Positions 1-64,000 of a stretch of DNA of 64,000 nt are shown one piece after another. Within the stretch, counting starts at the first letter, position 1. Each line of letters begins with the position of its first letter. The position numbers and the translations under genes are program-made. Source of the stretch: Sphingorhabdus sp. (GTDB lineage: Bacteria; Pseudomonadota; Alphaproteobacteria; Sphingomonadales; Sphingomonadaceae); the NCBI GenBank assembly GCA_028279555.1, contig JANQNO010000010.1, forward strand, positions 62,001 to 126,000, read 5' to 3'. The notes beneath the pieces were generated by a model. The model searched no databases, was not told where the DNA came from, and saw only the letters and a program-made list of their open reading frames with translations.

Positions 1-821
1 TCAAGCTGGCGATAGTGGGCCGGCCGAATGCAGGTAAGTCGACACTCATCAACCGCCTGCTCGGGGAAAACCGGCTGATCACCGGGCCGGAAGCGGGCAT
101 CACCCGCGACAGTATCGAGATAGACTGGGTCTGGAGCGATCCCGGCAGCGGCGATGAAAGACCGGTCCGGCTCATCGACACCGCCGGTATGCGCAAGAAA
201 GCAAAGGTAAAGGACAAGCTGGAAAAATTGTCGGTTGCCGATGGCCGCCGTGCCATCGATTTCGCCGAGGTCGTGGTGCTGCTGCTTGATGCCAGCAAGG
301 GCCTCGAACTGCAGGATCTGAAAATTGCCGATGCGGTATTGCAGGAGGGCAGGGCACTGGTAATCGCCATCAACAAATGGGATATAGCAGAAGATGCCAG
401 CAGGCTCTTCAACGGCATACGTGCGGCTTTGGATGAAGGGCTGTCGCAGCTGAAAGGCGTGCCGCTGATTGCCGTGTCGGCTGCGACGGGCAAGGGCACC
501 GATCAGATGCTCAAAGCCGCCTTCCACGCGCGTGAAGCCTGGTCGCGCAGGGTTCCAACCGCACTCCTCAACCGCTGGTTCGAGGCCGCTATTTCGGCCA
601 ATCCACCGCCGGCACCGGGCGGGAGACGTATCAAGCTGCGCTATATCACGCAGGCAAATAGCCGCCCGCCCGCCTTCGTCGTGTTTGGTACGCGCGTAGA
701 TCAACTGCCGGCAAGCTATCATCGCTATCTGCTCAACGGGATCAGGCGCGATCTCGATTTTGGTGCCGTTCCGGTGCGTATCAATCTTCGCGCACGCGCC
801 AATCCCTTTGCTGCGGACTGA
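1..821 (+). CDS. der: GTPase Der (EngA), 3' part
   Basis: This is the C-terminal part of the ribosome-assembly GTPase Der; the reading frame is open to the first base, so the first G domain lies outside the window. The visible part starts in the second G domain with a P-loop (GRPNAGKST), then the G2 threonine region (GITRDSI), DTAG (G3) and NKWD (G4). The C-terminal KH-like domain follows (IKLRYITQ, PPAFVVFGTR, with a basic end). Der contains two tandem GTPase domains and helps mature the 50S subunit. Identification is firm; only the 5' end is missing. Confidence 0.96.
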   Translation, partial: KLAIVGRPNAGKSTLINRLLGENRLITGPEAGITRDSIEIDWVWSDPGSGDERPVRLIDTAGMRKKAKVKDKLEKLSVADGRRAIDFAEVVVLLLDASKGLELQDLKIADAVLQEGRALVIAINKWDIAEDASRLFNGIRAALDEGLSQLKGVPLIAVSAATGKGTDQMLKAAFHAREAWSRRVPTALLNRWFEAAISANPPPAPGGRRIKLRYITQANSRPPAFVVFGTRVDQLPASYHRYLLNGIRRDLDFGAVPVRINLRARANPFAAD

Positions 822-949
822 CCCGGCAATTTACCTGTTTTCACGTTAAGTCAGGCGAACTGTAAAATCGTATACCCGCGGTTAACCAGTTGCGGTTAGG
901 ATTGCGCCTTGGTTGTGGATAGTGGCCATATTCGCACAGGAGTTGAAGC

Positions 950-1399
950 ATGATGCATGAAGGCGAGATCAACGCAGGCAGCGATGATCTGATCAATTGG
1001 AAAGCCTTTGCCGAGGCGCGCAACGCGCTGGGCGAGCATTTTGTGCGCCTGCTCGGCTATTTCCGGGAAGACGGCATCAAATCGGTCGCAGCTATCGAGC
1101 AGGCCATGCTGGAAAAAGATTCAGGCGCGCTCGTTATCCCCGCCCATACGCTGAAAGGGGAATCGGCTCAGTTCGGCGCAGACCGCCTTGCCTTGCTGGC
1201 CGAGGAAATCGAGGTGGCCGCGCGGCAATTTGTCGAATTGCGCCAGGATCCGTCCGAGCTTGTCGAGCAGGTTGCAAGGCTGCGCCCGCTTTTTGAAGAA
1301 AGCCTGTCGGCGCTCGAAGCCGAATCGAGCCCGCTTGTACAGCGCAAACCGCTGGGCTTCGGTCAACGGCCGGGCGGTTTTGGGACGCGGCCGGGCTGA
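950..1399 (+). CDS. Hpt-domain phosphotransfer protein
   Basis: A 149-residue stand-alone histidine phosphotransfer protein. The motif AHTLKGESAQFGA carries the phospho-accepting His at about residue 66, followed by the Lys-Gly typical of Hpt four-helix bundles. The final 25 residues are Gly/Arg/Pro rich (GFGQRPGGFGTRPG) and probably disordered. No kinase or response regulator is adjacent, so its partners are unknown. In this order such orphan Hpt proteins relay phosphate between hybrid kinases and response regulators; that role here is inferred. Confidence 0.85.
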   Translation: MMHEGEINAGSDDLINWKAFAEARNALGEHFVRLLGYFREDGIKSVAAIEQAMLEKDSGALVIPAHTLKGESAQFGADRLALLAEEIEVAARQFVELRQDPSELVEQVARLRPLFEESLSALEAESSPLVQRKPLGFGQRPGGFGTRPG

Positions 1400-1420
1400 G
1401 CCTATTCTAATTTGTTGTTT

Positions 1421-2668
1421 TTATGTCCGCCTGAATGGCTGAAGCTGCCTGCGCGCGAGGCTGCGCCAGATCCATTCGAGCGGGCCGTAGCGGAAGCGGA
1501 GCAGCCAGGGTAGCGACCAGAGCAGCATGATCGCCCACATGCCGAATACGAAGAATAACAGCTCCCACCGCCCGACCTTGCCGAAAAGACCAAAGCCATA
1601 ACCATAAAAGATCGTTGTCATGACGATGCTGGTGCCCAGATAGTTGGTGAAGGCGGCCCGGCCCGCAGCGGCAACGCGCGCGATGAAACGGCTTTTTGCA
1701 AACTTTGCGATGAGCAGCAGCAAGGCAGCAGCATAACCGATTGTCATCAGGAGGCGCGCGGGCATGGTCCAGGCGATATTCGCATTCATGACCGTTATGA
1801 TGTCGAAGCCGCTTTGATATACGGCAAACGTAATGGCCGCCATCAGTAACGCCCCAACCGCAGTCATGCCGAACGCAAAACGGACATAGCGTTCCTGTTC
1901 CCATTCTCCGGTCATAAATCCGCTTTTCATCAGCGCCATGCCTATCATCATCACCGGTACGGTTTCGATAATGATCATGAAGGTGTTGACGAAGGGAAAA
2001 TACCAGTCCTCCGTCAGCTTGTGCCGGACAATCTCCCAATAGCTGCCCGAGTATAGCCGAACCTCGGCTGCAACCGTCTGTGGGTCGACGCCCAGGTCGG
2101 CAATCATGGTATTATATTCGGCGATTGCCTCGGCGCTTGCATTCGGGGCCTTGGCCGCCATTTCGGCAAAATACATGCCGCCCATGCCCAAACCAACAAG
2201 CAAAAAAGCCGCGAAATAGGCGATTAGCGCCCATTTGACGAGCCGCTGGGCCTGCCAGCCGCGAAACAGGAAAACTATCGAACCAGCGACGGCATAGAGA
2301 AACAGAATGTCGCCCCACCAGATGAAAAAGAAATGGCAAAGGCCAAAAATGGCGAGCCAGAACATTCTGCTGTAATGCACGCGTTCCGGGCGTTCACCTT
2401 TTCCGGCTGCACTTTCCGCCACCAAAAGCATGCTGGCCCCGAACAGCAGCGTGAACAACCCGCGCATTTTTCCATCGACAAGGATGAAAGAAAGCGCCCA
2501 TGCCCACAGATCGGTCGGCTCAGTCCCGCCATATACCTTTGGCGTGATATAAGCCATTTCGGGCATGGCAAAGGCCATAATATTCATGAGAAGGATCGCC
2601 ATCACCGCAAAGCCGCGCAATGCGTCGAGCGTTATGTAGCGGGCGTTAACCGGTCCCGTGGTCGCCAA
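1421..2668 (-). CDS. DUF418-family membrane protein
   Basis: A predicted inner-membrane protein of about 415 residues with many hydrophobic segments. It resembles the DUF418 (YeiB-like) family: LDALRGFAVMAILLMNI at the N-terminus, GKMRGLFTLLFGAS in the middle, and a C-terminal block ending in GPLEWIWRSL. I chose a TTG start at 2668 because AGGAGG sits six bases upstream and because the longer frame would run into the end of the neighbouring nitroreductase gene. It probably shares a transcript with that gene, 31 bases upstream. The biochemical role of the family is not established. Confidence 0.82.
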   Translation of the reverse strand: MATTGPVNARYITLDALRGFAVMAILLMNIMAFAMPEMAYITPKVYGGTEPTDLWAWALSFILVDGKMRGLFTLLFGASMLLVAESAAGKGERPERVHYSRMFWLAIFGLCHFFFIWWGDILFLYAVAGSIVFLFRGWQAQRLVKWALIAYFAAFLLVGLGMGGMYFAEMAAKAPNASAEAIAEYNTMIADLGVDPQTVAAEVRLYSGSYWEIVRHKLTEDWYFPFVNTFMIIIETVPVMMIGMALMKSGFMTGEWEQERYVRFAFGMTAVGALLMAAITFAVYQSGFDIITVMNANIAWTMPARLLMTIGYAAALLLLIAKFAKSRFIARVAAAGRAAFTNYLGTSIVMTTIFYGYGFGLFGKVGRWELLFFVFGMWAIMLLWSLPWLLRFRYGPLEWIWRSLARRQLQPFRRT

Positions 2669-2699
2669 ACCGTCCTCCTGTGGCTGTATTAGCCAGCTA

Positions 2700-3374
2700 C
2701 TACAGCCAGCTCGAAATCTGGTCCAGCGGTTTCTTGATCGTGGCGTGAACGGGAATCGTCGCATCGGCTGCGGGTTTCCCGGCAACCAGCACCATCATCG
2801 GTTTCTCATCCGGTGGCCGGTCGCATATCTCGTTCAGGAATTTCATCGGATTGGGCGTATGGGTGAGCGTCGCCAGTCCAGCCTCATGCAGTGCATGGAT
2901 CAGCATGCCCGTTGCGATGCCGACGCTTTCATTGACATAGTAATTCTGTTTCTTCTCGCCGGCATACATGCCGCCCTTGCGCTGCCCGAATATCACGATC
3001 AGCCAGGGCGCTGTTTCGAGATAGGGCTTGTGGTCATCGGTTCCCAGCGGTGCCAGTGCATCGATCCATTCCTGCGACGCCTTGCCGGCATAGAAGGCCT
3101 TTTCTTCCGCCTCCGCCGCCGCGCGGATGGCGCGTTTCTTGTCCAGCGAGGAAACGACAGCGAAATGCCAGGGCTGGTGGTTGGCACCGTTGGGCGCGGT
3201 TCCAGCGGCAAGCAGCGCATATTCGATCACCTCGCGCGGCACCGGCGCATCGCTGAAATAGCGGCAGGTCCTGCGGGTTTTGAGCGCTTCATAGGCGGCT
3301 TTTGCTCTGACAATCCGCTCATCATCCGAATAGTCGGGAAGCGCAGTATAAGGGATGGTTTCATGATCTTTCAT
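2700..3374 (-). CDS. Nitroreductase-fold FMN protein, iodotyrosine deiodinase-like
   Basis: A 224-residue flavoprotein of the nitroreductase superfamily. The pattern [20 protein letters not shown], then [16 protein letters not shown], an acidic lid helix ([10 protein letters not shown]), [14 protein letters not shown] and a C-terminal KKPLDQI follows the order of motifs in the iodotyrosine deiodinase (IYD) branch more closely than NfsB-type enzymes. IYD proteins reductively remove halogen from halotyrosines using FMN. Bacterial members with this lid are known, but the true substrate here is unproven. It lies directly upstream of the DUF418 gene. Confidence 0.85.
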
Positions 3375-3499
3375 CGCGCCTGTTTAGGCGGCAAGACCGG
3401 GCGCGGGAAGAGGCAAAATCGCAAGCCTTATTAACACTATTGTAAGCAGAGGTCATCTATGATAGGCCGCGCATGGTTAGACAACATGGAGTCCTCGCC

Positions 3500-4300
3500 G
3501 TGACAGAGCCCGCGACCAGCCAAATTCCGCTCGTGCATCCCGATCGCCCCAAACATCGCAAGCGCCCTTTGAAAGCGCTGCACCATTTCCGCAAGCTGAT
3601 CGCGGACAAGGAAGATACCGAACAGGTTTTTCACATTATCAAGGCGCTGACCGGCAAGGACTTTGCCGAGCGCGCCGAATCCTTCTGGGCGAGCAAGCGC
3701 GGGCAGGCCGTGCTGACCGACAAACACAGCCTGGTCGAAAGGCTCGACGATCACGCGGCCTTGCGCAAGCTGCCGATGGGCAGCGTCGCGCATGCCTATT
3801 GCGATTTTATGGAACGCGAAGGGCTGACCGCGCAAGGTCTGGTCGACGAATATGAAAGCTTTGCCGACAAGGGTGGGCGCTATGACGACATGATGGAACG
3901 CTATGGCAATCGCCTGCGCGATACGCATGACCTGTTCCACGTGCTCACCGGCTATGGCCGTGACGCCCTGGGTGAACAATGCGTGCTGGCATTCACCTAT
4001 TCGCAGAATCCCAATCTCGGCACGCTATTCATCGCCTATGCCGGCGGGCGTGAAGTGAAAAAGGGGTTGCCATCGGCGGTTCCGATCTACAGCGCGATCC
4101 GCGAAGGGCAGCGTCATGGCAAGGCCGCCAGGATGATTGCGCATCAGGATATCATGGCGCTGCTCGCCTTGCCGCTCGAAGAAGCGCGCAGGCAGCTCAA
4201 TATCAAGCCGCCAGTGACCTACCGCAAATGCCACGAGATGATGAAGGCCGGCGGAGTCGATCCCTATGACCTGCTCGGGCAGAATGCGGCTGCGGCCTAG
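3500..4300 (+). CDS. COQ4-family ubiquinone biosynthesis protein
   Basis: A homologue of COQ4, which in ubiquinone biosynthesis is linked to C1 decarboxylation/hydroxylation of the quinone head group and to scaffolding of the Coq complex. The hallmark metal-site segment is visible as RDTHDLFHVLTGYGRDALGE (HDxxH followed by a Glu). The protein is 266 residues from the GTG at 3500, which has GGAG nine bases upstream. An ATG at 3473 is in frame but lacks a ribosome-binding site. The gene stands alone, divergent from the nitroreductase operon and followed by a hairpin-repeat pair. Confidence 0.85.
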   Translation: MTEPATSQIPLVHPDRPKHRKRPLKALHHFRKLIADKEDTEQVFHIIKALTGKDFAERAESFWASKRGQAVLTDKHSLVERLDDHAALRKLPMGSVAHAYCDFMEREGLTAQGLVDEYESFADKGGRYDDMMERYGNRLRDTHDLFHVLTGYGRDALGEQCVLAFTYSQNPNLGTLFIAYAGGREVKKGLPSAVPIYSAIREGQRHGKAARMIAHQDIMALLALPLEEARRQLNIKPPVTYRKCHEMMKAGGVDPYDLLGQNAAAA

Positions 4301-4317
4301 TCCGTCTCTGTTTTGAT

Positions 4318-4396
4318 GGTGATCTCCAGCGAAAGCTGGAGTCCAGTCTTATTATCGACTGTAGTTGCTGGACCCCAGCCTGCGCTGGGGATCACC
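4318..4396. repeat. Inverted pair of hairpin repeats (REPIN-like), pair 1
   Basis: Two short palindromes face each other. The left one is CTCCAGC-GAAA-GCTGGAG followed by TCCAG (4324-4346). The right one, read on the other strand, is CCCCAGC-GCAG-GCTGGGG followed by TCCAG (4368-4390). Both have GGTGAT on the outside. They sit between convergent genes (COQ4 and DUF3052), so they may also terminate transcription. They belong to the family described for 57810-58172. Confidence 0.8.
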
Positions 4397-4406
4397 ACCC
4401 CGCAAC

Positions 4407-4814
4407 TTAACGCAATTCCTTGCGGATCACGAATTTGAGGCCCGACCAGGTTTCGTCGACTGCGCATTTCTTGGTATCGACAAAGCCGATGGCGAGGCCC
4501 GCCCTGCGCACATCATGCTCGTCGATCTCGCTGGGGATTTTGGCGGCCTTTTTGGGCCAGCTCACCCAAACCTGCCCCGCCGGATCGATGAGATCGCGCA
4601 GCGCGGCAAGCCGGTCCTCCAACACCGCGCGCTCTGCTGTGAAAATATGCGCGGCGTTAATGCCTTTCGAAGGGTTGTCTTCTTCGATCAATGTCAGGCC
4701 AGACTCGTCGATCTCCGCGCAGACGCTATCCGGCATCGCATCGAACCATACGCGCATCCCGTCTTTCAGGGTGAGCTTCTTCGCCAGCGGCGTTCCGGAA
4801 TATCCTGCGGGCAA
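4407..4814 (-). CDS. DUF3052-family protein
   Basis: A 135-residue soluble protein resembling the DUF3052 family: the N-terminus GYSGTPLAKKL is characteristic, and VWVSWPKKAAKIPSEIDEHDVR follows in the second half. The function of the family is unknown. The start is a TTG at 4814, preceded at good spacing by AAGGGAGGA. The gene lies between two sets of hairpin repeats and downstream of purL on the same strand, with about 210 bases of repeat-filled DNA between. Confidence 0.75.
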   Translation of the reverse strand: MPAGYSGTPLAKKLTLKDGMRVWFDAMPDSVCAEIDESGLTLIEEDNPSKGINAAHIFTAERAVLEDRLAALRDLIDPAGQVWVSWPKKAAKIPSEIDEHDVRRAGLAIGFVDTKKCAVDETWSGLKFVIRKELR

Positions 4815-4830
4815 ACCAATCCTCCCTTTG

Positions 4831-4911
4831 TGATCCCCGGACTTGATCCGGGGTCCAGTGAGATAGCACTCACCAGCAACACTCTGGACTCCTGCCTTCG
4901 CAGGAGATCAC
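4831..4911. repeat. Inverted pair of hairpin repeats, pair 2
   Basis: Left hairpin: CCCCGGA-CTTGA-TCCGGGG then TCCAG (4835-4858). Right hairpin, inverted: CTGGA then CTCCTGC-CTTC-GCAGGAG and ATCAC (4884-4911). The inner sides carry GTCCAG and the outer sides TGATC, as in the other pairs. The 25-base spacer carries no gene. Confidence 0.82.
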
Positions 4912-4940
4912 GGTTGCTATCCCTCCACCCAACCACGTTC

Positions 4941-5014
4941 GTCATTCCCGCGTAGGCTGGAATCCAGTTTTCACCGACCTCTCGACTGGACTCCCGACCA
5001 AGTCGGGAGTGACG
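4941..5014. repeat. Inverted pair of hairpin repeats, pair 3
   Basis: The left member (4941-4967) is a degenerate hairpin, ATTCCCGC-GTAG-GCTGGAAT, with one mismatched stem position. The right member is CTCCCGAC-CAA-GTCGGGAG (4991-5009) followed by TGACG. Here the outer flank is GTCA rather than TGATC, so this pair is a sub-type of the family. It lies directly beyond the stop codon of purL and could shape the 3' end of its mRNA. Confidence 0.75.
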
Positions 5015-5026
5015 ATTGGATCAAAA

Positions 5027-7300
5027 TCACCCCTCCATCCAGTACCTGAAAAAGCTTTCATGCGCCGCGCGCAGATCGGCAAGGGCAATCTTGTCCAGAA
5101 GGAGGCTGTCCTTCACAGGGTCGGTGATCCAGATATGATCGCCTTTGACCGTGCCGATACGGTAGATTTCGATATCGGAATCGGACGACACTTCCAGGAT
5201 TGTCTCGGCATCGCCGCACACGACATAACGACCCTGATCTTCACCGAAAAGGGATGCCTCATAATGTCCTTTTCGCTGATCGAGCGCTAGCAGCTGACAT
5301 CCCAGATTTCCGGCGAGCGCCATTTCCGACAATGCGACCAAAAGCCCGCCATCGGCAACATCGTGAACTGCCGTTGCAATTTTCCTGTTAACGAGCTGCA
5401 GGACGAACTCCCCGGCCTCCCGTTCCTTTGCTAAATCGACCGGGGGTGGAGCGCCTTCCTCGCGCCCAAATTTCTCGCGCAACCACAATGACTGCCCGAT
5501 GTTCCACCGCCCCTTGCCGGGTTTCTCTCCAACGAGAAAAATCGCATCCCCTTCATTTTTAAACCCAATCGTCGCCATCTTGCTGACATCATCGATCACG
5601 CCGACGCCGCCGATAGCCGGGGTGGGTAGGATCGCGCTGCCACCACCGGTGGCCTTGCTTTCGTTATAAAGGCTGACATTGCCGCTCACGATGGGAAAAT
5701 CGAGCGCGCGGCAGGCATCGCCCATCCCTTCGAGGCAGCCGGTGAATTGCGCCATGATTTCCGGACGCTCCGGATTGGCAAAGTTCAGGCAATTGGTCAC
5801 CGCGAGCGGCCGCGCACCGACCGCGCATAAATTCCGGTAGGCTTCTGCTATGGCCTGTTTGCCGCCCTCATAAGGATCGGCATAGCAATAGCGCGGGGTG
5901 CAATCGGTGGTGATGGCGAGGCCCTTGTTCGAGCCATGCACCCGCACGACAGCGGCATCACCGCCCGATTTTTGCAGCGTATCCGCGCCGACCTGACTGT
6001 CATACTGCTCCCAGATCCAGCGGCGCGAAGCGAGATCTGATGACGCCATCAGTTTGAGCAGGTCCGCGCCGATATCGCTGCTTTCGGGGATGCTGTCCGG
6101 GTCAAGCGGCTTGACCTTCGCCCAGGCCTTGTATTCTTCCCTGCTCATCGCCGGCCGGTCATATTTGGGCGCATCGTCCGCAAGCGGACCGAGAGGGATA
6201 TCGCAGACCACCTCGCCCTGCCATTCGAGCACCATCCGCTGCGTATCCGTGACCTCGCCAATCACCGCGAAATCGAGTTCCCATTTCTCGAAGATCGCCC
6301 GCGCCATCGCCTCTTTGCCGGGCTTCAGGACCATCAGCATGCGTTCCTGACTTTCCGACAGCATCATCTCGTAAGGAGTCATGCCTTCCTCGCGCTGCGG
6401 CACCGCATCCATATTGAGGCGGATGCCGGTCTTGCCATTGGTCGCCATTTCGACGCTGGAACTGGTCAGCCCGGCTGCGCCCATATCCTGGATCGCGACG
6501 ATCGCATCGGTCGCCATCAGTTCGAGGCAAGCCTCGATCAGCAGCTTTTCGGTGAAGGGATCACCGACCTGCACGGTGGGGCGTTTTTCCTCTGCATCCT
6601 CGGCGAAATCCGCGCTCGCCATGGTTGCGCCATGGATGCCGTCGCGGCCTGTCTTGGAACCCACATAGACAATCGGATTGCCCACACCGGTGGCGGCGGA
6701 ATAGAAAATCTTGTCGGCATCGGCCACGCCCACTGTCATCGCATTGACGAGGATATTGCCGTCATAGCTGGCATGAAAATTGGTCTCTCCGCCTACCGTC
6801 GGCACGCCGACGCAATTGCCATAGCCGCCGATACCGGCGACGACGCCCTGCACCAGATGCTTCATCTTGGGATGCCCCGGATCGCCGAAACGCAGCGCAT
6901 TCATATTCGCCACCGGCCGCGCGCCCATCGTGAAGACATCGCGCAAGATTCCGCCCACGCCCGTCGCTGCGCCCTGATAGGGCTCGATATAGCTGGGGTG
7001 GTTGTGCGACTCCATCTTGAAGACAGCCGCCTGCCCGTCACCGATATCGATGACGCCGGCATTTTCGCCCGGCCCCTGAATGACCCAGGGTGCCTCGGTG
7101 GGGAGCTTGGCCAGATGAATGCGCGAGCTCTTATAGCTGCAATGCTCCGACCACATGACCGAAAAAATGCCCAGCTCCACCAGATTGGGCTCGCGCCCCA
7201 ACCGGTCGAGAATGATCGCATATTCATCCTCTGACAGGCCATGTTCGGCGACAATTTGCGGCGTGATTTCAGGTTCGGCAAGCGTAGCGGCATCATTCAT
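5027..7300 (-). CDS. purL: Phosphoribosylformylglycinamidine synthase subunit PurL
   Basis: The small-type PurL (757 residues) that, with PurQ and PurS, converts FGAR to FGAM using ATP and glutamine-derived ammonia in purine synthesis. Recognisable features are the N-terminal [13 protein letters not shown] segment, [37 protein letters not shown], the [16 protein letters not shown] segment, and a second AIRS-like half with [12 protein letters not shown] and [10 protein letters not shown]. The length fits the purS/purQ-dependent form. purQ and purS are not in the window. The gene ends near a hairpin-repeat pair. Confidence 0.97.
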
Positions 7301-7375
7301 GCCTCGCCCTTAATCGCTCGCCAGCGCAAAGGCCAGCGGCAAGCGCGGAAGGTGACATTTTTCATCGCCAGCCCG

Positions 7376-7404
7376 TTGACAGTGAGAGCAGCAGGGCTAC
7401 CTAA
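7376..7404 (+). promoter_or_regulatory. Putative sigma-70-type promoter for the sodium channel gene
   Basis: TTGACA at 7376-7381 and ACCTAA at 7399-7404 are separated by 17 bases, about 27 bases before the channel start codon. The -35 is a perfect match to consensus, the -10 is poor. It lies between the divergent purL and channel genes. Confidence 0.35.
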
Positions 7405-7430
7405 CATGAAATTGCTTCAAGGGGTTCGCC

Positions 7431-8201
7431 ATGCGTGAGAAAATCCGGGCCTTCGTCGAAGCGCCTTCTTTCGAAAGATTCATCATCGCCGTGATCGTCG
7501 TCAATGCGATCATCCTCGGCTTCGAGACCAGTGCGGATATAATGGCCGATTACGGGCCGCTGCTGGTTGCGCTCGACCGGGCAGCGATCGTCATTTTCGT
7601 GATTGAGATTCTTCTGAAGCTATTCGCTTACCGATGGCGCTTTTTCCTCAATGGATGGAATGTCTTCGATCTGACCATTGTCGGCATTGCTCTCGTCCCC
7701 GCCAGCCAGGGCTTCAGCGTCCTTCGCGCGCTGCGCATCCTGCGCGCCCTGCGGCTGGTGTCGGTGGTACCGTCAATGCGCAAGGTGGTTCAGGGGCTGC
7801 TCGCCAGCATCCCCTCGATGGGATCGGTACTCGTACTCTTGACACTGATTTTCTACATCTTCGCGGTCATGGCCACCAAGCTGTTCGGCGGGGCCTTCCC
7901 TGAGTGGTTCGGCTCCGTTGGCGCATCGCTCTACTCGCTGTTCCAGATCATGACGCTGGAAAGCTGGTCGATGGGGATCGTGCGCCCGGTGATGGAGGAA
8001 TTCCCCTATGCTTGGGCCTTCTTCGTGCCCTTCATCATGTGCACCAGCTTTGTCGTGCTCAACCTGTTTATCGCGATTATTGTCACCGCGATGCATGAGG
8101 CCGACCAGGAAGAGGCAGGCAGCGAACGCGAAGAAATCCTGTCCGAACTCCGCGCGCTGCGAGAGGAAGTTTCAGCCTTGCGGAGCGACCCTTCGCGCTG
8201 A
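7431..8201 (+). CDS. Voltage-gated sodium channel (NavAb/NavMs type)
   Basis: A single-domain, six-helix ion channel of 256 residues that should assemble as a homotetramer in the inner membrane. S1-S3 lie in residues 15-90. S4 (VLRALRILRALRLV, about 97-110) carries arginines at every third position. The pore has the selectivity filter TLESWSM at about 175-181, the same filter as the well-studied bacterial sodium channels. The C-terminal tail (EEAGSEREEILSELRAL) looks like the tetramerising coiled coil. It is a single-gene unit divergent from purL and ends at a hairpin shared with the convergent lipoprotein gene. Confidence 0.92.
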   Translation: MREKIRAFVEAPSFERFIIAVIVVNAIILGFETSADIMADYGPLLVALDRAAIVIFVIEILLKLFAYRWRFFLNGWNVFDLTIVGIALVPASQGFSVLRALRILRALRLVSVVPSMRKVVQGLLASIPSMGSVLVLLTLIFYIFAVMATKLFGGAFPEWFGSVGASLYSLFQIMTLESWSMGIVRPVMEEFPYAWAFFVPFIMCTSFVVLNLFIAIIVTAMHEADQEEAGSEREEILSELRALREEVSALRSDPSR

Positions 8202-8251
8202 CTCTGCCTTCGGGCCGGGCAGCTTCTGGCGCGGGCCTTTCATTGCATGAA

Positions 8252-8276
8252 AAGGGGGCCGGAAATCCGCCCCCTT
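8252..8276. terminator. Bidirectional hairpin terminator
   Basis: AAGGGGGC (8252-8259) pairs with GCCCCCTT (8269-8276), with a short loop between. It lies between two convergent genes (sodium channel and lipoprotein). The A- and T-rich edges would serve transcripts in both directions. Confidence 0.65.
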
Positions 8277-8295
8277 CTGTTCAATATCTAGTGCG

Positions 8296-8718
8296 TTATT
8301 TCTTGCAGCTTTGCGCGCCTTTCCCTGCGAGCCGCACATTGATCTGGTCGCCGCTGCCGGTCAGCATGGTCTCGCCATCTTCCGATTTCATCGGACCGGT
8401 GGGCTTTGCAACTTCTTCGGTGCCTTCAGCCGGGGCTTCGGCTGCTTCCGGTTTCACGCGAATGGCTTCTGCGGTTTCTTCGCCGACGCGGATCGATGCG
8501 CTTTCATTCTCGCCGAAAAATTCGACATAGAGAATGGTGTTGTCAGCACAGCGATAGGTTCCCTTCGACGTAATCGACGGCGGCATTTCAACCGGTTCAG
8601 CGGGCGCTTCGGCAGTGTCGGCACCGGCAGCATCACTTTCGGCAGGGGTTTCGGTATTGTTGCATGCCGCAAGCGCAAGCATGGCAACGGGGGTGATCAT
8701 CAGGAGAGATTTTTTCAT
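8296..8718 (-). CDS. Putative lipoprotein, possibly MliC-like
   Basis: A 140-residue predicted lipoprotein: a basic N-terminus, hydrophobic stretch and lipobox LAAC (Cys19). An Ala/Glu/Pro-rich linker follows. The remainder has a pattern (GTYRCADNTILYVEFF, then a final AQSCKK) that recalls MliC/PliC-type lysozyme inhibitor domains: YxC near the start, a Cys near the end, beta-strand alternation. An internal Ala/Glu/Pro-rich insertion makes that comparison uncertain. It stands alone, convergent with the channel gene. Confidence 0.6.
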   Translation of the reverse strand: MKKSLLMITPVAMLALAACNNTETPAESDAAGADTAEAPAEPVEMPPSITSKGTYRCADNTILYVEFFGENESASIRVGEETAEAIRVKPEAAEAPAEGTEEVAKPTGPMKSEDGETMLTGSGDQINVRLAGKGAQSCKK

Positions 8719-8831
8719 AGCGGCGGCGGCTTAGCGGGCAGAAAAGTCAATGTGAAGTGAAAATCTGTCAAACGGCATCGAACATCCGAAATGCTTGACC
8801 GCACCCGCCGCCCGCGCCAAAGAATAGCGCT

Positions 8832-9080
8832 ATGGGAAGCGAAGCAGGCAAGACGGGCGAACCGACGTTCGAAGAAGCGCTTGGAGCACTGGAAGCGATT
8901 GTCCAGACGCTGGAAGGAGGCGAAGCGCCCCTGGACGAATCGATTGCACTATATGAGCGCGGCAACAAGCTGCGCGCGCTCTGCCAGAAACGGCTCGATG
9001 CAGCCAAGGCACGCATCGAAGCCATTACGCTGGGCGAAGATGGCGCACCGCAAGGCACGCAGCCATTCGACACGGAATAG
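8832..9080 (+). CDS. xseB: Exodeoxyribonuclease VII small subunit
   Basis: The 82-residue small subunit of exonuclease VII, which coats the XseA helical arm and is needed for single-strand DNA degradation. The family pattern is clear: FEEALGALEAIVQTLEGGEAPLDESIALYERG and then CQKRLDAAKARIE. It is followed 23 bases later by ispA, the xseB-ispA order common in proteobacteria. The catalytic subunit XseA is not in the window. Confidence 0.95.
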   Translation: MGSEAGKTGEPTFEEALGALEAIVQTLEGGEAPLDESIALYERGNKLRALCQKRLDAAKARIEAITLGEDGAPQGTQPFDTE

Positions 9081-9103
9081 GCCGGGCCCGGCGGAATGAA
9101 TGC

Positions 9104-10012
9104 ATGACCGGCAGCAAATCCCTTCCAGCCAATCTCGATGCGGCGCTTGATCGGATCTCAGCCGATATCGACGCCGAGTTTGCGCAACTGCTCGCCGTCC
9201 CCGACGATGCCAGAGCGCCGCTCTATGAGGCGATGCGGCATGCCTGCATAGGCGGCGGCAAAAGGCTGCGTCCCTTGCTGGTCTGCGCATCGGCGAAACT
9301 TTTCAACGTCGATTATGACGCTGCATTGCGCGTCGGAACGGCGGTCGAGGCCATTCATGTCTATTCGCTGATCCACGATGATTTACCCTGCATGGACGAT
9401 GATGCGCTGCGCCGCGGCAAACCGACGGTGCACAAGGCCTTCGGCGAGGCAACGGCAGTCCTTGCCGGCGACAGCCTGCATGCTCTGGCCTTCGAAATTC
9501 TGGCGCAGCCCTCGGTTCATGCTGACCCCTTTATACGCAGCGAGCTTATTCAATGCCTCGCGCTGGCGAGCGGCCCGGAAGGCATGGCGGGCGGGCAGAT
9601 AATGGATCTCGAAGCGGAGCGCAGTTCATTCGATCTTCCGACCATCACGCGGCTGCAGGCGCTCAAGACCGGTGCGCTCATCGCGGCCAGCGTAGAGATG
9701 GGTGCAATTTTGGGGCATGTGCCAGCCGAAGGCCGGGTGCATCTGAAGGGCTATGCGCATGATGTGGGCCTCGCCTTCCAGATTGCCGACGATATTCTGG
9801 ATGTCGAAGGCGACGAAGCATTGGCAGGAAAAGCGCTGCACAAGGATGCCGATGCAGGCAAAGGCACATTTGTGTCAATTTTGGGGCTGAAGCGGTCGAA
9901 GGAACAAGCGCAGCTTCTGGTCGACCAAGCGACTCAGCATTTGGCCAGCTATGGCAGGGAGGCTGACCTGCTGCGCAGCGTCGCCCAATATGTGAGCCAG
10001 CGCGACCGGTAA
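9104..10012 (+). CDS. ispA: Farnesyl diphosphate synthase / polyprenyl synthetase
   Basis: A 302-residue short-chain trans-prenyltransferase condensing IPP with DMAPP/GPP. The first Asp-rich motif is in HDDLPCMDDDALRRG and the second is DDILDVEGD; GGKRLRP, which binds IPP, is near residue 50. It feeds ubiquinone, carotenoid and hopanoid synthesis. It lies between xseB and coaD with short gaps, suggesting one operon. Chain length (C10, C15 or C20) cannot be fixed from sequence alone, but ispA is the normal occupant of this position. Confidence 0.93.
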   Translation: MTGSKSLPANLDAALDRISADIDAEFAQLLAVPDDARAPLYEAMRHACIGGGKRLRPLLVCASAKLFNVDYDAALRVGTAVEAIHVYSLIHDDLPCMDDDALRRGKPTVHKAFGEATAVLAGDSLHALAFEILAQPSVHADPFIRSELIQCLALASGPEGMAGGQIMDLEAERSSFDLPTITRLQALKTGALIAASVEMGAILGHVPAEGRVHLKGYAHDVGLAFQIADDILDVEGDEALAGKALHKDADAGKGTFVSILGLKRSKEQAQLLVDQATQHLASYGREADLLRSVAQYVSQRDR

Positions 10013-10027
10013 CAGGAGGGAAGCATC

Positions 10028-10522
10028 ATGGCGGAGAGAATAGGCGTCTATCCGGGAACATTCGACCCCGTTACGCTGGGCCATATGGACATTATCGAAC
10101 GCGGCGCAAAGCTCGTCGACCGGCTGGTCATCGGCGTCACCACCAATATCGCCAAGACGCCGATGTTCGACGATGATGAACGCATCGCAATGGTGGAGCG
10201 CGAAGTCGCGGCGCTGGGAAACACCAATATCGAAGTGGTCGGCTTCAACTCACTGCTTGTCGATTTTGCGAAGGAGCAGGGCGCAGGCGTCGTCATCCGC
10301 GGCATTCGCGGGGTGACCGATTTCGAATATGAATATCAGCTCACCGGCATGAACCGGCAGCTTAACCACGAGGTGGAAACAGTGTTCCTGATGGCGGATG
10401 TGGCGCTGCAACCGATTGCGTCACGGCTGGTCAAGGAGATCGCGCTCTATGGCGGCGATATCGGAAAATTTGTGACGCCAGCGGTGAAGGAGGATGTGGT
10501 CGCACGGGTCGCAGGGCGATGA
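10028..10522 (+). CDS. coaD: Phosphopantetheine adenylyltransferase
   Basis: A 164-residue enzyme of coenzyme A synthesis that transfers AMP to 4'-phosphopantetheine. It shows the nucleotidyltransferase signature TFDPVTLGHMDII (TxGH motif), VIRGIRGVTDFEYEYQLTGMNRQL, and the C-terminal SRLVKEIALYGGDI. AGGAGGGAAG precedes the ATG. It is 15 bases after ispA and probably co-transcribed. Confidence 0.97.
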   Translation: MAERIGVYPGTFDPVTLGHMDIIERGAKLVDRLVIGVTTNIAKTPMFDDDERIAMVEREVAALGNTNIEVVGFNSLLVDFAKEQGAGVVIRGIRGVTDFEYEYQLTGMNRQLNHEVETVFLMADVALQPIASRLVKEIALYGGDIGKFVTPAVKEDVVARVAGR

Positions 10523-10645
10523 TAGCAATCTGATATTTGGCGATTCGATCCTCCTCAAATAGTTTGGTTTTTTGATTTACCTCAATGTGCCAATATTGCC
10601 GGCATGTTGTATTTGCTGTTTATCCGGAGGTGAAGGGGGCGAGCG

Positions 10646-11767
10646 ATGGCGGGCAAAAACAAGAAACAAAAAGCTGGCGAGAAAAAGAAGGCGGCCAGGA
10701 AATCGTCAAACGGCAGAAAAAAGCAAGGAAAGCACACGCTTGAAGAGGGGCTGGCGCATGAACGTGAAGTCGCCGCGCAGGAATCCAAGCATGAGCTGGT
10801 CGATGAGGTCCGCGCCGGGCATCCGGATGGGGAACTGGACGATATCAAAACCATCCTGTCCGGCGCGTCTCCCGATGATGCGGCCGAGCTTTCCGGCTAT
10901 CTCGGTCTACCCAAGCCCGGGGGAAAGCCGCGCAAAACCCGAAATGATCTCGCCGATGACTGGCGTGAAGGCGGATATCCTTATAAATTCAAGATGCTGC
11001 GCCGCGACTATGAGCGCGACAAATTTATCTTGCAAACCGAACTGTTGAAACTGCAGAGCTGGATGAAAGAATGCGACCAGCGGCTCGTGATACTGTTTGA
11101 AGGGCGCGATGCAGCCGGCAAGGGCGGTGCCATCAAGCGCTTCATGGAGCACCTCAATCCGCGCGGGGCCCGTGTTGTCGCACTGGAAAAGCCAAGCGAG
11201 GTCGAGCGCGGCCAATGGTATTTTCAGCGCTACGCCGAACACCTCCCGACCAGAGGCGAGATCGTCATGTTTGATCGCAGCTGGTATAATCGTGCCGGAG
11301 TGGAACGCGTTATGGGCTTTTGCTCCGACGAGGAATATCACGAATTTCTGCGACAGGTCCCAGATTTCGAGCGCAATCTGGTGCGAAGCGGTATCCATCT
11401 CATAAAATTCTGGTTTTCGGTGAGCCGCAGGGAGCAAATGCGGCGCTTCAACGAACGCAAGGTGCATCCACTGAAGCAGTGGAAGCTGTCGCCGGTCGAC
11501 CTGGCCAGTCTGGATAAATGGGATGATTATACCCGGGCGAAAGAGGCGATGTTCTTTCACACCGACACGGCGGATTCGCCATGGACGGTTATCAAATCCG
11601 ACGACAAGAAACGCGCGCGTTTGAATGCCATGCGCTATGTGCTGCATTCGCTTCCCTACACCGACAAGGACGCCTCCCGCATCGGCCGTGTCGATGACCT
11701 GCTGGTTGGCCGGGCCAATGTCATTCACGAGCGCGGCGAATATGGTGCGCGCGGAAAGGATGATTGA
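10646..11767 (+). CDS. ppk2: Polyphosphate kinase 2
   Basis: A PPK2-family enzyme that uses polyphosphate to phosphorylate nucleoside diphosphates, or the reverse. The core has the Walker A-like segment FEGRDAAGKGGAIKRF, then GQWYFQRYAEHLPTRGEIVM, the Walker B-like FDRSWYNRAGVERVMGF and the C-terminal LDKWDDYTRAKEAMF. The first ~60 residues are strongly basic and probably flexible, an extension seen in several longer PPK2 proteins. The family is certain; nucleotide preference is not readable. Confidence 0.93.
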   Translation: MAGKNKKQKAGEKKKAARKSSNGRKKQGKHTLEEGLAHEREVAAQESKHELVDEVRAGHPDGELDDIKTILSGASPDDAAELSGYLGLPKPGGKPRKTRNDLADDWREGGYPYKFKMLRRDYERDKFILQTELLKLQSWMKECDQRLVILFEGRDAAGKGGAIKRFMEHLNPRGARVVALEKPSEVERGQWYFQRYAEHLPTRGEIVMFDRSWYNRAGVERVMGFCSDEEYHEFLRQVPDFERNLVRSGIHLIKFWFSVSRREQMRRFNERKVHPLKQWKLSPVDLASLDKWDDYTRAKEAMFFHTDTADSPWTVIKSDDKKRARLNAMRYVLHSLPYTDKDASRIGRVDDLLVGRANVIHERGEYGARGKDD

Positions 11768-11793
11768 GGATACGAGCCGGCAGGCGTAGACTT

Positions 11794-13350
11794 CTATCCC
11801 GTCTTGAGCGCCGCCATCTCCCTCAGTTCGGTCTTGAGAAGCTTGCCGATATGGCTGCGCGGCATTTCGCCAATTGCGTGCAGCGCCGATAGCCGCTGCG
11901 TCTTGCCGAGCCGCGCGTTGGTCTCGGCCAGCACAGCATCGGTATCAAGCGACGCGCCCTTCTTTGCGGTAACAAAGCCCAACGGCGTTTCGCCCCAGCG
12001 CTCTGACGGAACACCGATGACTGCGGCTTCTTCGACATGTGGATGCTTCAGAAGCTCAGCCTCAAGATCTACAGGATAGATATTGAAGCCGCCGGAAATG
12101 ATCATATCCTTCGCCCTTCCGACAAGCTCGACAAAGCCGTCGTCATCGACGCGGCCGATATCGCCCATCCGCTGCCAGCGGGTGCCATCTTCGTCATACC
12201 AGCTTGCTTCCTCGGTTTTCTCCAGCTGGTTCTGATAGCCGCTCATCATCGTGCGCGAACGACCCACAAGTTCACCGATTTCACCAGCCGGAAGCCGCAG
12301 GCCACCCTCGTCGATAGTGAATACCTCGCTCCCGTCCCACGGAATGCCGACGGTATGCAGCTTGCCTGGATGCTCATGCGCAAGGAGCAGGCAGACCACG
12401 CCGCCTTCGGTCATCGAATAAATCTCGACCAGCCCGCCCGGCATGCGCCTCAGCACCTCCGCCTTCAATTCGGCGCTGAAAGGCGCGCTGGTGCAATATT
12501 TGAGCTGCATCGAGGACAGATCGAAGTCATCGAAGCGCTCATACTCCATCAGCCGCTTATACTGCACGGGCACCAGCATAGTATGCGTCGCGCGCGCGGC
12601 TTCGGCCCGCTTGAGCCAGCCTTCAACGCTGAATTTCTTCATCAGCAGCGCGGTTCCCCCGTAAGCCATCGTCGGCAGGAACACCCCCAGCGTCGTGTTC
12701 GAATAAAGCGGCGTGGAAAGCATGCTGGCCTGCCCCGACATCCCGAAATGCGCGCCGGCGGTATATTGCCGCCAGCGCATCTGCCGTGAATGGACGATGC
12801 CCTTGGGCGTGCCTGTGGTGCCGGAGGAATAGATGATGTTGAAGGGGTCTTCGCCCGTGCATTCCAGGTCGGTCGGCGCTGCTCCTTCTGCCGCCATCCA
12901 GTCGCGATAATCCGGATAGTCCCCATGCACTCCATCCAGCATGATGACGCGCTCGGGCGCTATGTTCTTGCCGGCTAAATCCGCCAGCTTGGCAGCGTCA
13001 ATGAACAGATGCATCGCGCCGCTGTCGGCCATCATCGCTTCGAGCTGCAGCGGCGCCGCGCTGGTCGTCAGCGGGGCTGCGCAGCCTCCGGCGCGGATTG
13101 CGGCCAGATAGGCGAGCGCATAATGTACCGTCGTCGTCCCCAGGATCGCGACCGCCTGTCCGCGCTTCAACCCATCCGCCTGCAATTGGGCCGCCATCCG
13201 GTTCGTGAGCGCATCGACCTCGTGCCAGGCCAGCCGGTCATCGCCATCGTCGAGTGCCATCTGTTCGCCGCGCTGCGCGCCATGCGACGAAATCAACGCA
13301 GAGAAATCTCCATAGGGCTGTTCGAGATAGGCATTTACATCGAGAGTCAA
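11794..13350 (-). CDS. AMP-dependent acyl-CoA synthetase/ligase
   Basis: A 518-residue ANL-superfamily enzyme that activates a carboxylate as acyl-AMP and then acyl-CoA. The P-loop is IIYSSGTTGTPKGIVHS; the later motifs IYSMTEGG, GRAKDMIISGGFNIYPVDLE and the C-terminal catalytic Lys region (SHIGKLLKTEL) are present. The predicted start is a TTG that overlaps the stop of the upstream lipoprotein gene as TTGA, with AAAGGCGGG just upstream. It is the last gene of an operon with a hotdog thioesterase, so it likely handles a specific fatty or aromatic acid. The substrate cannot be named. Confidence 0.88.
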   Translation of the reverse strand: MTLDVNAYLEQPYGDFSALISSHGAQRGEQMALDDGDDRLAWHEVDALTNRMAAQLQADGLKRGQAVAILGTTTVHYALAYLAAIRAGGCAAPLTTSAAPLQLEAMMADSGAMHLFIDAAKLADLAGKNIAPERVIMLDGVHGDYPDYRDWMAAEGAAPTDLECTGEDPFNIIYSSGTTGTPKGIVHSRQMRWRQYTAGAHFGMSGQASMLSTPLYSNTTLGVFLPTMAYGGTALLMKKFSVEGWLKRAEAARATHTMLVPVQYKRLMEYERFDDFDLSSMQLKYCTSAPFSAELKAEVLRRMPGGLVEIYSMTEGGVVCLLLAHEHPGKLHTVGIPWDGSEVFTIDEGGLRLPAGEIGELVGRSRTMMSGYQNQLEKTEEASWYDEDGTRWQRMGDIGRVDDDGFVELVGRAKDMIISGGFNIYPVDLEAELLKHPHVEEAAVIGVPSERWGETPLGFVTAKKGASLDTDAVLAETNARLGKTQRLSALHAIGEMPRSHIGKLLKTELREMAALKTG

Positions 13351-14198
13351 TTCGAACCCGCCTTTCGTGAGCTCATAATCGACTGCAAGGTGGCCTCTTC
13401 AAAAAAGGACTCGTTGCATATTGAAGAATCCTGGCCTTCAAAATTACCTCGAAATATCTTCTCGCTTCGTCCATTCATGCCGACAAATTTATCGAGACGC
13501 ACTTTCGACTGCTCAGGGTCGTAACTAAAATCAATGCGCGACGCATGGTATGTTGGGCAACCATCTTCATCGAACTCCACTCTGCCTGCATAGGGCCAAT
13601 CGCCTGAAAGCCGTATCCCGTCGTAGCCAGGGTGCCGGTAGGTCTCCATGAAGTAGCTACGCTTGCCTATAATCAAGCGCACCGCGACAAACGCATCATG
13701 TGCTCCGTCACGTCCATTTCTGTGGAAGTTGAACATATCGCCGGTTATCTTGAGAACGAAGACACCGCATGTTTCGAATTTGTTCAAAGGCCCGTGAAAG
13801 GCAAAATCTTCGGAATATTTCTCATGGGCAAAAATGAAATCCGATATCTTTAGCATTCGCCGCTCCGGAAAGCCGCTATTGGGGCGAAATTCCGGTGGAT
13901 TGATATTGATCGATAGGCGGTGCGCCTTTGGATCACAGAGTAGCTCGATATATTTTTCCGGCTGCCACCCCGCCGAACTTTTGCCCTTTGGCAGTTTGAT
14001 ATAGTCGTCTGGAATAGGGGTGCGCTTGCGCGATGGTGGTGGTTCCGTTGCCCTCTCAACCTTCTTGGTAGCTGAAACAATGCTCGCCGGCGCAGAAACA
14101 GCCGGCTCCACTGTAGAAACGGTTTCGCTATGTTCGACCTTCGAGCATCCAATTGCGAACAAGCAAGCAAAGATCATGGTGGTTATACGACGTTTCAT
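13347..14198 (-). CDS. Putative lipoprotein of unknown function
   Basis: A 283-residue protein with a lipoprotein signal (lipobox AIGC, Cys18) and a Ser/Thr/Pro/Lys-rich linker before a globular region with several cysteines. I do not recognise the domain. It starts one base after the thioesterase stop and its own stop overlaps the ligase TTG, so the three are translationally linked. Its base composition is visibly more A+T-rich than both neighbours, suggesting it was inserted into an older thioesterase-ligase operon. Confidence 0.6.
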   Translation of the reverse strand: MKRRITTMIFACLFAIGCSKVEHSETVSTVEPAVSAPASIVSATKKVERATEPPPSRKRTPIPDDYIKLPKGKSSAGWQPEKYIELLCDPKAHRLSININPPEFRPNSGFPERRMLKISDFIFAHEKYSEDFAFHGPLNKFETCGVFVLKITGDMFNFHRNGRDGAHDAFVAVRLIIGKRSYFMETYRHPGYDGIRLSGDWPYAGRVEFDEDGCPTYHASRIDFSYDPEQSKVRLDKFVGMNGRSEKIFRGNFEGQDSSICNESFFEEATLQSIMSSRKAGSN

Positions 14199-14199
14199 T

Positions 14200-14601
14200 T
14201 CACACCGCCACCTGGCTTTGCGTCACCAGCGCAACCAGCTTGCCGTCTTCGTCGCTGATCTTGGTTTGCAAAACGGTGATCTGCCTGCCGACCTTGACGG
14301 GCTCGCATATAGCATGGACGGTCGTGCCTTCCGCCGCAGGACGCAGGAAGTTGGTTTTGCTCTCGCTGGTGGTCGTTCCCTTCGCGCCTTCGGGAAGATT
14401 GGCATAGGCGGCAAAAGCGCCCACCACATCTGCGAAAGTCATCACCGCACCGCCATGGATCGTCTTTGGCTGTCCGGGGCCGGAAATGGTGCAGATCTCG
14501 GGGCGGACAAGAAGCTCGGCCTCCACCCTGTCCTCGTCCATTTTTGTGATTTTGATGCCCAGAGTCTTGGCAAAAGGCACCATATCGGCGGGATTTGTCA
14601 T
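14200..14601 (-). CDS. PaaI-type hotdog thioesterase
   Basis: A 133-residue hotdog-fold acyl-CoA thioesterase of the PaaI/YdiI group. The signature TIHGGAVMTFADVVGAFAAYANL and the following SKTNFLRPAAEG are typical. It hydrolyses acyl- or aryl-CoA thioesters; the neighbouring acyl-CoA ligase suggests the same acid pool. It is the first gene of the minus-strand operon and has GAGGAG upstream of its ATG. The one-gene GxxExxY element lies just upstream of it. Confidence 0.88.
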   Translation of the reverse strand: MTNPADMVPFAKTLGIKITKMDEDRVEAELLVRPEICTISGPGQPKTIHGGAVMTFADVVGAFAAYANLPEGAKGTTTSESKTNFLRPAAEGTTVHAICEPVKVGRQITVLQTKISDEDGKLVALVTQSQVAV

Positions 14602-14629
14602 GCTTTCTCCTCACATTTCCAATCTCATT

Positions 14630-14658
14630 TTTCATAAAAGGGTAAAAGGAAAAAGAGG
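14630..14658 (+). repeat. Left inverted repeat of the GxxExxY unit
   Basis: A 29-base A/G-rich sequence from TTTCATAAAAGG to GGAAAAAGAGG. It ends immediately at the stop codon of the GxxExxY gene. Confidence 0.85.
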
Positions 14659-15054
14659 TTATTGTTTCAAAGCGCGGTCATTCATGATGCGCTTGATATT
14701 GTCCTTGAATATCATCCCCCCAAAATTAATCAGCAGCAGGAGAGGCTGCTGGAGCATTCTCACATAAGTAAGCGCTTGCTTGAAATGCAGATTGGTAAGC
14801 CGCTCAACTGACTTTATCTCCACCAGCTGGCGCTGCTCGACAATCAAATCGGCACGATAGCCGTCGGGGTAAGTGACGCCGTCAATTATAACAGGAACGG
14901 GCTGCTGATAGCTTACCGAAAGCCGCAGGCTTTCAAGTCTTTTGCCAAGCGCTTTCTCATACACAGATTCGAGCAATCCGGGCCCGACATCCTGATGCAA
15001 ATGGTAAGCCGTATCGACGATTACACTCGCGAGTTCTTCGATAGTTTTCGGCAT
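14659..15054 (-). CDS. GxxExxY protein (PD-(D/E)XK nuclease-like)
   Basis: A 131-residue protein of the GxxExxY family, a group placed in the PD-(D/E)XK nuclease superfamily. The naming motif is GLLESVY (inside GPGLLESVYEKAL). The downstream YRADLIVEQRQLVEIKSV provides the Asp and the E-x-K of a PD-(D/E)XK site. The ATG at 15054 has AAGGGGGA upstream. No function is established for the family; the intact motif suggests catalysis. It is the only gene inside a pair of near-perfect inverted repeats. Confidence 0.85.
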   Translation of the reverse strand: MPKTIEELASVIVDTAYHLHQDVGPGLLESVYEKALGKRLESLRLSVSYQQPVPVIIDGVTYPDGYRADLIVEQRQLVEIKSVERLTNLHFKQALTYVRMLQQPLLLLINFGGMIFKDNIKRIMNDRALKQ

Positions 15055-15072
15055 CTGGTCATCCCCCTTATT

Positions 15073-15101
15073 CCTCTTTTTCCTTTTACCCTTTCATGAA
15101 A
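15073..15101 (-). repeat. Right inverted repeat of the GxxExxY unit
   Basis: The partner of 14630-14658, identical at 28 of 29 positions when read on the other strand. Its outer end is the perfect palindrome TTTCATGAAA, which is broken by one base in the left copy. It lies 18 bases upstream of the gene's start codon. Confidence 0.85.
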
Positions 15102-15139
15102 CAACCAGATTCCACTCTCTAGCATAACCAACCCTTTGA

Positions 15140-17737
<2,598 letters not shown>

Positions 17738-17799
17738 TCGACTCTGGTTAGCCTTTGAAAAATGATCTATATCTTCTGCTTTCTCGAAGAAAGCGACAT

Positions 17800-18726
17800 A
17801 TGATACGCGCGCACTTACTCTTGTTTCCTTTTGCGCTGGCCTTGTCCCCGCCAGTTGCGGCTGAGTCAAAGACTGCGAGCAGCGATTGCGATACGCCCGA
17901 GCTGCGTGCAGCAGCGGAAGGTGGCGACCGCAACAGCCAGAATGATCTGGGGCGCTGCCTGATGGGTGCCGAGGACGAAGCAAAACGGGCCGAAGCGCGG
18001 CGCTGGTATAAGCTGGGAATGGAAGCTGGCGATGTTGAGGCAAAAAATGGATATGCTGTGACGCTTTTGCAAGGCATTGGCGGCCCGGAAGACGCCGAAT
18101 CCGGGCAAAAGCTGATGGAGGAAGCTGCAACAGAAGGGTCCTATGGTGCCAAGCTGACTTTGGCCGACCATTATCTGCAGGGCGGGGGGTTTTATGACAA
18201 AGATGAAGCAAAGGCGCTGGCTTTGCTCGTCGAAGTGGCAGACAGCGGGGCTGTCAAAGGAGCGTCCCAGGGATGGATCGAATGGCGCATCGGGATGATG
18301 CATCTAAATGGTACAGGAACGGCAATAAACAGAGGCAAGGCTTGGCACTGGGTTGTTCGGGGTTCCGAAAATGGCGCTGAGCAAGCAATGATCAGCAGGG
18401 CTGTCATGCTCGCCACGGGCGAGGGGACGACAGAAGACGACGTCGCCGCGCGCGAATGGTACAGCAAGGTGGCATTTGGCGGGCAGAGCAATTGGAGTCG
18501 CGGCATGCGCGGCCTTGGCTGGATGCTGTGGAATGGCGAGGGCGGCCAGGTCGACCGCAGAAAGGCCTGCACATATCTCAACCTGGCCTATCGCGCCGGT
18601 GACGACAAGGCGGAGAACATACTCGATCAGATTTCGCCACAGCTGAGCGATGAAGAAAAAGAGACATGTAGCAGCGACGCGCAAACCTGGATTGACGAGA
18701 ATTTACCAAAGAATCAGCAGGGCTGA
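17800..18726 (+). CDS. Exported Sel1-repeat protein
   Basis: A 308-residue protein with a signal peptide (MIRAHLLLFPFALALSPPVAA) followed by a chain of Sel1-like TPR repeats, recognisable from recurring segments such as EARRWYKLGMEAGDVEAKNGYAVTL, KALALLVEVADSGAVKG, GKAWHWVVRGSENGAEQAM and ACTYLNLAYRAGDDKAENI. Sel1 repeats mediate protein-protein contacts, often in envelope processes. An in-frame ATG at 17755 would spoil the signal peptide, so 17800 is preferred. Partner and process are unknown. Confidence 0.82.
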   Translation: MIRAHLLLFPFALALSPPVAAESKTASSDCDTPELRAAAEGGDRNSQNDLGRCLMGAEDEAKRAEARRWYKLGMEAGDVEAKNGYAVTLLQGIGGPEDAESGQKLMEEAATEGSYGAKLTLADHYLQGGGFYDKDEAKALALLVEVADSGAVKGASQGWIEWRIGMMHLNGTGTAINRGKAWHWVVRGSENGAEQAMISRAVMLATGEGTTEDDVAAREWYSKVAFGGQSNWSRGMRGLGWMLWNGEGGQVDRRKACTYLNLAYRAGDDKAENILDQISPQLSDEEKETCSSDAQTWIDENLPKNQQG

Positions 18727-18839
18727 CTTCATTCTCACCCCACCGCGAATCCGGCCCGCCATGCCGACCATCGCTTGCAGCACCCGATTAAACAGCGGAT
18801 AAACATTGGCATAACTAGAAAAATGGGGTGTGACGCGTC

Positions 18840-19244
18840 ATGCGTAGAACGCAAATATTTGGGCTTTCGGCCGCGCTTTCGCTTGGAATAGCGGCAGCAG
18901 CGCTGCCGACAATCGGCGCGCAGGCGCACCATACCGGCGCGAAAAGCGGCAAGGTTCTCGCCACCGGCATGGCCAGCTTTTATGGTAAGCGCTTTGCTGG
19001 CCGGAAAACGGCAAGCGGCGAAATCTTCAACCCAGCCAAAATGACCGCCGCACACCGGACATTGCGCTTCGGCACGAAAGTACGCGTCACAAATCTGCGC
19101 AATGGCCGTCAGGTGGTGGTGCGGATCAATGATCGCGGACCCTTCGCCAAAGGCCGTGTGATCGACCTTTCCCGCGCTGCGGCGCGGCAGATTCGCATGG
19201 TAAGCAGCGGCGTAACCCGAGTGCGGCTGGAACGCGTCAACTAG
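18840..19244 (+). CDS. rlpA: RlpA-like double-psi beta-barrel protein
   Basis: A 134-residue exported protein: signal peptide to about residue 29, then a double-psi beta-barrel ([61 protein letters not shown]). These match the RlpA family, whose members are septal lytic transglycosylases acting on stem-peptide-free glycan. It lacks the C-terminal SPOR domain of full-length RlpA, so septal targeting would need another mechanism. It is a single-gene unit. Confidence 0.88.
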
Positions 19245-19263
19245 GGTCAGGACCCTAGCGCGC

Positions 19264-19710
19264 CTACCCGTCTTTGGCGCTCCCCAGACAAATATGGCTG
19301 GTTATGCTCTGCACCATCGGCAGCACACCCAGCGTATCGGCGTGAAAATCCTTGTAAGCCGCCAGATCGGCGACCTCGACGCGTAAGATATATTCGACCG
19401 CCCCGGTAACATTGTGGCATTCGCGCACTTCGGGCGCATTGGCCATCGCCGCCTCGAAGGCCAGCGCATCTTTTTTGAGATGCCCCGACAGGCCGACGGT
19501 GACGAAGATCACTGCGCCCACGCCCAATTTCGACCGGTCGAGCACCGCGCGGTACCCCGCAATGATCCCGCTGCGTTCCAGTTCCTGCACCCGGCGCAGG
19601 CAGGCAGACGGCGATAAACCCACACGGTCGGCCAGCGCGACATTGGCAAGCCGGCCATCGGCCTCAAGAGCTTGCAATATATTGCGGTCAATCTGATCAA
19701 TTTCAGCCAT
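19264..19710 (-). CDS. Lrp/AsnC-family transcriptional regulator
   Basis: A 148-residue regulator with an N-terminal helix-turn-helix (IDRNILQALEADGRLANVALADRVGLSPSACLRRVQELE) and a C-terminal RAM ligand-binding domain. Such proteins sense amino acids and form octamers that bend DNA. It is divergent from an indoleamine-dioxygenase-type gene, with 93 bases between start codons. The obvious reading is that it controls that gene in response to tryptophan or a related amino acid; this is inference. The ATG at 19710 gives a normal-length product. Confidence 0.9.
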   Translation of the reverse strand: MAEIDQIDRNILQALEADGRLANVALADRVGLSPSACLRRVQELERSGIIAGYRAVLDRSKLGVGAVIFVTVGLSGHLKKDALAFEAAMANAPEVRECHNVTGAVEYILRVEVADLAAYKDFHADTLGVLPMVQSITSHICLGSAKDG

Positions 19711-19803
19711 AGATTGCGCGATTGCAGCATATTGCGCGTAAAAAGCAAGGAAATTCGCCTCGATATTGCATATTATCCGTGCAGAGAAGAATGGAGATGC
19801 AGG

Positions 19804-20982
19804 ATGGTTATCGAGGCGCTTGAAAATTACGACATGTCGGCAGAACGCGGCTTTCTCTGCCGCTATGACGCGCGCGATGTAGAATTGACCGGCAAGCTCG
19901 CCGAAGCGCGCGACATCGCGATGGCGCTGCCCGAAATCCTGCCTTCGGGCCGGGTGCGGACGCTGATGAAGGCTAATCTGCCCGAAATCGACATTGCCGC
20001 CGAGATCGACCCGCTGTCCGATGCGGAAATGCGCATGGCGATGGTACATTACAGTTTTATGGTTCAGGCCTATGTCTGGGGCGAAGCAGAGGCGCCAGAG
20101 ATTCTACCGAAATGCCTGGCGCAGCCAATCGTCGCGCTGGCCGACCATCTGGGGCAGCAGCCCCTGCTGCCTTACTCGGGCTATGTGCTTGATAATTGGG
20201 CAAAACTTGATCCCGAGGGCGGAATTGATCTCGACAATATCTATATGATCCAGAATTTCCTGGGCGGGCAGGATGAGGCCTGGTTCGTGCTGATTCACGT
20301 GGCGATCGAGGCGCATGCCGGCGAAGTGCTCGCCGCGATGGCTCCCATCGTGGCCGCCGCCAATGACGGGGATACCGAACTGGTGCGGCAGTTGCTTGAA
20401 AAAATGGCCGTGCGCTGGGACGGGATCAATGCACTGTTCGACCGCATGACCGAACGCTGCGATCCCTATATCTATTTCGAACGCGTACGCCCCTATATCC
20501 ATGGCTGGAGGGACAATCCGGCGTTGCCGCACGGCCTGATCTATGAGGGCGTGGAGCGCTATGGGAGCAAGGCGCAGGCATTCCGCGGACAGACAGGCTC
20601 ACAAAGCTCGATCGTCCCGTCGATGGATTCGCTGCTGGGCGTGGGCCACGCCAAGGATCCGCTACGCGAATTTCTCGACCAGCTACATATCTACCGGCCG
20701 CCGGGGCACCGCCGCTTCATCGAGGATGTGCGGAGCGCGAGCAGATTGCGCGGCTTTGTGGAAAAGGCCGCCGACAAGGGGCTCGCGGATGCCTATAATG
20801 CCAATATTCAGGCGGTCGCCGATTTCCGCTCGCGCCATCTGGAATATGCGGCCAGCTACATCAACAAACAGCAGAAGCGCGCCGATGGCAATGACACCGA
20901 TGTCGGAACCGGCGGCACGCCCTTCATGCGCTATCTGAAAAAGCATCGCGACGAAACGGCGGAAAATCTGATCGCGGCCTAG
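19804..20982 (+). CDS. Indoleamine 2,3-dioxygenase-type haem enzyme
   Basis: A 392-residue protein of the indoleamine dioxygenase superfamily, which opens the indole ring of tryptophan to N-formylkynurenine. Landmarks are YVLDNWAKLDP, the haem-pocket FRGQTGSQSSIVPSMDSLLG, then the proximal-His segment FRSRHLEYAASYI (His about 345) and the C-terminal GTGGTPFMRYLKKHR, which parallels the C-terminus of mammalian IDO. GGAG lies seven bases before the ATG. The divergent Lrp-type gene is the probable regulator. No other kynurenine-pathway gene is adjacent, so catabolism versus another role is open. Confidence 0.88.
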   Translation: MVIEALENYDMSAERGFLCRYDARDVELTGKLAEARDIAMALPEILPSGRVRTLMKANLPEIDIAAEIDPLSDAEMRMAMVHYSFMVQAYVWGEAEAPEILPKCLAQPIVALADHLGQQPLLPYSGYVLDNWAKLDPEGGIDLDNIYMIQNFLGGQDEAWFVLIHVAIEAHAGEVLAAMAPIVAAANDGDTELVRQLLEKMAVRWDGINALFDRMTERCDPYIYFERVRPYIHGWRDNPALPHGLIYEGVERYGSKAQAFRGQTGSQSSIVPSMDSLLGVGHAKDPLREFLDQLHIYRPPGHRRFIEDVRSASRLRGFVEKAADKGLADAYNANIQAVADFRSRHLEYAASYINKQQKRADGNDTDVGTGGTPFMRYLKKHRDETAENLIAA

Positions 20983-20989
20983 GCCAGCG

Positions 20990-21760
20990 TCAAGCGTCGC
21001 CACTAAGGGCGTCGCGCAGCCAGCCGGGCAAGGCGATTTCGCCCAGATCCGCAATGCGCCGATGCTCGACCGAGAAGCCAATCCCGGGATACGCAGCCTT
21101 TTGCCTTTTCTCATCGGCCTGCGCCATCGGAACCACCACCATGCGCCGGTTGATCTTGGCGCGCCAGTTCATCCGCGCGGTATTCTCCTGCCCGACATAG
21201 CAGCCCTTGGTGAAGCTGACCCCGTTCAGCTCGATCGCATTGCATTCGAGCCACAGCGTCTGACCGTCGCCCAGCTCAGCTACTCCTTCGGTCACGCCTA
21301 GCGACAAGCGGTGCTTGCGATAGTCTTCTGAAACATCCGTATCCTGCGAACCGGCTTCTCCTATCCAGCGCTGGCCCAGAATCGGCAGGCGCGGGTCGGG
21401 GTGGGCTCCACCCGAGGAATTCCAGAAAACACCCCGCGCGTTGTCGGGTACAATGTCGATCTTGCGGCGCAAACGATAGAGCGACAGGCGTTTCACCAGC
21501 GCGCCCGAGCGCTCGGCCTCGCAGTCTATCAATATGTCGGCCGGAGACAGCCGATCGGCAAAGAGGAAAAAATCGAAAAGGCATTTGCCCTGCGGGCTGA
21601 GCAACGCGGTCCACAGCGGTTTGCCGGGCGCGACCTGCGCCGTATCCTGAGTGACCAGCCCCTGCAGAAATTCGCGCACATCCTCGTCTGCACCCGCCGG
21701 AGACAGCCGAACAACAGCGCGGTCGGCCAGGCGTCCTTCAATTTTGCTTGGGCTTGCCAT
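20990..21760 (-). CDS. ygfZ: YgfZ/GcvT-fold folate-binding protein
   Basis: A folate-binding protein of the YgfZ (IBA57) family, which supports repair or assembly of certain Fe-S clusters, including that of MiaB. The diagnostic motif KGCYVGQE is present, with LQGLVTQDT near the N-terminus. The ATG at 21760 gives a normal N-terminus. The 5' ends of this gene and the divergent pyrC are only 23 bases apart, so their promoters must overlap or lie within coding sequence. Confidence 0.9.
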   Translation of the reverse strand: MASPSKIEGRLADRAVVRLSPAGADEDVREFLQGLVTQDTAQVAPGKPLWTALLSPQGKCLFDFFLFADRLSPADILIDCEAERSGALVKRLSLYRLRRKIDIVPDNARGVFWNSSGGAHPDPRLPILGQRWIGEAGSQDTDVSEDYRKHRLSLGVTEGVAELGDGQTLWLECNAIELNGVSFTKGCYVGQENTARMNWRAKINRRMVVVPMAQADEKRQKAAYPGIGFSVEHRRIADLGEIALPGWLRDALSGDA

Positions 21761-21783
21761 GCGCTTGAGGTAAGCGCTTCGAC

Positions 21784-22827
21784 ATGCCTGCACAAGTCAA
21801 TAGCGTAACCATCCCGCGCCCTGATGACTGGCATCTGCATTTTCGCGACGGGCAGGTGATGGAAAGCGTGGTGCGCTATACCGCGCGGCAATTTGCGCGC
21901 GCGATCGTGATGCCCAACCTGTCGCCGCCAGTCACCACGGCGGCAGCTGCTGATTCCTACCGCCAGCGAATATTGGCTGCCGTGCCGAAAGGTGAACAGT
22001 TCACCCCGCTGATGACGGCCTATCTGACAGACAATAGCGACGCAGAGGATCTGGTCAGCGGGCACGCAGACGGCATCTTTACCGCCGCCAAGCTCTATCC
22101 TGCAGGTGCCACAACCGGCAGCGCGGATGGCGTCACCGATATCGGTAAAATTTATCCGCTACTCGAAGCGATGCAAAAGGCTGGCATGCCGCTATGCATT
22201 CACGGCGAGGTCACCGATGACGATGTCGACATTTTCGACCGCGAGGCGGTATTTATCGAGCGGACGATGTCAAAGCTTGTCAGCGACTTCCCGGCGCTGA
22301 AGATCATTTTCGAGCATATCACCACCGACGATGCTGTGCAGTTTGTTTTGGGCGGCCCCGAAACGCTAGCCGCAACGGTCACGCCGCAGCATCTTCATAT
22401 CAATCGCAACGCGATGCTGGTCGGCGGGATTCGCCCGCATGCCTATTGCCTGCCAGTGGCGAAGCGGGAGAAGCACAGGCTGGCGCTGCGCAAAGCCGCG
22501 ACCAGCGGCTCGCCGAAATTTTTTCTCGGCACCGATAGCGCCCCGCATGAGCGCGGCGCTAAGGAATCGAGCTGCGGCTGTGCCGGCATTTTCGGTGCCC
22601 CCTTTGCGCTCGAAAGCTACATAACGGTCTTCGATGAGGAAGATGCGCTCGAAAATTTCGAAGGATTTGCCGCGCGCCACGGCCCTGCCTTTTACGGCCT
22701 GCCGGTCAATGCTGGCAGCATCACGCTGAAGCGCGGCAAGGCGGTTGTTCCCGGGGCGATTCAGGCAGCGGGAAGCGAGATCGTCCCCTTCCATGCAGGC
22801 GAGACGCTGGGCTGGGAGCTGGCCTAG
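21784..22827 (+). CDS. pyrC: Dihydroorotase
   Basis: The 347-residue class II dihydroorotase of pyrimidine synthesis, which cyclises carbamoyl-aspartate. The zinc-binding HLHFRDG motif is near the N-terminus; the carboxylated-Lys region is AAKLYPAGATTGS, followed by LCIHGEVT, FEHITTDD and the catalytic Asp in LGTDSAPHE. Its TAG stop overlaps that of the convergent outer-membrane-like gene inside one CTAG. Confidence 0.96.
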   Translation: MPAQVNSVTIPRPDDWHLHFRDGQVMESVVRYTARQFARAIVMPNLSPPVTTAAAADSYRQRILAAVPKGEQFTPLMTAYLTDNSDAEDLVSGHADGIFTAAKLYPAGATTGSADGVTDIGKIYPLLEAMQKAGMPLCIHGEVTDDDVDIFDREAVFIERTMSKLVSDFPALKIIFEHITTDDAVQFVLGGPETLAATVTPQHLHINRNAMLVGGIRPHAYCLPVAKREKHRLALRKAATSGSPKFFLGTDSAPHERGAKESSCGCAGIFGAPFALESYITVFDEEDALENFEGFAARHGPAFYGLPVNAGSITLKRGKAVVPGAIQAAGSEIVPFHAGETLGWELA

Positions 22828-23696
22828 AAGCTGAAACTCAGGCCGGCACCGAGCGAGGTTGCCTCCGGCCCGACAAAACCAACGCTTTGCGACGCCGTGA
22901 GATTGAGCCGCAACGGACCCCCCAGCGCAAATGATGCAAAGCCGCCAAATTCGCCCCAGACATCCCCTTCACCGGGAACATTCCTCAGCGCGACGAGCTG
23001 CGCCATACGTTCGCCCGTAGCGGCATTGCCCGGCGCAAATGCGGTGCTGTTCGAACTGGCCACAAAGGCGGCAAAGGGGCCCGCACTATGCGCACCCTCC
23101 TCGCCGAAAAGATGCATATAGGTAAGCGAAAGCGTGCCTGCCACGCCCTCCTCGCGCTCTTCCACCGCCACCTGCCTTCCGCTCGGAAGCGTTGCAGCAC
23201 GGGCAATGTCGATGCTGTTATAGTCGACCGCGAGCGACGGCGAGAGAAAGCCGTTTTCGCCCAGCGGCAAGTCGTAGGTCAGCGCAGCGCCGACCCCGAA
23301 AATCCGGCCATCGCTGTTGACGATCACCGGATTGCCGTCATTTCCGAGGCGTTCACGGTCAAATTTCCGGCGGCCAAAGGTAACATCGCCGTCCAGGCTG
23401 AAATCGCCCAGCCCGATGCCCGCCGAAAGGCCCAGCTGCTCGCTGCTTGCAGGAACGGCGTTGATCAGCCCCTGAACGTCGCCCGCGTCTACCTTGGTGG
23501 CGGACAGCTGGATGTAGCCATCGCCGATATCGCGCGTGACCGATGCGCTGACATAGGCCTGGTTGTCGTCCTCGCCGACCAGCGTTACCCCGCCCGAAAT
23601 GCCTGCCCGCCAGCTGTTGCCTTCGTCTTCCTCGCTAGCGAAGGCCGGCAATGGCAGGCTCGCCGCGGCGAGCGCGATCAAATATTTTCCGGTCAT
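22824..23696 (-). CDS. Putative outer-membrane beta-barrel protein
   Basis: A 290-residue exported protein: signal peptide MTGKYLIALAAASLPLPAFA, then alternating polar/hydrophobic strands through the whole length, ending in a C-terminal Phe (GAGLSFSF) as expected of Bam-assembled barrels. The pattern recalls autotransporter-type barrel domains without a passenger. I do not recognise a specific family. It lies divergent from an ECF sigma-factor gene, so it could be in that regulon. Confidence 0.65.
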   Translation of the reverse strand: MTGKYLIALAAASLPLPAFASEEDEGNSWRAGISGGVTLVGEDDNQAYVSASVTRDIGDGYIQLSATKVDAGDVQGLINAVPASSEQLGLSAGIGLGDFSLDGDVTFGRRKFDRERLGNDGNPVIVNSDGRIFGVGAALTYDLPLGENGFLSPSLAVDYNSIDIARAATLPSGRQVAVEEREEGVAGTLSLTYMHLFGEEGAHSAGPFAAFVASSNSTAFAPGNAATGERMAQLVALRNVPGEGDVWGEFGGFASFALGGPLRLNLTASQSVGFVGPEATSLGAGLSFSF

Positions 23697-23840
23697 AAAA
23701 CCCCCTGTTTTGCGTGTCTCCATGCCCTTTCAACGCGGCGCATTCAAAAAACCTTCAAAAATTTCGAAGGATTTTCGGCTATACTGCGTTTTAACCATGT
23801 CAGCGGGCTGAAAAGCGCCCAGGCAAGAAAGGCAGATATT

Positions 23841-24431
23841 TTGGAGACGGCAAGGTCCACCGATTGCCCAAGCGATGACGCATTGATGCGGCGCGTCGCT
23901 GCACGCGATTCGGCGGCACTACACTCGATTGCCGAGCTGCATGGTGAGATTCCTTTCCGTATCGGGTGCCGGATGCTCGCTGATCCGGTCGAAGCAGAAG
24001 ATATTGCGCAGGAAACGCTATTGAGGCTTTGGCGGCATGCGGATCGCTGGGTGGACGGCGGCCCGGGCATCGCCGCCTGGCTGACCCGCGTAGCCACCAA
24101 TCTCTGCCTCGACCGGCTGCGCAAGGCGCGGCGGCAATCCGGCGAAGATGTCCCCGAGCGCGCCGATGAGGCCCCGCTGGCAGATGCCGAACTGGAAAGT
24201 GATCAAGTGAAACAGGCTATTATCGATTGTATAGGTGAACTTCCCGAACGCCAGCGTGCCTCGGTCATCCTCACCTATTATGAGGCGCTGTCCAACAGCC
24301 AGGCTGCCGACAGCATGGAAATGAACATCAAGGCCTTCGAATCGATGCTGTATCGCGCGCGCGGGGCCTTGCAGGGCTGCGTCGAAGGCAAGGGCGTCCT
24401 TGCTGCAGACATCGCGAGGATCAATCCATGA
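23841..24431 (+). CDS. ECF-type RNA polymerase sigma factor
   Basis: A sigma-70 family protein of about 196 residues with region 2 (GCRMLADPVEAEDIAQETLLRLWRHADRW, AAWLTRVATNLCLDRLRKARR) and region 4 (IGELPERQRASVILTYYEALSNSQAADSMEMNIKAFESMLYRARGAL). The proposed TTG start at 23841 has AAAGG eight bases upstream; a far longer upstream frame overlaps the opposite-strand gene and is not credible. The stop overlaps the next ATG as ATGA, coupling it to a membrane protein that is the likely anti-sigma factor. Confidence 0.88.
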   Translation: METARSTDCPSDDALMRRVAARDSAALHSIAELHGEIPFRIGCRMLADPVEAEDIAQETLLRLWRHADRWVDGGPGIAAWLTRVATNLCLDRLRKARRQSGEDVPERADEAPLADAELESDQVKQAIIDCIGELPERQRASVILTYYEALSNSQAADSMEMNIKAFESMLYRARGALQGCVEGKGVLAADIARINP

Positions 24432-25450
24432 CCGCCTCCTTCTCTCCCGCAATGCAGGCGGCGCTGGACCGCTATGATGTCCCTGCCCTGCCCGATGGTT
24501 TTGCAGACCGCCTGGTAGCGCGCGCAACTGCCGAGGCCGCCCTGGAGCCAGCCGCCAGCAAGCGAAAGGGCAGCGCCAGCCCCTGGCGGCGGGCCAGCCG
24601 GATTATTGGCTCTGCAGGAATATTCGGCTTTTTCTCGGCCACGGCGGCTGCCATGGGCCTGTTTGGAGAGCCGGTCGAGATACCGGTCATTTCCGATGTC
24701 GCCCGGCAGTTTGATATGATCGAAGAAAGGCCTGCCATTCCGCGGGCCGTCGCCGCTGAAAATATGCAAGCCCCGGCCGAGCGGGAAACCGGTGCCGATG
24801 GTGCCGCCGCCGATGAAGATACCGCTGCTATGACGGCGAGCGAAAGGCTGCAGCGGCTCGCCGCCGATCCGCGTTTCCGGAAACTGACGCCAGCGCAGAA
24901 AAGACGGGCCATTCGACGCGCTGCAAAAAGGATGATCGACACGGGCGAGGCAACACCTGCGGATATTCGCGCCGCGCTGTCGGACGTGCGGCGTGGGCGG
25001 CAAGCTGCAGCCGACAAGCCTGCGCGCCGTGCGGCGCTCAGACAGAGGATCAGGAATGCGACGCCCGAACAGAAAGCTAGGCTGCGCGAGCGGTTCGAAA
25101 CGCTGCCCCCCGAGAAACAGGCAGCCATCCGGGAAAGGTTGGATATCGCTCGGTCAGCGCAATCCGCGGCTGAGAGCGACAGCACCGACACCCAGGCCGA
25201 GAAGCCGGAGGCTGGGCCTGTAGAACCGGCAGAAACCGCGCCCACAGACGCTGCAGCGACAAGCACGGTAGCACCGCCCGCTATCACACCGGAGCAGCGA
25301 GAAAAGCTGCGCGAACGCTATCGCAATGCGACGCCCGAGCAGCGAGCAGCAGCGCGCGAGCGTATCCGCGCGCGGCGCGAACAGGCCAAGGCGAAAGCCC
25401 GTACTTCGGTGCGCGAACGCCACACAAAAATCCGCCGCCGCCGCAACTGA
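24428..25450 (+). CDS. Putative membrane anti-sigma partner with DUF3106-like repeats
   Basis: A 340-residue protein translationally coupled to the ECF sigma gene. The N-terminal ~55 residues could be the cytoplasmic sigma-binding part; one transmembrane segment follows (about 58-76, IIGSAGIFGFFSATAAAMGLFG). The rest is an Arg/Ala/Glu-rich helical region with repeated units such as RNATPEQKARLRERFETLPP, ITPEQREKLRERY and RNATPEQRAAARERI, resembling DUF3106. The end is very basic (HTKIRRRRN). Position and topology fit an anti-sigma factor, but no standard anti-sigma motif such as ZAS is visible. Confidence 0.65.
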   Translation: MTASFSPAMQAALDRYDVPALPDGFADRLVARATAEAALEPAASKRKGSASPWRRASRIIGSAGIFGFFSATAAAMGLFGEPVEIPVISDVARQFDMIEERPAIPRAVAAENMQAPAERETGADGAAADEDTAAMTASERLQRLAADPRFRKLTPAQKRRAIRRAAKRMIDTGEATPADIRAALSDVRRGRQAAADKPARRAALRQRIRNATPEQKARLRERFETLPPEKQAAIRERLDIARSAQSAAESDSTDTQAEKPEAGPVEPAETAPTDAAATSTVAPPAITPEQREKLRERYRNATPEQRAAARERIRARREQAKAKARTSVRERHTKIRRRRN

Positions 25451-25560
25451 TTGCGCCGCCACAAGCACGAAACTGAAATTAATCGAAGGGAATCTTCTTT
25501 CTCTCCGTTGAAGAATCAGGAGCAAAAAAGCATCCGAGAGAAACAATGGAGTTAAGAGAA

Positions 25561-26148
25561 ATGAAGAAATGGATCACCCTCCCCATCACCGCCGCCTTGC
25601 TGGCCGGCCCGGCAGCGGCGCAGCAGACCAAAACGGTGACAATAGACAATGACCGGATCAGCGGCAGCAAGACCATCACCCGCGACGGGCAGGGCAATGT
25701 CACCGTCGATGGCGATGTCACCCGCAAATCCGACGGCGCGACCGCCTCGCATGACTATAGCCGCACGCACACCGAAAATGGTTGGACCGCAAGCGGCGAG
25801 CAAAGCGATTTCAAGGGACGTTCGCGCGGCTTCGACTATGAGCGCAGCCGCACCGACAATGGCTGGGAAGCCAGTGGCTCGGCCTATAACCGGCGCGGCG
25901 ACCAGTATGACTATTCGGCCTATGGCGTGCGCGGTGATAACAGCCGCGAGCGCGGACGCACGGTCAACCGCAATGGCGAAACCGTCTATAGCCGGAGCGA
26001 CAGCGCAGTCCGCGATGCCAATGGCAACATTGTGCGCAACACATCGGTGACGCGCGATCCGACATTCAAGCCGAAGAAGCGGCTGAAACCGCTCAGGGTC
26101 AAGAATCCGAAACCGCGCAAGCGCGTCCAGCGCCGCCGCGGCCGGTAA
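25561..26148 (+). CDS. Exported Tyr/Asp/Arg-rich protein with a basic tail
   Basis: A 195-residue protein with a clear signal peptide (MKKWITLPITAALLAGPAAA). The mature part has imperfect repeats around YSRTHTENGWTASGEQ and YERSRTDNGWEASGSA, then a strongly basic C-terminus (KPRKRVQRRRGR). The repeat content suggests an extended beta structure or polyelectrolyte binding. I do not recognise the family. It follows the sigma/anti-sigma pair by 110 bases and, with the next small gene, may belong to the same stress regulon. Confidence 0.6.
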   Translation: MKKWITLPITAALLAGPAAAQQTKTVTIDNDRISGSKTITRDGQGNVTVDGDVTRKSDGATASHDYSRTHTENGWTASGEQSDFKGRSRGFDYERSRTDNGWEASGSAYNRRGDQYDYSAYGVRGDNSRERGRTVNRNGETVYSRSDSAVRDANGNIVRNTSVTRDPTFKPKKRLKPLRVKNPKPRKRVQRRRGR

Positions 26149-26220
26149 GCCTGTCTGCCGGTGGATGGCGGTTCTGGCAGGCACCGCCATCCACCTTGTT
26201 CAAACCCGCAAAGGAGGAAG

Positions 26221-26490
26221 ATGATGATCACCATAGTAACCCTGATGGCAGCGCCCGCAATGATGGCGGTCGCGCCATTACCCGCTGCCAACATTTTCGC
26301 ATCGGCAAGCGTGACGAGAGTTGCGGTCTACAGGGCCGCCAAACGGCCGCCAAACTGGCGGCGGATCAATCACAAAATCAACAAGCGGGCGAAAAATGCC
26401 GTGAAGAATGGTGCCAATCCGGCACGCGTTCGCAAGAAGGTAAAGGCACACAAGAAGAAGCTTTATCGCCGCTGGAAAGCGTCGCAATAA
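26221..26490 (+). CDS. Small basic exported protein
   Basis: An 89-residue protein starting at an ATG preceded by an excellent ribosome-binding site (AAAGGAGG at 26211-26218). Residues 1-27 form a signal-like hydrophobic stretch; the remainder is highly basic (INHKINKRAKNAVKNGANPARVRKKVKAHKKKLYRRW). No family is recognised. It could bind anionic surface polymers or nucleic acid. It is followed by a hairpin terminator. Confidence 0.6.
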   Translation: MMITIVTLMAAPAMMAVAPLPAANIFASASVTRVAVYRAAKRPPNWRRINHKINKRAKNAVKNGANPARVRKKVKAHKKKLYRRWKASQ

Positions 26491-26588
26491 TCACTCCGCA
26501 CCGGACCGCAACCCCTGTATCCTGCGGCACCGGATAAAGCCGCCCAAGGCGGCGACCCTCCCCAAGCAAGGACGGAGTGCAAACTGGA

Positions 26589-26623
26589 AGGGCCTGGCCG
26601 GCAGTCAAATGCGGTCGGGCCCT
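26589..26623. terminator. Hairpin terminator between convergent genes
   Basis: AGGGCCTGGCC (26589-26599) pairs with GGTCGGGCCCT (26613-26623) over 11 positions including two G-T pairs, followed by CTTTCT. It lies between the small basic protein gene and the convergent rarD-like gene and could serve both. Confidence 0.55.
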
Positions 26624-26627
26624 CTTT

Positions 26628-27578
26628 CTATCCGGCGCGCCTGCCGGCTTTGACAGCTTCGCTGGAAAACAGGATGAGCCCTGCCCAGATGAGCGCAAAG
26701 GCAAGCAGCCGCACTTCGGAAAGCTCTTCGCGATACAGCCAAACTCCGACGATAAACTGCAAAGTCGGCCCGATATACTGGATAAAACCCAGCAGGCTGT
26801 AATCCATCCGCCGCGCCGCCATGGCAAAGAGCGCCAGCGGCAAGGCGGTAACCGCGCCGCCGACCGTCAGGTAAAACATGGTGCGCATATCACCGCCGAC
26901 CCAGCCCTGACTGCCTGTCTGAAAGGCAAACCAGAAAGCCGCGATCATCGATAGCGGCAGCAAAACAGTGGTTTCGACCGCCAGCCCCGGAACAGCGCCG
27001 ACAGGTGCCAGTTTTCGCACCAGCCCGTAAAGCCCGAAACTCAGCGCGAGCGCCATGCTGATCCACAGCGTCGAAAATGCACCAGCTGCAAGCACCGCCA
27101 CGGCAAGCGCGGCCAAAGCCACCGCAGCCCATTGTCGCTGCGTCAGCCTCTCACCCAGAAACAATGTGCCCAGCGCGACATTGAGCAAAGGATTGAGATA
27201 GTAACCCAGGCTCGCCGCCAATATCTGATCCGAATTGACCGCCCAGACATAAACCAGCCAGTTGACAGAAATGAGCGCAGCGCTGAGCAGCATCCAGCGC
27301 AGCGTCTGCCAATTCTTCAATACTGTCCAATATTCCAGAAGCTGTCGGCGCAGCGCCATTATTGCGATCAGCAAGGGGACCGCCCAGACCACCCGGTGCG
27401 CGACTATCTCCAGCGCCGGGACATGCGCGATCTGCTTGAAGAAGATCGGCATGACGCCCCAGATTGTATAGGCACCAATTGCCGCGGCCAGCCCCGCGTG
27501 ATCCAACCGGGTTCGATCTTGCCGGGCTGGTGTTTGCGTCAGAGGAGTCCGCCGCCCAGCCAGAGCCTCAGCACGCAC
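26628..27578 (-). CDS. rarD: RarD-type EamA/DMT transporter
   Basis: A ten-helix drug/metabolite transporter of the RarD branch: AAIGAYTIWGVMPIFFKQIAHVPALEIVAHRVVW at the N-terminus and SLGYYLNPLLNVALGTLFLGERLTQRQW in the middle are characteristic. The transported compound is unknown. The furthest start (GTG 27578) overlaps the upstream small membrane gene by 40 bases and lacks a clear ribosome-binding site; a TTG at 27506 would also leave the first helix intact. The true start is therefore uncertain. Confidence 0.87.
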   Translation of the reverse strand: MRAEALAGRRTPLTQTPARQDRTRLDHAGLAAAIGAYTIWGVMPIFFKQIAHVPALEIVAHRVVWAVPLLIAIMALRRQLLEYWTVLKNWQTLRWMLLSAALISVNWLVYVWAVNSDQILAASLGYYLNPLLNVALGTLFLGERLTQRQWAAVALAALAVAVLAAGAFSTLWISMALALSFGLYGLVRKLAPVGAVPGLAVETTVLLPLSMIAAFWFAFQTGSQGWVGGDMRTMFYLTVGGAVTALPLALFAMAARRMDYSLLGFIQYIGPTLQFIVGVWLYREELSEVRLLAFALIWAGLILFSSEAVKAGRRAG

Positions 27579-27760
27579 ACCACCAGCACGAATATGTTGA
27601 AATTCCGGCCGGCATTGCTCGACGAAACGAGGCCGAAGAGCAGGCCCAGACCCGCAATGATCAATACGAACCAGTTGGCCCAGCCGAAAAATGGAATAAG
27701 CGCCGGTATAGCGATAATCAGGGCAACGAGCCCAAGCAGAATAGAGATGATATTAGCCAT
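27539..27760 (-). CDS. Small two-helix membrane protein
   Basis: A 73-residue hydrophobic protein with two or three membrane segments (IISILLGLVALIIAIPALIPFFG, WFVLIIAGLGLLFGLV, FNIFVLVVCVLRLWLG). It resembles small hypothetical membrane proteins common in this order; no function can be given. It lies immediately upstream of, and overlaps, the rarD-like frame. Confidence 0.55.
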   Translation of the reverse strand: MANIISILLGLVALIIAIPALIPFFGWANWFVLIIAGLGLLFGLVSSSNAGRNFNIFVLVVCVLRLWLGGGLL

Positions 27761-27851
27761 AACTGTATTATGGGGTTAATACGCCTTGCATTCAAGTCTT
27801 GATCGCCAGTTTTCTGCACCTAAAGCAAGCAGGAGGAAAGAGGAAAAAGCA

Positions 27852-28424
27852 ATGTTCGATCCGAATTTGATGCTCGAGACAAAACGACTGTTGATGAAAG
27901 TCCCGTCAGCCGGCGATTTTGATGGCTTTTGCCAGATGATGGCGGACACCGAGACCGCGCACTTTGTCGGCGGCCAAATGAACCGGGCGCAATGCTGGCG
28001 CGCTTGGTGCACGATGATCGGGGCCTGGTATATGCGCGGCTATGCGATGTTCTCGGTCTATCTCAAAGACGGCGGCGAGTGGATCGGCCGGATCGGCCCC
28101 TGGAATCCGGAAAGTTGGCCCGCGCCCGAGGTCGGCTGGGGATTGCACCCCGCCCACGGCGGAAAGGGCTATGCTCTAGAAGCATCAGCGGCGAGCCTAG
28201 ATTATGTTTTTGATGTCCTGGGCTGGGATGATGTCATCCATATCATCGATCCGGAAAATCTGCCGTCTATCGCGCTGGCGAAGCGGCTTGGCTCGTCCAA
28301 CCGCGGACGCACGCAAATGCCCGCTCCATTTGACGAGGCGATTGTCGATGCATGGGGACAGACAAGATCGGAATGGCAGGAGAACCGCAAAAGTCATCTT
28401 GGGTTAATCACGCCGGCAACATAG
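27852..28424 (+). CDS. GNAT-family N-acetyltransferase (RimJ/RimL-like)
   Basis: A 190-residue acetyltransferase of the RimJ/RimL type: LETKRLLMKVPSAGDFDGF at the start, EWIGRIGPWNPESWPAPEVGWGLHP for the central strands, and the acetyl-CoA loop HGGKGYALEASAASLDYVF. The later IDPENLPSIALAKRLG is also typical. The ATG at 27852 is preferred for its good upstream AGGAGGAAAGAGG. The substrate is unknown. Confidence 0.88.
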   Translation: MFDPNLMLETKRLLMKVPSAGDFDGFCQMMADTETAHFVGGQMNRAQCWRAWCTMIGAWYMRGYAMFSVYLKDGGEWIGRIGPWNPESWPAPEVGWGLHPAHGGKGYALEASAASLDYVFDVLGWDDVIHIIDPENLPSIALAKRLGSSNRGRTQMPAPFDEAIVDAWGQTRSEWQENRKSHLGLITPAT

Positions 28425-28542
28425 TTCGGTCCTGTTTGCGCCTAACGGTTATTCTACGGCTTGATGCAGCCTGCCAAAATTGGCATATTCCTGACGAGTG
28501 ATTTTCGGGCGGTGCGAAGGGCATTGTGACAGGGAAAAGACG

Positions 28543-29922
28543 ATGAATAATGGCATGATAATTTTGAAGAATTTCCGGCAGAGCGTCCTGGCCGGAGCGG
28601 CTATGCTCGCCATTTCCTTTCCGGCGGCCGCGCAGGAGGAAACGCCGCAGGAGCCGGAAAATCTGATCCCTGAAGCAGCGCAAACGGTGCCCGACACGAG
28701 CGCCGAGCCGATGGCGGAAGTTCCGCTCGAACAGCCCGAGCCTGAATATGTGCCGGCCTGGAAAGCCGCCTATGCCGAGAATCTTCTCACCACAATCAAT
28801 GCCATCGGCAGCGAGGGGCTTAATCCTGAAGACTATCAGCCTGGCAAGCTCGCAGCCGCGATAGCTGGCGGCGAGGGCGAGCAGCTCGATGCAGAGGCAA
28901 CGCGCGCTATGACCTGGCTGATCGAAGATATGCGCGATGGGCGCACACCGGCAAAATCGCGCGTGCAGTGGTTTGTAGTCGATCCCGACAGCGATTTGCA
29001 CCCGACAGAAAACCTGCTCGCCCAGGCGCAGGAAAGCGGGGACATAGCGGGGATTTTGAAGTCGCTCGAACCAATGCATTCCGACTATGCAGCCTTGCGC
29101 GCCGAACTGGCAAGCACGCCTGAAAGCAATCAGGCGCGCCGCAAGCGCATCATGGCCAATATGGATCGCTGGCGCTGGTTGAAGCGCGATCTCGGCCCTG
29201 ACTTTCTGCTCACCAATGTGCCCGAATATCAGCTGCGCTTCGTGGTCAACAATCAGCTGATCTCGACCTACCGGACGATCGTCGGAAAGCCCGGGCGAAC
29301 CGCCACGCCGCAACTCGCCGAGAATATCGAGGGCGTGGTATTCAATCCGACCTGGACGGTGCCGCAAAGCATCGTGAAGGGCGAAGGCCTGGGCGCGCGC
29401 GTGCTCGGCAATCCGGCCTGGGCGCGCTCGATGGGCTATACCGCAAAGACAGGCGCAAATGGCTATGTCAGCGTCGTGCAGAAACCCGGCCCCAAGAATG
29501 CACTCGGCATGATGAAGCTGCATATGCCCAACCCGCATGCCATCTTCCTGCATGATACGCCATCAAGGCATCTTTTCAGAAATGCGAACCGGGCGCTCAG
29601 TCATGGCTGCATCCGCACCGAAAATGCGCTGGCGCTGGCCATGACGATGGCGCTGGTGCTGGGCGATATTCCGATCGAGCGCAGCAAGCAGATCGTAAAG
29701 TCGCTGAATTACAAGCTGGTGCCGGTTAAGCGCGAGCTGCCCGTCTATATCACCTATTTTACAATGGCGACCGATGTGAACGGGAAAATGTCGAATTTCC
29801 GGGATATTTACGGACGCGACAAGCCGGTTTTCAACGCCTTTGCCAAACCGCGGCCTATCCGCGCCGGCAAGAAAATGATGAGCTCTGAAAAAATCGTGCC
29901 GATCGAGGCACCCGGAGCCTGA
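28543..29922 (+). CDS. L,D-transpeptidase (YcbB/YkuD type)
   Basis: A 459-residue periplasmic protein with a signal peptide and a Glu/Pro-rich linker. The N-terminal scaffold includes LLTTINAIGSEGLNPEDY, as in YcbB-like enzymes. The YkuD catalytic domain carries HAIFLHDTPSRHLF and the active-site SHGCIRTENAL with the nucleophilic Cys. These enzymes make 3-3 crosslinks in peptidoglycan or attach proteins to it. AGGGAAAAGACG precedes the ATG. It is convergent with another L,D-transpeptidase-type gene. Confidence 0.9.
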   Translation: MNNGMIILKNFRQSVLAGAAMLAISFPAAAQEETPQEPENLIPEAAQTVPDTSAEPMAEVPLEQPEPEYVPAWKAAYAENLLTTINAIGSEGLNPEDYQPGKLAAAIAGGEGEQLDAEATRAMTWLIEDMRDGRTPAKSRVQWFVVDPDSDLHPTENLLAQAQESGDIAGILKSLEPMHSDYAALRAELASTPESNQARRKRIMANMDRWRWLKRDLGPDFLLTNVPEYQLRFVVNNQLISTYRTIVGKPGRTATPQLAENIEGVVFNPTWTVPQSIVKGEGLGARVLGNPAWARSMGYTAKTGANGYVSVVQKPGPKNALGMMKLHMPNPHAIFLHDTPSRHLFRNANRALSHGCIRTENALALAMTMALVLGDIPIERSKQIVKSLNYKLVPVKRELPVYITYFTMATDVNGKMSNFRDIYGRDKPVFNAFAKPRPIRAGKKMMSSEKIVPIEAPGA

Positions 29923-29930
29923 CAGGCTAG

Positions 29931-30680
29931 CTATTTATCCCCGAAAGCTTTCCAAAGACTCTGGAATTCGCCATCAGGCGCGTCGGAAGCTGACTTGGTG
30001 TCCGCGCCATTCGCGGCCCATTCGCGCTTTGGTGACGGTGAAGTCTGCTCGCTAATCTTGTCGGCAAAAATCAGCCGCCCGCCGCCCAGATGATAGAGCA
30101 TGTCCTTGTTCAGACCCGGCGGAACCGCAAAACAGCCCTCGCTGCGGCCCAGCTTGCCCCATTTTCCAATCATGTCGGGCGCGGCATACCAGGCTTCGTG
30201 AACAACGATTGCGCGGTCGAAGGCGGTATGGTTGTCGGGATCCAGCCCCTCGAGCCGCATCGACGAACCATATTTGCCATTATACCATTCCATGGTGAGA
30301 TAAGCGCCGCGCGATGTCGCCAACGAACCGGGCGTACCGGAAAAGCTCTTCAGCCAGCCATCATGCTGCGGGTCGGAACCGCGTCCATGTGCGACGAGAT
30401 AGGGGCGGACAGTCCCGCCCAGCATGTCGACGACGAATAGCCGGGGCTGGCTCGACCGCAGGCCGAAATCGACGATCCCAACCTTGTCGCGCCGCCAGAG
30501 CCGACCCGACACACGCTCCATCTCCTGCCGCGCGCGATCGACCAGATAGCGCTGCCCTTGCGCGACGCTGCTCGCGCGAGCAAAGGCCGCCGTTGGCATA
30601 GCGGAGGCCGCAAGCATGGCTGCGCCTCCGGTGAGCATTGTTCTACGGTTTGCGTGAATCGCTTTCATGGCCCCTGTCAT
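29931..30680 (-). CDS. YkuD_2-type L,D-transpeptidase-family protein
   Basis: A 249-residue exported protein of the murein L,D-transpeptidase catalytic family (YkuD_2). Its N-terminus (NRRTMLTGGAAMLAASAMPTAAFA) could be a Tat or Sec signal. The catalytic region shows DRAIVVHEAWY and LGRSEGCFAVPP, with the Ser-x-Gly-Cys of this branch. Its role in peptidoglycan remodelling is inferred from the family. It ends nine bases from the convergent L,D-transpeptidase. Confidence 0.85.
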   Translation of the reverse strand: MTGAMKAIHANRRTMLTGGAAMLAASAMPTAAFARASSVAQGQRYLVDRARQEMERVSGRLWRRDKVGIVDFGLRSSQPRLFVVDMLGGTVRPYLVAHGRGSDPQHDGWLKSFSGTPGSLATSRGAYLTMEWYNGKYGSSMRLEGLDPDNHTAFDRAIVVHEAWYAAPDMIGKWGKLGRSEGCFAVPPGLNKDMLYHLGGGRLIFADKISEQTSPSPKREWAANGADTKSASDAPDGEFQSLWKAFGDK

Positions 30681-30816
30681 AGCATGAGGAAACTATCCAA
30701 TTGCTGAATGATCGCCATGTCGATGCGACGGAATCCTGAGAATCAGCGGCGAAATGTGCAAAAATTAACCTTTGTCCGGCTTTGAGACAGATTTTGGGCA
30801 GCATTGACGCCTGTTC

Positions 30817-31725
30817 TCAGCCAATCTCGGCAGCCTGCTCGATCGTCTTGGGCTTGGCCCGCGCCGCCACCAGGCTGCCCGTCACGATCAGGCCGGTACC
30901 CAATATGGTCGGCCAGGTCACCGCTTCGGCAAAGAAATACCAACCGAAAATCACCGCCCAGACGAAACCGGTATATTCGACCGGAATCAGTATCTGCGCT
31001 TCCGCCCGCGCATAGGCCCAGCTCAAAAGCAGCACCGAGATAATCGCCAATAGCGCAGCGGTGCCAAGCAGCGGCAGGCTGCCAAGCGGGACGTCCTCCA
31101 GCAGGAAAAGCGCGAAGGGCAGCAATATCGCCGCAGTCAGCCAATTCTGGAAAAAGGTAATCTCCACCGGCCCTGCAGCCTGCGCCTGTTGCCGCGCGAG
31201 GATCAGATTATAGGCAAACAGCGTGGCCGACGCCATGACGGCAAGCGTGCCCCAGATAGCCTCATCCTCATATTCGCCGCTGAACTTGCCGGTGACGATA
31301 ATCGCAACCCCGGCGAGCCCGGATATCGAGGCGATGATCGCTTCGCGCCCGATGCGCTCTCCGAGCAGCAGGGCCGCGAGATAGAGCGCGATAACGGGGG
31401 CGAAAAAGGACAGCCCGATCGCTTCGGCTATCGGCAGCCGCGCCAGGCCGTAAAAGAACAGAACCGCCATTGCCGCGACCACGGCGCTGCGCCGGATATG
31501 CAGGCGCAGTGCATGTTTCCCGGGCCACTTCTGCCGCCGGGCAAGGAAGACCGCGCCCATGACCGCGCTCCCCACGATGTTGCGCCAGAAAACCGCGGCA
31601 AAGGCACCGAGCGTGATCGCCAGCTCCTTCATCGCGACATCCATCAGCGAATAGAACATGATCCCCACCGCCGCGATCAGAAAGGGAATGGCGGGATTGG
31701 GGTGAAGGGATGGGCGGTTGGTCAT
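30817..31725 (-). CDS. EamA/DMT-family transporter
   Basis: A 302-residue inner-membrane transporter with two EamA halves. Visible are IPFLIAAVGIMFYSLMDVAMK, the substrate-path segment FWRNIVGSAVMG, ARLPIAEAIGLSFFAPVIALYLAALLLGERIG, and in the second half YTGFVWAVIFGWYFFAE. The ATG at 31725 has AAGGGAATG upstream. It is divergent from the next lipoprotein gene with only 55 bases between. The substrate is unknown. Confidence 0.87.
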   Translation of the reverse strand: MTNRPSLHPNPAIPFLIAAVGIMFYSLMDVAMKELAITLGAFAAVFWRNIVGSAVMGAVFLARRQKWPGKHALRLHIRRSAVVAAMAVLFFYGLARLPIAEAIGLSFFAPVIALYLAALLLGERIGREAIIASISGLAGVAIIVTGKFSGEYEDEAIWGTLAVMASATLFAYNLILARQQAQAAGPVEITFFQNWLTAAILLPFALFLLEDVPLGSLPLLGTAALLAIISVLLLSWAYARAEAQILIPVEYTGFVWAVIFGWYFFAEAVTWPTILGTGLIVTGSLVAARAKPKTIEQAAEIG

Positions 31726-31780
31726 CGCGCATTCCCTTAGTCGCGCCCATGCGATATGGCGAGCACCAAGGGAGAATAAG

Positions 31781-32314
31781 ATGCGAAAAGTCGTATGTCC
31801 TGCGTTGCTGGCCGCGATGGCCTTGGCGTCATGCCAGCAAAAGCAAGGCTCGCCACAAAGCGCTGGCAATGATGCACCGCCGAAAGCCGCGACTGCGGCA
31901 AATGGAGAAGTGGCCGCTGCAAAGACGCCATCACCGACATTGATTGCTCACCAGCCGACTTTGGAGAAGATACTCGGCAACAGCGGTATCAGTTTGCAAT
32001 GGATCAGCTGGGAGCCTCGGGATCGCGGAGAATTGCAGGCGCGTTGGCGGGGGAAAACGCTGTATCTCCAAGGTGAACAGAAAGCCCCTACCGGTTCCGC
32101 GTCGCTCATTCTGGATGGCAGGGTGGTGACTGTTACAGACAATAGTTTCACCTTCAACGGAACCTTACGGATCATCGACACGCCCGACCTTGGACGACAA
32201 TGCAAAAAAGAGGGTAAAAGCACATTTGCCATCACCCAGAACCGCAAATATTTTCGCCTTCGCGAATTCGAATGGTGCGACCGGCTGACCGACTATGTCG
32301 ATATCTATTTCTGA
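31781..32314 (+). CDS. Putative lipoprotein of unknown function
   Basis: A 177-residue predicted lipoprotein; the signal peptide ends at the lipobox ALASC, and GGGAGAATAAG precedes the ATG at 31781. An Ala/Thr/Pro linker leads to a beta-rich domain with two cysteines near the end (GRQCKKEG and EFEWCDRL). I do not recognise the family. It lies upstream of the next membrane-protein gene on the same strand. Confidence 0.55.
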   Translation: MRKVVCPALLAAMALASCQQKQGSPQSAGNDAPPKAATAANGEVAAAKTPSPTLIAHQPTLEKILGNSGISLQWISWEPRDRGELQARWRGKTLYLQGEQKAPTGSASLILDGRVVTVTDNSFTFNGTLRIIDTPDLGRQCKKEGKSTFAITQNRKYFRLREFEWCDRLTDYVDIYF

Positions 32315-32413
32315 TTTGGGCGTGGTTGGACATCAGCCCGGCGCGCGTGTAAAGGGAATCGCCAGCAGATAACAAAAGATTGTCGGGTCGCCCTGAATAG
32401 AATGGGGAAAACG

Positions 32414-33331
32414 ATGGTCGATGAGAAAAAGCCGGCAGAGCCAGCCAAAAGCAGCAGCGCGGGGATTTTCGGCCCCGTCATTCATGTCATCCACGAAGCG
32501 CGCAAGGTGCATCCTGCTGCCGGCATCCTGCTAATTCTGCTAGCAATATTCATAGTGGTCACTGTTGTTTACCAGCAGATCAGCCCCTTCGCGGGCGACG
32601 GCTGGCCCGATATCGTTCGCTTTATCGTTTATGCTGTCCTGATCTCGCTTTTCCTGATGATGCTCGTAGCCTTCTTCGCCGAATTCATCATGCCGTCTGA
32701 AAATCCCAAACAGGGCGCGCAATTCGGCCGAGGGGCCATGCTTGTCCTGATGATCGCAGCAGGCGGGGGGGGTGGCTGGCTCGCCAACGAAAACTGCAAG
32801 TTTGACCGGTTCGTGTTCGGTGGTGAACCCTGCGCATTGGCACCACTGGATGATAGAGACGAGGAGCCGACCAACAAAGTTGCAGCATCTGACAAGGATG
32901 AAGTCAAGGCACCAGATCCAGAGCCCAAGCCTATACCCGCCCCGCCCAAACCCGTGGTTTTTGGCGGCTATGTCAACAACAGGAAGACCGCCGAAGCGAC
33001 GATCCGCAATCTGCGCGCACGGGTGCGCTTCACAACTGAGCTGTTCGTGGCCGATGTGACGCCCGACAATATCTTCACCGTAGAGCTACCACCGGAGGCC
33101 GTCGACGAGACTGTATATGTTTCAATTCGCGGTCAGGGATTCAGGTCGATTTCGAACAAGGCAGTCAAGATCGCCAAGCCTTTGAAGGGCACGGAAAATG
33201 TCAATCATATCTGGGATCTGTTTCCTATCAGCAAACCAACCCAGCCGCCGGACCTCACACATAAGGTCAAGATTCCAAGCCAGTATCTGCGAAAACTGGA
33301 GAGCAAGGCGATTCAGCTGCAGAAGAAATAG
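32414..33331 (+). CDS. Membrane protein with three helices and a C-terminal soluble domain
   Basis: A 305-residue protein with helices at about residues 35-55 (AAGILLILLAIFIVVTVVY), 68-90 (IVRFIVYAVLISLFLMMLVA) and 107-121, then a Pro/Asp/Lys-rich linker and a soluble C-terminal domain with VFGGYVNNRKTAEATIRNLRAR. The start at 32414 is favoured by GGGGAAAA just upstream. No recognised family; the linker and soluble domain suggest a signalling or envelope-binding role. Confidence 0.55.
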   Translation: MVDEKKPAEPAKSSSAGIFGPVIHVIHEARKVHPAAGILLILLAIFIVVTVVYQQISPFAGDGWPDIVRFIVYAVLISLFLMMLVAFFAEFIMPSENPKQGAQFGRGAMLVLMIAAGGGGGWLANENCKFDRFVFGGEPCALAPLDDRDEEPTNKVAASDKDEVKAPDPEPKPIPAPPKPVVFGGYVNNRKTAEATIRNLRARVRFTTELFVADVTPDNIFTVELPPEAVDETVYVSIRGQGFRSISNKAVKIAKPLKGTENVNHIWDLFPISKPTQPPDLTHKVKIPSQYLRKLESKAIQLQKK

Positions 33332-33359
33332 TTTTCGGCTTGCCCTAAGCCGGCTGAGG

Positions 33360-33923
33360 CTATTTCAGCACCATCTGGTCGCCGGAAATATTCACATTGT
33401 CGATCTTTTTCAGGAATGCCTGACCAAGCAGCGAGCGGTCGAGCCCGTCGGGGATGATCGCAGCCGGCACATTGCTCACCGAAAGGCTGCCCAATTGCAT
33501 ATTGTCCAGCATGACCGGCTTGCCGAGCACGTCGCCGCTCACCCCGCGGCCAACCACACGCAATTCGCTATAGTCCCAGTAGAAACCGAGCATCTCTGCA
33601 TCAGCACCCGTCAGGGCAATCGCCGTGGCCCCGGTGTCGACCATGAAATTGACCTGCTGGCCATTGACGTCGACATCGGCATAGAAATGCCCGTCGGGCT
33701 CGCGGTCCAGCGTGACCTCATTCGACAGCCAGCCATCGTCGCTGCCGGCATCATCTGCATAATCCTGGACGGTTGCCATCTGATCGGGAGCCGTCTGCGC
33801 AGTCAGCTTTGGCCCAGATGCATCGGCAGACGTGGCCTGCGGCGCGGTCTGGAACATGTCGGGCAATATCCAGCCCGCCGCGATGGCCACGGCAAAAAGC
33901 GGGAGGACAACACGCATCTGCAT
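33360..33923 (-). CDS. Retropepsin-like aspartic protease (TIGR02281 type)
   Basis: A 187-residue single-domain aspartic protease with an N-terminal membrane anchor. The catalytic motif is FMVDTGATAIALT (about residues 93-105), followed by the flap and by the family ending RSLLGQAFLKKIDNV. Proteins of this kind act as homodimers outside the inner membrane; substrates are unknown. It is convergent with the preceding membrane-protein gene. Confidence 0.88.
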   Translation of the reverse strand: MQMRVVLPLFAVAIAAGWILPDMFQTAPQATSADASGPKLTAQTAPDQMATVQDYADDAGSDDGWLSNEVTLDREPDGHFYADVDVNGQQVNFMVDTGATAIALTGADAEMLGFYWDYSELRVVGRGVSGDVLGKPVMLDNMQLGSLSVSNVPAAIIPDGLDRSLLGQAFLKKIDNVNISGDQMVLK

Positions 33924-33958
33924 GGAGAGTTCTTTAGGCGCAAAGCCCTAAATTGCGG

Positions 33959-34066
33959 TTAAATCGCGCCCTGCAATAGCGAAGCCGACAGGCGGTTCGC
34001 CTCGATCAGGAAAAACAGCGCCAGCAAGACGAAGGGCGCGGCGTATTTATAGTCAGCCTGCTGCAT
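33959..34066 (-). CDS. Possible 35-residue membrane peptide
   Basis: A short open frame starting at ATG 34066 would encode a 35-residue peptide with one hydrophobic helix (YAAPFVLLALFFLIEANRL). It sits just upstream of the aspartic protease gene on the same strand. There is no good ribosome-binding site, so it is listed only as a candidate. Confidence 0.25.
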   Translation of the reverse strand: MQQADYKYAAPFVLLALFFLIEANRLSASLLQGAI

Positions 34067-34135
34067 GTTGCGGCGCAATATAGCCGCGCGGTTAAGCCAA
34101 GGTGAATATGGCGCCCAGAGACTCGTGTTCCGGCG

Positions 34136-34645
34136 CTACTCCCTGCGCCAGCCTTCTTCGGCGAAATAGGCGAAAATCTCCTCCTCGCTGCGGCTTGCCG
34201 CATTGCGCCAGCTGCGCGCATCCTTGCGGTTGAGCAGCGCCCCGTTTGCCGACAACACCATCACATAGGGCGTGTTTTTCTGTGTCTTGCCGCCGAATCG
34301 CTCGATCAGATGCTGGTTGCGCCCCTCACCCTTGCGCTGCGGCGTCCCGGCATCGACATAGACGGTCTCATATTTTTCCGTCAGCATCGCAGCAAAGCGC
34401 GGCTTTTCGAACCAGCCCGCCAGCCCGCGGCTGTCATGACACCAGTTGGCACCGAGGATCAGAATCACGCGTTTGCCATTTTCTGACGCGCGGCCAAGCG
34501 CAGCATCGACAGCGGCGTCGACCTCGGCCTGTTCGCTCAGCTCATCATAGGGACTCGCTTCAGGATGAGCAGCAGTTTCTGCCGCCCAAAGATGAACCGG
34601 CTGAACCACAGAAACGAGGAGCAAAAAAGCGAACAGAAAACGCAT
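34136..34645 (-). CDS. Exported thioredoxin-like protein
   Basis: A 169-residue protein with a signal peptide (MRFLFAFLLLVSVVQPVHLWA) and a thioredoxin-like core. The usual CxxC is replaced by a single cysteine in GANWCHDSRGLAG, so a classical dithiol exchange is not possible. The cis-Pro region is KTQKNTPYVMVL. Its start overlaps the stop of the vapC-like gene as TGATG, so it shares the transcript of the toxin-antitoxin pair. Role unknown. Confidence 0.8.
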   Translation of the reverse strand: MRFLFAFLLLVSVVQPVHLWAAETAAHPEASPYDELSEQAEVDAAVDAALGRASENGKRVILILGANWCHDSRGLAGWFEKPRFAAMLTEKYETVYVDAGTPQRKGEGRNQHLIERFGGKTQKNTPYVMVLSANGALLNRKDARSWRNAASRSEEEIFAYFAEEGWRRE

Positions 34646-35037
34646 CACCGGATTTGCCTTATATCAACATCGATATCGAGCAAGTCCCACTTTTTGTCAG
34701 ATGTCAAAACAGGCAGTCCTTCCCGCCGTGCCAGCGCCAAACAGGCCCGGTCGCCAATCGACGCTCCGATATGTTTGGTCTCGCTGCGCATCAGCCCCGC
34801 GACTACCGCCAGCGCATCATCATAGGGAACAATTGCGATCCTGAGCCGATCGACCAGGGGGTCGATTTTGTTATAGTCATATCCCTTGTCGATCACCGAT
34901 GTGATCACCTCACTCAAATTGACCGACAGAAGCTGGCTTTCAAATCCATGCTGAGCAACCATATCCTTGCCCGGTTCGCCATACAACAGCGCCAAAACCG
35001 CCGATGAATCGAGAATGACGCTCAACCTTCGCCCCAC
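34645..35037 (-). CDS. vapC: VapC-type PIN-domain ribonuclease toxin
   Basis: A PIN-domain protein of about 130 residues. The acidic active-site residues are in VILDSSAVLALL (Asp), LSVNLSEVI (Glu), ASIGDRACLALA (Asp) and VLTSDKKW (Asp). VapC toxins are Mg-dependent endoribonucleases that often cut tRNA or rRNA. Two starts are possible: GTG 35037, which overlaps the antitoxin by 16 bases, or TTG 35025, which overlaps its stop as TTGA. It is downstream of its AbrB-type antitoxin. Confidence 0.88.
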   Translation of the reverse strand: MGRRLSVILDSSAVLALLYGEPGKDMVAQHGFESQLLSVNLSEVITSVIDKGYDYNKIDPLVDRLRIAIVPYDDALAVVAGLMRSETKHIGASIGDRACLALARREGLPVLTSDKKWDLLDIDVDIRQIR

Positions 35038-35273
35038 ATAGCGCGCCGGCTGGCAAGGAATTCATCTACGGCATTGCCGCTTGGCTCGCCGGGAGTCATG
35101 GCGCGGAAAGCCTCCTGCACCTCGCGCACCACCTGCGCATAGGTTTTGATGACCACGGCATTGCCTTCGCGCTCGATGACCAGCGTATCGCCTTCCTCGA
35201 AGCCCAGTTCGCGCCTGAGCTGCGCCGGAATGACGATCTTACCGCCCTTGATGAGTTTCGCCTGATAGGTCAT
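35022..35273 (-). CDS. AbrB-fold antitoxin of a VapBC-type pair
   Basis: An 83-residue AbrB/SpoVT-type DNA-binding protein (AKLIKGGKIVIPAQLRRELGFEEGDTLVIEREGNAVVIKT) with a C-terminal toxin-binding tail. It would neutralise the adjacent PIN toxin and repress the operon. The order antitoxin-toxin with overlap is standard for type II systems. Confidence 0.87.
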   Translation of the reverse strand: MTYQAKLIKGGKIVIPAQLRRELGFEEGDTLVIEREGNAVVIKTYAQVVREVQEAFRAMTPGEPSGNAVDEFLASRRAMWGEG

Positions 35274-35328
35274 GAGATGCTCCTTGGGACCTATAACGTA
35301 GCATGGGTCTTAAGTGATAGCAATGGGT

Positions 35329-35865
35329 CTACTGAGCAGAAAGTAGAGCTGAACTCACACAGCTACCTGAAAATGCTATTCTGGCTGAACCCGCCTCGAC
35401 CATATAGTTGCTATTGGTCTCTAAGGCTTCTTTTGCTTTTTCCATTTCCTCCGGATTGACAGTAATACCGTTCTCAAGGTTCGGTGCCAGTAATTTAACA
35501 GCTTCGATAAGCTTGCCCTTATCGCCACATTTTGTGCTGAACCCGCTATTCAGTCGCACACGCCACACCCTATCATTTTGATCCAAATAGACCTGATGGG
35601 ATCCCCCCGAAAACAGGGTTCTTATTGAGTGACCGCCTGAAAAACTGTCAGGTCTTTCGCTAGTGCCAAGCAATGAATTCCAAGGAGCTCCAAGTTCTCC
35701 TAGTTTGGCTCCGACTTCTTGTTTTGATGCAGTGAAAACTGTTTTTTCATATGCCTCTATATCTTTTTCAGGCGCACTAAAGGGCTTGTCTGCTTCGGAA
35801 TCTTTGCTCTCTTTGCATCCAGCTAGTGCTAGGAAAAATGAAGCGCACAAAAAAATCAGTCGCAT
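35329..35865 (-). CDS. Putative A+T-rich lipoprotein
   Basis: A 178-residue predicted lipoprotein (signal MRLIFLCASFFLALAGC, lipobox Cys17) with two further cysteines (FSTKCGDKG and SGSCVSS). No family is recognised. Its base composition is clearly more A+T-rich than ispG downstream, which suggests recent acquisition. It lies between ispG and the vapBC pair, itself commonly mobile. Confidence 0.6.
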   Translation of the reverse strand: MRLIFLCASFFLALAGCKESKDSEADKPFSAPEKDIEAYEKTVFTASKQEVGAKLGELGAPWNSLLGTSERPDSFSGGHSIRTLFSGGSHQVYLDQNDRVWRVRLNSGFSTKCGDKGKLIEAVKLLAPNLENGITVNPEEMEKAKEALETNSNYMVEAGSARIAFSGSCVSSALLSAQ

Positions 35866-35874
35866 TGTTTATTC

Positions 35875-37014
35875 CTACTCCGCCGCCTCTTGCGCGGCCT
35901 CACCTCCCGCCTCGATCTCGGCGGCTTTGGCTTCGACGAGGCTTACGATATGATCGACCATATCAGCATCCTCGACATGGTGATCGGTGACGCCGGAGAG
36001 GTAGACCATATGCTTGCCCGCACCGCCGCCGGTGATACCAATATCGGTTTCGCGCGCTTCGCCGGGGCCATTGACCACGCAGCCGAGAACGGAGAGCGAA
36101 AGCGGCGTCTTGATATGGCTGAGGCGCTCTTCCAGCGTCTGCACGGTGCGGATGACATCGAAGCCTTGCCGCGCACAGCTGGGGCAACTGACTACGCGCA
36201 CGCCCCGCGTCCTGAGCCCAAGCGATTTGAGGATTTCATAGCCGACACGGACTTCTTCTTCGGGTTCGGCGCTGAGCGACACGCGGATGGTATCGCCGAT
36301 ACCCGCCCAGAGCAGGTTGCCGATTCCCAGCGCGCTTTTGACCGTCCCGCCGATCAGCCCGCCCGCCTCGGTAATGCCCAGATGCAGCGGGCAATCCACC
36401 GCTTCGGCGAGCTGCATATAGGCGGCAACCGCGAGGAAAACATCGCTCGCCTTCACCGCCACCTTGAACTCGTGAAAATCCAAGTCCTGCAAGAGCTTAA
36501 TATGGTCTAGCGCGCTTTCCACCAGCGCTTCGGGGCAGGGCTCGGCATATTTTTCAAGCAGATCCTTTTCCAGGCTACCGGCATTCACACCGATGCGGAT
36601 CGCGCAGTTATTTGCCTTGGCCGCATCGACCACCTCTTTCACGCGCGTCTCGCTGCCGATATTGCCCGGATTGATCCGCAGGCAGGCCGCACCCGCCTCC
36701 GCCGCCTCTATTCCCCGTTTATAGTGGAAATGGATGTCGGCGACGATGGGCACCTGTGCGGCGCGGACAATCTGTTTGAGCGCCGCGGTACTGTCTGTAT
36801 CGGGGCAGGAGACGCGGATAATGTCGACCCCGGCATCCTCGCAGCGGCGGATCTGGTCAACCGTCGCCTTGACGTCGCTGGTCGGTGTGTTGGTCATGGT
36901 CTGCACGCTGATCGGCGCATCGCCGCCGACCGCTACATTGCCGACCATGATCTGCCGGCTCTTGCGGCGCTCGATATCGCGCCAGGGGCGAAGGGAGGGG
37001 TTCGCATCGGACAT
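35875..37014 (-). CDS. ispG: 4-hydroxy-3-methylbut-2-en-1-yl diphosphate synthase (IspG)
   Basis: The [4Fe-4S] enzyme (379 residues) that converts MEcPP to HMBPP in the MEP isoprenoid pathway. It shows the N-terminal TIM barrel ([16 protein letters not shown]-like start, [33 protein letters not shown]) and the Fe-S ligands [12 protein letters not shown] and [11 protein letters not shown]. The ATG at 37014 gives a normal N-terminus; the longer frame overlaps the divergent asparaginase gene and is not likely. The C-terminus ends in an Ala/Glu-rich tail. Confidence 0.96.
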
Positions 37015-37084
37015 GCTTCGCGATATAGATGCTGACCGGATAAAGGGCAATCTGCTCTTTGCGCCGTGTCGGGGAGAGATGATA

Positions 37085-38182
37085 ATGCGCCTTTTGTTAA
37101 TGTTTGCAGGCTTGGCCGCACTGCTTTGGACGCCAGCCGGCAAGGCCGAGGAGCCACTTGCGGCAGGGGGCGAATGGTCGATCGCCATCCATGGCGGGGC
37201 AGGCACGATCAGCCGGGACCGGATCACGCCGGAAAAGGATGCCGAAATCCGCGCCGCGCTGCAAAAGGCGCTCGATGCAGGCGCGAAAATATTGAAAGAT
37301 GGCGGTTCCTCAATGGATGCAATCACCGCGGCGATCACCATCCTGGAGGATGATCCCAATTTCAACGCTGGGCGCGGGGCTGTGTATACCTGGGATGAGA
37401 CGAACGAGCTCGACGCCAGCATTATGGACGGGCGGGATCGCAACGCCGGCGCGGTGGCAGGTGTAACCGCGACCAAAAACCCGATCCTGCTCGCGCGCGC
37501 CGTGATGGAGAAAAACCCGCATGTCATGCTGGCAGGCGAGGGCGCGGATGTTTTTTCGAAGGAACAGGGTCTGGAACAGGCCGGGCCCGAATGGTTTGCG
37601 ACCGAATACCGGCTGAATCAGATCAAGGCGCGCAAGGCCAAGACAGTGAGCGCAGCCAGTGCAGATTATAAATATGGCACCGTCGGCGCGGTCGCGATGG
37701 ACAAACACGGCAATATGGCCGCGGGCACCTCGACCGGCGGGATGACCGGCAAACGCTGGGGGCGGGTCGGCGATTCGCCCGTTATTGGCGCGGGGACCTA
37801 TGCCGATAATCGCAGCTGCGCTGTCAGCGCAACCGGCTGGGGCGAGTATTTCATCCGCGTCGGCGTGGCGCAGGAGATTTGCACGCGGATCAGGCTGCGC
37901 TTTCCGGAATTGATCAGGGAAGCCCAGAAAAGCGTGCCCAGGGATGCCGATGGCAACTATACCTTTGCCATCCATGCCAGCGAATTCCCTTTTCCGCATG
38001 AAGAAGCGCAGAAAATTGCCGATGACGTGATGGCCGAAGTGGGCCGCTTTGACGCCACCGGCGGCATCATCCTGACAACGCCCTGGGGGCACAGTATCTA
38101 CAGCTTCAATTCGAAAGGCATGTATCGCGGCCGCGCCGACAGCGGCGGCGTCAATGAGGTGGCGATCTTCGGGGATGAGTAG
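37085..38182 (+). CDS. Ntn-hydrolase isoaspartyl peptidase/L-asparaginase
   Basis: A 365-residue exported enzyme of the plant-type asparaginase (IaaA) family that self-cleaves to expose a nucleophilic Thr. The signal peptide covers about residues 1-22. [12 protein letters not shown] is the family N-terminus, [21 protein letters not shown] binds the sodium loop, and the cleavage site is [11 protein letters not shown] with the catalytic Thr. Its substrates are asparagine and isoaspartyl dipeptides. GGAG eight bases upstream favours the ATG at 37085. It is divergent from ispG. Confidence 0.92.
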
Positions 38183-38191
38183 CCAAGCCTG

Positions 38192-39088
38192 CTATCTACC
38201 CCCCAACTCGCACCCTCGCGCTTCCAGTATCGGTCGCATTTCGCGATAGGCGGCGGGGGTTTTGTAGAGCGGGATATAGGGGTGCAGGTGGTGCACCACG
38301 TGATATTGCATGCCCATGGAGCCGAGATTGCCGACCATCGATTTCCAAGCCTTGGTATCCTTGTAGCGGCCCACTTCCATACCGGGACTATGCGGCGCCC
38401 AGCTGAGGAAGAAGATCACATAGGTAATCGCCACATGATAGGGCAGCCACCATAGGAAAAAAGCTTCCAGCGCAAAGCCGCTCCACGCCAGCGCGCACAA
38501 GACCGCAACAAAGCCAAGCTTGTAGAGAATCGCCAGCAGGATCAAATCCTTGCGCCCTGCCCGTTCCAGCGAAGCCAAATAGTCTCCTGTACGTTTGGCA
38601 CCGGGCTGGCGCTCCTGGATTATGCGCCAGATCGCCTGCCACGGGCCATCGGCATGGCTGGTAATATCCGGGTCTAGCTCCGGATCATTGGTGTGCCGGT
38701 GGTGATCCATATGGGTCACACGCAGCACATTGAACGGGTAGACGATCATCCAGGTGGTGGCATGGCCGATCAGCTCGTTGAGCCAGCGCAGTTTCTGGCC
38801 CGGCCGTGCGATGATGTCATGCTGCGCATCATGCGTCGGCAGGTAAACCAGCGCCAAGCTAATCGTCGATAGGACGAACCCCAGCCAGAGCGGAATCACA
38901 TCGAAAATAACCAGCGGCCAGAGCGCCAGCCAGAAGGCGAGATTTCCAAAAGCCCAACAGATCATGAATGCTGGCGAATTGTCCGAATATTTGCGGGCGA
39001 TTTTCAGCTCGAGCTTTTTGAGATCGGCGTCGCTTAACTGCGACAGATCGGATGGCATATCGATTTTTACGGGCGCGTTCATATCCAC
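38192..39088 (-). CDS. Membrane fatty-acid desaturase-type di-iron enzyme
   Basis: A 298-residue membrane enzyme with three histidine boxes: HDAQHD, HMDHHRHT and HVVHHLHP, the di-iron site of the fatty acid desaturase superfamily. Four hydrophobic segments flank them. It could desaturate lipid acyl chains or hydroxylate a carotenoid; sequence alone does not decide. It is the last gene of a three-gene unit headed by a TetR regulator with two upstream palindromes, so its expression is likely lipid-responsive. Confidence 0.88.
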   Translation of the reverse strand: MDMNAPVKIDMPSDLSQLSDADLKKLELKIARKYSDNSPAFMICWAFGNLAFWLALWPLVIFDVIPLWLGFVLSTISLALVYLPTHDAQHDIIARPGQKLRWLNELIGHATTWMIVYPFNVLRVTHMDHHRHTNDPELDPDITSHADGPWQAIWRIIQERQPGAKRTGDYLASLERAGRKDLILLAILYKLGFVAVLCALAWSGFALEAFFLWWLPYHVAITYVIFFLSWAPHSPGMEVGRYKDTKAWKSMVGNLGSMGMQYHVVHHLHPYIPLYKTPAAYREMRPILEARGCELGGR

Positions 39089-39273
39089 CTCCCCTTGATC
39101 TGCGCGAACAGGCCCCAGGCTCCTGCGACAATCAGCGCAAAGGTCAGCGCCGACAGGCCAAAGGGCGGCGTCCAGCCCAGCGCTTCGGTTCCCTGCACCA
39201 TCACCGGTACAAGAAAGCCAAAGGCAAAGATGAGCGGCAAGAATTTTAGTACAAGCCTGAGTATTGGCTCCAT
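39079..39273 (-). CDS. Small two-helix membrane protein in a desaturase operon
   Basis: A 64-residue protein with two hydrophobic segments (FLPLIFAFGFLVPVMV and LSALTFALIVAGAWGLFAQI). GGGAGGA at good spacing marks the ATG at 39273. It starts just after the TetR gene and overlaps the desaturase start by ten bases, so it is translationally coupled. It may be a desaturase accessory, which is inference only from position. Confidence 0.65.
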   Translation of the reverse strand: MEPILRLVLKFLPLIFAFGFLVPVMVQGTEALGWTPPFGLSALTFALIVAGAWGLFAQIKGRWI

Positions 39274-39292
39274 GTGATCCTCCCTGAAAATC

Positions 39293-39973
39293 CTACGCCG
39301 CTTCGGCGGCACAGTCCGTTTCGAGCGCTTCAATCTTGTCCAGCAATATCTCTCGAAATTCGGGCACCGCATCGGCGGCCATCACGAGATAAAACCCGCG
39401 AAGCTGGCGGCGGCGGCATTCCCGTGCGCTGATAATGCCATGTGCCCAGTCGCGCATCGGCCCGCGATAGCTGATGAACATTTCCAGCCCCAGCGTTTCA
39501 GCCGATATCCGGCCTTGCAACTGTCCTTGCGCAATAGCAGCGCGGCAAGCAGCGGTGGCCATATCTGCCGAACGCTGTCCGGCACTGGAATGATCCATCG
39601 CCATATCCCCGCGCGCGGCAAAGGAACCCTGCACCCTTTCCGTCGCCAGCGAAACCGCCCGGAAGTAATCTTCGTCGGACATGACCTGTTCAAAGGCTGT
39701 TTCAACCACATGTTCGGCCATTTCGAGCGGCGTTTCACAGGATTCAAAATCCAGCCGCTCCCACACATTTTCCACGCTTTCGGTGATCATCATGCGGATG
39801 ATTGCGTCCTTGTCGCCGATCAGATTGTAGAGCGTCGGCGCCGTCACACCTGCTGCCTCGGCGAGGCCCCTGGTTGTCAATCCATCCATGCCCTTTTCTG
39901 CGATGATCTTGCGCGCTGCTGCCAAGATACGCTGGCGGCGCTTTTCCATATTGTGAATGCGGGTTTCTGACAT
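39293..39973 (-). CDS. TetR-family regulator
   Basis: A 226-residue TetR protein. The helix-turn-helix is KIIAEKGMDGLTTRGLAEAAGVTAPTLYNLIGDKDAIIRMM. It heads the unit with the small membrane protein and desaturase. Two palindromes directly upstream (40017-40049) are the probable autoregulatory operators. A role as a lipid- or membrane-state sensor is inferred from the operon. Confidence 0.92.
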   Translation of the reverse strand: MSETRIHNMEKRRQRILAAARKIIAEKGMDGLTTRGLAEAAGVTAPTLYNLIGDKDAIIRMMITESVENVWERLDFESCETPLEMAEHVVETAFEQVMSDEDYFRAVSLATERVQGSFAARGDMAMDHSSAGQRSADMATAACRAAIAQGQLQGRISAETLGLEMFISYRGPMRDWAHGIISARECRRRQLRGFYLVMAADAVPEFREILLDKIEALETDCAAEAA

Positions 39974-40016
39974 GCGAATCGCTTCTCCTGCCGACAGGAT
40001 TTAGCGAAGCGAGAAG

Positions 40017-40049
40017 TTTAATCAATGATTAAATTTTATCAGTGATAAA
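40017..40049. promoter_or_regulatory. Two tandem palindromic operators for TetR
   Basis: TTTAATCA-A-TGATTAAA (40017-40033) is a perfect palindrome with eight-base arms. TTTATCA-G-TGATAAA (40035-40049) has perfect seven-base arms. Their centres are 17 bases apart and they lie 44 bases upstream of the TetR start codon. The related half-sites (TTTAATCA and TTTATCA) suggest two dimers of the same regulator. Confidence 0.8.
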
Positions 40050-40052
40050 TTT

Positions 40053-40517
40053 CTAGCCCTGTCGGCAATCTGCGCAGGTCCCGCGCCCTTCGATGACAGG
40101 GCGCACATCGGCGAAGCCGGCGGCCGATGCCGCGCCGCGCACCGCACCTGACAGGCTGTCATTGTCGATATGCGTCGCCTTTCCGCAATTGTTGCAGATC
40201 AGGAAAATGCAGTCATGTTCACAGCCAGGATGCGAATTTGCCAGATAGCCATTAGCGCTTTCAATGCGCTTGGCGAGGTTGGTCGCCACAAATAGATCGA
40301 GAATGCGGTAGACACTGTTGGGCGCGACGCGCTTGCCGCGCTTTTGCGACGCCTGATCCGCTATGTCATAGGCGCTGGCAGGCTTTTCGAAACTCGCCAG
40401 CACGTCAAAAATGTCTGATCGCATGCCGGTCCACTGTTCGCCAGCCGCCAGCAAGGTTTCGCGCGCCGCTTCCGACAGCGCCTCGCCTTTATGTTCGAGA
40501 TGATGATGGTCAGCCAT
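40053..40517 (-). CDS. Fur-family regulator, Zur-like
   Basis: A 154-residue Fur-superfamily metalloregulator. A His-rich start (MADHHHLEH) precedes the winged helix (VLASFEKPASAYDIADQASQ, VAPNSVYRILDLF). The metal-binding part HPGCEHDCIFLICNNCGKATHID, with a later CADC, fits the Zur branch with its structural CxxC pairs. It likely represses zinc-uptake genes when zinc is sufficient. The MerC-domain gene follows upstream on the same strand, a pairing common in this order. Confidence 0.88.
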   Translation of the reverse strand: MADHHHLEHKGEALSEAARETLLAAGEQWTGMRSDIFDVLASFEKPASAYDIADQASQKRGKRVAPNSVYRILDLFVATNLAKRIESANGYLANSHPGCEHDCIFLICNNCGKATHIDNDSLSGAVRGAASAAGFADVRPVIEGRGTCADCRQG

Positions 40518-40581
40518 GGATGCAATCTATGCCTTTGCGCCGCGAAGGGCAATATAGCGCATCGGCGACTTGATTGATGCT

Positions 40582-40920
40582 TTATCGTGCCGTCCGGTAG
40601 TTCAGATAGTGGCCAAATGCCAATAGCACGACGCCAGCTATCGTCAGGAGAATTTCGCCATTGCCATGGGGCATTGTCAATGCACCTCCCATGAGGCCAA
40701 TTCCCACCCCGCCGAAGCAAGCCGGAAACAGGCGACCGTGCTCCCGCAGGCCCAATCCAAGCGCCAGAACGCCAAAAGCCATTGCAAGGACCAGCCCAAC
40801 TTCATGGATTATGGGATCAAGCAGGATACTGCCCACCGAAGCCAGAAAGCCGAGAAAAAACACGCTGGCCAGGCAATGGACAAGGCAAAGCCCGGCCAGG
40901 CCAATGCCAAATCCGTCCAT
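40582..40920 (-). CDS. MerC-domain membrane protein
   Basis: A 112-residue protein with four hydrophobic segments. The first (GFGIGLAGLCLVHCLASVFF) carries the paired cysteines/His typical of MerC-type metal carriers. The ATG at 40920 with GGGG upstream is the likely start; a longer frame reaches 41004. Next to a Zur-like gene, metal transport is the natural hypothesis. Which metal is not clear. Confidence 0.8.
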   Translation of the reverse strand: MDGFGIGLAGLCLVHCLASVFFLGFLASVGSILLDPIIHEVGLVLAMAFGVLALGLGLREHGRLFPACFGGVGIGLMGGALTMPHGNGEILLTIAGVVLLAFGHYLNYRTAR

Positions 40921-41142
40921 TATGCCCCGCGAGCGGGAGAGCCGGTTCCATGCCAGTGCAATCATGGCAAACAACATAGTGCCATGGGGCAAAGGATACA
41001 ACATTACATCTCATGTCGAATGCTGTTTTCTCGACAATCTTGTTCAGGTCTGCTCCCACTTGCAGCCTGAACAGGCCATTCACCCAATTTTTCAACTGCG
41101 ACCCGCCTTGCGCGCCGTTGCAAGCGGCGGCATATCGCATGC

Positions 41143-42183
41143 ATGAAAGATACGCTTTCAAAAACCAATCCGGCTTTGCTTGCCAACTGGCTGCTGGTGG
41201 TGGCCCTTATGGTTTTCATCATCGTCATCGTCGGCGGTATCACCCGGCTTACCGAATCGGGTCTTTCAATCACCGAATGGAAACCGGTGATGGGCACCTT
41301 GCCGCCGCTCAGCGATGCCGACTGGGCTGCAGAGTTCGAAAAATACAAGCAGATCCCGGAATATATCGAAATCAACGGGCCGGCAGGAATGGATCTGGAA
41401 GCTTTCAAGTTCATTTATTTCTGGGAGTGGTTCCACCGGCTTTGGGGCAGACTGATCGGACTGGCGATTGCGCTGCCTCTGGCACGGTTCTGGCTGCGCG
41501 GGCGCATCCCCGCCGGCTACAAGCCGCGGCTGCTGGCGCTGCTCGCGCTGGTCGGGCTGCAAGGCGCGATCGGATGGTGGATGGTGGCGTCGGGGCTGGA
41601 GACACGCACCGATGTCAGCCATTACCGGCTGGCGGCGCATCTTCTCACCGCGCTTTTTATCCTTGGCGGACTGGTCTGGACGGCGCTCGACCTTCGGCAG
41701 CTGGCGAAAAACGGGCGCACCCAGCCTGCCCGGCTCACGGGTTTTTCGGTAGCCATTTTAACCATACTCTTCATTCAATTGCTCTTTGGAGCTTGGGTCG
41801 CTGGGCTCAATGCCGGTTATGTTTCAAACACTTGGCCGCTGATGAATGGCCGCTTCTTTCCAGAGGGGATAGAATGGCGTCATGGCGCGCTGTTTGCCAT
41901 CATCAATGACCCTTTCCTAACCCATTTCATCCATCGTTGGTGGGCATGGATTACCGTCATCGCCCTTGTCATCATGGCGCGCAAGCTACGCCGCGAAGCA
42001 CGGATAATATCGGTAGTGATACATACGACTTTCGGTATTCAGATCCTGCTGGGGATAGCGACCGTCATGAAAAATATGAATATCAACCTGGCCGTGCTGC
42101 ACCAGGCTGTCGGCGCACTGGTAGTCGCCGCCGCCGTGTGGGGAGCGCATCATCTGGGGCTGGAAAGGCGATCGGCAGAATGA
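41143..42183 (+). CDS. ctaA: Haem A synthase (CtaA/COX15)
   Basis: A 346-residue integral membrane enzyme that oxidises the C8 methyl of haem O to make haem A for cytochrome oxidase. Typical segments are GGITRLTESGLSITEWKPVMGTLPP, WEWFHRLWGRLIGL, LQGAIGWWMVASGL, FGAWVAGLNAGYVSNTWPLM and FIHRWWAW. The conserved His haem ligands are in these. Its stop overlaps cutA as ATGA. Confidence 0.95.
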   Translation: MKDTLSKTNPALLANWLLVVALMVFIIVIVGGITRLTESGLSITEWKPVMGTLPPLSDADWAAEFEKYKQIPEYIEINGPAGMDLEAFKFIYFWEWFHRLWGRLIGLAIALPLARFWLRGRIPAGYKPRLLALLALVGLQGAIGWWMVASGLETRTDVSHYRLAAHLLTALFILGGLVWTALDLRQLAKNGRTQPARLTGFSVAILTILFIQLLFGAWVAGLNAGYVSNTWPLMNGRFFPEGIEWRHGALFAIINDPFLTHFIHRWWAWITVIALVIMARKLRREARIISVVIHTTFGIQILLGIATVMKNMNINLAVLHQAVGALVVAAAVWGAHHLGLERRSAE

Positions 42184-42494
42184 ACGAGATTGCGCTCATC
42201 TATACCCTGTTTCCCAGCGCCGCCGAAGCCTGCGATACCTGCAAGACGCTGCTGGCTGAGGGCCTGGTAGCCTGCGCCAACCGCTTTGCGCCAGTAACTT
42301 CGCATTATATGTGGGATGGCGAAATGCAGGCGCAGGAAGAGTTTCCCGTGCTGTTCAAGGCGAGCCCCGCCAATGCCGATGCTGTGCGCGACCGGATCAC
42401 CGAACTGCACAGCTATGACCTGCCCGCAGTGCTGGTCTGGACCGCCGCGGCAGATGCGCCCTATGCCGATTGGGTCAGTCAGCAAATCGCCTGA
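42180..42494 (+). CDS. cutA: Divalent-cation tolerance protein CutA
   Basis: A 104-residue CutA1-type trimeric protein: ALIYTLFPSAAEACDTCKTLL, GLVACANRFAPVTSHYMWDGEMQAQEEFPVLFKAS and HSYDLPAVLVW are the family landmarks. It is associated with copper/divalent cation tolerance, with unclear mechanism. The ATG overlaps the ctaA stop, so both are translated from one mRNA; the pair ends at a hairpin (42504-42523). Confidence 0.92.
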   Translation: MNEIALIYTLFPSAAEACDTCKTLLAEGLVACANRFAPVTSHYMWDGEMQAQEEFPVLFKASPANADAVRDRITELHSYDLPAVLVWTAAADAPYADWVSQQIA

Positions 42495-42503
42495 CGAAAA
42501 ATT

Positions 42504-42523
42504 GCGGGTATTATTTTACCCGC
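42504..42523. terminator. Hairpin after ctaA-cutA
   Basis: GCGGGTA (42504-42510) pairs exactly with TACCCGC (42517-42523), loop TTATTT. It lies ten bases after the cutA stop. There is no T-run after it, so termination is probable but weak. Confidence 0.5.
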
Positions 42524-42543
42524 TCCGAAAACCGCAAATTTGC

Positions 42544-42571
42544 TTGACTTAGCGCGATTTGGCCGTCAATA
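42544..42571 (+). promoter_or_regulatory. Putative promoter of the rplM-rpsI operon
   Basis: TTGACT (42544-42549) and TCAATA (42566-42571) with a 16-base spacer lie 77 bases before the L13 start. The -35 is good, the -10 weak. The leader carries no obvious attenuator. Confidence 0.35.
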
Positions 42572-42647
42572 GCGCGCCTTCATTCGCTGGAACATGCATA
42601 TGAGCCATGCGATTCTCTCTCAATTTTCGAAAGGTCGAAAAGGGCAA

Positions 42648-43127
42648 ATGAAAACACTGTCCAAACAAACCAAATCGATCCGCCCGCAGGATGTCGAGAA
42701 AGACTGGATTCTGATCGACGCCGATGGCCTGGTCGTTGGCCGCGTCGCCGGCATTATCGCCAATATCCTGCGCGGCAAGCACAAGCCGAGCTATACGCCG
42801 CATGTCGATTGCGGCGACCATGTCGTCGTTATCAATGCGGACAAGGTGCGGTTCACCGGCAACAAGACCAAGGACAAGAAATATTACCGGCATACCGGCT
42901 ATATCGGCGGGATCAAGGAAACCACGCCCGAGCGCATCTTCGAAGGGAAATTTCCTGAGCGCGTGCTGGAAAAAGCGGTCGAACGCATGGTCCCGCGCGG
43001 TCCATTGGGCCGGGCGCAGATGAAAGCACTGCATCTCTACAATGGCAGCGAACATCCGCATGACGGCCAGTCGCCCAAAACGCTCGATGTTGCGTCCATG
43101 AACAGCAAGAACAAGGTGCGCGTATAA
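42648..43127 (+). CDS. rplM: 50S ribosomal protein L13
   Basis: Ribosomal protein L13 (159 residues), recognised from [64 protein letters not shown], and [29 protein letters not shown]. It starts at 42648; an earlier in-frame ATG would add an unusual extension. Its stop overlaps the rpsI start as TAATG. Confidence 0.97.
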
Positions 43128-43636
43128 TGTCAGACAACACAGAAAACACCGCAACCTCGCTCGCTGACCTCGATCAGGTCGCCGGCGATGCCGTAGCCGA
43201 AACCCCGGCCCAGCCTGCAACGCCGCTGCGCGAACAGGAGATCGACGATCTCGGCCGCGCCTATGCGACCGGTCGCCGCAAGGACGCTGTCGCCCGCGTC
43301 TGGCTGAAGCCCGGCAAGGGCGAAATAACCGTGAATGGCCGCGACCAGTCTGTCTATTTTGCACGGCCAAGCCTTCGCCTGGTCATCAACCAGCCTTTCG
43401 ATGTAACCGATCGGCGCGGACAATATGACGTGATCGCCACCGTCAAAGGCGGCGGTCTGTCGGGTCAGGCCGGCGCTGTGAAGCATGGTATTTCGCAGGC
43501 GCTTACGCGCTACGAACCTGCGCTGCGCGGCACTGTGAAGGCCGAAGGTTTCCTTACCCGCGACAGCCGCGTGGTCGAGCGCAAGAAATATGGCCGCGCC
43601 AAAGCACGCCGGAGCTTCCAGTTTTCCAAGCGTTAA
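43127..43636 (+). CDS. rpsI: 30S ribosomal protein S9
   Basis: Ribosomal protein S9 (169 residues). An N-terminal acidic extension of about 35 residues precedes the core ([27 protein letters not shown]). The C-terminus [17 protein letters not shown] reaches the P-site tRNA. It is co-transcribed with rplM, ending at a strong terminator. Confidence 0.97.
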
Positions 43637-43666
43637 TCGGCTACTGCCGAATATTCTCAAACAAAT

Positions 43667-43699
43667 GCGGTCCTGCCAGTCGGCGGGGCCGCTTTTTTT
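43667..43699 (+). terminator. Rho-independent terminator of rplM-rpsI
   Basis: GCGGTCCTGCC and GGCGGGGCCGC form an 11-pair stem, two being G-T pairs, with loop AGTC, followed by seven T residues (43693-43699). It lies 31 bases after the rpsI stop. Confidence 0.9.
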
Positions 43700-43730
43700 G
43701 CCTCGGTCGAAATTCGGTTAGGATAAAGCC

Positions 43731-44630
43731 ATGCTGAAATATGTAATCCTGGCGTTGATCCTCTCGGCCATTGTGGTCGGCATCTGGTTCTATTCGCTAT
43801 CCGGCCCGCAAAAACTCGACCTTGCCGACCGCCTCTATCCAGGCGAAGCAAAGATAGATGGAAAGCCGGTAACGGGCATCGCTTTCGATAACGGCGAACG
43901 CCAGCAGCTTGATATTTACCGGCCAGAGGGCGAAGGCCCTCACCCCGTGCTGATCTTCTACCATGGCGGCAGCTGGTATCACGGCGAACGCGCGGGCTAT
44001 GCTTTCCTGGGGCGAGCCTTTGCGACACGCGGATTTGTGACCGTTATCGCCGACTATCGCAAATATCCGCAGGTGAAATTCCCCGCATTTGTCGAAGACG
44101 CTGCAGATGCAGCAGCCTGGGTGCATGGCAACATTGCCGAATATGGCGGCGATCCGGGCAATATTTTCCTGATTGGCCATAGCGCGGGCGCGCATATCTC
44201 CATGCTGGCGGCGCTCGACCCGCAGTGGCTGGCCCGCAAAGACATCGACTCTTCGATCATCAAGGGTGTGATTGGTTTGGCCGGACCCTATGACTTTCTC
44301 CCGTTCGAAGAGGGTGGTTCCGCCGAAAAAGCTATGGGCGAATGGCCGCGGCCCAAGGAAACCCAGCCCATTACATATGCACGCGGCGATGCACCGCCAC
44401 TCCTCCTATTGCACGGCGCAGATGACGATCTCGTCGGACAGCATAATTTCAAGAATCTGAGCGGCGCGATTGAGCAGGCGGGAGGAAGCGCCATGTCCAA
44501 ACTCTATCCCAACATCGATCACTACGAAATCATCATGGCCATCGCACGGCCTTTCAGGGCCAAAGCGCCGGTGATCGAAGACGCTATCGCCTTCATGCAA
44601 GGTAGAATTCAGGCGGCGGAAACGCAATGA
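43731..44630 (+). CDS. Membrane-anchored alpha/beta hydrolase (carboxylesterase type)
   Basis: A 299-residue protein with an N-terminal helix (VILALILSAIVVGIWFYSL) and an alpha/beta hydrolase domain of the BD-FAE/esterase-lipase group. The oxyanion motif HGGSWYHG and nucleophile elbow IGHSAGAHIS are visible; the later acid (LHGADDDLV) and His (NIDHYEI) complete a triad. The substrate is unknown. Its 3' end overlaps the convergent PLP-enzyme gene by 22 bases. Confidence 0.88.
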   Translation: MLKYVILALILSAIVVGIWFYSLSGPQKLDLADRLYPGEAKIDGKPVTGIAFDNGERQQLDIYRPEGEGPHPVLIFYHGGSWYHGERAGYAFLGRAFATRGFVTVIADYRKYPQVKFPAFVEDAADAAAWVHGNIAEYGGDPGNIFLIGHSAGAHISMLAALDPQWLARKDIDSSIIKGVIGLAGPYDFLPFEEGGSAEKAMGEWPRPKETQPITYARGDAPPLLLLHGADDDLVGQHNFKNLSGAIEQAGGSAMSKLYPNIDHYEIIMAIARPFRAKAPVIEDAIAFMQGRIQAAETQ

Positions 44631-46096
44631 CCGCGGCCAGACTTTTCGGAGACCAACAGTTCGGCCATCAAGGCTGAAGTCCTGTTCATATCGGCCCGTA
44701 GCCGTTGCGCTTGCTCCTGACCATCTTGCTGGGCCAGCTCCCAAATCTGCGGCATCGACAATCCGATCCTCAAAGTCGCGCCCCATCTGCCATCTGGTAG
44801 CTTTATAGACCGCACTGGCTGCCCGAGGCGAACACCCCGGTCAATAAGCTCACGGTGGAGCCTGGTTGCATCATCAAAGTCGAGATTGCGCAGCAGCTTG
44901 TCATCGGCATCATGGCACATATCAAGCGTCAACAATGTTTGCATCTCCAGCGGATGATCGCAAACGCTGGAGGTTTCTGTCGGGGCGGCAGGCCCGACAA
45001 TTGAAACACCTGTTTCCTCCGCCAGTTGCATTCCCGCTTTGACAAAGCGGCTGACAACGGCAAACGCCTGCTCGGCCGGTATCCGCTGAAACCTCTCCAG
45101 CTCGAACAGCGATGCATCGATGCGCAGGGCAAGACCGGCATTGCCCGTACCCGGCAACAAATCACTGCCTGCCCAGCCAGCGGGAAACTCCGAACGCCGG
45201 AAGATTGTCGCCATGCCAGCTGGAAGTGGGTGTGCGGTTTCCACCATGCCTTGCGGAAGGAGCGCAAAACCGCTGAAAGGCGGGCCGCCCATGAATTTCG
45301 AGCCGGTCAGCATGACAATCATCCCGCGCCTCAGATAACCGGCAATCGCATCCGATGTGATGCGCGCCTGACAGGCATCTACAACAAACTGAAGCCGGCC
45401 TGCGAAGCGGTCCTGCAATATGTCGACCTCGTCCAGATGCGGCAATATCAGCCCCGTCTTCGAGCCATGAACCATATGAGCAAGTACCGGCTTTCCTGCC
45501 GCAATCGCCGTCTCGATCGCCCGTTGCATGTCGGCGGCAACCGTAGCGCTGTCACGCGCCATTCCCGCCTTACAGCGTACAGGAATATCGACCAGTTCAA
45601 TGACCGGGAAACCGGCAACGGGTTTGCCTGGATGGACGTCATGGCCCAGCGCCGTTTCGTCGGCAAAGTAATGACCAGCGGCGCTGTGGATACAGCCTGA
45701 CCCGACTTCATCAGCGCCGATCAATAGATTGACTGCACCATTGGGCGCTTCCGGCAGTGCGCAAAGCGCCACATATTCAAGATCGGTCCCGGAAGGAGCG
45801 AAAATGATATCGCAGCCATCGTCAAGTCCGTAGGCATCGCTGATGCGCCCGCGAGCATCATCGAGAAACTGCTGATAGACGGCCCCGTCGCTCGCCGCAT
45901 TCTCGCGGCCAAGCCACTGGCCCTTGAGCCATCCATCGGCATCAAGGCTCAAATCATTCGCCGTCGATGAGGCATAGCATAGATTATCGCGGGGATAGGG
46001 GCTGGCGTGATAGCGGTTGACCGGATTTGCGTTGCAAAGGGTAATGCGGGCATCACCGCCACTTGCCATGGTCTGCGCCAATTTCGATAGTTCCAT
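44609..46096 (-). CDS. Fold-type I PLP-dependent enzyme, unknown specificity
   Basis: A 495-residue PLP-dependent enzyme of fold type I. The cofactor Asp and Lys are in FVVDACQARITSDAI and MLTGSKFMGGPPFSG (Lys as Schiff base). FAPSGTDLEYVAL is the phosphate-binding region. I do not recognise a named family; overall shape recalls group II decarboxylases or cysteine-desulfurase-like transferases. AAAAGGGTCGC precedes the ATG. It is divergent from an ATP-grasp gene (142 bases apart), suggesting a joint small-molecule pathway. Confidence 0.72.
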   Translation of the reverse strand: MELSKLAQTMASGGDARITLCNANPVNRYHASPYPRDNLCYASSTANDLSLDADGWLKGQWLGRENAASDGAVYQQFLDDARGRISDAYGLDDGCDIIFAPSGTDLEYVALCALPEAPNGAVNLLIGADEVGSGCIHSAAGHYFADETALGHDVHPGKPVAGFPVIELVDIPVRCKAGMARDSATVAADMQRAIETAIAAGKPVLAHMVHGSKTGLILPHLDEVDILQDRFAGRLQFVVDACQARITSDAIAGYLRRGMIVMLTGSKFMGGPPFSGFALLPQGMVETAHPLPAGMATIFRRSEFPAGWAGSDLLPGTGNAGLALRIDASLFELERFQRIPAEQAFAVVSRFVKAGMQLAEETGVSIVGPAAPTETSSVCDHPLEMQTLLTLDMCHDADDKLLRNLDFDDATRLHRELIDRGVRLGQPVRSIKLPDGRWGATLRIGLSMPQIWELAQQDGQEQAQRLRADMNRTSALMAELLVSEKSGRGHCVSAA

Positions 46097-46238
46097 GCGA
46101 CCCTTTTCCGACCCGGCGTTTATTGCCCCCGGAATAACCCGCCAAACGCAATTATCAAATTGCGATTCTTGCGAAAGCCATTATTGCGTCGCGTTCAAGC
46201 CCCGGATCGTCGCAGCCAGGCCCGTGAGAATAAGGCAA

Positions 46239-47246
46239 ATGAAACACAAACCATCCCGCATTACCGATGAAGCACGCGACAAGCTGCGTATCCTGTTCAT
46301 CGCCAAACATGCGCTCGGCGGCGGCGAATTGCACAAAGAAGACGGGAATCACGCGCTCTACCATCATGAGGTGCGCAGCATTCTCGAAAGCCTCGGCCTC
46401 AATCTGGTTGTTACCAACAATTATGACATGCTGCTTGAAAAGCCCGATGTCGATTTCGTGTTCCCGCTGCTGAATCGGGCTGGCTTTTTCAATTCGGAGA
46501 TGCTGCTTCCGCTGCTCTGTGAGCGCCATGGCATTCGGTATCTGGGCGCAAGCCCGATTTTGCGCGGCCTGTCCGACGACAAGCATTTAACGAAACTGGA
46601 AGGGCGCGCGCATGGCGTTCCCACATGCGATTGGGCGATTTTCCGGCGCGGCGCTCCAGTGGATCTTTCTGGCGTGCCGGATGCGGATCGCTGGGTCATC
46701 AAGCCCAATGCCTCATCGGCAAGCTGGGGCGTGCAGGATGCACACGATATTGCGGGAATCGAAACCGCCATCGCGAATGTCCATGCCGATGGCCATGACG
46801 CGCTGGTTGAGCCCTTCATGCCCGGCAGCGACGTCGAAATTCCGGTTGTCACGCTGGGCGGCGAACCGCATGTCATGCCGCCAATGCTCTTCAAACAGGC
46901 CGATCCGTCGCATCTCAGAACCTATTATGAGAAGCGCGATCTGGTGCCGCGCGCGCATAAATATGAGCTGGTTGGATTTGAGGATCAGAAGGCCTGGGCC
47001 AGGATTCGCGAAATGACGCTCGCCATGGCGGAGATTTTTCGCCCGTTTGATTATGGCAGGTTCGAATTTCGCTATGACGAGGCTTCCGGCGAAATCAATC
47101 TGCTCGAAGTGAATCTCAACTGCAACCTGTGGTCCAAAAAGGTATATGGCCAGTCGGCTCTGCTGATAGGCTGGACGCAGGAAGAGCTGATCGAGACCAT
47201 TCTGGCCGAAAGTCTGGTGCGCAACGGCCTTATGGAGAAGGCTTGA
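46239..47246 (+). CDS. ATP-grasp ligase resembling D-Ala-D-Ala ligase
   Basis: A 335-residue ATP-grasp protein. The N-terminus (RILFIAKHALGGGELHKEDGNHALYHHEVRSILESLG) and PDVDFVFPLLNRAGFFNSEMLLPLLCERHGIRYLGASP follow the D-Ala-D-Ala ligase pattern; the ATP-binding part has RWVIKPNASSASWGV and VEPFMPGSDVEIPV, and the metal site is NLLEVNLNCNL. It probably ligates an amine to an acyl-phosphate. The divergent PLP enzyme may supply or use its substrate. It is not the cell-wall Ddl, which normally sits in the mur cluster. Confidence 0.78.
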   Translation: MKHKPSRITDEARDKLRILFIAKHALGGGELHKEDGNHALYHHEVRSILESLGLNLVVTNNYDMLLEKPDVDFVFPLLNRAGFFNSEMLLPLLCERHGIRYLGASPILRGLSDDKHLTKLEGRAHGVPTCDWAIFRRGAPVDLSGVPDADRWVIKPNASSASWGVQDAHDIAGIETAIANVHADGHDALVEPFMPGSDVEIPVVTLGGEPHVMPPMLFKQADPSHLRTYYEKRDLVPRAHKYELVGFEDQKAWARIREMTLAMAEIFRPFDYGRFEFRYDEASGEINLLEVNLNCNLWSKKVYGQSALLIGWTQEELIETILAESLVRNGLMEKA

Positions 47247-47305
47247 GATATTCGGGCTGCGCGCCTAAGGCTTTGGCGCGATTATGAAACGAGGTTTGAA
47301 ACACG

Positions 47306-48085
47306 ATGGCTGAACTCACGCTTCCCAAGAACAGCAGGGTCAAGAAGGGTGAAACCCATGCTTCGGCGACTTCGGGGAAGGTCAGAAAATTCAAGGTCTA
47401 TCGTTACGATCCGGATAGCGGTCAGAACCCCCGCTATGACACTTTCGAAGTCGACACCGATGAATGTGGGCCGATGGTGCTCGACGCACTGATCAAGATG
47501 AAGAGCGAACAGGATCCATCGCTTACCTTCCGGCGGTCCTGCCGCGAGGGGATCTGCGGCAGCTGCTCGATGAATATCGACGGCAAGAACGGTCTCGCCT
47601 GCACAACCGCGATCGAGGATTGCAAATCGAACGTCACCATCACGCCGCTGCCGCATATGGAAGTCATCAAGGATCTGGTGCCGGATTTCACCCATTTCTA
47701 TGCACAATATGCATCGATCAAGCCCTGGCTGCAGACAGTAACTCCGGAGCCATCCGGCAAGGAAAGGCTACAGTCTCCCGAGGACCGCGAAAAGCTGGAC
47801 GGTTTGTATGAATGCATATTGTGTGCCTGCTGCTCGACCAGCTGCCCGTCCTATTGGTGGAACAGCGATAAATTCCTCGGGCCGGCAATCCTGCTGCAGG
47901 CCTATCGCTGGCTTGCCGACAGCCGCGACGAAATGACGGGCGAACGGCTCGATGATCTGGAAGACCCCTTCCGGCTTTATCGCTGCCACACCATCATGAA
48001 TTGCGCCAATGCCTGCCCCAAGGGCCTGTCGCCCGCAAAAGCCATAGCCGAGACCAAGAAGATGGTCGCTCAGCGGCAGATATAG
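47306..48085 (+). CDS. sdhB: Succinate dehydrogenase iron-sulfur subunit
   Basis: The 259-residue SdhB subunit of complex II. The [2Fe-2S] site is [16 protein letters not shown] with a further Cys in ACTTAI; the [4Fe-4S] and [3Fe-4S] ligands are [16 protein letters not shown] and [15 protein letters not shown]. It transfers electrons from FAD in SdhA to the quinone. It is not preceded by sdhC, sdhD or sdhA here, which is unusual; these must lie elsewhere. A thioesterase and zapE follow. Confidence 0.97.
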
Positions 48086-48103
48086 AAACGGCGGCACAGC
48101 GCT

Positions 48104-48601
48104 TTGACCAGCACCGCATTTGAAGGCCCGATCTTCCGCTTCGAAGATGCGAGCGATTATCCCGGCTGGCAGGACTGGATACTTGTCGATCCCGGGCGCT
48201 TCAATCACGCCCAGCTTGGCCGCCTCCTGGTGCGCAAGGATAGCGAGACGCGCGCCAGCGTGCGCATGTTCCCCGAATATCGTCATGGCAATCTGCTGAA
48301 TGCAATCCACGGCGGTGCGACTTTGGGCTTTATCGATGTCGCTCTCTTTGGCGCTGCGCGGCAATTCGGCATCGATGACAGCGCAGCAGCACTGACGCTC
48401 GACCTTTCGGCGCAATTCATCGGGGCCGGGAAAATGGACAGTCCGCTCGATGCAGAAGTCGAGATGCTGCGCGAAACAGGAAGGCTCATGTTCCTGCGCG
48501 GCAAGGTGGTGCAGGATGACGGGGCGCATCTGGTCGCCAGCTTCTCCGCCACGATCCGGAAATCAAGGCCAAAGAGCATCCCGCAGGCATCCGACGGCTG
48601 A
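48104..48601 (+). CDS. PaaI-type hotdog thioesterase
   Basis: A 165-residue protein of the hotdog thioesterase superfamily with AIHGGATLGFIDVALFGAARQFG and LTLDLSAQFIGAG. Its CoA substrate is unknown. The only in-frame start is a TTG at 48104 without a strong ribosome-binding site. It lies between sdhB and zapE; its stop overlaps zapE as TGATG, suggesting one operon. Confidence 0.82.
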   Translation: MTSTAFEGPIFRFEDASDYPGWQDWILVDPGRFNHAQLGRLLVRKDSETRASVRMFPEYRHGNLLNAIHGGATLGFIDVALFGAARQFGIDDSAAALTLDLSAQFIGAGKMDSPLDAEVEMLRETGRLMFLRGKVVQDDGAHLVASFSATIRKSRPKSIPQASDG

Positions 48602-49725
48602 TGCGGATTGGAGCGCGCTATGCCGAAATGCTCGATGCGGGCGAGCTAAAGCCCGATGCGGCTCAGGCGGCCATCGTGGAGAAGCTGGATAGCCTGCAGG
48701 AAAGGCTCGAAGCGCCGCCGCCGCGCGGCTCCATCCTCTGGCGGCTGGCGGGCAGAAAGCCGGAGACGCCGCAGGGGCTCTATATGTGGGGCGGTGTCGG
48801 GCGCGGCAAATCGATGCTGATGGATATGTTCTATGAATGCGTCGATATTCAGCGCAAGCAGCGCCGCCATTTCCACGAATTCATGCTGAGCGTGCATGGC
48901 CAGATGCGCGATTGGCGTGAAAAGGATCCCGGTGATCCCATCCCCCATGTTGCGCGCGCGCTGGCCGAAGATGCACGGCTCCTCTGCTTCGACGAGATGG
49001 TGGTCAGCAATATGGCCGACGCGGCGATCATGTCCCGGCTCTTTACCCGGTTGATCGAAGAAGGCGTCACCATTGTCACGACATCCAACCGCATCCCCGA
49101 TGATCTCTACAAGGACGGGCTCAATCGGCATCTGTTTGTGCCGTTCATAGAGCTCATCAAGGAAAAGCTCGACATATTGGCGCTCGACGGCCCGGTCGAT
49201 TATCGGCGACAGCGGCTGGGCAATGCCGAAACCTGGCTGGTGCCCAATGGCGAGGCCGCCACCAGGGCCCTGTCGGACACTTTCTTTCGCTTGACCGATT
49301 ATCCGCCCGAAGACCGGGAGAATGTGCCATCGATCGAGCTCGACGTCGGGGCGGGGCGGAAGATGAAAGTCCCAAAAGCGCTCAAGGGTGTGGCCGTCTT
49401 TTCCTTCAAGCGGCTTTGCGCCGAGGCACGCGGAGCCTCCGACTATCTTGCCATCGCGCGGCGTTTTCACACCGTTATCATCGTCGGCATTCCGGTACTT
49501 GGACCGCATAACCGCAACGAGGCAGCGCGCTTCGTGACGCTCATCGATGCGCTATACGAATATAAGGTGAAGCTGCTCGCCGCCGCCGATGCGCAGCCCG
49601 ATGGTCTCTATCCTGAAGGCGATGGAAAATTCGAATTCGAACGCACGGTTTCGCGGCTGATGGAGATGCAATCGGAAGAATATCTTGCGCTGGGTCACGG
49701 CGCGGAAGAGGCGGCCAACAACTGA
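48601..49725 (+). CDS. zapE: ZapE/AFG1-family ATPase
   Basis: A 374-residue P-loop ATPase of the ZapE (AFG1) family, which in bacteria acts on the division ring under stress and whose eukaryotic relatives act on mitochondrial membrane complexes. GLYMWGGVGRGKSMLMDMFYE is Walker A and LLCFDEMVVSNMADAAIM is Walker B; IVTTSNRIPDDLYKDGLNR follows. Its place after sdhB is common in Alphaproteobacteria. Confidence 0.95.
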   Translation: MRIGARYAEMLDAGELKPDAAQAAIVEKLDSLQERLEAPPPRGSILWRLAGRKPETPQGLYMWGGVGRGKSMLMDMFYECVDIQRKQRRHFHEFMLSVHGQMRDWREKDPGDPIPHVARALAEDARLLCFDEMVVSNMADAAIMSRLFTRLIEEGVTIVTTSNRIPDDLYKDGLNRHLFVPFIELIKEKLDILALDGPVDYRRQRLGNAETWLVPNGEAATRALSDTFFRLTDYPPEDRENVPSIELDVGAGRKMKVPKALKGVAVFSFKRLCAEARGASDYLAIARRFHTVIIVGIPVLGPHNRNEAARFVTLIDALYEYKVKLLAAADAQPDGLYPEGDGKFEFERTVSRLMEMQSEEYLALGHGAEEAANN

Positions 49726-51079
<1,354 letters not shown>

Positions 51080-51080
<1 letters not shown>

Positions 51081-51406
51081 TGTTTGAATCCGCCGCGGCT
51101 TGGATTCAGATAGCGGCAAAAATCATGCCTTACTTTTTGCCATTGGCAATCCCTGCCTATTTTGCAATTCGCAGACTGGCTTTGGGCAAGCCGAGATTCT
51201 TTGTGGTTTTCGTCGTTGCATTGGTCGCCCTGATCTCATTAGCCATTGGGGCGGGCTACAGTTATACTGGATTTGGTGCAGGACACGTGGGTGCGGCGCT
51301 ACTAGCCATGGCGCTTTCTTGCTCACTCTTGATATTGCTTTTTGCGGGAGCAATCACGGTAATATATACGCGGCTTTCGAAAAAACAAATAACCAGAATA
51401 GGATAA
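51080..51406 (+). CDS. Small membrane protein inserted after mdh
   Basis: A 108-residue protein with three hydrophobic helices (YFLPLAIPAYFAIRRLAL, FFVVFVVALVALISLAIGAGY, VGAALLAMALSCSLLILLFAG). No family recognised. The start overlaps the mdh stop as TAATG, but the base composition is more A+T-rich than mdh. It is the first gene of the segment between mdh and sucD that also carries the partial sucD copy. Confidence 0.55.
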
Positions 51407-51409
51407 GAA

Positions 51410-51518
51410 ATGTCCATCCTCGTAAATAAGAACACCAAGGCCATCATACAGGGGATGACCGGATCTACCGGAACCTTCCATACCAAGCAGGCGCTCGAAT
51501 ATGGCACGCAGATGGTCG
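51410..51518 (+). repeat. Diverged direct duplicate of the sucD 5' end
   Basis: These 109 bases match 52746-52854 at about 87% by eye (14 differences). The similarity starts exactly at the ATG in both copies and ends within GCACGCAGATGGTCG. Upstream sequences share nothing. Many differences are third-codon changes, so the copy has drifted or came from another strain's sucD. Confidence 0.88.
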
Positions 51519-52168
51519 GCTGGTTTAGCGCAATGAAAATTGGTTGGCTCTCGGCTTTTCTCACCGCGCTAATATTTGTGGCCACGCCGGTTCAGGCCGC
51601 CCCCGACAGTATGTGGGTCAATCCGGCAGGAAATCTGTCCGGTCTCCGCGCTTCTGATGAACCGGTCACCCGACTCAAGGGCGGAGATCATAGTCTTTCG
51701 GATATTGTCGATGGATTTGACACGCTTTGCGTCAAGACAGGATTTGACAAGCTGCGCGTTAATCCGGCCATCGTCCAGAGCCAATGGCGAGGACGCTATA
51801 TGCCGAGCATACTGAAAATGTCGTCCGGCGATCTTGATCTGGGCGGCTGGCAGGGTGAAAGTCACTGGCTCGGCATATTGTCGCACCCGGTCGTTTCTCC
51901 CAACCCGCAATGCGTCTTTGCGGTCGCCACCCGAACCGATCATCCATCGTCCGATCTGTTGCCGGTGCTGGTGGAAAAGTTCGGGGCGCCTGACAATATG
52001 GCCGATCTATACAATGCCGACGGCACACCCAATGAAAGCACGCGGCCATATTGGGTTGTAAGCCAGGCCGCGGGCAAGGAACGGGTCATCATTGCCCGCA
52101 ATCTGTCACGCGGCAATGAACATCGCATCCACCTGCTGTTTCTCGAACGGCCAAGGGAGGGTGGTTGA
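51410..52168 (+). CDS. Chimeric gene: SucD-like N-terminus fused to an exported protein
   Basis: Residues 1-36 copy the start of SucD ([20 protein letters not shown] and flanks), then the frame continues into a signal-peptide-like stretch ([22 protein letters not shown] from 51533) and a mature domain of about 190 residues with two cysteines. The ATG at 51410 has AGGA upstream, whereas the internal ATG at 51533 has no clear ribosome-binding site. So the protein may be made as a chimera, or the SucD-like part may act only as a translated leader. The exported domain is not recognised. Confidence 0.6.
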
Positions 52169-52749
52169 TGCTCTCTGCCGCCCTTCTCCTCGCGGCCAGC
52201 CCGGTGGCGGCCGATGACTACCCCGCGAAACAGGTATTGCAGAGCTTTGCAACCGCCTGTTCGGGTATTGAGAATATGGCGGTGGCCCAGGCATCAGCCG
52301 CCGCCGCTGGCTGGGAAGGATACGAAGCTTCGCGGGATTCGATGCTTGGCCGGCTACTTGCGATGGGGCGGGCGGAGATCGCCAAGGATCCGAAAACGGA
52401 ATATATTTTGGGCGGCACATATCAAAAAACCGTGGCCGACCGTTCGCTGCATCTGGTGCTGACGCGCGTCGTTGACGAAACGGTGTCGGCCAATGGATGC
52501 AGGATATACGATTTTGCAGCTAAGCGATCTTTGACGGTGGCTGAGCTGGAAGGCTGGACGGTCCGCCCGCCCAACGCGACCGAAGCACCCGCCGCCGGCC
52601 TGATAAGACACATCTGGAATCCGGGGCTGAAACCTGGCCATGTTGAAATGAATATTTCCTTCACTGCGAAGGATAGCGAATTATCCGGCAACATTCCCGT
52701 GACAGGGTTGATGTTTTCGGCGCAATCACTGGAGATAAATGGACAATGA
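52168..52749 (+). CDS. Exported protein of unknown function between the sucD copies
   Basis: A 193-residue protein with a signal peptide ([15 protein letters not shown]) and two cysteines in the mature part ([15 protein letters not shown]). It starts at 52168, overlapping the previous stop as TGATG, with GGGAGG upstream. Its stop overlaps the sucD ATG as ATGA, so sucD translation would be coupled to it. The mature domain may be a distant relative of the preceding exported domain, judged only from similar size and cysteine placement. Confidence 0.6.
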
Positions 52750-52854
52750 GCATCCTCGTAAACAAAGATACCAAGGTCATCACCCAGGGGATGACCGGAT
52801 CTACCGGGACCTTCCATACCGAGCAGGCCATTGAATATGGCACGCAGATGGTCG
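52746..52854 (+). repeat. Second copy of the sucD 5' repeat (start of intact sucD)
   Basis: The first 109 bases of the intact sucD gene, matched by the diverged copy at 51410-51518. The two copies are 1336 bases apart start to start. Confidence 0.88.
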
Positions 52855-53630
52855 CGGGCGTCACGCCGGGAAAGGGCGGCACGACGCATCTGGGCCTGCC
52901 TCAATTCGATACCGTAAGAGAGGCAAAGGCTGCGACCGGCGCAACCGCGAGCTGCATCTATGTGCCCCCGCCTTTCGCCGCCGACGCGATCTGCGAAGCC
53001 ATTGCGGCCGAGATGGAACTTATTATCTGCATCACCGAAGGCATCCCCGTACTTGATATGGTGCGCGCCAAGGCTGCACTCACCGGCAGCAAATCGCGCC
53101 TGATCGGCCCCAACTGCCCTGGCGTTCTGACGCCGGATGAATGCAAGATCGGCATCATGCCAGGCTCGATCTTCAAGAAGGGCTCGGTCGGCGTCGTATC
53201 GCGCTCGGGCACGCTCACTTACGAAGCCGTGCATCAGACGACTGCCGTTGGCCTCGGTCAGACCACGGCTGTCGGCATTGGCGGAGACCCCGTCAACGGC
53301 ACCAACTTTATTGACGTGCTGGAGATGTTCCTCGCCGACGAGGCAACAGAGAGCATCATCATGATTGGTGAGATTGGCGGCGATGCCGAGGAGCAGGCCG
53401 CGCAATTCCTGATCGACGAGGCCAGGAAGGGCCGCAAAAAGCCGACGGCGGGTTTCATCGCCGGACGCACCGCACCGCCGGGCCGCCGCATGGGCCATGC
53501 CGGCGCGATCGTGTCGGGCGGCAAGGGCGGCGCAGATGACAAGATTGCCGCTATGGAAGAAGCGGGCATTCGCGTCGCGGCTTCTCCGTCGGAACTGGGT
53601 ACGACCCTGGTGGAGGCGCTTAAGGGGTAG
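52746..53630 (+). CDS. sucD: Succinyl-CoA synthetase alpha subunit
   Basis: The 294-residue alpha subunit of succinate-CoA ligase. The CoA-binding N-terminus ([27 protein letters not shown]) is seen, then [31 protein letters not shown] and [14 protein letters not shown] with the phosphohistidine. The beta subunit sucC, its partner, is not adjacent. It is followed by a hairpin-repeat pair and sucA. Confidence 0.97.
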
Positions 53631-53659
53631 GGGCGCGAATATAAGGACGGTGAAATATC

Positions 53660-53726
53660 GTGCTCCCCAAACTTGATTTGGGGTCCAGATGAACAACACT
53701 GGATTCCAGCTTTCGCTGGAAAGCAC
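53660..53726. repeat. Inverted pair of hairpin repeats between sucD and sucA
   Basis: The left hairpin is CCCCAAA-CTTGA-TTTGGGG then TCCAG (53665-53688), with GTGCT outside. The right, inverted, is CTGGA, TTCCAGC-TTTC-GCTGGAA and AGCAC (53699-53726). Outer GTGCT and inner GTCCAG/ATCCAG match the ends of the GIY-YIG element at 57810-58172. The ten-base spacer has no gene. Being inside the operon, the pair may affect mRNA stability or the sucD:sucA ratio. Confidence 0.85.
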
Positions 53727-53768
53727 AAGAAATCACTTCTGCGTAGTATGGCAATGGCGAGGTAAACA

Positions 53769-56555
53769 ATGGGTGTAGAGAATCAGGATTTTCCCGGCGC
53801 AGCGCCCGACGACCCCGGCCCGAGCTGGGAGCGCAAGGGCTGGCCGCTCGATGATATCGACGATCTGACCGCCGGGCTCGACCCGACGCAGATGGCGGTC
53901 GAGATCAAGGCGGCAGCAAAGGCCGCCGGCAAGCCCATGTCGGACGGCGATGTGACCCAGGCCGCCAGCGACTCGATCCGCGCCATGCTGCTCATCCGCA
54001 CCTACCGTGTGCGTGGGCATCTCGCGGCCAATCTCGACCCGCTGGGGCTGCATGCGCATGAGCTACCGGCAGACCTCACGCCAGAACATCACGGCTTTAC
54101 CGGCAGCGATCTCGAGCGCCCAATCTATATCGGCGGGGTGATGGGGCTCGAATGGACGACGGTCAAAGAACTCGTTGCCATCCTGCGCGCCAATTATTGT
54201 GGGCCAGTCGGTCTGGAATATATGCATATTTCCGACATCGAAGAGCGGCGCTTCCTGCAAGAGCGCATGGAGGGCAAGGATGCCGCCATCGAATTTTCCA
54301 CGGAGGGAAAGAAAGCGATCCTTGCCAAGGTGATGCAGGGCGAGGGATATGAAAGCTTCCTCGGCAGGAAATATGTCGGCACCAAACGCTTTGGCCTCGA
54401 TGGCGGCGAAGCGATGCTGCCCGCGCTGGAAGCCGTCATCAAATATGGCGGCGCGCTTGGCGTGCGGGAAATTATCTATGGCATGGCCCACCGTGGCCGG
54501 CTCAACATCCTCGCCAATGTGATGGCCAAGCCCTATCATGTAATCTTCCATGAATTTTCAGGTGGCAGCGCCAACCCGGATGATGTCGGCGGTTCGGGCG
54601 ATGTCAAATATCACCTCGGCACCAGCACGGACCGCACCTTTGACGGCATCGACGTGCATATGAGCCTGGTCCCCAACCCGTCGCATCTGGAGGCCGTCGA
54701 TCCGGTCGTGCTTGGCAAGGCGCGCGCGCAACAGGTCATCCGCGACGACCTGAAGAAACATGAGGAAGTGCTGCCCGTCCTGATTCATGGCGATGCCGCC
54801 TTTGCCGGGCAGGGCATCGTGTGGGAGTGCCTGGGCTTTTCCGGCATTCGCGGATATAATACCGGCGGCTGCATCCATTTCATCATCAACAACCAGATCG
54901 GCTTTACCACCGCGCCGCAATTCGCGCGCTCCTCGCCCTACCCGTCGGATGTGGCCAAGGGCGTGCAGGCCCCGATCTTCCACGTCAATGGCGATGACCC
55001 CGAGGCGGTGACCTTTGCCTGCAAGATGGCAATCGAATTCCGCCAGCGTTTCGGCCGCGATATCGTCATCGACATGTGGTGCTATCGCCGCTTCGGCCAT
55101 AATGAGGGCGACGAGCCGAGCTTCACGCAGCCGCTCATGTATGCCGAAATTCGCAAACATCCCAAAGTGTCGAAAGTCTATGGCAAGCGGCTGATCGAGG
55201 AAGGCGTTGTCGACCAGGCATGGATCGACCAGACCGCGCAGGAATATGACGATTTTCTCGAGCAGGAGTTCGAGGCCGGCAAGAGCTATGAACCCAACAA
55301 GGCCGACTGGTTCGGCGGCCGCTGGTCGGGGCTCGCCGCTCCCGTCGATCCCGAAACCGCGCGGCGCAATGTCGAAACCGCGATCGATGCCAAGCTGTTC
55401 GACAGCCTCGGGCGGACGCTGACCACCGTCCCCGACGATCTCAATATCCACAAAACGCTGGGCCGGGTGATCGATGCCAAACGCAAAATGTTCGAAAGCG
55501 GCAAAAATCTCGACTGGGCGACCGGCGAGGCGCTTGCCTTCGGCGCGCTGCTATCGGAGGGCTATGGCGTGCGCCTGTCGGGCCAGGATTCCGGACGCGG
55601 CACATTTTCGCAGCGGCATGCGGTCTGGGTCGATCAGCAAACCGGCGAGAAATATGCGCCGCTGTCGACCGTCCCGCATGGGCAATTCGAAGTGCTCGAC
55701 AGTCCGCTTAGCGAATATGGCGTGCTCGGTTTCGAATATGGCTATGCCATGGCCGACCCCAAATCGCTGGTCATGTGGGAAGCGCAGTTCGGCGATTTTG
55801 CCAATGGCGCGCAGATCATGATCGACCAGTTCATCGCCAGCGGCGAAGCGAAATGGCTCCGCGCTAACGGTCTCGTGCTGCTGCTGCCGCATGGTTATGA
55901 AGGGCAGGGTCCGGAACATAGCTCTGCGCGGCTCGAGCGCTTTCTTCAGCTTTGCGCGCAGGACAATATGCAGGTCTGCAACATCACCACACCGGCCAAC
56001 TATTTCCATCTATTGCGGCGGCAGATGCTGCGGCCGTTTCGCAAGCCGTTGATCATCATGACGCCCAAATCGCTGCTCCGCCACAAGATGGCGGTTTCCG
56101 GCGCGGAGGAATTTCAGGGCGAGCATCACTTCATGCGGATCAAGTCCGATACCAATGCGCCTGCCGACAAGGATGTCAAAAGGCTGGTGCTGTGTTCGGG
56201 CAAGGTCGCCTTCGACCTGATCGAAGCGCGCGACAAGGCAGGCGACAAAAATACCTCGATCGTGCGTATCGAACAGCTTTATCCCTTTCCGGGCGAGCCG
56301 CTCACCGTAAGGCTCAAGCGGATGAAAAATCTCGAAAGCGTGGTCTGGGCGCAGGAAGAACCGAAAAATAATGGCAGCTGGTTCTTCGTCGAATCAGAGA
56401 TCGAACAATGCCTGAAGGATGCGAAAGTGAAGCCGAAACGGCCGGTCTATGCCGGCCGCCGTGCATCGGCTTCGCCAGCAACCGGGCTCGCACCGCGTCA
56501 CCAGGCGCAGCAGGAAGAACTGATCGCCGAAGCGCTCGGCCACAGCAGGAAATAA
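53769..56555 (+). CDS. sucA: 2-oxoglutarate dehydrogenase E1
   Basis: The thiamine-diphosphate E1 component (928 residues). [71 protein letters not shown] and the Mg/ThDP motif with NNQIGFTT are typical, as is the C-terminal [16 protein letters not shown]. It decarboxylates 2-oxoglutarate and transfers succinyl to the lipoyl arm of E2. Confidence 0.97.
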
Positions 56556-56575
56556 CAAACGGAAAGCGTGAAACC

Positions 56576-57805
56576 ATGTCTACCGAAGTCAAAGTCCCCG
56601 TGTTGGGCGAATCGATCACCGAAGCCACGATTGGCGAGTGGCTGAAACAGCCAGGCGAGGCGGTGGACCGCGACGAGCCGATCGCGAGCCTCGAGACCGA
56701 CAAGGTCGCGCTCGAGGTTCCCGCGCCTGTCGCGGGCGTAATGGGCAAGACCCTGTTTGCCGAGGGCGACACCGTCAATGTCGACGATGTGATTGCCAGC
56801 ATCGAGGCGGGTGACGGGGCGGCTGCCGCGCCGAAAACCGAAACGGCATCACCGCCTGCTACAAAGGAGGTGGCCGCGCCGCCGCCGCAGGCCGCCGGCG
56901 ACGTCCCGACATTGTCGCCAGCGGTGCGCCGGCTGGTGCTCGAACATGGGCTCGACCCGACAAAGATAAAGGGCAGCGGCAAGGATGGCCGGCTGACCAA
57001 GGAAGATGTGCTCGAAGCCGCCAAGAATGCCGGCGATCCGCCTGCTTCGCCGCCTGCTGCGGAAGCGCCCGCAGCCGCCGTTGCCACGCCGGCAAAGGGC
57101 GCGCGCGAGGAAGAGCGCGTGCGCATGTCGCGCCTGCGCCAGACCATCGCCAAGCGGCTGAAATCGGCGCAGGATACCGCCGCGCTGCTCACCACATTCA
57201 ATGATTGCGACATGACCGAAGTCATGGAAACGCGGAAGAAATACAAGGAGCTGTTCGAAAAGAAGCATGGCGTGCGGCTTGGCTTTATGGGCTTTTTCAC
57301 CAAGGCGGTGGCGCTGGCGGCCAAGGATGTGCCGTCGGTCAATGCGCAGATCGACGGCGATGAAATTGTCTATCACAATTATCTCGATGTCTCGGTCGCG
57401 GTTAGCGCGCCCAACGGATTGGTTGTGCCGGTCGTGCGCAACGCCGACAATATGAGCTTTGCGGAGATCGAGTCGACCATCGGCGATTTCGGCAAGCGCG
57501 CCAAGGAAGGCACGCTCAAGATGGAGGAGATGCAGGGCGGCACCTTTACCATTTCCAATGGCGGGGTTTTCGGTTCGCTGATGTCGACGCCGATCATCAA
57601 CCCTCCGCAATCGGCCGTGCTCGGCCTGCACCGGATCGAGCAGCGCCCCGTTGTGATGCCCGATGGTTCGATTGCCGCGCGCCCGATGATGTATCTGGCG
57701 CTCAGCTATGACCACCGCCTGGTCGATGGCCGCGAAGCCGTGACCTTCCTGAAAATCGTCAAGGAAGCGATCGAGGATCCGGCGCGGCTGCTGATTGATC
57801 TTTAG
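56576..57805 (+). CDS. sucB: Dihydrolipoyllysine succinyltransferase (E2)
   Basis: The 409-residue E2 core. One lipoyl domain ([13 protein letters not shown], lipoyl-Lys), an Ala/Pro linker, a peripheral-subunit-binding domain ([33 protein letters not shown]) and the catalytic domain ending in [14 protein letters not shown] are all present. The start at 56576 follows GGAAAG. The repeat-bounded GIY-YIG unit begins five bases after its stop. Confidence 0.97.
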
Positions 57806-57809
57806 TTCG

Positions 57810-57840
57810 CAGTGCTCCGCACTTGTTGCGGAGTCCAGGG
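57810..57840 (+). repeat. Left end of the GIY-YIG element
   Basis: Hairpin stem CTCCGCA (57815-57821) and TGCGGAG (57827-57833), then TCCAGGG. The final AGGG forms part of the ribosome-binding site of the enclosed gene. Confidence 0.9.
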
Positions 57841-57848
57841 AGTTGGGA

Positions 57849-58139
57849 GTGAAAGAAGGATATGTCTATCTGATGGCGAACAAGCGCAACGGCACGACTT
57901 ATCTGGGCGTTACCAACAATATTGGACAGCGCGCTTACCAACACCGAAATGCAATGATTGAGGGGTTTTCTAAGAAATATGGCTGCCATCTTCTCGTCTG
58001 GTATCAGCATTTTGAAGACCTGCAGGATGCAAGAGCGTGTGAGTATCGGATGAAAAAATGGAAACGATCTTGGAAACTCCGATTGATTGAAGAACATAAT
58101 CCGCAATGGAAAGATTTGTACGAAACCTTGGGCGGATGA
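57849..58139 (+). CDS. Small GIY-YIG nuclease-family protein
   Basis: A 96-residue single-domain GIY-YIG protein. The GIY/YIG strands are GYVYLMANKRNGTTYLGVTNN, followed by the Arg in IGQRAYQHR. The Glu that binds metal is probably in ARACEYRMKKWKRSWK, and NPQWKDLYETL is the usual end. All expected catalytic residues appear present. The GTG at 57849 has AGGGAG six bases upstream; an earlier frame start at 57795 lies inside sucB and is rejected. Composition is more A+T-rich than sucB and lpd. The function of these small proteins is unsettled. Confidence 0.87.
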   Translation: MKEGYVYLMANKRNGTTYLGVTNNIGQRAYQHRNAMIEGFSKKYGCHLLVWYQHFEDLQDARACEYRMKKWKRSWKLRLIEEHNPQWKDLYETLGG

Positions 58140-58141
58140 CG

Positions 58142-58172
58142 CCCTGGGCTCCGCAACAAGTGCGGAGCACTG
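58142..58172 (-). repeat. Right end of the GIY-YIG element
   Basis: Inverted partner of 57810-57840 with a single mismatch (GCCCAG in place of GTCCAG). The GGAG ribosome-binding site of lpd lies just outside it (58174-58177). Confidence 0.9.
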
Positions 58173-58185
58173 TTGGAGCAGAATT

Positions 58186-59583
58186 ATGAGTGATTATGAC
58201 CTTATCGTTATCGGCGCTGGCCCCGGCGGCTATGTCGCAGCAATTCGCGGCGCGCAGCTGGGTCTGAAAACCGCCTGTGTGGAATCCCGTGAGACGCTGG
58301 GCGGCACTTGCCTCAATGTCGGTTGTATTCCATCCAAGGCGCTGCTGCATGCTTCGGAACTTTATGAGGAAGCCCATTCGGGTGCTTTGGAAAAATTCGG
58401 GATCAAGCTGACCGGCGCGAAGCTCGATCTGAAAACCATGATGGCCGAGAAAACCAAGGCCGTCGGCGAGCTGACCGGCGGGATCGAGTTTCTCTTCAAG
58501 AAGAACAAGGTCGACTGGATCAAGGGCCATGCGGCTTTCGAGAGCGACAAGTCTATCACGGCCGGTGGCAAGAGCTATAGCGCGGACAATTTCATCATCG
58601 CCACCGGATCCTCCGTTACCCCGCTGCCCGGCGTCAAGATCGACAATGCCAAGGGCATAGTGGTCGATTCGACCGGCGCGCTGGAGCTGCCCAAGGTGCC
58701 CAAGCATATGGTCGTCATCGGCGGCGGCGTGATCGGGCTGGAGCTCGGCAGCGTGTGGCGCAGGCTGGGCGCGAAAGTGACCGTCGTCGAATTTCTCGAC
58801 CAGATCCTGCCCGGTATGGACAAGGATATCCGCAAGGATTCAGCGCGCATATTCAAGAAGCAGGGTTTTGACATCAAGACGTCGACCAAGGTCACCGGGG
58901 TCGCCGTGAAGGGCAAGAAAGCGACGCTCACCGTCGAGCCTGCCGCAGGCGGCGATGCCGAAACCATCGAAGCGGACGCGGTGCTGGTATCGATCGGGCG
59001 GCGGCCCAACACCGAAGGGCTGGCGCTGAACAAGGCAGGGCTTTCGACCAATGAACGCGGACAGATCGAGGTCGGCCATGATTTCCAGACGAGTGTGAAG
59101 GGCATTTATGCCATCGGCGATGTCGTGCCCGGGCCCATGCTTGCGCATAAGGCAGAAGATGAAGGCGTGGCCGCAGCCGAATTCATCGCCGGACAGACGG
59201 GTATCGTCAATCACGAGCTGATCCCCGGCGTTGTCTATACCTATCCAGAAGTGGCCAGCGTCGGGAAAACCGAGGATGAGCTGAAAGAGGCCGGAGCCAA
59301 TTACAAGGTCGGCAAATTTCCTTTCTCCGCCAACAGCCGCGCCAAGGCGAACCGCGACACCGAAGGCTATGTCAAGGTGATCGCCGATGCCGAGAGCGAC
59401 CGCGTTCTGGGCGTGCATGTGATCAGCAGCCTTGCCGGAACGCTGATCGCGGAAGCCGTCATCGCCATGGAATTTGGCGCGACGAGCGAGGATTTTGCCT
59501 ATACCTGCCACGCCCACCCGACGCATGCCGAAGCGATCAAGGAAGCGGCGATGGCGGTGCAGGGCAAACCGATCCATATGTGA
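58186..59583 (+). CDS. lpd: Dihydrolipoyl dehydrogenase (E3)
   Basis: The 465-residue FAD enzyme that reoxidises E2 lipoamide and reduces NAD. DLIVIGAGPGGYVAAIRGAQLG binds FAD, GGTCLNVGCIPSKALLH holds the redox disulfide, VVIGGGVIGLELGSVW binds NAD, and HAHPTHAEAIKEA carries the active-site His-Glu pair. The ATG at 58186 is favoured by GGAG eight bases upstream and by the normal N-terminus; a longer frame enters the GIY-YIG unit and is rejected. Confidence 0.97.
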   Translation: MSDYDLIVIGAGPGGYVAAIRGAQLGLKTACVESRETLGGTCLNVGCIPSKALLHASELYEEAHSGALEKFGIKLTGAKLDLKTMMAEKTKAVGELTGGIEFLFKKNKVDWIKGHAAFESDKSITAGGKSYSADNFIIATGSSVTPLPGVKIDNAKGIVVDSTGALELPKVPKHMVVIGGGVIGLELGSVWRRLGAKVTVVEFLDQILPGMDKDIRKDSARIFKKQGFDIKTSTKVTGVAVKGKKATLTVEPAAGGDAETIEADAVLVSIGRRPNTEGLALNKAGLSTNERGQIEVGHDFQTSVKGIYAIGDVVPGPMLAHKAEDEGVAAAEFIAGQTGIVNHELIPGVVYTYPEVASVGKTEDELKEAGANYKVGKFPFSANSRAKANRDTEGYVKVIADAESDRVLGVHVISSLAGTLIAEAVIAMEFGATSEDFAYTCHAHPTHAEAIKEAAMAVQGKPIHM

Positions 59584-60386
59584 GGGGTTTCGGCAAGGAT
59601 ATTATTTTTGCCGAAATCGGCTTGATTGCCGCAGTACTTTGCGGCTGCCTCTATATGCTGGCGGCTGACGCGCCGGCCCACTATCCGCTTGTCAATGGCG
59701 CGGCTCTTGTCGTTGCATTGCTTCTTGCCCGCTTTTGCCCTGCGCCGAAGCGCGAGCCGGTCATCATTGGATTGCTGCTCGCCATACTGCTGTTGCTTTT
59801 CGCACCCATCATCTTGGGGCCTGATCTTGGCGGGGTCAGCCGCTGGATTAACTTGGGGCCGCTATCGCTGCATGCAGGGATGCTGGCCTTGCCCGCCTTT
59901 GCCGTGCTTCTGAGCCATGTCCAGGCGGGAATGCGTTTTGTCTATTTTGCGGCAGCCTGTCTTCTGGTGGCGCTGCAGCCCGACAGGGGATCGGCGATTG
60001 CCCTCCTGGGATGCGCAGGCATATTCGCAGTGTTGGCGCGCGGCGTTACCAGTATTGCCATGCTGCTTGGCGCAGCCGCCTGTCTGGTTGCTACCATATG
60101 GCTGCCTGACCCTTTGTCCGGCGTTCCGTTTGTGGAGAATATATTTGGCGACAGCTTCCATTTTCATCCGGCGATGGGCCTGCTCCTCCTGTCGGGGCTG
60201 GCGGCGGCCCTGCTTTTGCCATTGGCCTCCGCAAGCCATAGCCTGCCCAGGATTGCCATGCTTGGCGTGATGGCAGGATATGCCTTTGCGGCGATGATCG
60301 GCCACTATCCCTATCCGCTTATTGGCTATGGCGCTTCACCCATTATCGGATTCGGACTGGCGCTCGCCTTTCTACCCAAAAACTGA
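59580..60386 (+). CDS. Short SEDS-like (FtsW/RodA-related) membrane protein
   Basis: A 268-residue protein with eight or so membrane helices. GVSRWINLGPLSLHAGMLALPAFAVLLS and VALQPDRGSAIALLGCAGIFAVLA resemble the SEDS pattern (RWINLG..., LQPDLGTA...), and GDSFHFHPAMGLLLLSG could be the position of the catalytic Asp segment of FtsW/RodA. YPLIGYGASPIIGFGLAL is like the C-terminal SEDS helix. It is about 100 residues shorter than normal. The GTG start overlaps the lpd stop (GTGA). Whether it polymerises glycan is unknown. Confidence 0.62.
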   Translation: MRGFGKDIIFAEIGLIAAVLCGCLYMLAADAPAHYPLVNGAALVVALLLARFCPAPKREPVIIGLLLAILLLLFAPIILGPDLGGVSRWINLGPLSLHAGMLALPAFAVLLSHVQAGMRFVYFAAACLLVALQPDRGSAIALLGCAGIFAVLARGVTSIAMLLGAAACLVATIWLPDPLSGVPFVENIFGDSFHFHPAMGLLLLSGLAAALLLPLASASHSLPRIAMLGVMAGYAFAAMIGHYPYPLIGYGASPIIGFGLALAFLPKN

Positions 60387-60474
60387 TTTTATTTGAGCGG
60401 ATTTATGTCATCCGGAGCTTGGCAATATGGCCCGGTCAAGTGTGACAGTCGGAGCGCATGCTGGCCAAACTTCG

Positions 60475-60897
60475 CTAGCCCTTCAAAACACCGCTTCTCA
60501 GCAGCGGGATCAGGAATAGAATTGTCAACGCCGTATTGCTGATGCAGTTCATCCAGAAGCCGGTATGCACCGAGATGATATTATCAACAACATACCAGAC
60601 GATGCCCGCCGCCAGCAGCGCCCGCCAGACCTGCGCAGCCGCTGCGCCTTCCAGCCGGAATGCCGCCTTGAAGGCAGCGAGAAATGTCAGCCCCCAGCCG
60701 ATCGACACCGCACCCATCAGGCCTATGGCAAAGCGGTGATGCTGATCCGCCGGATCGGGAATAGGGTTTTCAAACAGTTCAAACAAAAGCCGCGATGGAC
60801 CTTCGAGCGGCGCAAAGGCGAATATCGCCAATACCGCGCCGAACAGCACGATGCCCCAGGCCCAGAGAATCATCCATTTTTCATAAAATGCAGACAT
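60475..60897 (-). CDS. Four-helix membrane protein of unknown function
   Basis: A 140-residue protein with four hydrophobic segments (ILWAWGIVLFGAVLAIFAF, FAIGLMGAVSIGWGLTFLA, RALLAAGIVWYVVDNI, ALTILFLIPLL). I do not recognise it. It is divergent from a TetR gene, with two operator-like palindromes in the 67-base gap, so it is probably controlled by that TetR protein. Confidence 0.6.
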   Translation of the reverse strand: MSAFYEKWMILWAWGIVLFGAVLAIFAFAPLEGPSRLLFELFENPIPDPADQHHRFAIGLMGAVSIGWGLTFLAAFKAAFRLEGAAAAQVWRALLAAGIVWYVVDNIISVHTGFWMNCISNTALTILFLIPLLRSGVLKG

Positions 60898-60921
60898 TTA
60901 CGCCTCCCGTTCGCTATACAC

Positions 60922-60957
60922 GTAGCGCTTGCTACATTATTGTAGCACATGCTACAA
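60922..60957. promoter_or_regulatory. Two GTAGC-N4-GCTAC operators between divergent genes
   Basis: GTAGC-GCTT-GCTAC (60922-60935) and GTAGC-ACAT-GCTAC (60942-60955, extended to TTGTAGCACATGCTACAA at 60940-60957) share the same half-sites and are 20 bases apart. They lie in the gap between a membrane gene and a TetR regulator, as expected for TetR binding sites. Confidence 0.82.
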
Positions 60958-60964
60958 GATAAAA

Positions 60965-61516
60965 ATGAAAAAGGCCGAAACCCGCCGTGCTGCGATAGTC
61001 GAGAAGCTTGCCGATCATGTGCTGGAGCATGGGCTGGAAAGCGCAAGCCTCCGCCCGCTGGCAAAGGCGGCCGGCACCAGCGACCGGATGCTGCTCTATT
61101 ATTTCGACGATAAATCGGCGATCGTTACCGCCACGCTGCAGCAGATAGCCGCGCGGATGATGGGCGAAATGAGCAGGCGCAGCGCCCCAGCCCCGGAAAG
61201 CTGCGAGAAGCTGCTTGTGCGGCTGGAGGCGATGCTGGATGAGGAGATTTTCTGGCCCTATATGCGGCTGTGGCTGGAGATCGCTGCACGCGCTGCCCGG
61301 GGAGACGGCTTTTACAGAAACTTGGGCGAGGCTCTGGGCCGCGGTTTTCTGGAATGGGGGAAAATGCAGCTCGACAGCAAAAGCGAGCAACAGCGCAAGG
61401 CAGAAGCGGCCTACCTGCTCCAGACGATCGAGGGAATGCTGTTTCTCAAGGCCATCGGGCTGGATGATGTGAATGCGGTTGCATTGGGTCCGGACAGCCC
61501 TAGAAAAGCGCGATGA
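60965..61516 (+). CDS. TetR-family regulator
   Basis: A 183-residue TetR protein. The helix-turn-helix region is HVLEHGLESASLRPLAKAAGTSDRMLLYYFDDKSAIV. The ATG at 60965 begins with the usual basic stretch. It probably binds the palindromes upstream. Its stop overlaps the next gene as ATGA, so the PepSY-type protein is in its operon. Confidence 0.9.
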   Translation: MKKAETRRAAIVEKLADHVLEHGLESASLRPLAKAAGTSDRMLLYYFDDKSAIVTATLQQIAARMMGEMSRRSAPAPESCEKLLVRLEAMLDEEIFWPYMRLWLEIAARAARGDGFYRNLGEALGRGFLEWGKMQLDSKSEQQRKAEAAYLLQTIEGMLFLKAIGLDDVNAVALGPDSPRKAR

Positions 61517-62199
61517 AATATAGTTCTCTGCACCGGTGGCATATCTGGCTGGGCTGGTTGGTGGGCGTTCCGCTGATATTGTGGACGCTGTCGGGCCTGT
61601 TCATGGTGCTGATCCCGATAGAGGATATCCGCGGCGAGCATCTGCGCGCCGAAATGCCGCCGATCGAGGCCGGGTTCGAACCGGCCCTCCCGGCGATGGA
61701 AGTGCGCGCCGTCAAGACGCTGACGCTCGAGCAGCAGCCCTCGGGGCCCGCCTGGATCATCGCCTATCACGATGGCGGGAAGCGCCGCGCCGATGCAAGA
61801 ACAGGCGCGCTCCTGCCGCCGGTCACGGCCATCGAAGCGCGCAGCCTCGCCGCCGGCTATTATAATGGGAACATGCCGATTACATCGGTCTGGCATTTTC
61901 CGGCCGATCAATCTCCCTTCGATCTGCGACGAGACCGCCCCAGCTGGCAGGTCAGCCTGAAAGACAATACGCGATTCTATATCGATGCCGACAGCGGCCA
62001 GCTGATGGCCGTGCGCACGCCGCGCTGGCGCATTTTCGATTTCATGTGGGGTCTGCATATCATGGATCTGCAGACGCGCGAGGATACCAGCCACCCTATC
62101 CTGATCGGCTTTGCGGCGATCAGCCTGCTCGCGCTGCTGCTGGCATTTGCCATGCAAATATGGCGGCAGAAGCGCGCGAAGAGATCGCGAAATAGCTAG
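61513..62199 (+). CDS. PepSY-type membrane protein
   Basis: A 228-residue protein with a helix at each end (HIWLGWLVGVPLILWTLSGLFMVL and ILIGFAAISLLALLLAFAMQIW) and a periplasmic part in between containing RFYIDADSGQLMAVRTPRWRIFDFMWGLHIMD. This resembles PepSY-associated membrane proteins, some linked to siderophore or haem reduction. Coupled to the TetR gene. The function is not determined. Confidence 0.72.
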   Translation: MKYSSLHRWHIWLGWLVGVPLILWTLSGLFMVLIPIEDIRGEHLRAEMPPIEAGFEPALPAMEVRAVKTLTLEQQPSGPAWIIAYHDGGKRRADARTGALLPPVTAIEARSLAAGYYNGNMPITSVWHFPADQSPFDLRRDRPSWQVSLKDNTRFYIDADSGQLMAVRTPRWRIFDFMWGLHIMDLQTREDTSHPILIGFAAISLLALLLAFAMQIWRQKRAKRSRNS

Positions 62200-62205
62200 C
62201 TGCAG

Positions 62206-62925
62206 TTATTTCAATTGCCGCGGAAAGAGCCGTTTCAGATTGGCAACCTTTGGCGCGTCATAACGCCGGATATAGCTGTCATTCGGGTTTTTACGCATGA
62301 AGTCCTGATGATAGGCCTCGGCGCGGAAAAAACTGTATGGTTCGATCCTGGTGACGATCGGACGCTTCCAGATCCGCGCCTTTCCAAGCTGCGCGATATA
62401 GGCGCGCGCCGCCTTGCCTTGCGCCGCATTGGCGGGGAAGATGGCGGTGCGATAATGCCTGCCCTTGTCCGGGCCCTGGCGGTTGAGCTGGGTCGGGTCA
62501 TGCGTGACCGAAAAGAAAATATGGAGCAGCTGGTTATAGCTGATCTGTTTCGGGTTGTAGCGGATGCGTACCGATTCGGCATGGCTTGTGAATCCTGAAC
62601 TGACGAGCTTGTAATTGGCATTCGACTTCTTGCCACCGGAATAGCCCGCCTCTGCGCTGACGACACCGCGCACCCGTTCGAACACACCTTCGATACCCCA
62701 GAAACATCCCCCGGCAAAAACCGCAACGCGGGTGCCAGCAGGTTCGGCCATGGGTTTTTGGGGAGCCGGAATGCGAATGCCTTCGCGGGCATGCGCCGAT
62801 GAAAGGATGGCGCTACCCGGCTGGCTGCCGCCGGGCAGGGCGAAATAGGCAAGGCTGCCGGCAGCGAGCGTGAAAAGAGACAGGCCGATCAGCCTGGCCG
62901 TATTATTTTTGCGGGATACTTTCAT
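62206..62925 (-). CDS. msrA: Exported peptide-methionine (S)-S-oxide reductase
   Basis: A 239-residue MsrA with an N-terminal membrane anchor or signal (LIGLSLFTLAAGSLAYFA). The nucleophile is Cys74 in FAGGCFWGIEGVFERV; EAGYSGGKKSNANYKLVSSGFTSHAESVRI and FFSVTHDPTQLNRQGPDKGRHYRTAIF are the family signatures. The export signal implies repair of periplasmic methionine sulfoxide. It overlaps a 58-residue frame just upstream. Confidence 0.93.
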   Translation of the reverse strand: MKVSRKNNTARLIGLSLFTLAAGSLAYFALPGGSQPGSAILSSAHAREGIRIPAPQKPMAEPAGTRVAVFAGGCFWGIEGVFERVRGVVSAEAGYSGGKKSNANYKLVSSGFTSHAESVRIRYNPKQISYNQLLHIFFSVTHDPTQLNRQGPDKGRHYRTAIFPANAAQGKAARAYIAQLGKARIWKRPIVTRIEPYSFFRAEAYHQDFMRKNPNDSYIRRYDAPKVANLKRLFPRQLK

Positions 62926-63079
62926 GGTCTGGCGTACTCACGGTGATCGAACGCTCCTGAAGAATATCGCTATCCGCACTTGCCGGTTTCACCAGCGCCA
63001 GCCCAGCCATGCCCAAGGCAAACCCGCCAGCCAGGCTGAGAAAAAGTTCGGATTTCGCAAATTTGATCAGTCGGTCCAT
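62903..63079 (-). CDS. Small 58-residue membrane protein upstream of msrA
   Basis: A 58-residue protein from ATG 63079: a basic start (MDRLIKFAKSE), one hydrophobic segment (LFLSLAGGFALGMAGLALV) and a polar tail. It overlaps the msrA start by 23 bases, suggesting translational coupling. The ribosome-binding site is weak (GGA). No family recognised. Confidence 0.45.
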   Translation of the reverse strand: MDRLIKFAKSELFLSLAGGFALGMAGLALVKPASADSDILQERSITVSTPDHESIPQK

Positions 63080-63205
63080 TTGACTATTCCGGTTCTTACG
63101 CCATTATTCGCCGATTGCTTCCGGGCGGTTACAATTGGAGCAAACCCTATGGGGTCAGCGGGGTTAAGCCCGGCTTAACAGCGCGTTATATTTGCGTAAT
63201 TGAGA

Positions 63206-64000
<795 letters not shown>

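Follow-up and report, generated by a model that had tools for sequence, protein, structure and literature searches.

The window that we analyzed, a 64,000-nucleotide stretch of the 2.75-Mb genome of Sphingorhabdus sp. (G000:C3:62001-126000), carries a small GIY-YIG gene in the gap between sucB and lpd (Table 1). The gene lies between two 31-base ends, which agree at 30 of 31 bases when the right one is read as its reverse complement (a repeat finder scored the pair as 34 nt at 94%), and the right arm starts 2 bases past the stop codon. The preliminary description of this DNA had reported a 96-residue GIY-YIG gene between 31-bp inverted ends that fills its unit to within two bases, and both observations were confirmed. 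Read from the outside toward the gene, each end consists of GTG, a 7-bp stem (CTCCGC...GCGGAG), T or C, and CCAGG. As single-stranded DNA the ends folded into hairpins with z values of -2.4 and -3.4, and 2 and 0 of 200 shuffled sequences, respectively, were equally stable. In an inverted-end test that uses 250-nt flanks, the unit scored 29; among control genes, 5 of 630 on other contigs and 2 of 378 from its own genome attained 25. Searched with up to three mismatches, the end had no match in its own genome apart from the two that bound this unit, and the ends therefore seem to have arrived together with the gene. A search of the window against Rfam at gathering scores gave no match. The stretch is a discrete unit of ~360 bp, composed of a nuclease gene and two inverted hairpin ends.

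Table 1. Positions, within the window, of the nuclease unit and of the gene-less hairpin pairs.
Feature	Position	Strand	Characteristics
Left end of unit	57810..57840	+	GTG head, 7-bp stem 57815-57833, TCCAG tail toward gene
GIY-YIG nuclease gene, sucB-lpd gap	57849..58139	+	96 codons, GTG start at 57849, TGA stop at 58137-58139; PF01541
Right end of unit	58142..58172	-	Inverted copy of left end
Gene-less (REPIN-like) pair 53660-53726, left half, sucD-sucA gap	53660..53688	+	Tags, folding
Gene-less pair 53660-53726, right half	53699..53726	-	Other stem, same kind of tags
Gene-less pair 4319-4395, left half	4319..4346	+	GTGAT head, TCCAG tail
Gene-less pair 4319-4395, right half	4368..4395	-	Tags, folding
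Gene-less pair 4830-4911, left half	4830..4858	+	Tags, folding; R1 model scan
Gene-less pair 4830-4911, right half	4884..4911	-	Tags, folding
Gene-less pair 4941-5013, left half, GTC type	4941..4968	+	Model R1, E 3e-4
Gene-less pair 4941-5013, right half, GTC type	4985..5013	-	Model R1, E 4e-8

The encoded protein matched the GIY-YIG family PF01541 (E 2.8e-14; 53.6 bits, with the cut-off at 22.6). Y7, Y18, R28, E65, and N84 were among the invariant columns in an alignment of 45 homologues, and we take these residues to be the GIY-YIG active site. An AlphaFold2 model of the protein had a mean pLDDT of 95, and the nearest folds included that of SLX1, a branched-DNA nuclease. By sequence, the nearest solved structures were 1zg2 (E 1.1e-6) and 1ywl (E 1.1e-4), both of the UPF0213/YhbQ group of short stand-alone GIY-YIG proteins, a description that the window protein shares; NCBIfam gave a match to TIGR01453 that stayed below threshold. 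Two other identities were rejected. A phage gene was discarded because a phage collection held no match to the window gene at E 1e-6 and PHROGs gave weak homing matches, and a defence gene because PADLOC matches were weak and fell on other A1 members, the window protein having none.

lpd was located in 44 of the 45 genomes of the genus, and the sucB-lpd region was read in 29 relatives. In 28 of these the gap was bare and held no unit, spanning 17-59 nt when measured to a few codons into lpd (by eye in G009), and in the other (G005) a different neighbour was present. The empty site for which the preliminary description had called was thus found, and none of the 29 relatives carried the gene at this locus without the repeats, an arrangement that it had named as counting against its proposal. 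The unit was gained in its own lineage, at a sucB-lpd site that is empty in relatives.

Four gene-less hairpin pairs, all inward, lie elsewhere in the window (Table 1). That in the sucD-sucA gap had been described as sharing the tags of the unit while lacking a gene; it has no gene, GTGCT stands at both outer ends, and one inner tag is GTCCAG as claimed, but the other is ATCCAG. Its halves have unlike stems, and as single-stranded DNA it folded with a z value of -6.5, with none of 200 shuffles as stable. Gene-less pairs fold as a junction or as a single long hairpin, which we did not count as evidence because any inverted pair folds in this way. Across relatives, 30 of 42 sucD-sucA loci were read, with one unusable. 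Gene-bearing units occupied this gap in G008, G036, G046, and G047; in G043 it held a remnant of the nuclease gene that has lost internal sequence but keeps its hairpins on both sides (L259), possibly a step from a gene-bearing toward a gene-less pair; and the other 23 had no tagged hairpin. In the window itself, the list of open reading frames for 51080-53630 shows no sucC between mdh (50118-51080) and sucD (52746-53630); 31 of the first 36 residues of the frame at 51410-52168 are identical to the start of sucD and unrelated sequence follows, which looks like a partial duplication or replacement.

Inverted ends also accompanied homologues of the gene. All six homologues in the same genome passed the inverted-end test, with scores of 19 to 29 and at least four distinct stem types; the ends of one (L004) were detected by alignment and missed by exact-word matching, and the sixth, more distant homologue has another hairpin (CTTCGACAAGCTCAG). 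Two of these units, L003 and L005, each span exactly 366 bp, counted from GTC through GAC, and share 75% identity, and the 60 nt outside them are 45 and 48% identical, no better than shuffled sequence; equal length and unrelated flanks indicate that the unit is the gene plus both ends. Terminal inverted repeats, as expected of an autonomous transposon with MITEs, bound both. A further homologue, in Azospirillum lipoferum, has hairpin pairs on both sides and lies between sufB and sufC, a position at which A. ramasamyi, A. oryzae, and strain B510 lack a unit. In a comparison by eye with empty sites short of near identity, no target-site duplication was visible at sucB-lpd or sufB-sufC.

We extended the test to the genus and to other phyla. 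Within the genus, 48 of 54 units scored at least 14, compared with 9 of 378 own-genome control genes, and these nine include the unit L003, one gene that overlaps L006, and two genes next to L006. The scan of named genomes took the best 80 of 576 confirmed relatives, whose record titles name Proteobacteria, Omnitrophota, Planctomycetes, Nitrospirae, Bacteroidetes, candidate phyla, and further groups, with numerous metagenome bins among them. Among the 76 testable loci (4 had too little flank), 61 scored at least 14 and 49 at least 18, compared with 15 and 7 of the 630 control genes, which lie on the contigs of those loci at a distance of 1 kb or more. Of 25 testable units in an additional set of 26, 14 passed; the result was weak in two gene-rich genomes (4/11 and 2/5), whereas 4/4 units in G058 and 4/5 testable loci of a second clade (L219-L224) passed. 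The density of tagged hairpins in the 250 nt to either side of the best-80 named genes was ~25 times that in the remainder of those contigs. The nearest hairpin faced inward in 50 cases and did not in 13 upstream of the gene (none found in 17), and in 44 and 14 cases downstream (none in 22). Flanking by two inverted repeats, a hallmark of REP/RAYT genes, thus characterizes the window unit and a majority of homologues, though not every one. As a terminator would not be surprising in an operon gap, where several of the units are located, the hairpins might be put down to chance or to ordinary transcription terminators beside short genes; the control genes at a score of 18, the recurrence of like tags in many record titles from different phyla among the best 80 of 576 relatives, and the inward orientation refute this reading, to which we assign a negligible probability.

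Some homologues departed from this picture or had unusual neighbors. The second, more distant GIY-YIG clade (L006, L139, L191, and L219-L224) lies near hairpins of the CCCTGAGCTTGTCGAAGGG type. On a Planktothrix agardhii plasmid, a homologue (L212) sits between an MmeI-type restriction gene and the DISARM gene drmA, among repeats of type GTCATTCTGAGTGAAACGAAGAATCTC. Some genus units among L133, L134, L190, and L135 have reversed tags (GCGAC toward the gene) or show hairpins that, judged by eye, run in direct orientation, and may represent either other tag classes or misread boundaries. Two records labelled as plasmids, CP090106.1 (3.7 Mb) and NZ_CP119140.1 (2.2 Mb), look like chromosomes.

A clear end pair was present in 110 of 133 units. 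The commonest plan was GTC, an A-T pair, some seven additional pairs, a four- or five-base loop, and CCAG or CCAT; among 100 parsed ends, 79 had a GTC head and most a CCA tail, and the GTG class of the window is a variant of this plan. In 21 varied, well-paired ends that we chose for the purpose, 7 of 8 stem pairs covaried, with both sides changing, whereas slid structures paired at 19-49%. To judge from these alignments, tags and shape are conserved and stem sequence is free, and any recognition should therefore depend on tags plus shape.

Multiple comparisons show that tag classes go along with protein clades. First, protein identity and end similarity were correlated over 100 units (Mantel r 0.40, matched by 0 of 2000 permutations), and the correlation was 0.32 for pairs below 70% identity. 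Second, on a quick tree of 132 proteins, seven tag classes (89 labelled rows) required 7 changes, where the minimum is 6 and shuffled labels required a mean of 20.5, with 0 of 200 shuffles as low as 7; the classes were defined after viewing the ends, one is a catch-all, 20 of 110 units were unclassified, the tree rests on few columns, and near copies inflate the result. Third, in that tree, the GTG class of the window (10 rows, four from one gap) was confined to a single side of a branch whose support was 89. Finally, single genomes such as G007, G012, G016, and G036 carry at least two tag classes, and the host alone therefore does not account for the agreement. Host-controlled comparisons, which control kinship only partly, went 160 to 48 in the same direction for whole ends, the comparisons not being independent, and 107 to 73, less clearly, for the inner tag. 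The expected confinement of CTTA hairpins to genomes with a CTTA-class nuclease did not hold: at least 15 such hairpins occurred in 3 of 3 genus genomes assigned that class and also in 8 of 42 others.

These results bear on a different origin of the unit, in which another mover spreads the pairs and a GIY-YIG homing-type endonuclease cuts them and copies itself in, with the hairpins serving as homology arms. Many homing enzymes contain GIY-YIG domains, the window protein has such a catalytic domain with a conserved active site, and profile searches returned the weak homing matches. In addition, the sucD-sucA gap bears the gene in some genomes and a gene-less pair in the window, and L003 and L114, seemingly in one gap as judged from flanking frames, differ in stem at both ends, as if the ends came from local repeats. 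We nevertheless regard homing as unlikely, given that the end of the window unit is unique to that unit in its genome, that the sucB-lpd gaps of the relatives read hold no pair, and that tag class tracks protein clade though single genomes carry several classes. The insertion gaps (sucB-lpd, sucD-sucA, sufB-sufC, and others) are also unrelated, rather than sharing a single conserved homing target site.

We next consider hairpins genome-wide, using R1, a covariance model built on GTC ends. R1 found 71 hairpins in the genome that contains the window. Of the 29 that fall in a 436-kb portion, 16 formed 8 inward pairs, while neighbouring pairs included 2 outward and 1 in the same direction, and the hairpins are thus dispersed mostly as inward doublets, as REPs are; 11 of the 29 midpoints fell inside long reading frames, which cover 86% of this sequence. 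The nuclease gene was present in 29 of 45 genus genomes, and the median number of hairpins, with up to 150 candidates scored per genome, was 26 in these and 8 in the 16 genomes without it (p 8e-5; p 7e-4 after subtraction of two ends per gene copy).

Among 192 alphaproteobacterial genomes, in which counts top out at >=38 and include unit ends, 59 carried the nuclease. The expectation that such genomes would also carry repeats held for 47 of 59, which had at least one hairpin (odds ratio 16), while the R1 model found none in 12. At least five hairpins were present in 38 of 59 genomes with the nuclease and in 12 of 133 without it (odds ratio 18, p 5e-15). One genome with a count of zero, G058, had proper ends at all four units read, and the R1 search therefore underdetects some hairpins. 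Nine of the 12 genomes with at least five hairpins and no nuclease gene were rechecked with PF01541, and seven of these matched only in a frame of 614-720 codons, the size of UvrC; the remaining three of the 12 have PF01797. Among the genomes listed, nine same-family pairs differ in the gene; hairpin number was unequal in five of them, each time in the direction predicted, and tied at zero in the other four. In G145, at least 38 hairpins were counted, some ~305 bp apart in a row, and a small GIY-YIG gene was not found.

Might these hairpins instead be REP-like repeats spread by a Y1 transposase of the RAYT type (PF01797), with the GIY-YIG gene as passenger? The layout is that of REP/RAYT units as presented in passages of two papers (PMC2817692, PMC3116915), and PF01797 was present in 44 of the 192 genomes, with a weak link to the presence of at least one hairpin (odds ratio 2.1, p 0.03). 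At five or more hairpins, the frequencies were 16 of 44 genomes with PF01797 and 34 of 148 without it (odds ratio 1.9, p 0.08). Among genomes without the nuclease, at least five hairpins occurred in 3 of the 26 that have PF01797 and in 9 of the 107 that lack it (p 0.70), whereas among genomes without PF01797 they occurred in 25 of 41 with the nuclease, compared with the same 9 of 107. PF01797 was not found in the genome of the window or in 18 others of the genus, and we reject RAYT as the driver in Sphingorhabdus. As the heads are also unlike GT(A/G)G, a RAYT driver is very improbable overall; in the 192 genomes, hairpins accompany the nuclease far more than RAYT.

The copy history of the gene differs from that of the pairs. 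Among 42 within-genome gene pairs in the genus, the best were 78% identical and the median identity was 49%; in G161, 11 copies shared 27-68% identity. Judged by these identities, what multiplies within genomes appears to be the hairpin pairs and not the nuclease gene, which behaves as RAYT genes do, being diverse and showing no recent duplication within a genome. A lack of recent copies, together with the SLX1-like fold and conserved active-site residues, would also suit a horizontally passed host function in which nuclease and hairpins serve repair or upkeep of DNA structure by clearing cruciforms, rather than mobility. Such a role is quite unlikely, being at odds with patchy presence in the genus and class (29 of 45 and 59 of 192 genomes) and with empty sites and the deleted remnant in G043, which resemble a rider and not a housekeeping gene.

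The best explanation, which we consider probable, is a REPIN/RAYT-like system with an unrelated SLX1-like nuclease as driver, the window unit belonging to a large bacterial family. That the unit is an element is well supported; that the nuclease binds and nicks the hairpins and moves them in trans is what we infer. In this system, a pair would turn single-stranded, for example at a replication fork, and its hairpins would fold out. The nuclease would then recognize the hairpin plus its tags and nick the DNA at the tags or next to them; the freed or copied segment would be rejoined elsewhere by the repair machinery of the host. Gene-less pairs would be served in trans and would be more numerous than the gene. 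Across the family, nuclease clades keep their own end tags, and gene-less inverted pairs (outer GTC or GTG, inner CCA) are scattered genome-wide.

Many bacterial genomes contain dozens to hundreds of palindromic repeats whose mover is not known. More tentatively, the units may represent a previously unnamed class of mobile DNA, spread across bacteria, with a stand-alone GIY-YIG nuclease that substitutes for a transposase, recognizes a hairpin with fixed flanking tags, spreads gene-less pairs, and is the source of several long-known orphan repeats, including dRS3 of Neisseria; we hold this wider proposal to be plausible but somewhat short of probable. If true, it would open the origin of a good share of these repeats, those with a GTC head and CCA tail and perhaps dRS3, to tests that require a single protein and a handful of oligonucleotides, and would explain the patchy genes annotated as 'GIY-YIG nuclease family protein' in operon gaps. 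It would also establish a new enzyme type for driving such repeats; to our knowledge, GIY-YIG enzymes are not known to do so.

Several known systems share parts of this arrangement. UPF0213/YhbQ proteins are similar in size and fold but match the window protein only distantly in sequence, and we know of no repeat association for YhbQ. SLX1, whose fold the window protein resembles, is eukaryotic, acts with the partner SLX4, and is not known to be linked to repeats. Homologues in Sinorhizobium (L207 and L208) and on a Rhizobium plasmid (L211) have hairpins nearby that end in GGATCCAG or GGAATCCAG and that we take to be RIME-like (Rhizobium-specific intergenic mosaic elements). A gonococcal homologue, L209, 49% identical, lies among hairpins that match the stem of dRS3, given as ATTCCC(N8)GGGAAT in passages of PMC3898611, and this is the stem of many ends in our set. 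By contrast, the stem and head of the window unit differ from dRS3, the hairpins nearest to L209 belong to pairs that lie to each side of it and are not ends facing inward, and those passages of PMC3898611 make no tie to GIY-YIG genes. Among the papers listed in searches of a largely open-access literature, bioRxiv preprints apart, none was seen to link GIY-YIG genes with REP-like repeats.

The closest parallel is to REP/REPIN repeats and RAYT, in which, according to passages of PMC2817692, the palindrome is directly preceded by the head GT(A/G)G. As a member of that family the window system fails two defining features, its enzyme being GIY-YIG (PF01541) rather than Y1/HUH (PF01797) and its heads being GTC or GTG, with a CCA tail. 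The preliminary description had proposed a REP/REPIN-like layout with a GIY-YIG nuclease in place of RAYT, and this holds for layout, doublets, tree agreement, and the lack of PF01797 hits in 19 genomes, but not for head sequence. As a system that works in the manner of REP/RAYT it passes on layout, doublets, and co-evolution: the gene stands between two inverted hairpin repeats, the hairpins are scattered and often form inward pairs, enzyme and repeat types are concordant on trees, and enzyme genes are diverse, without recent duplication within genomes.
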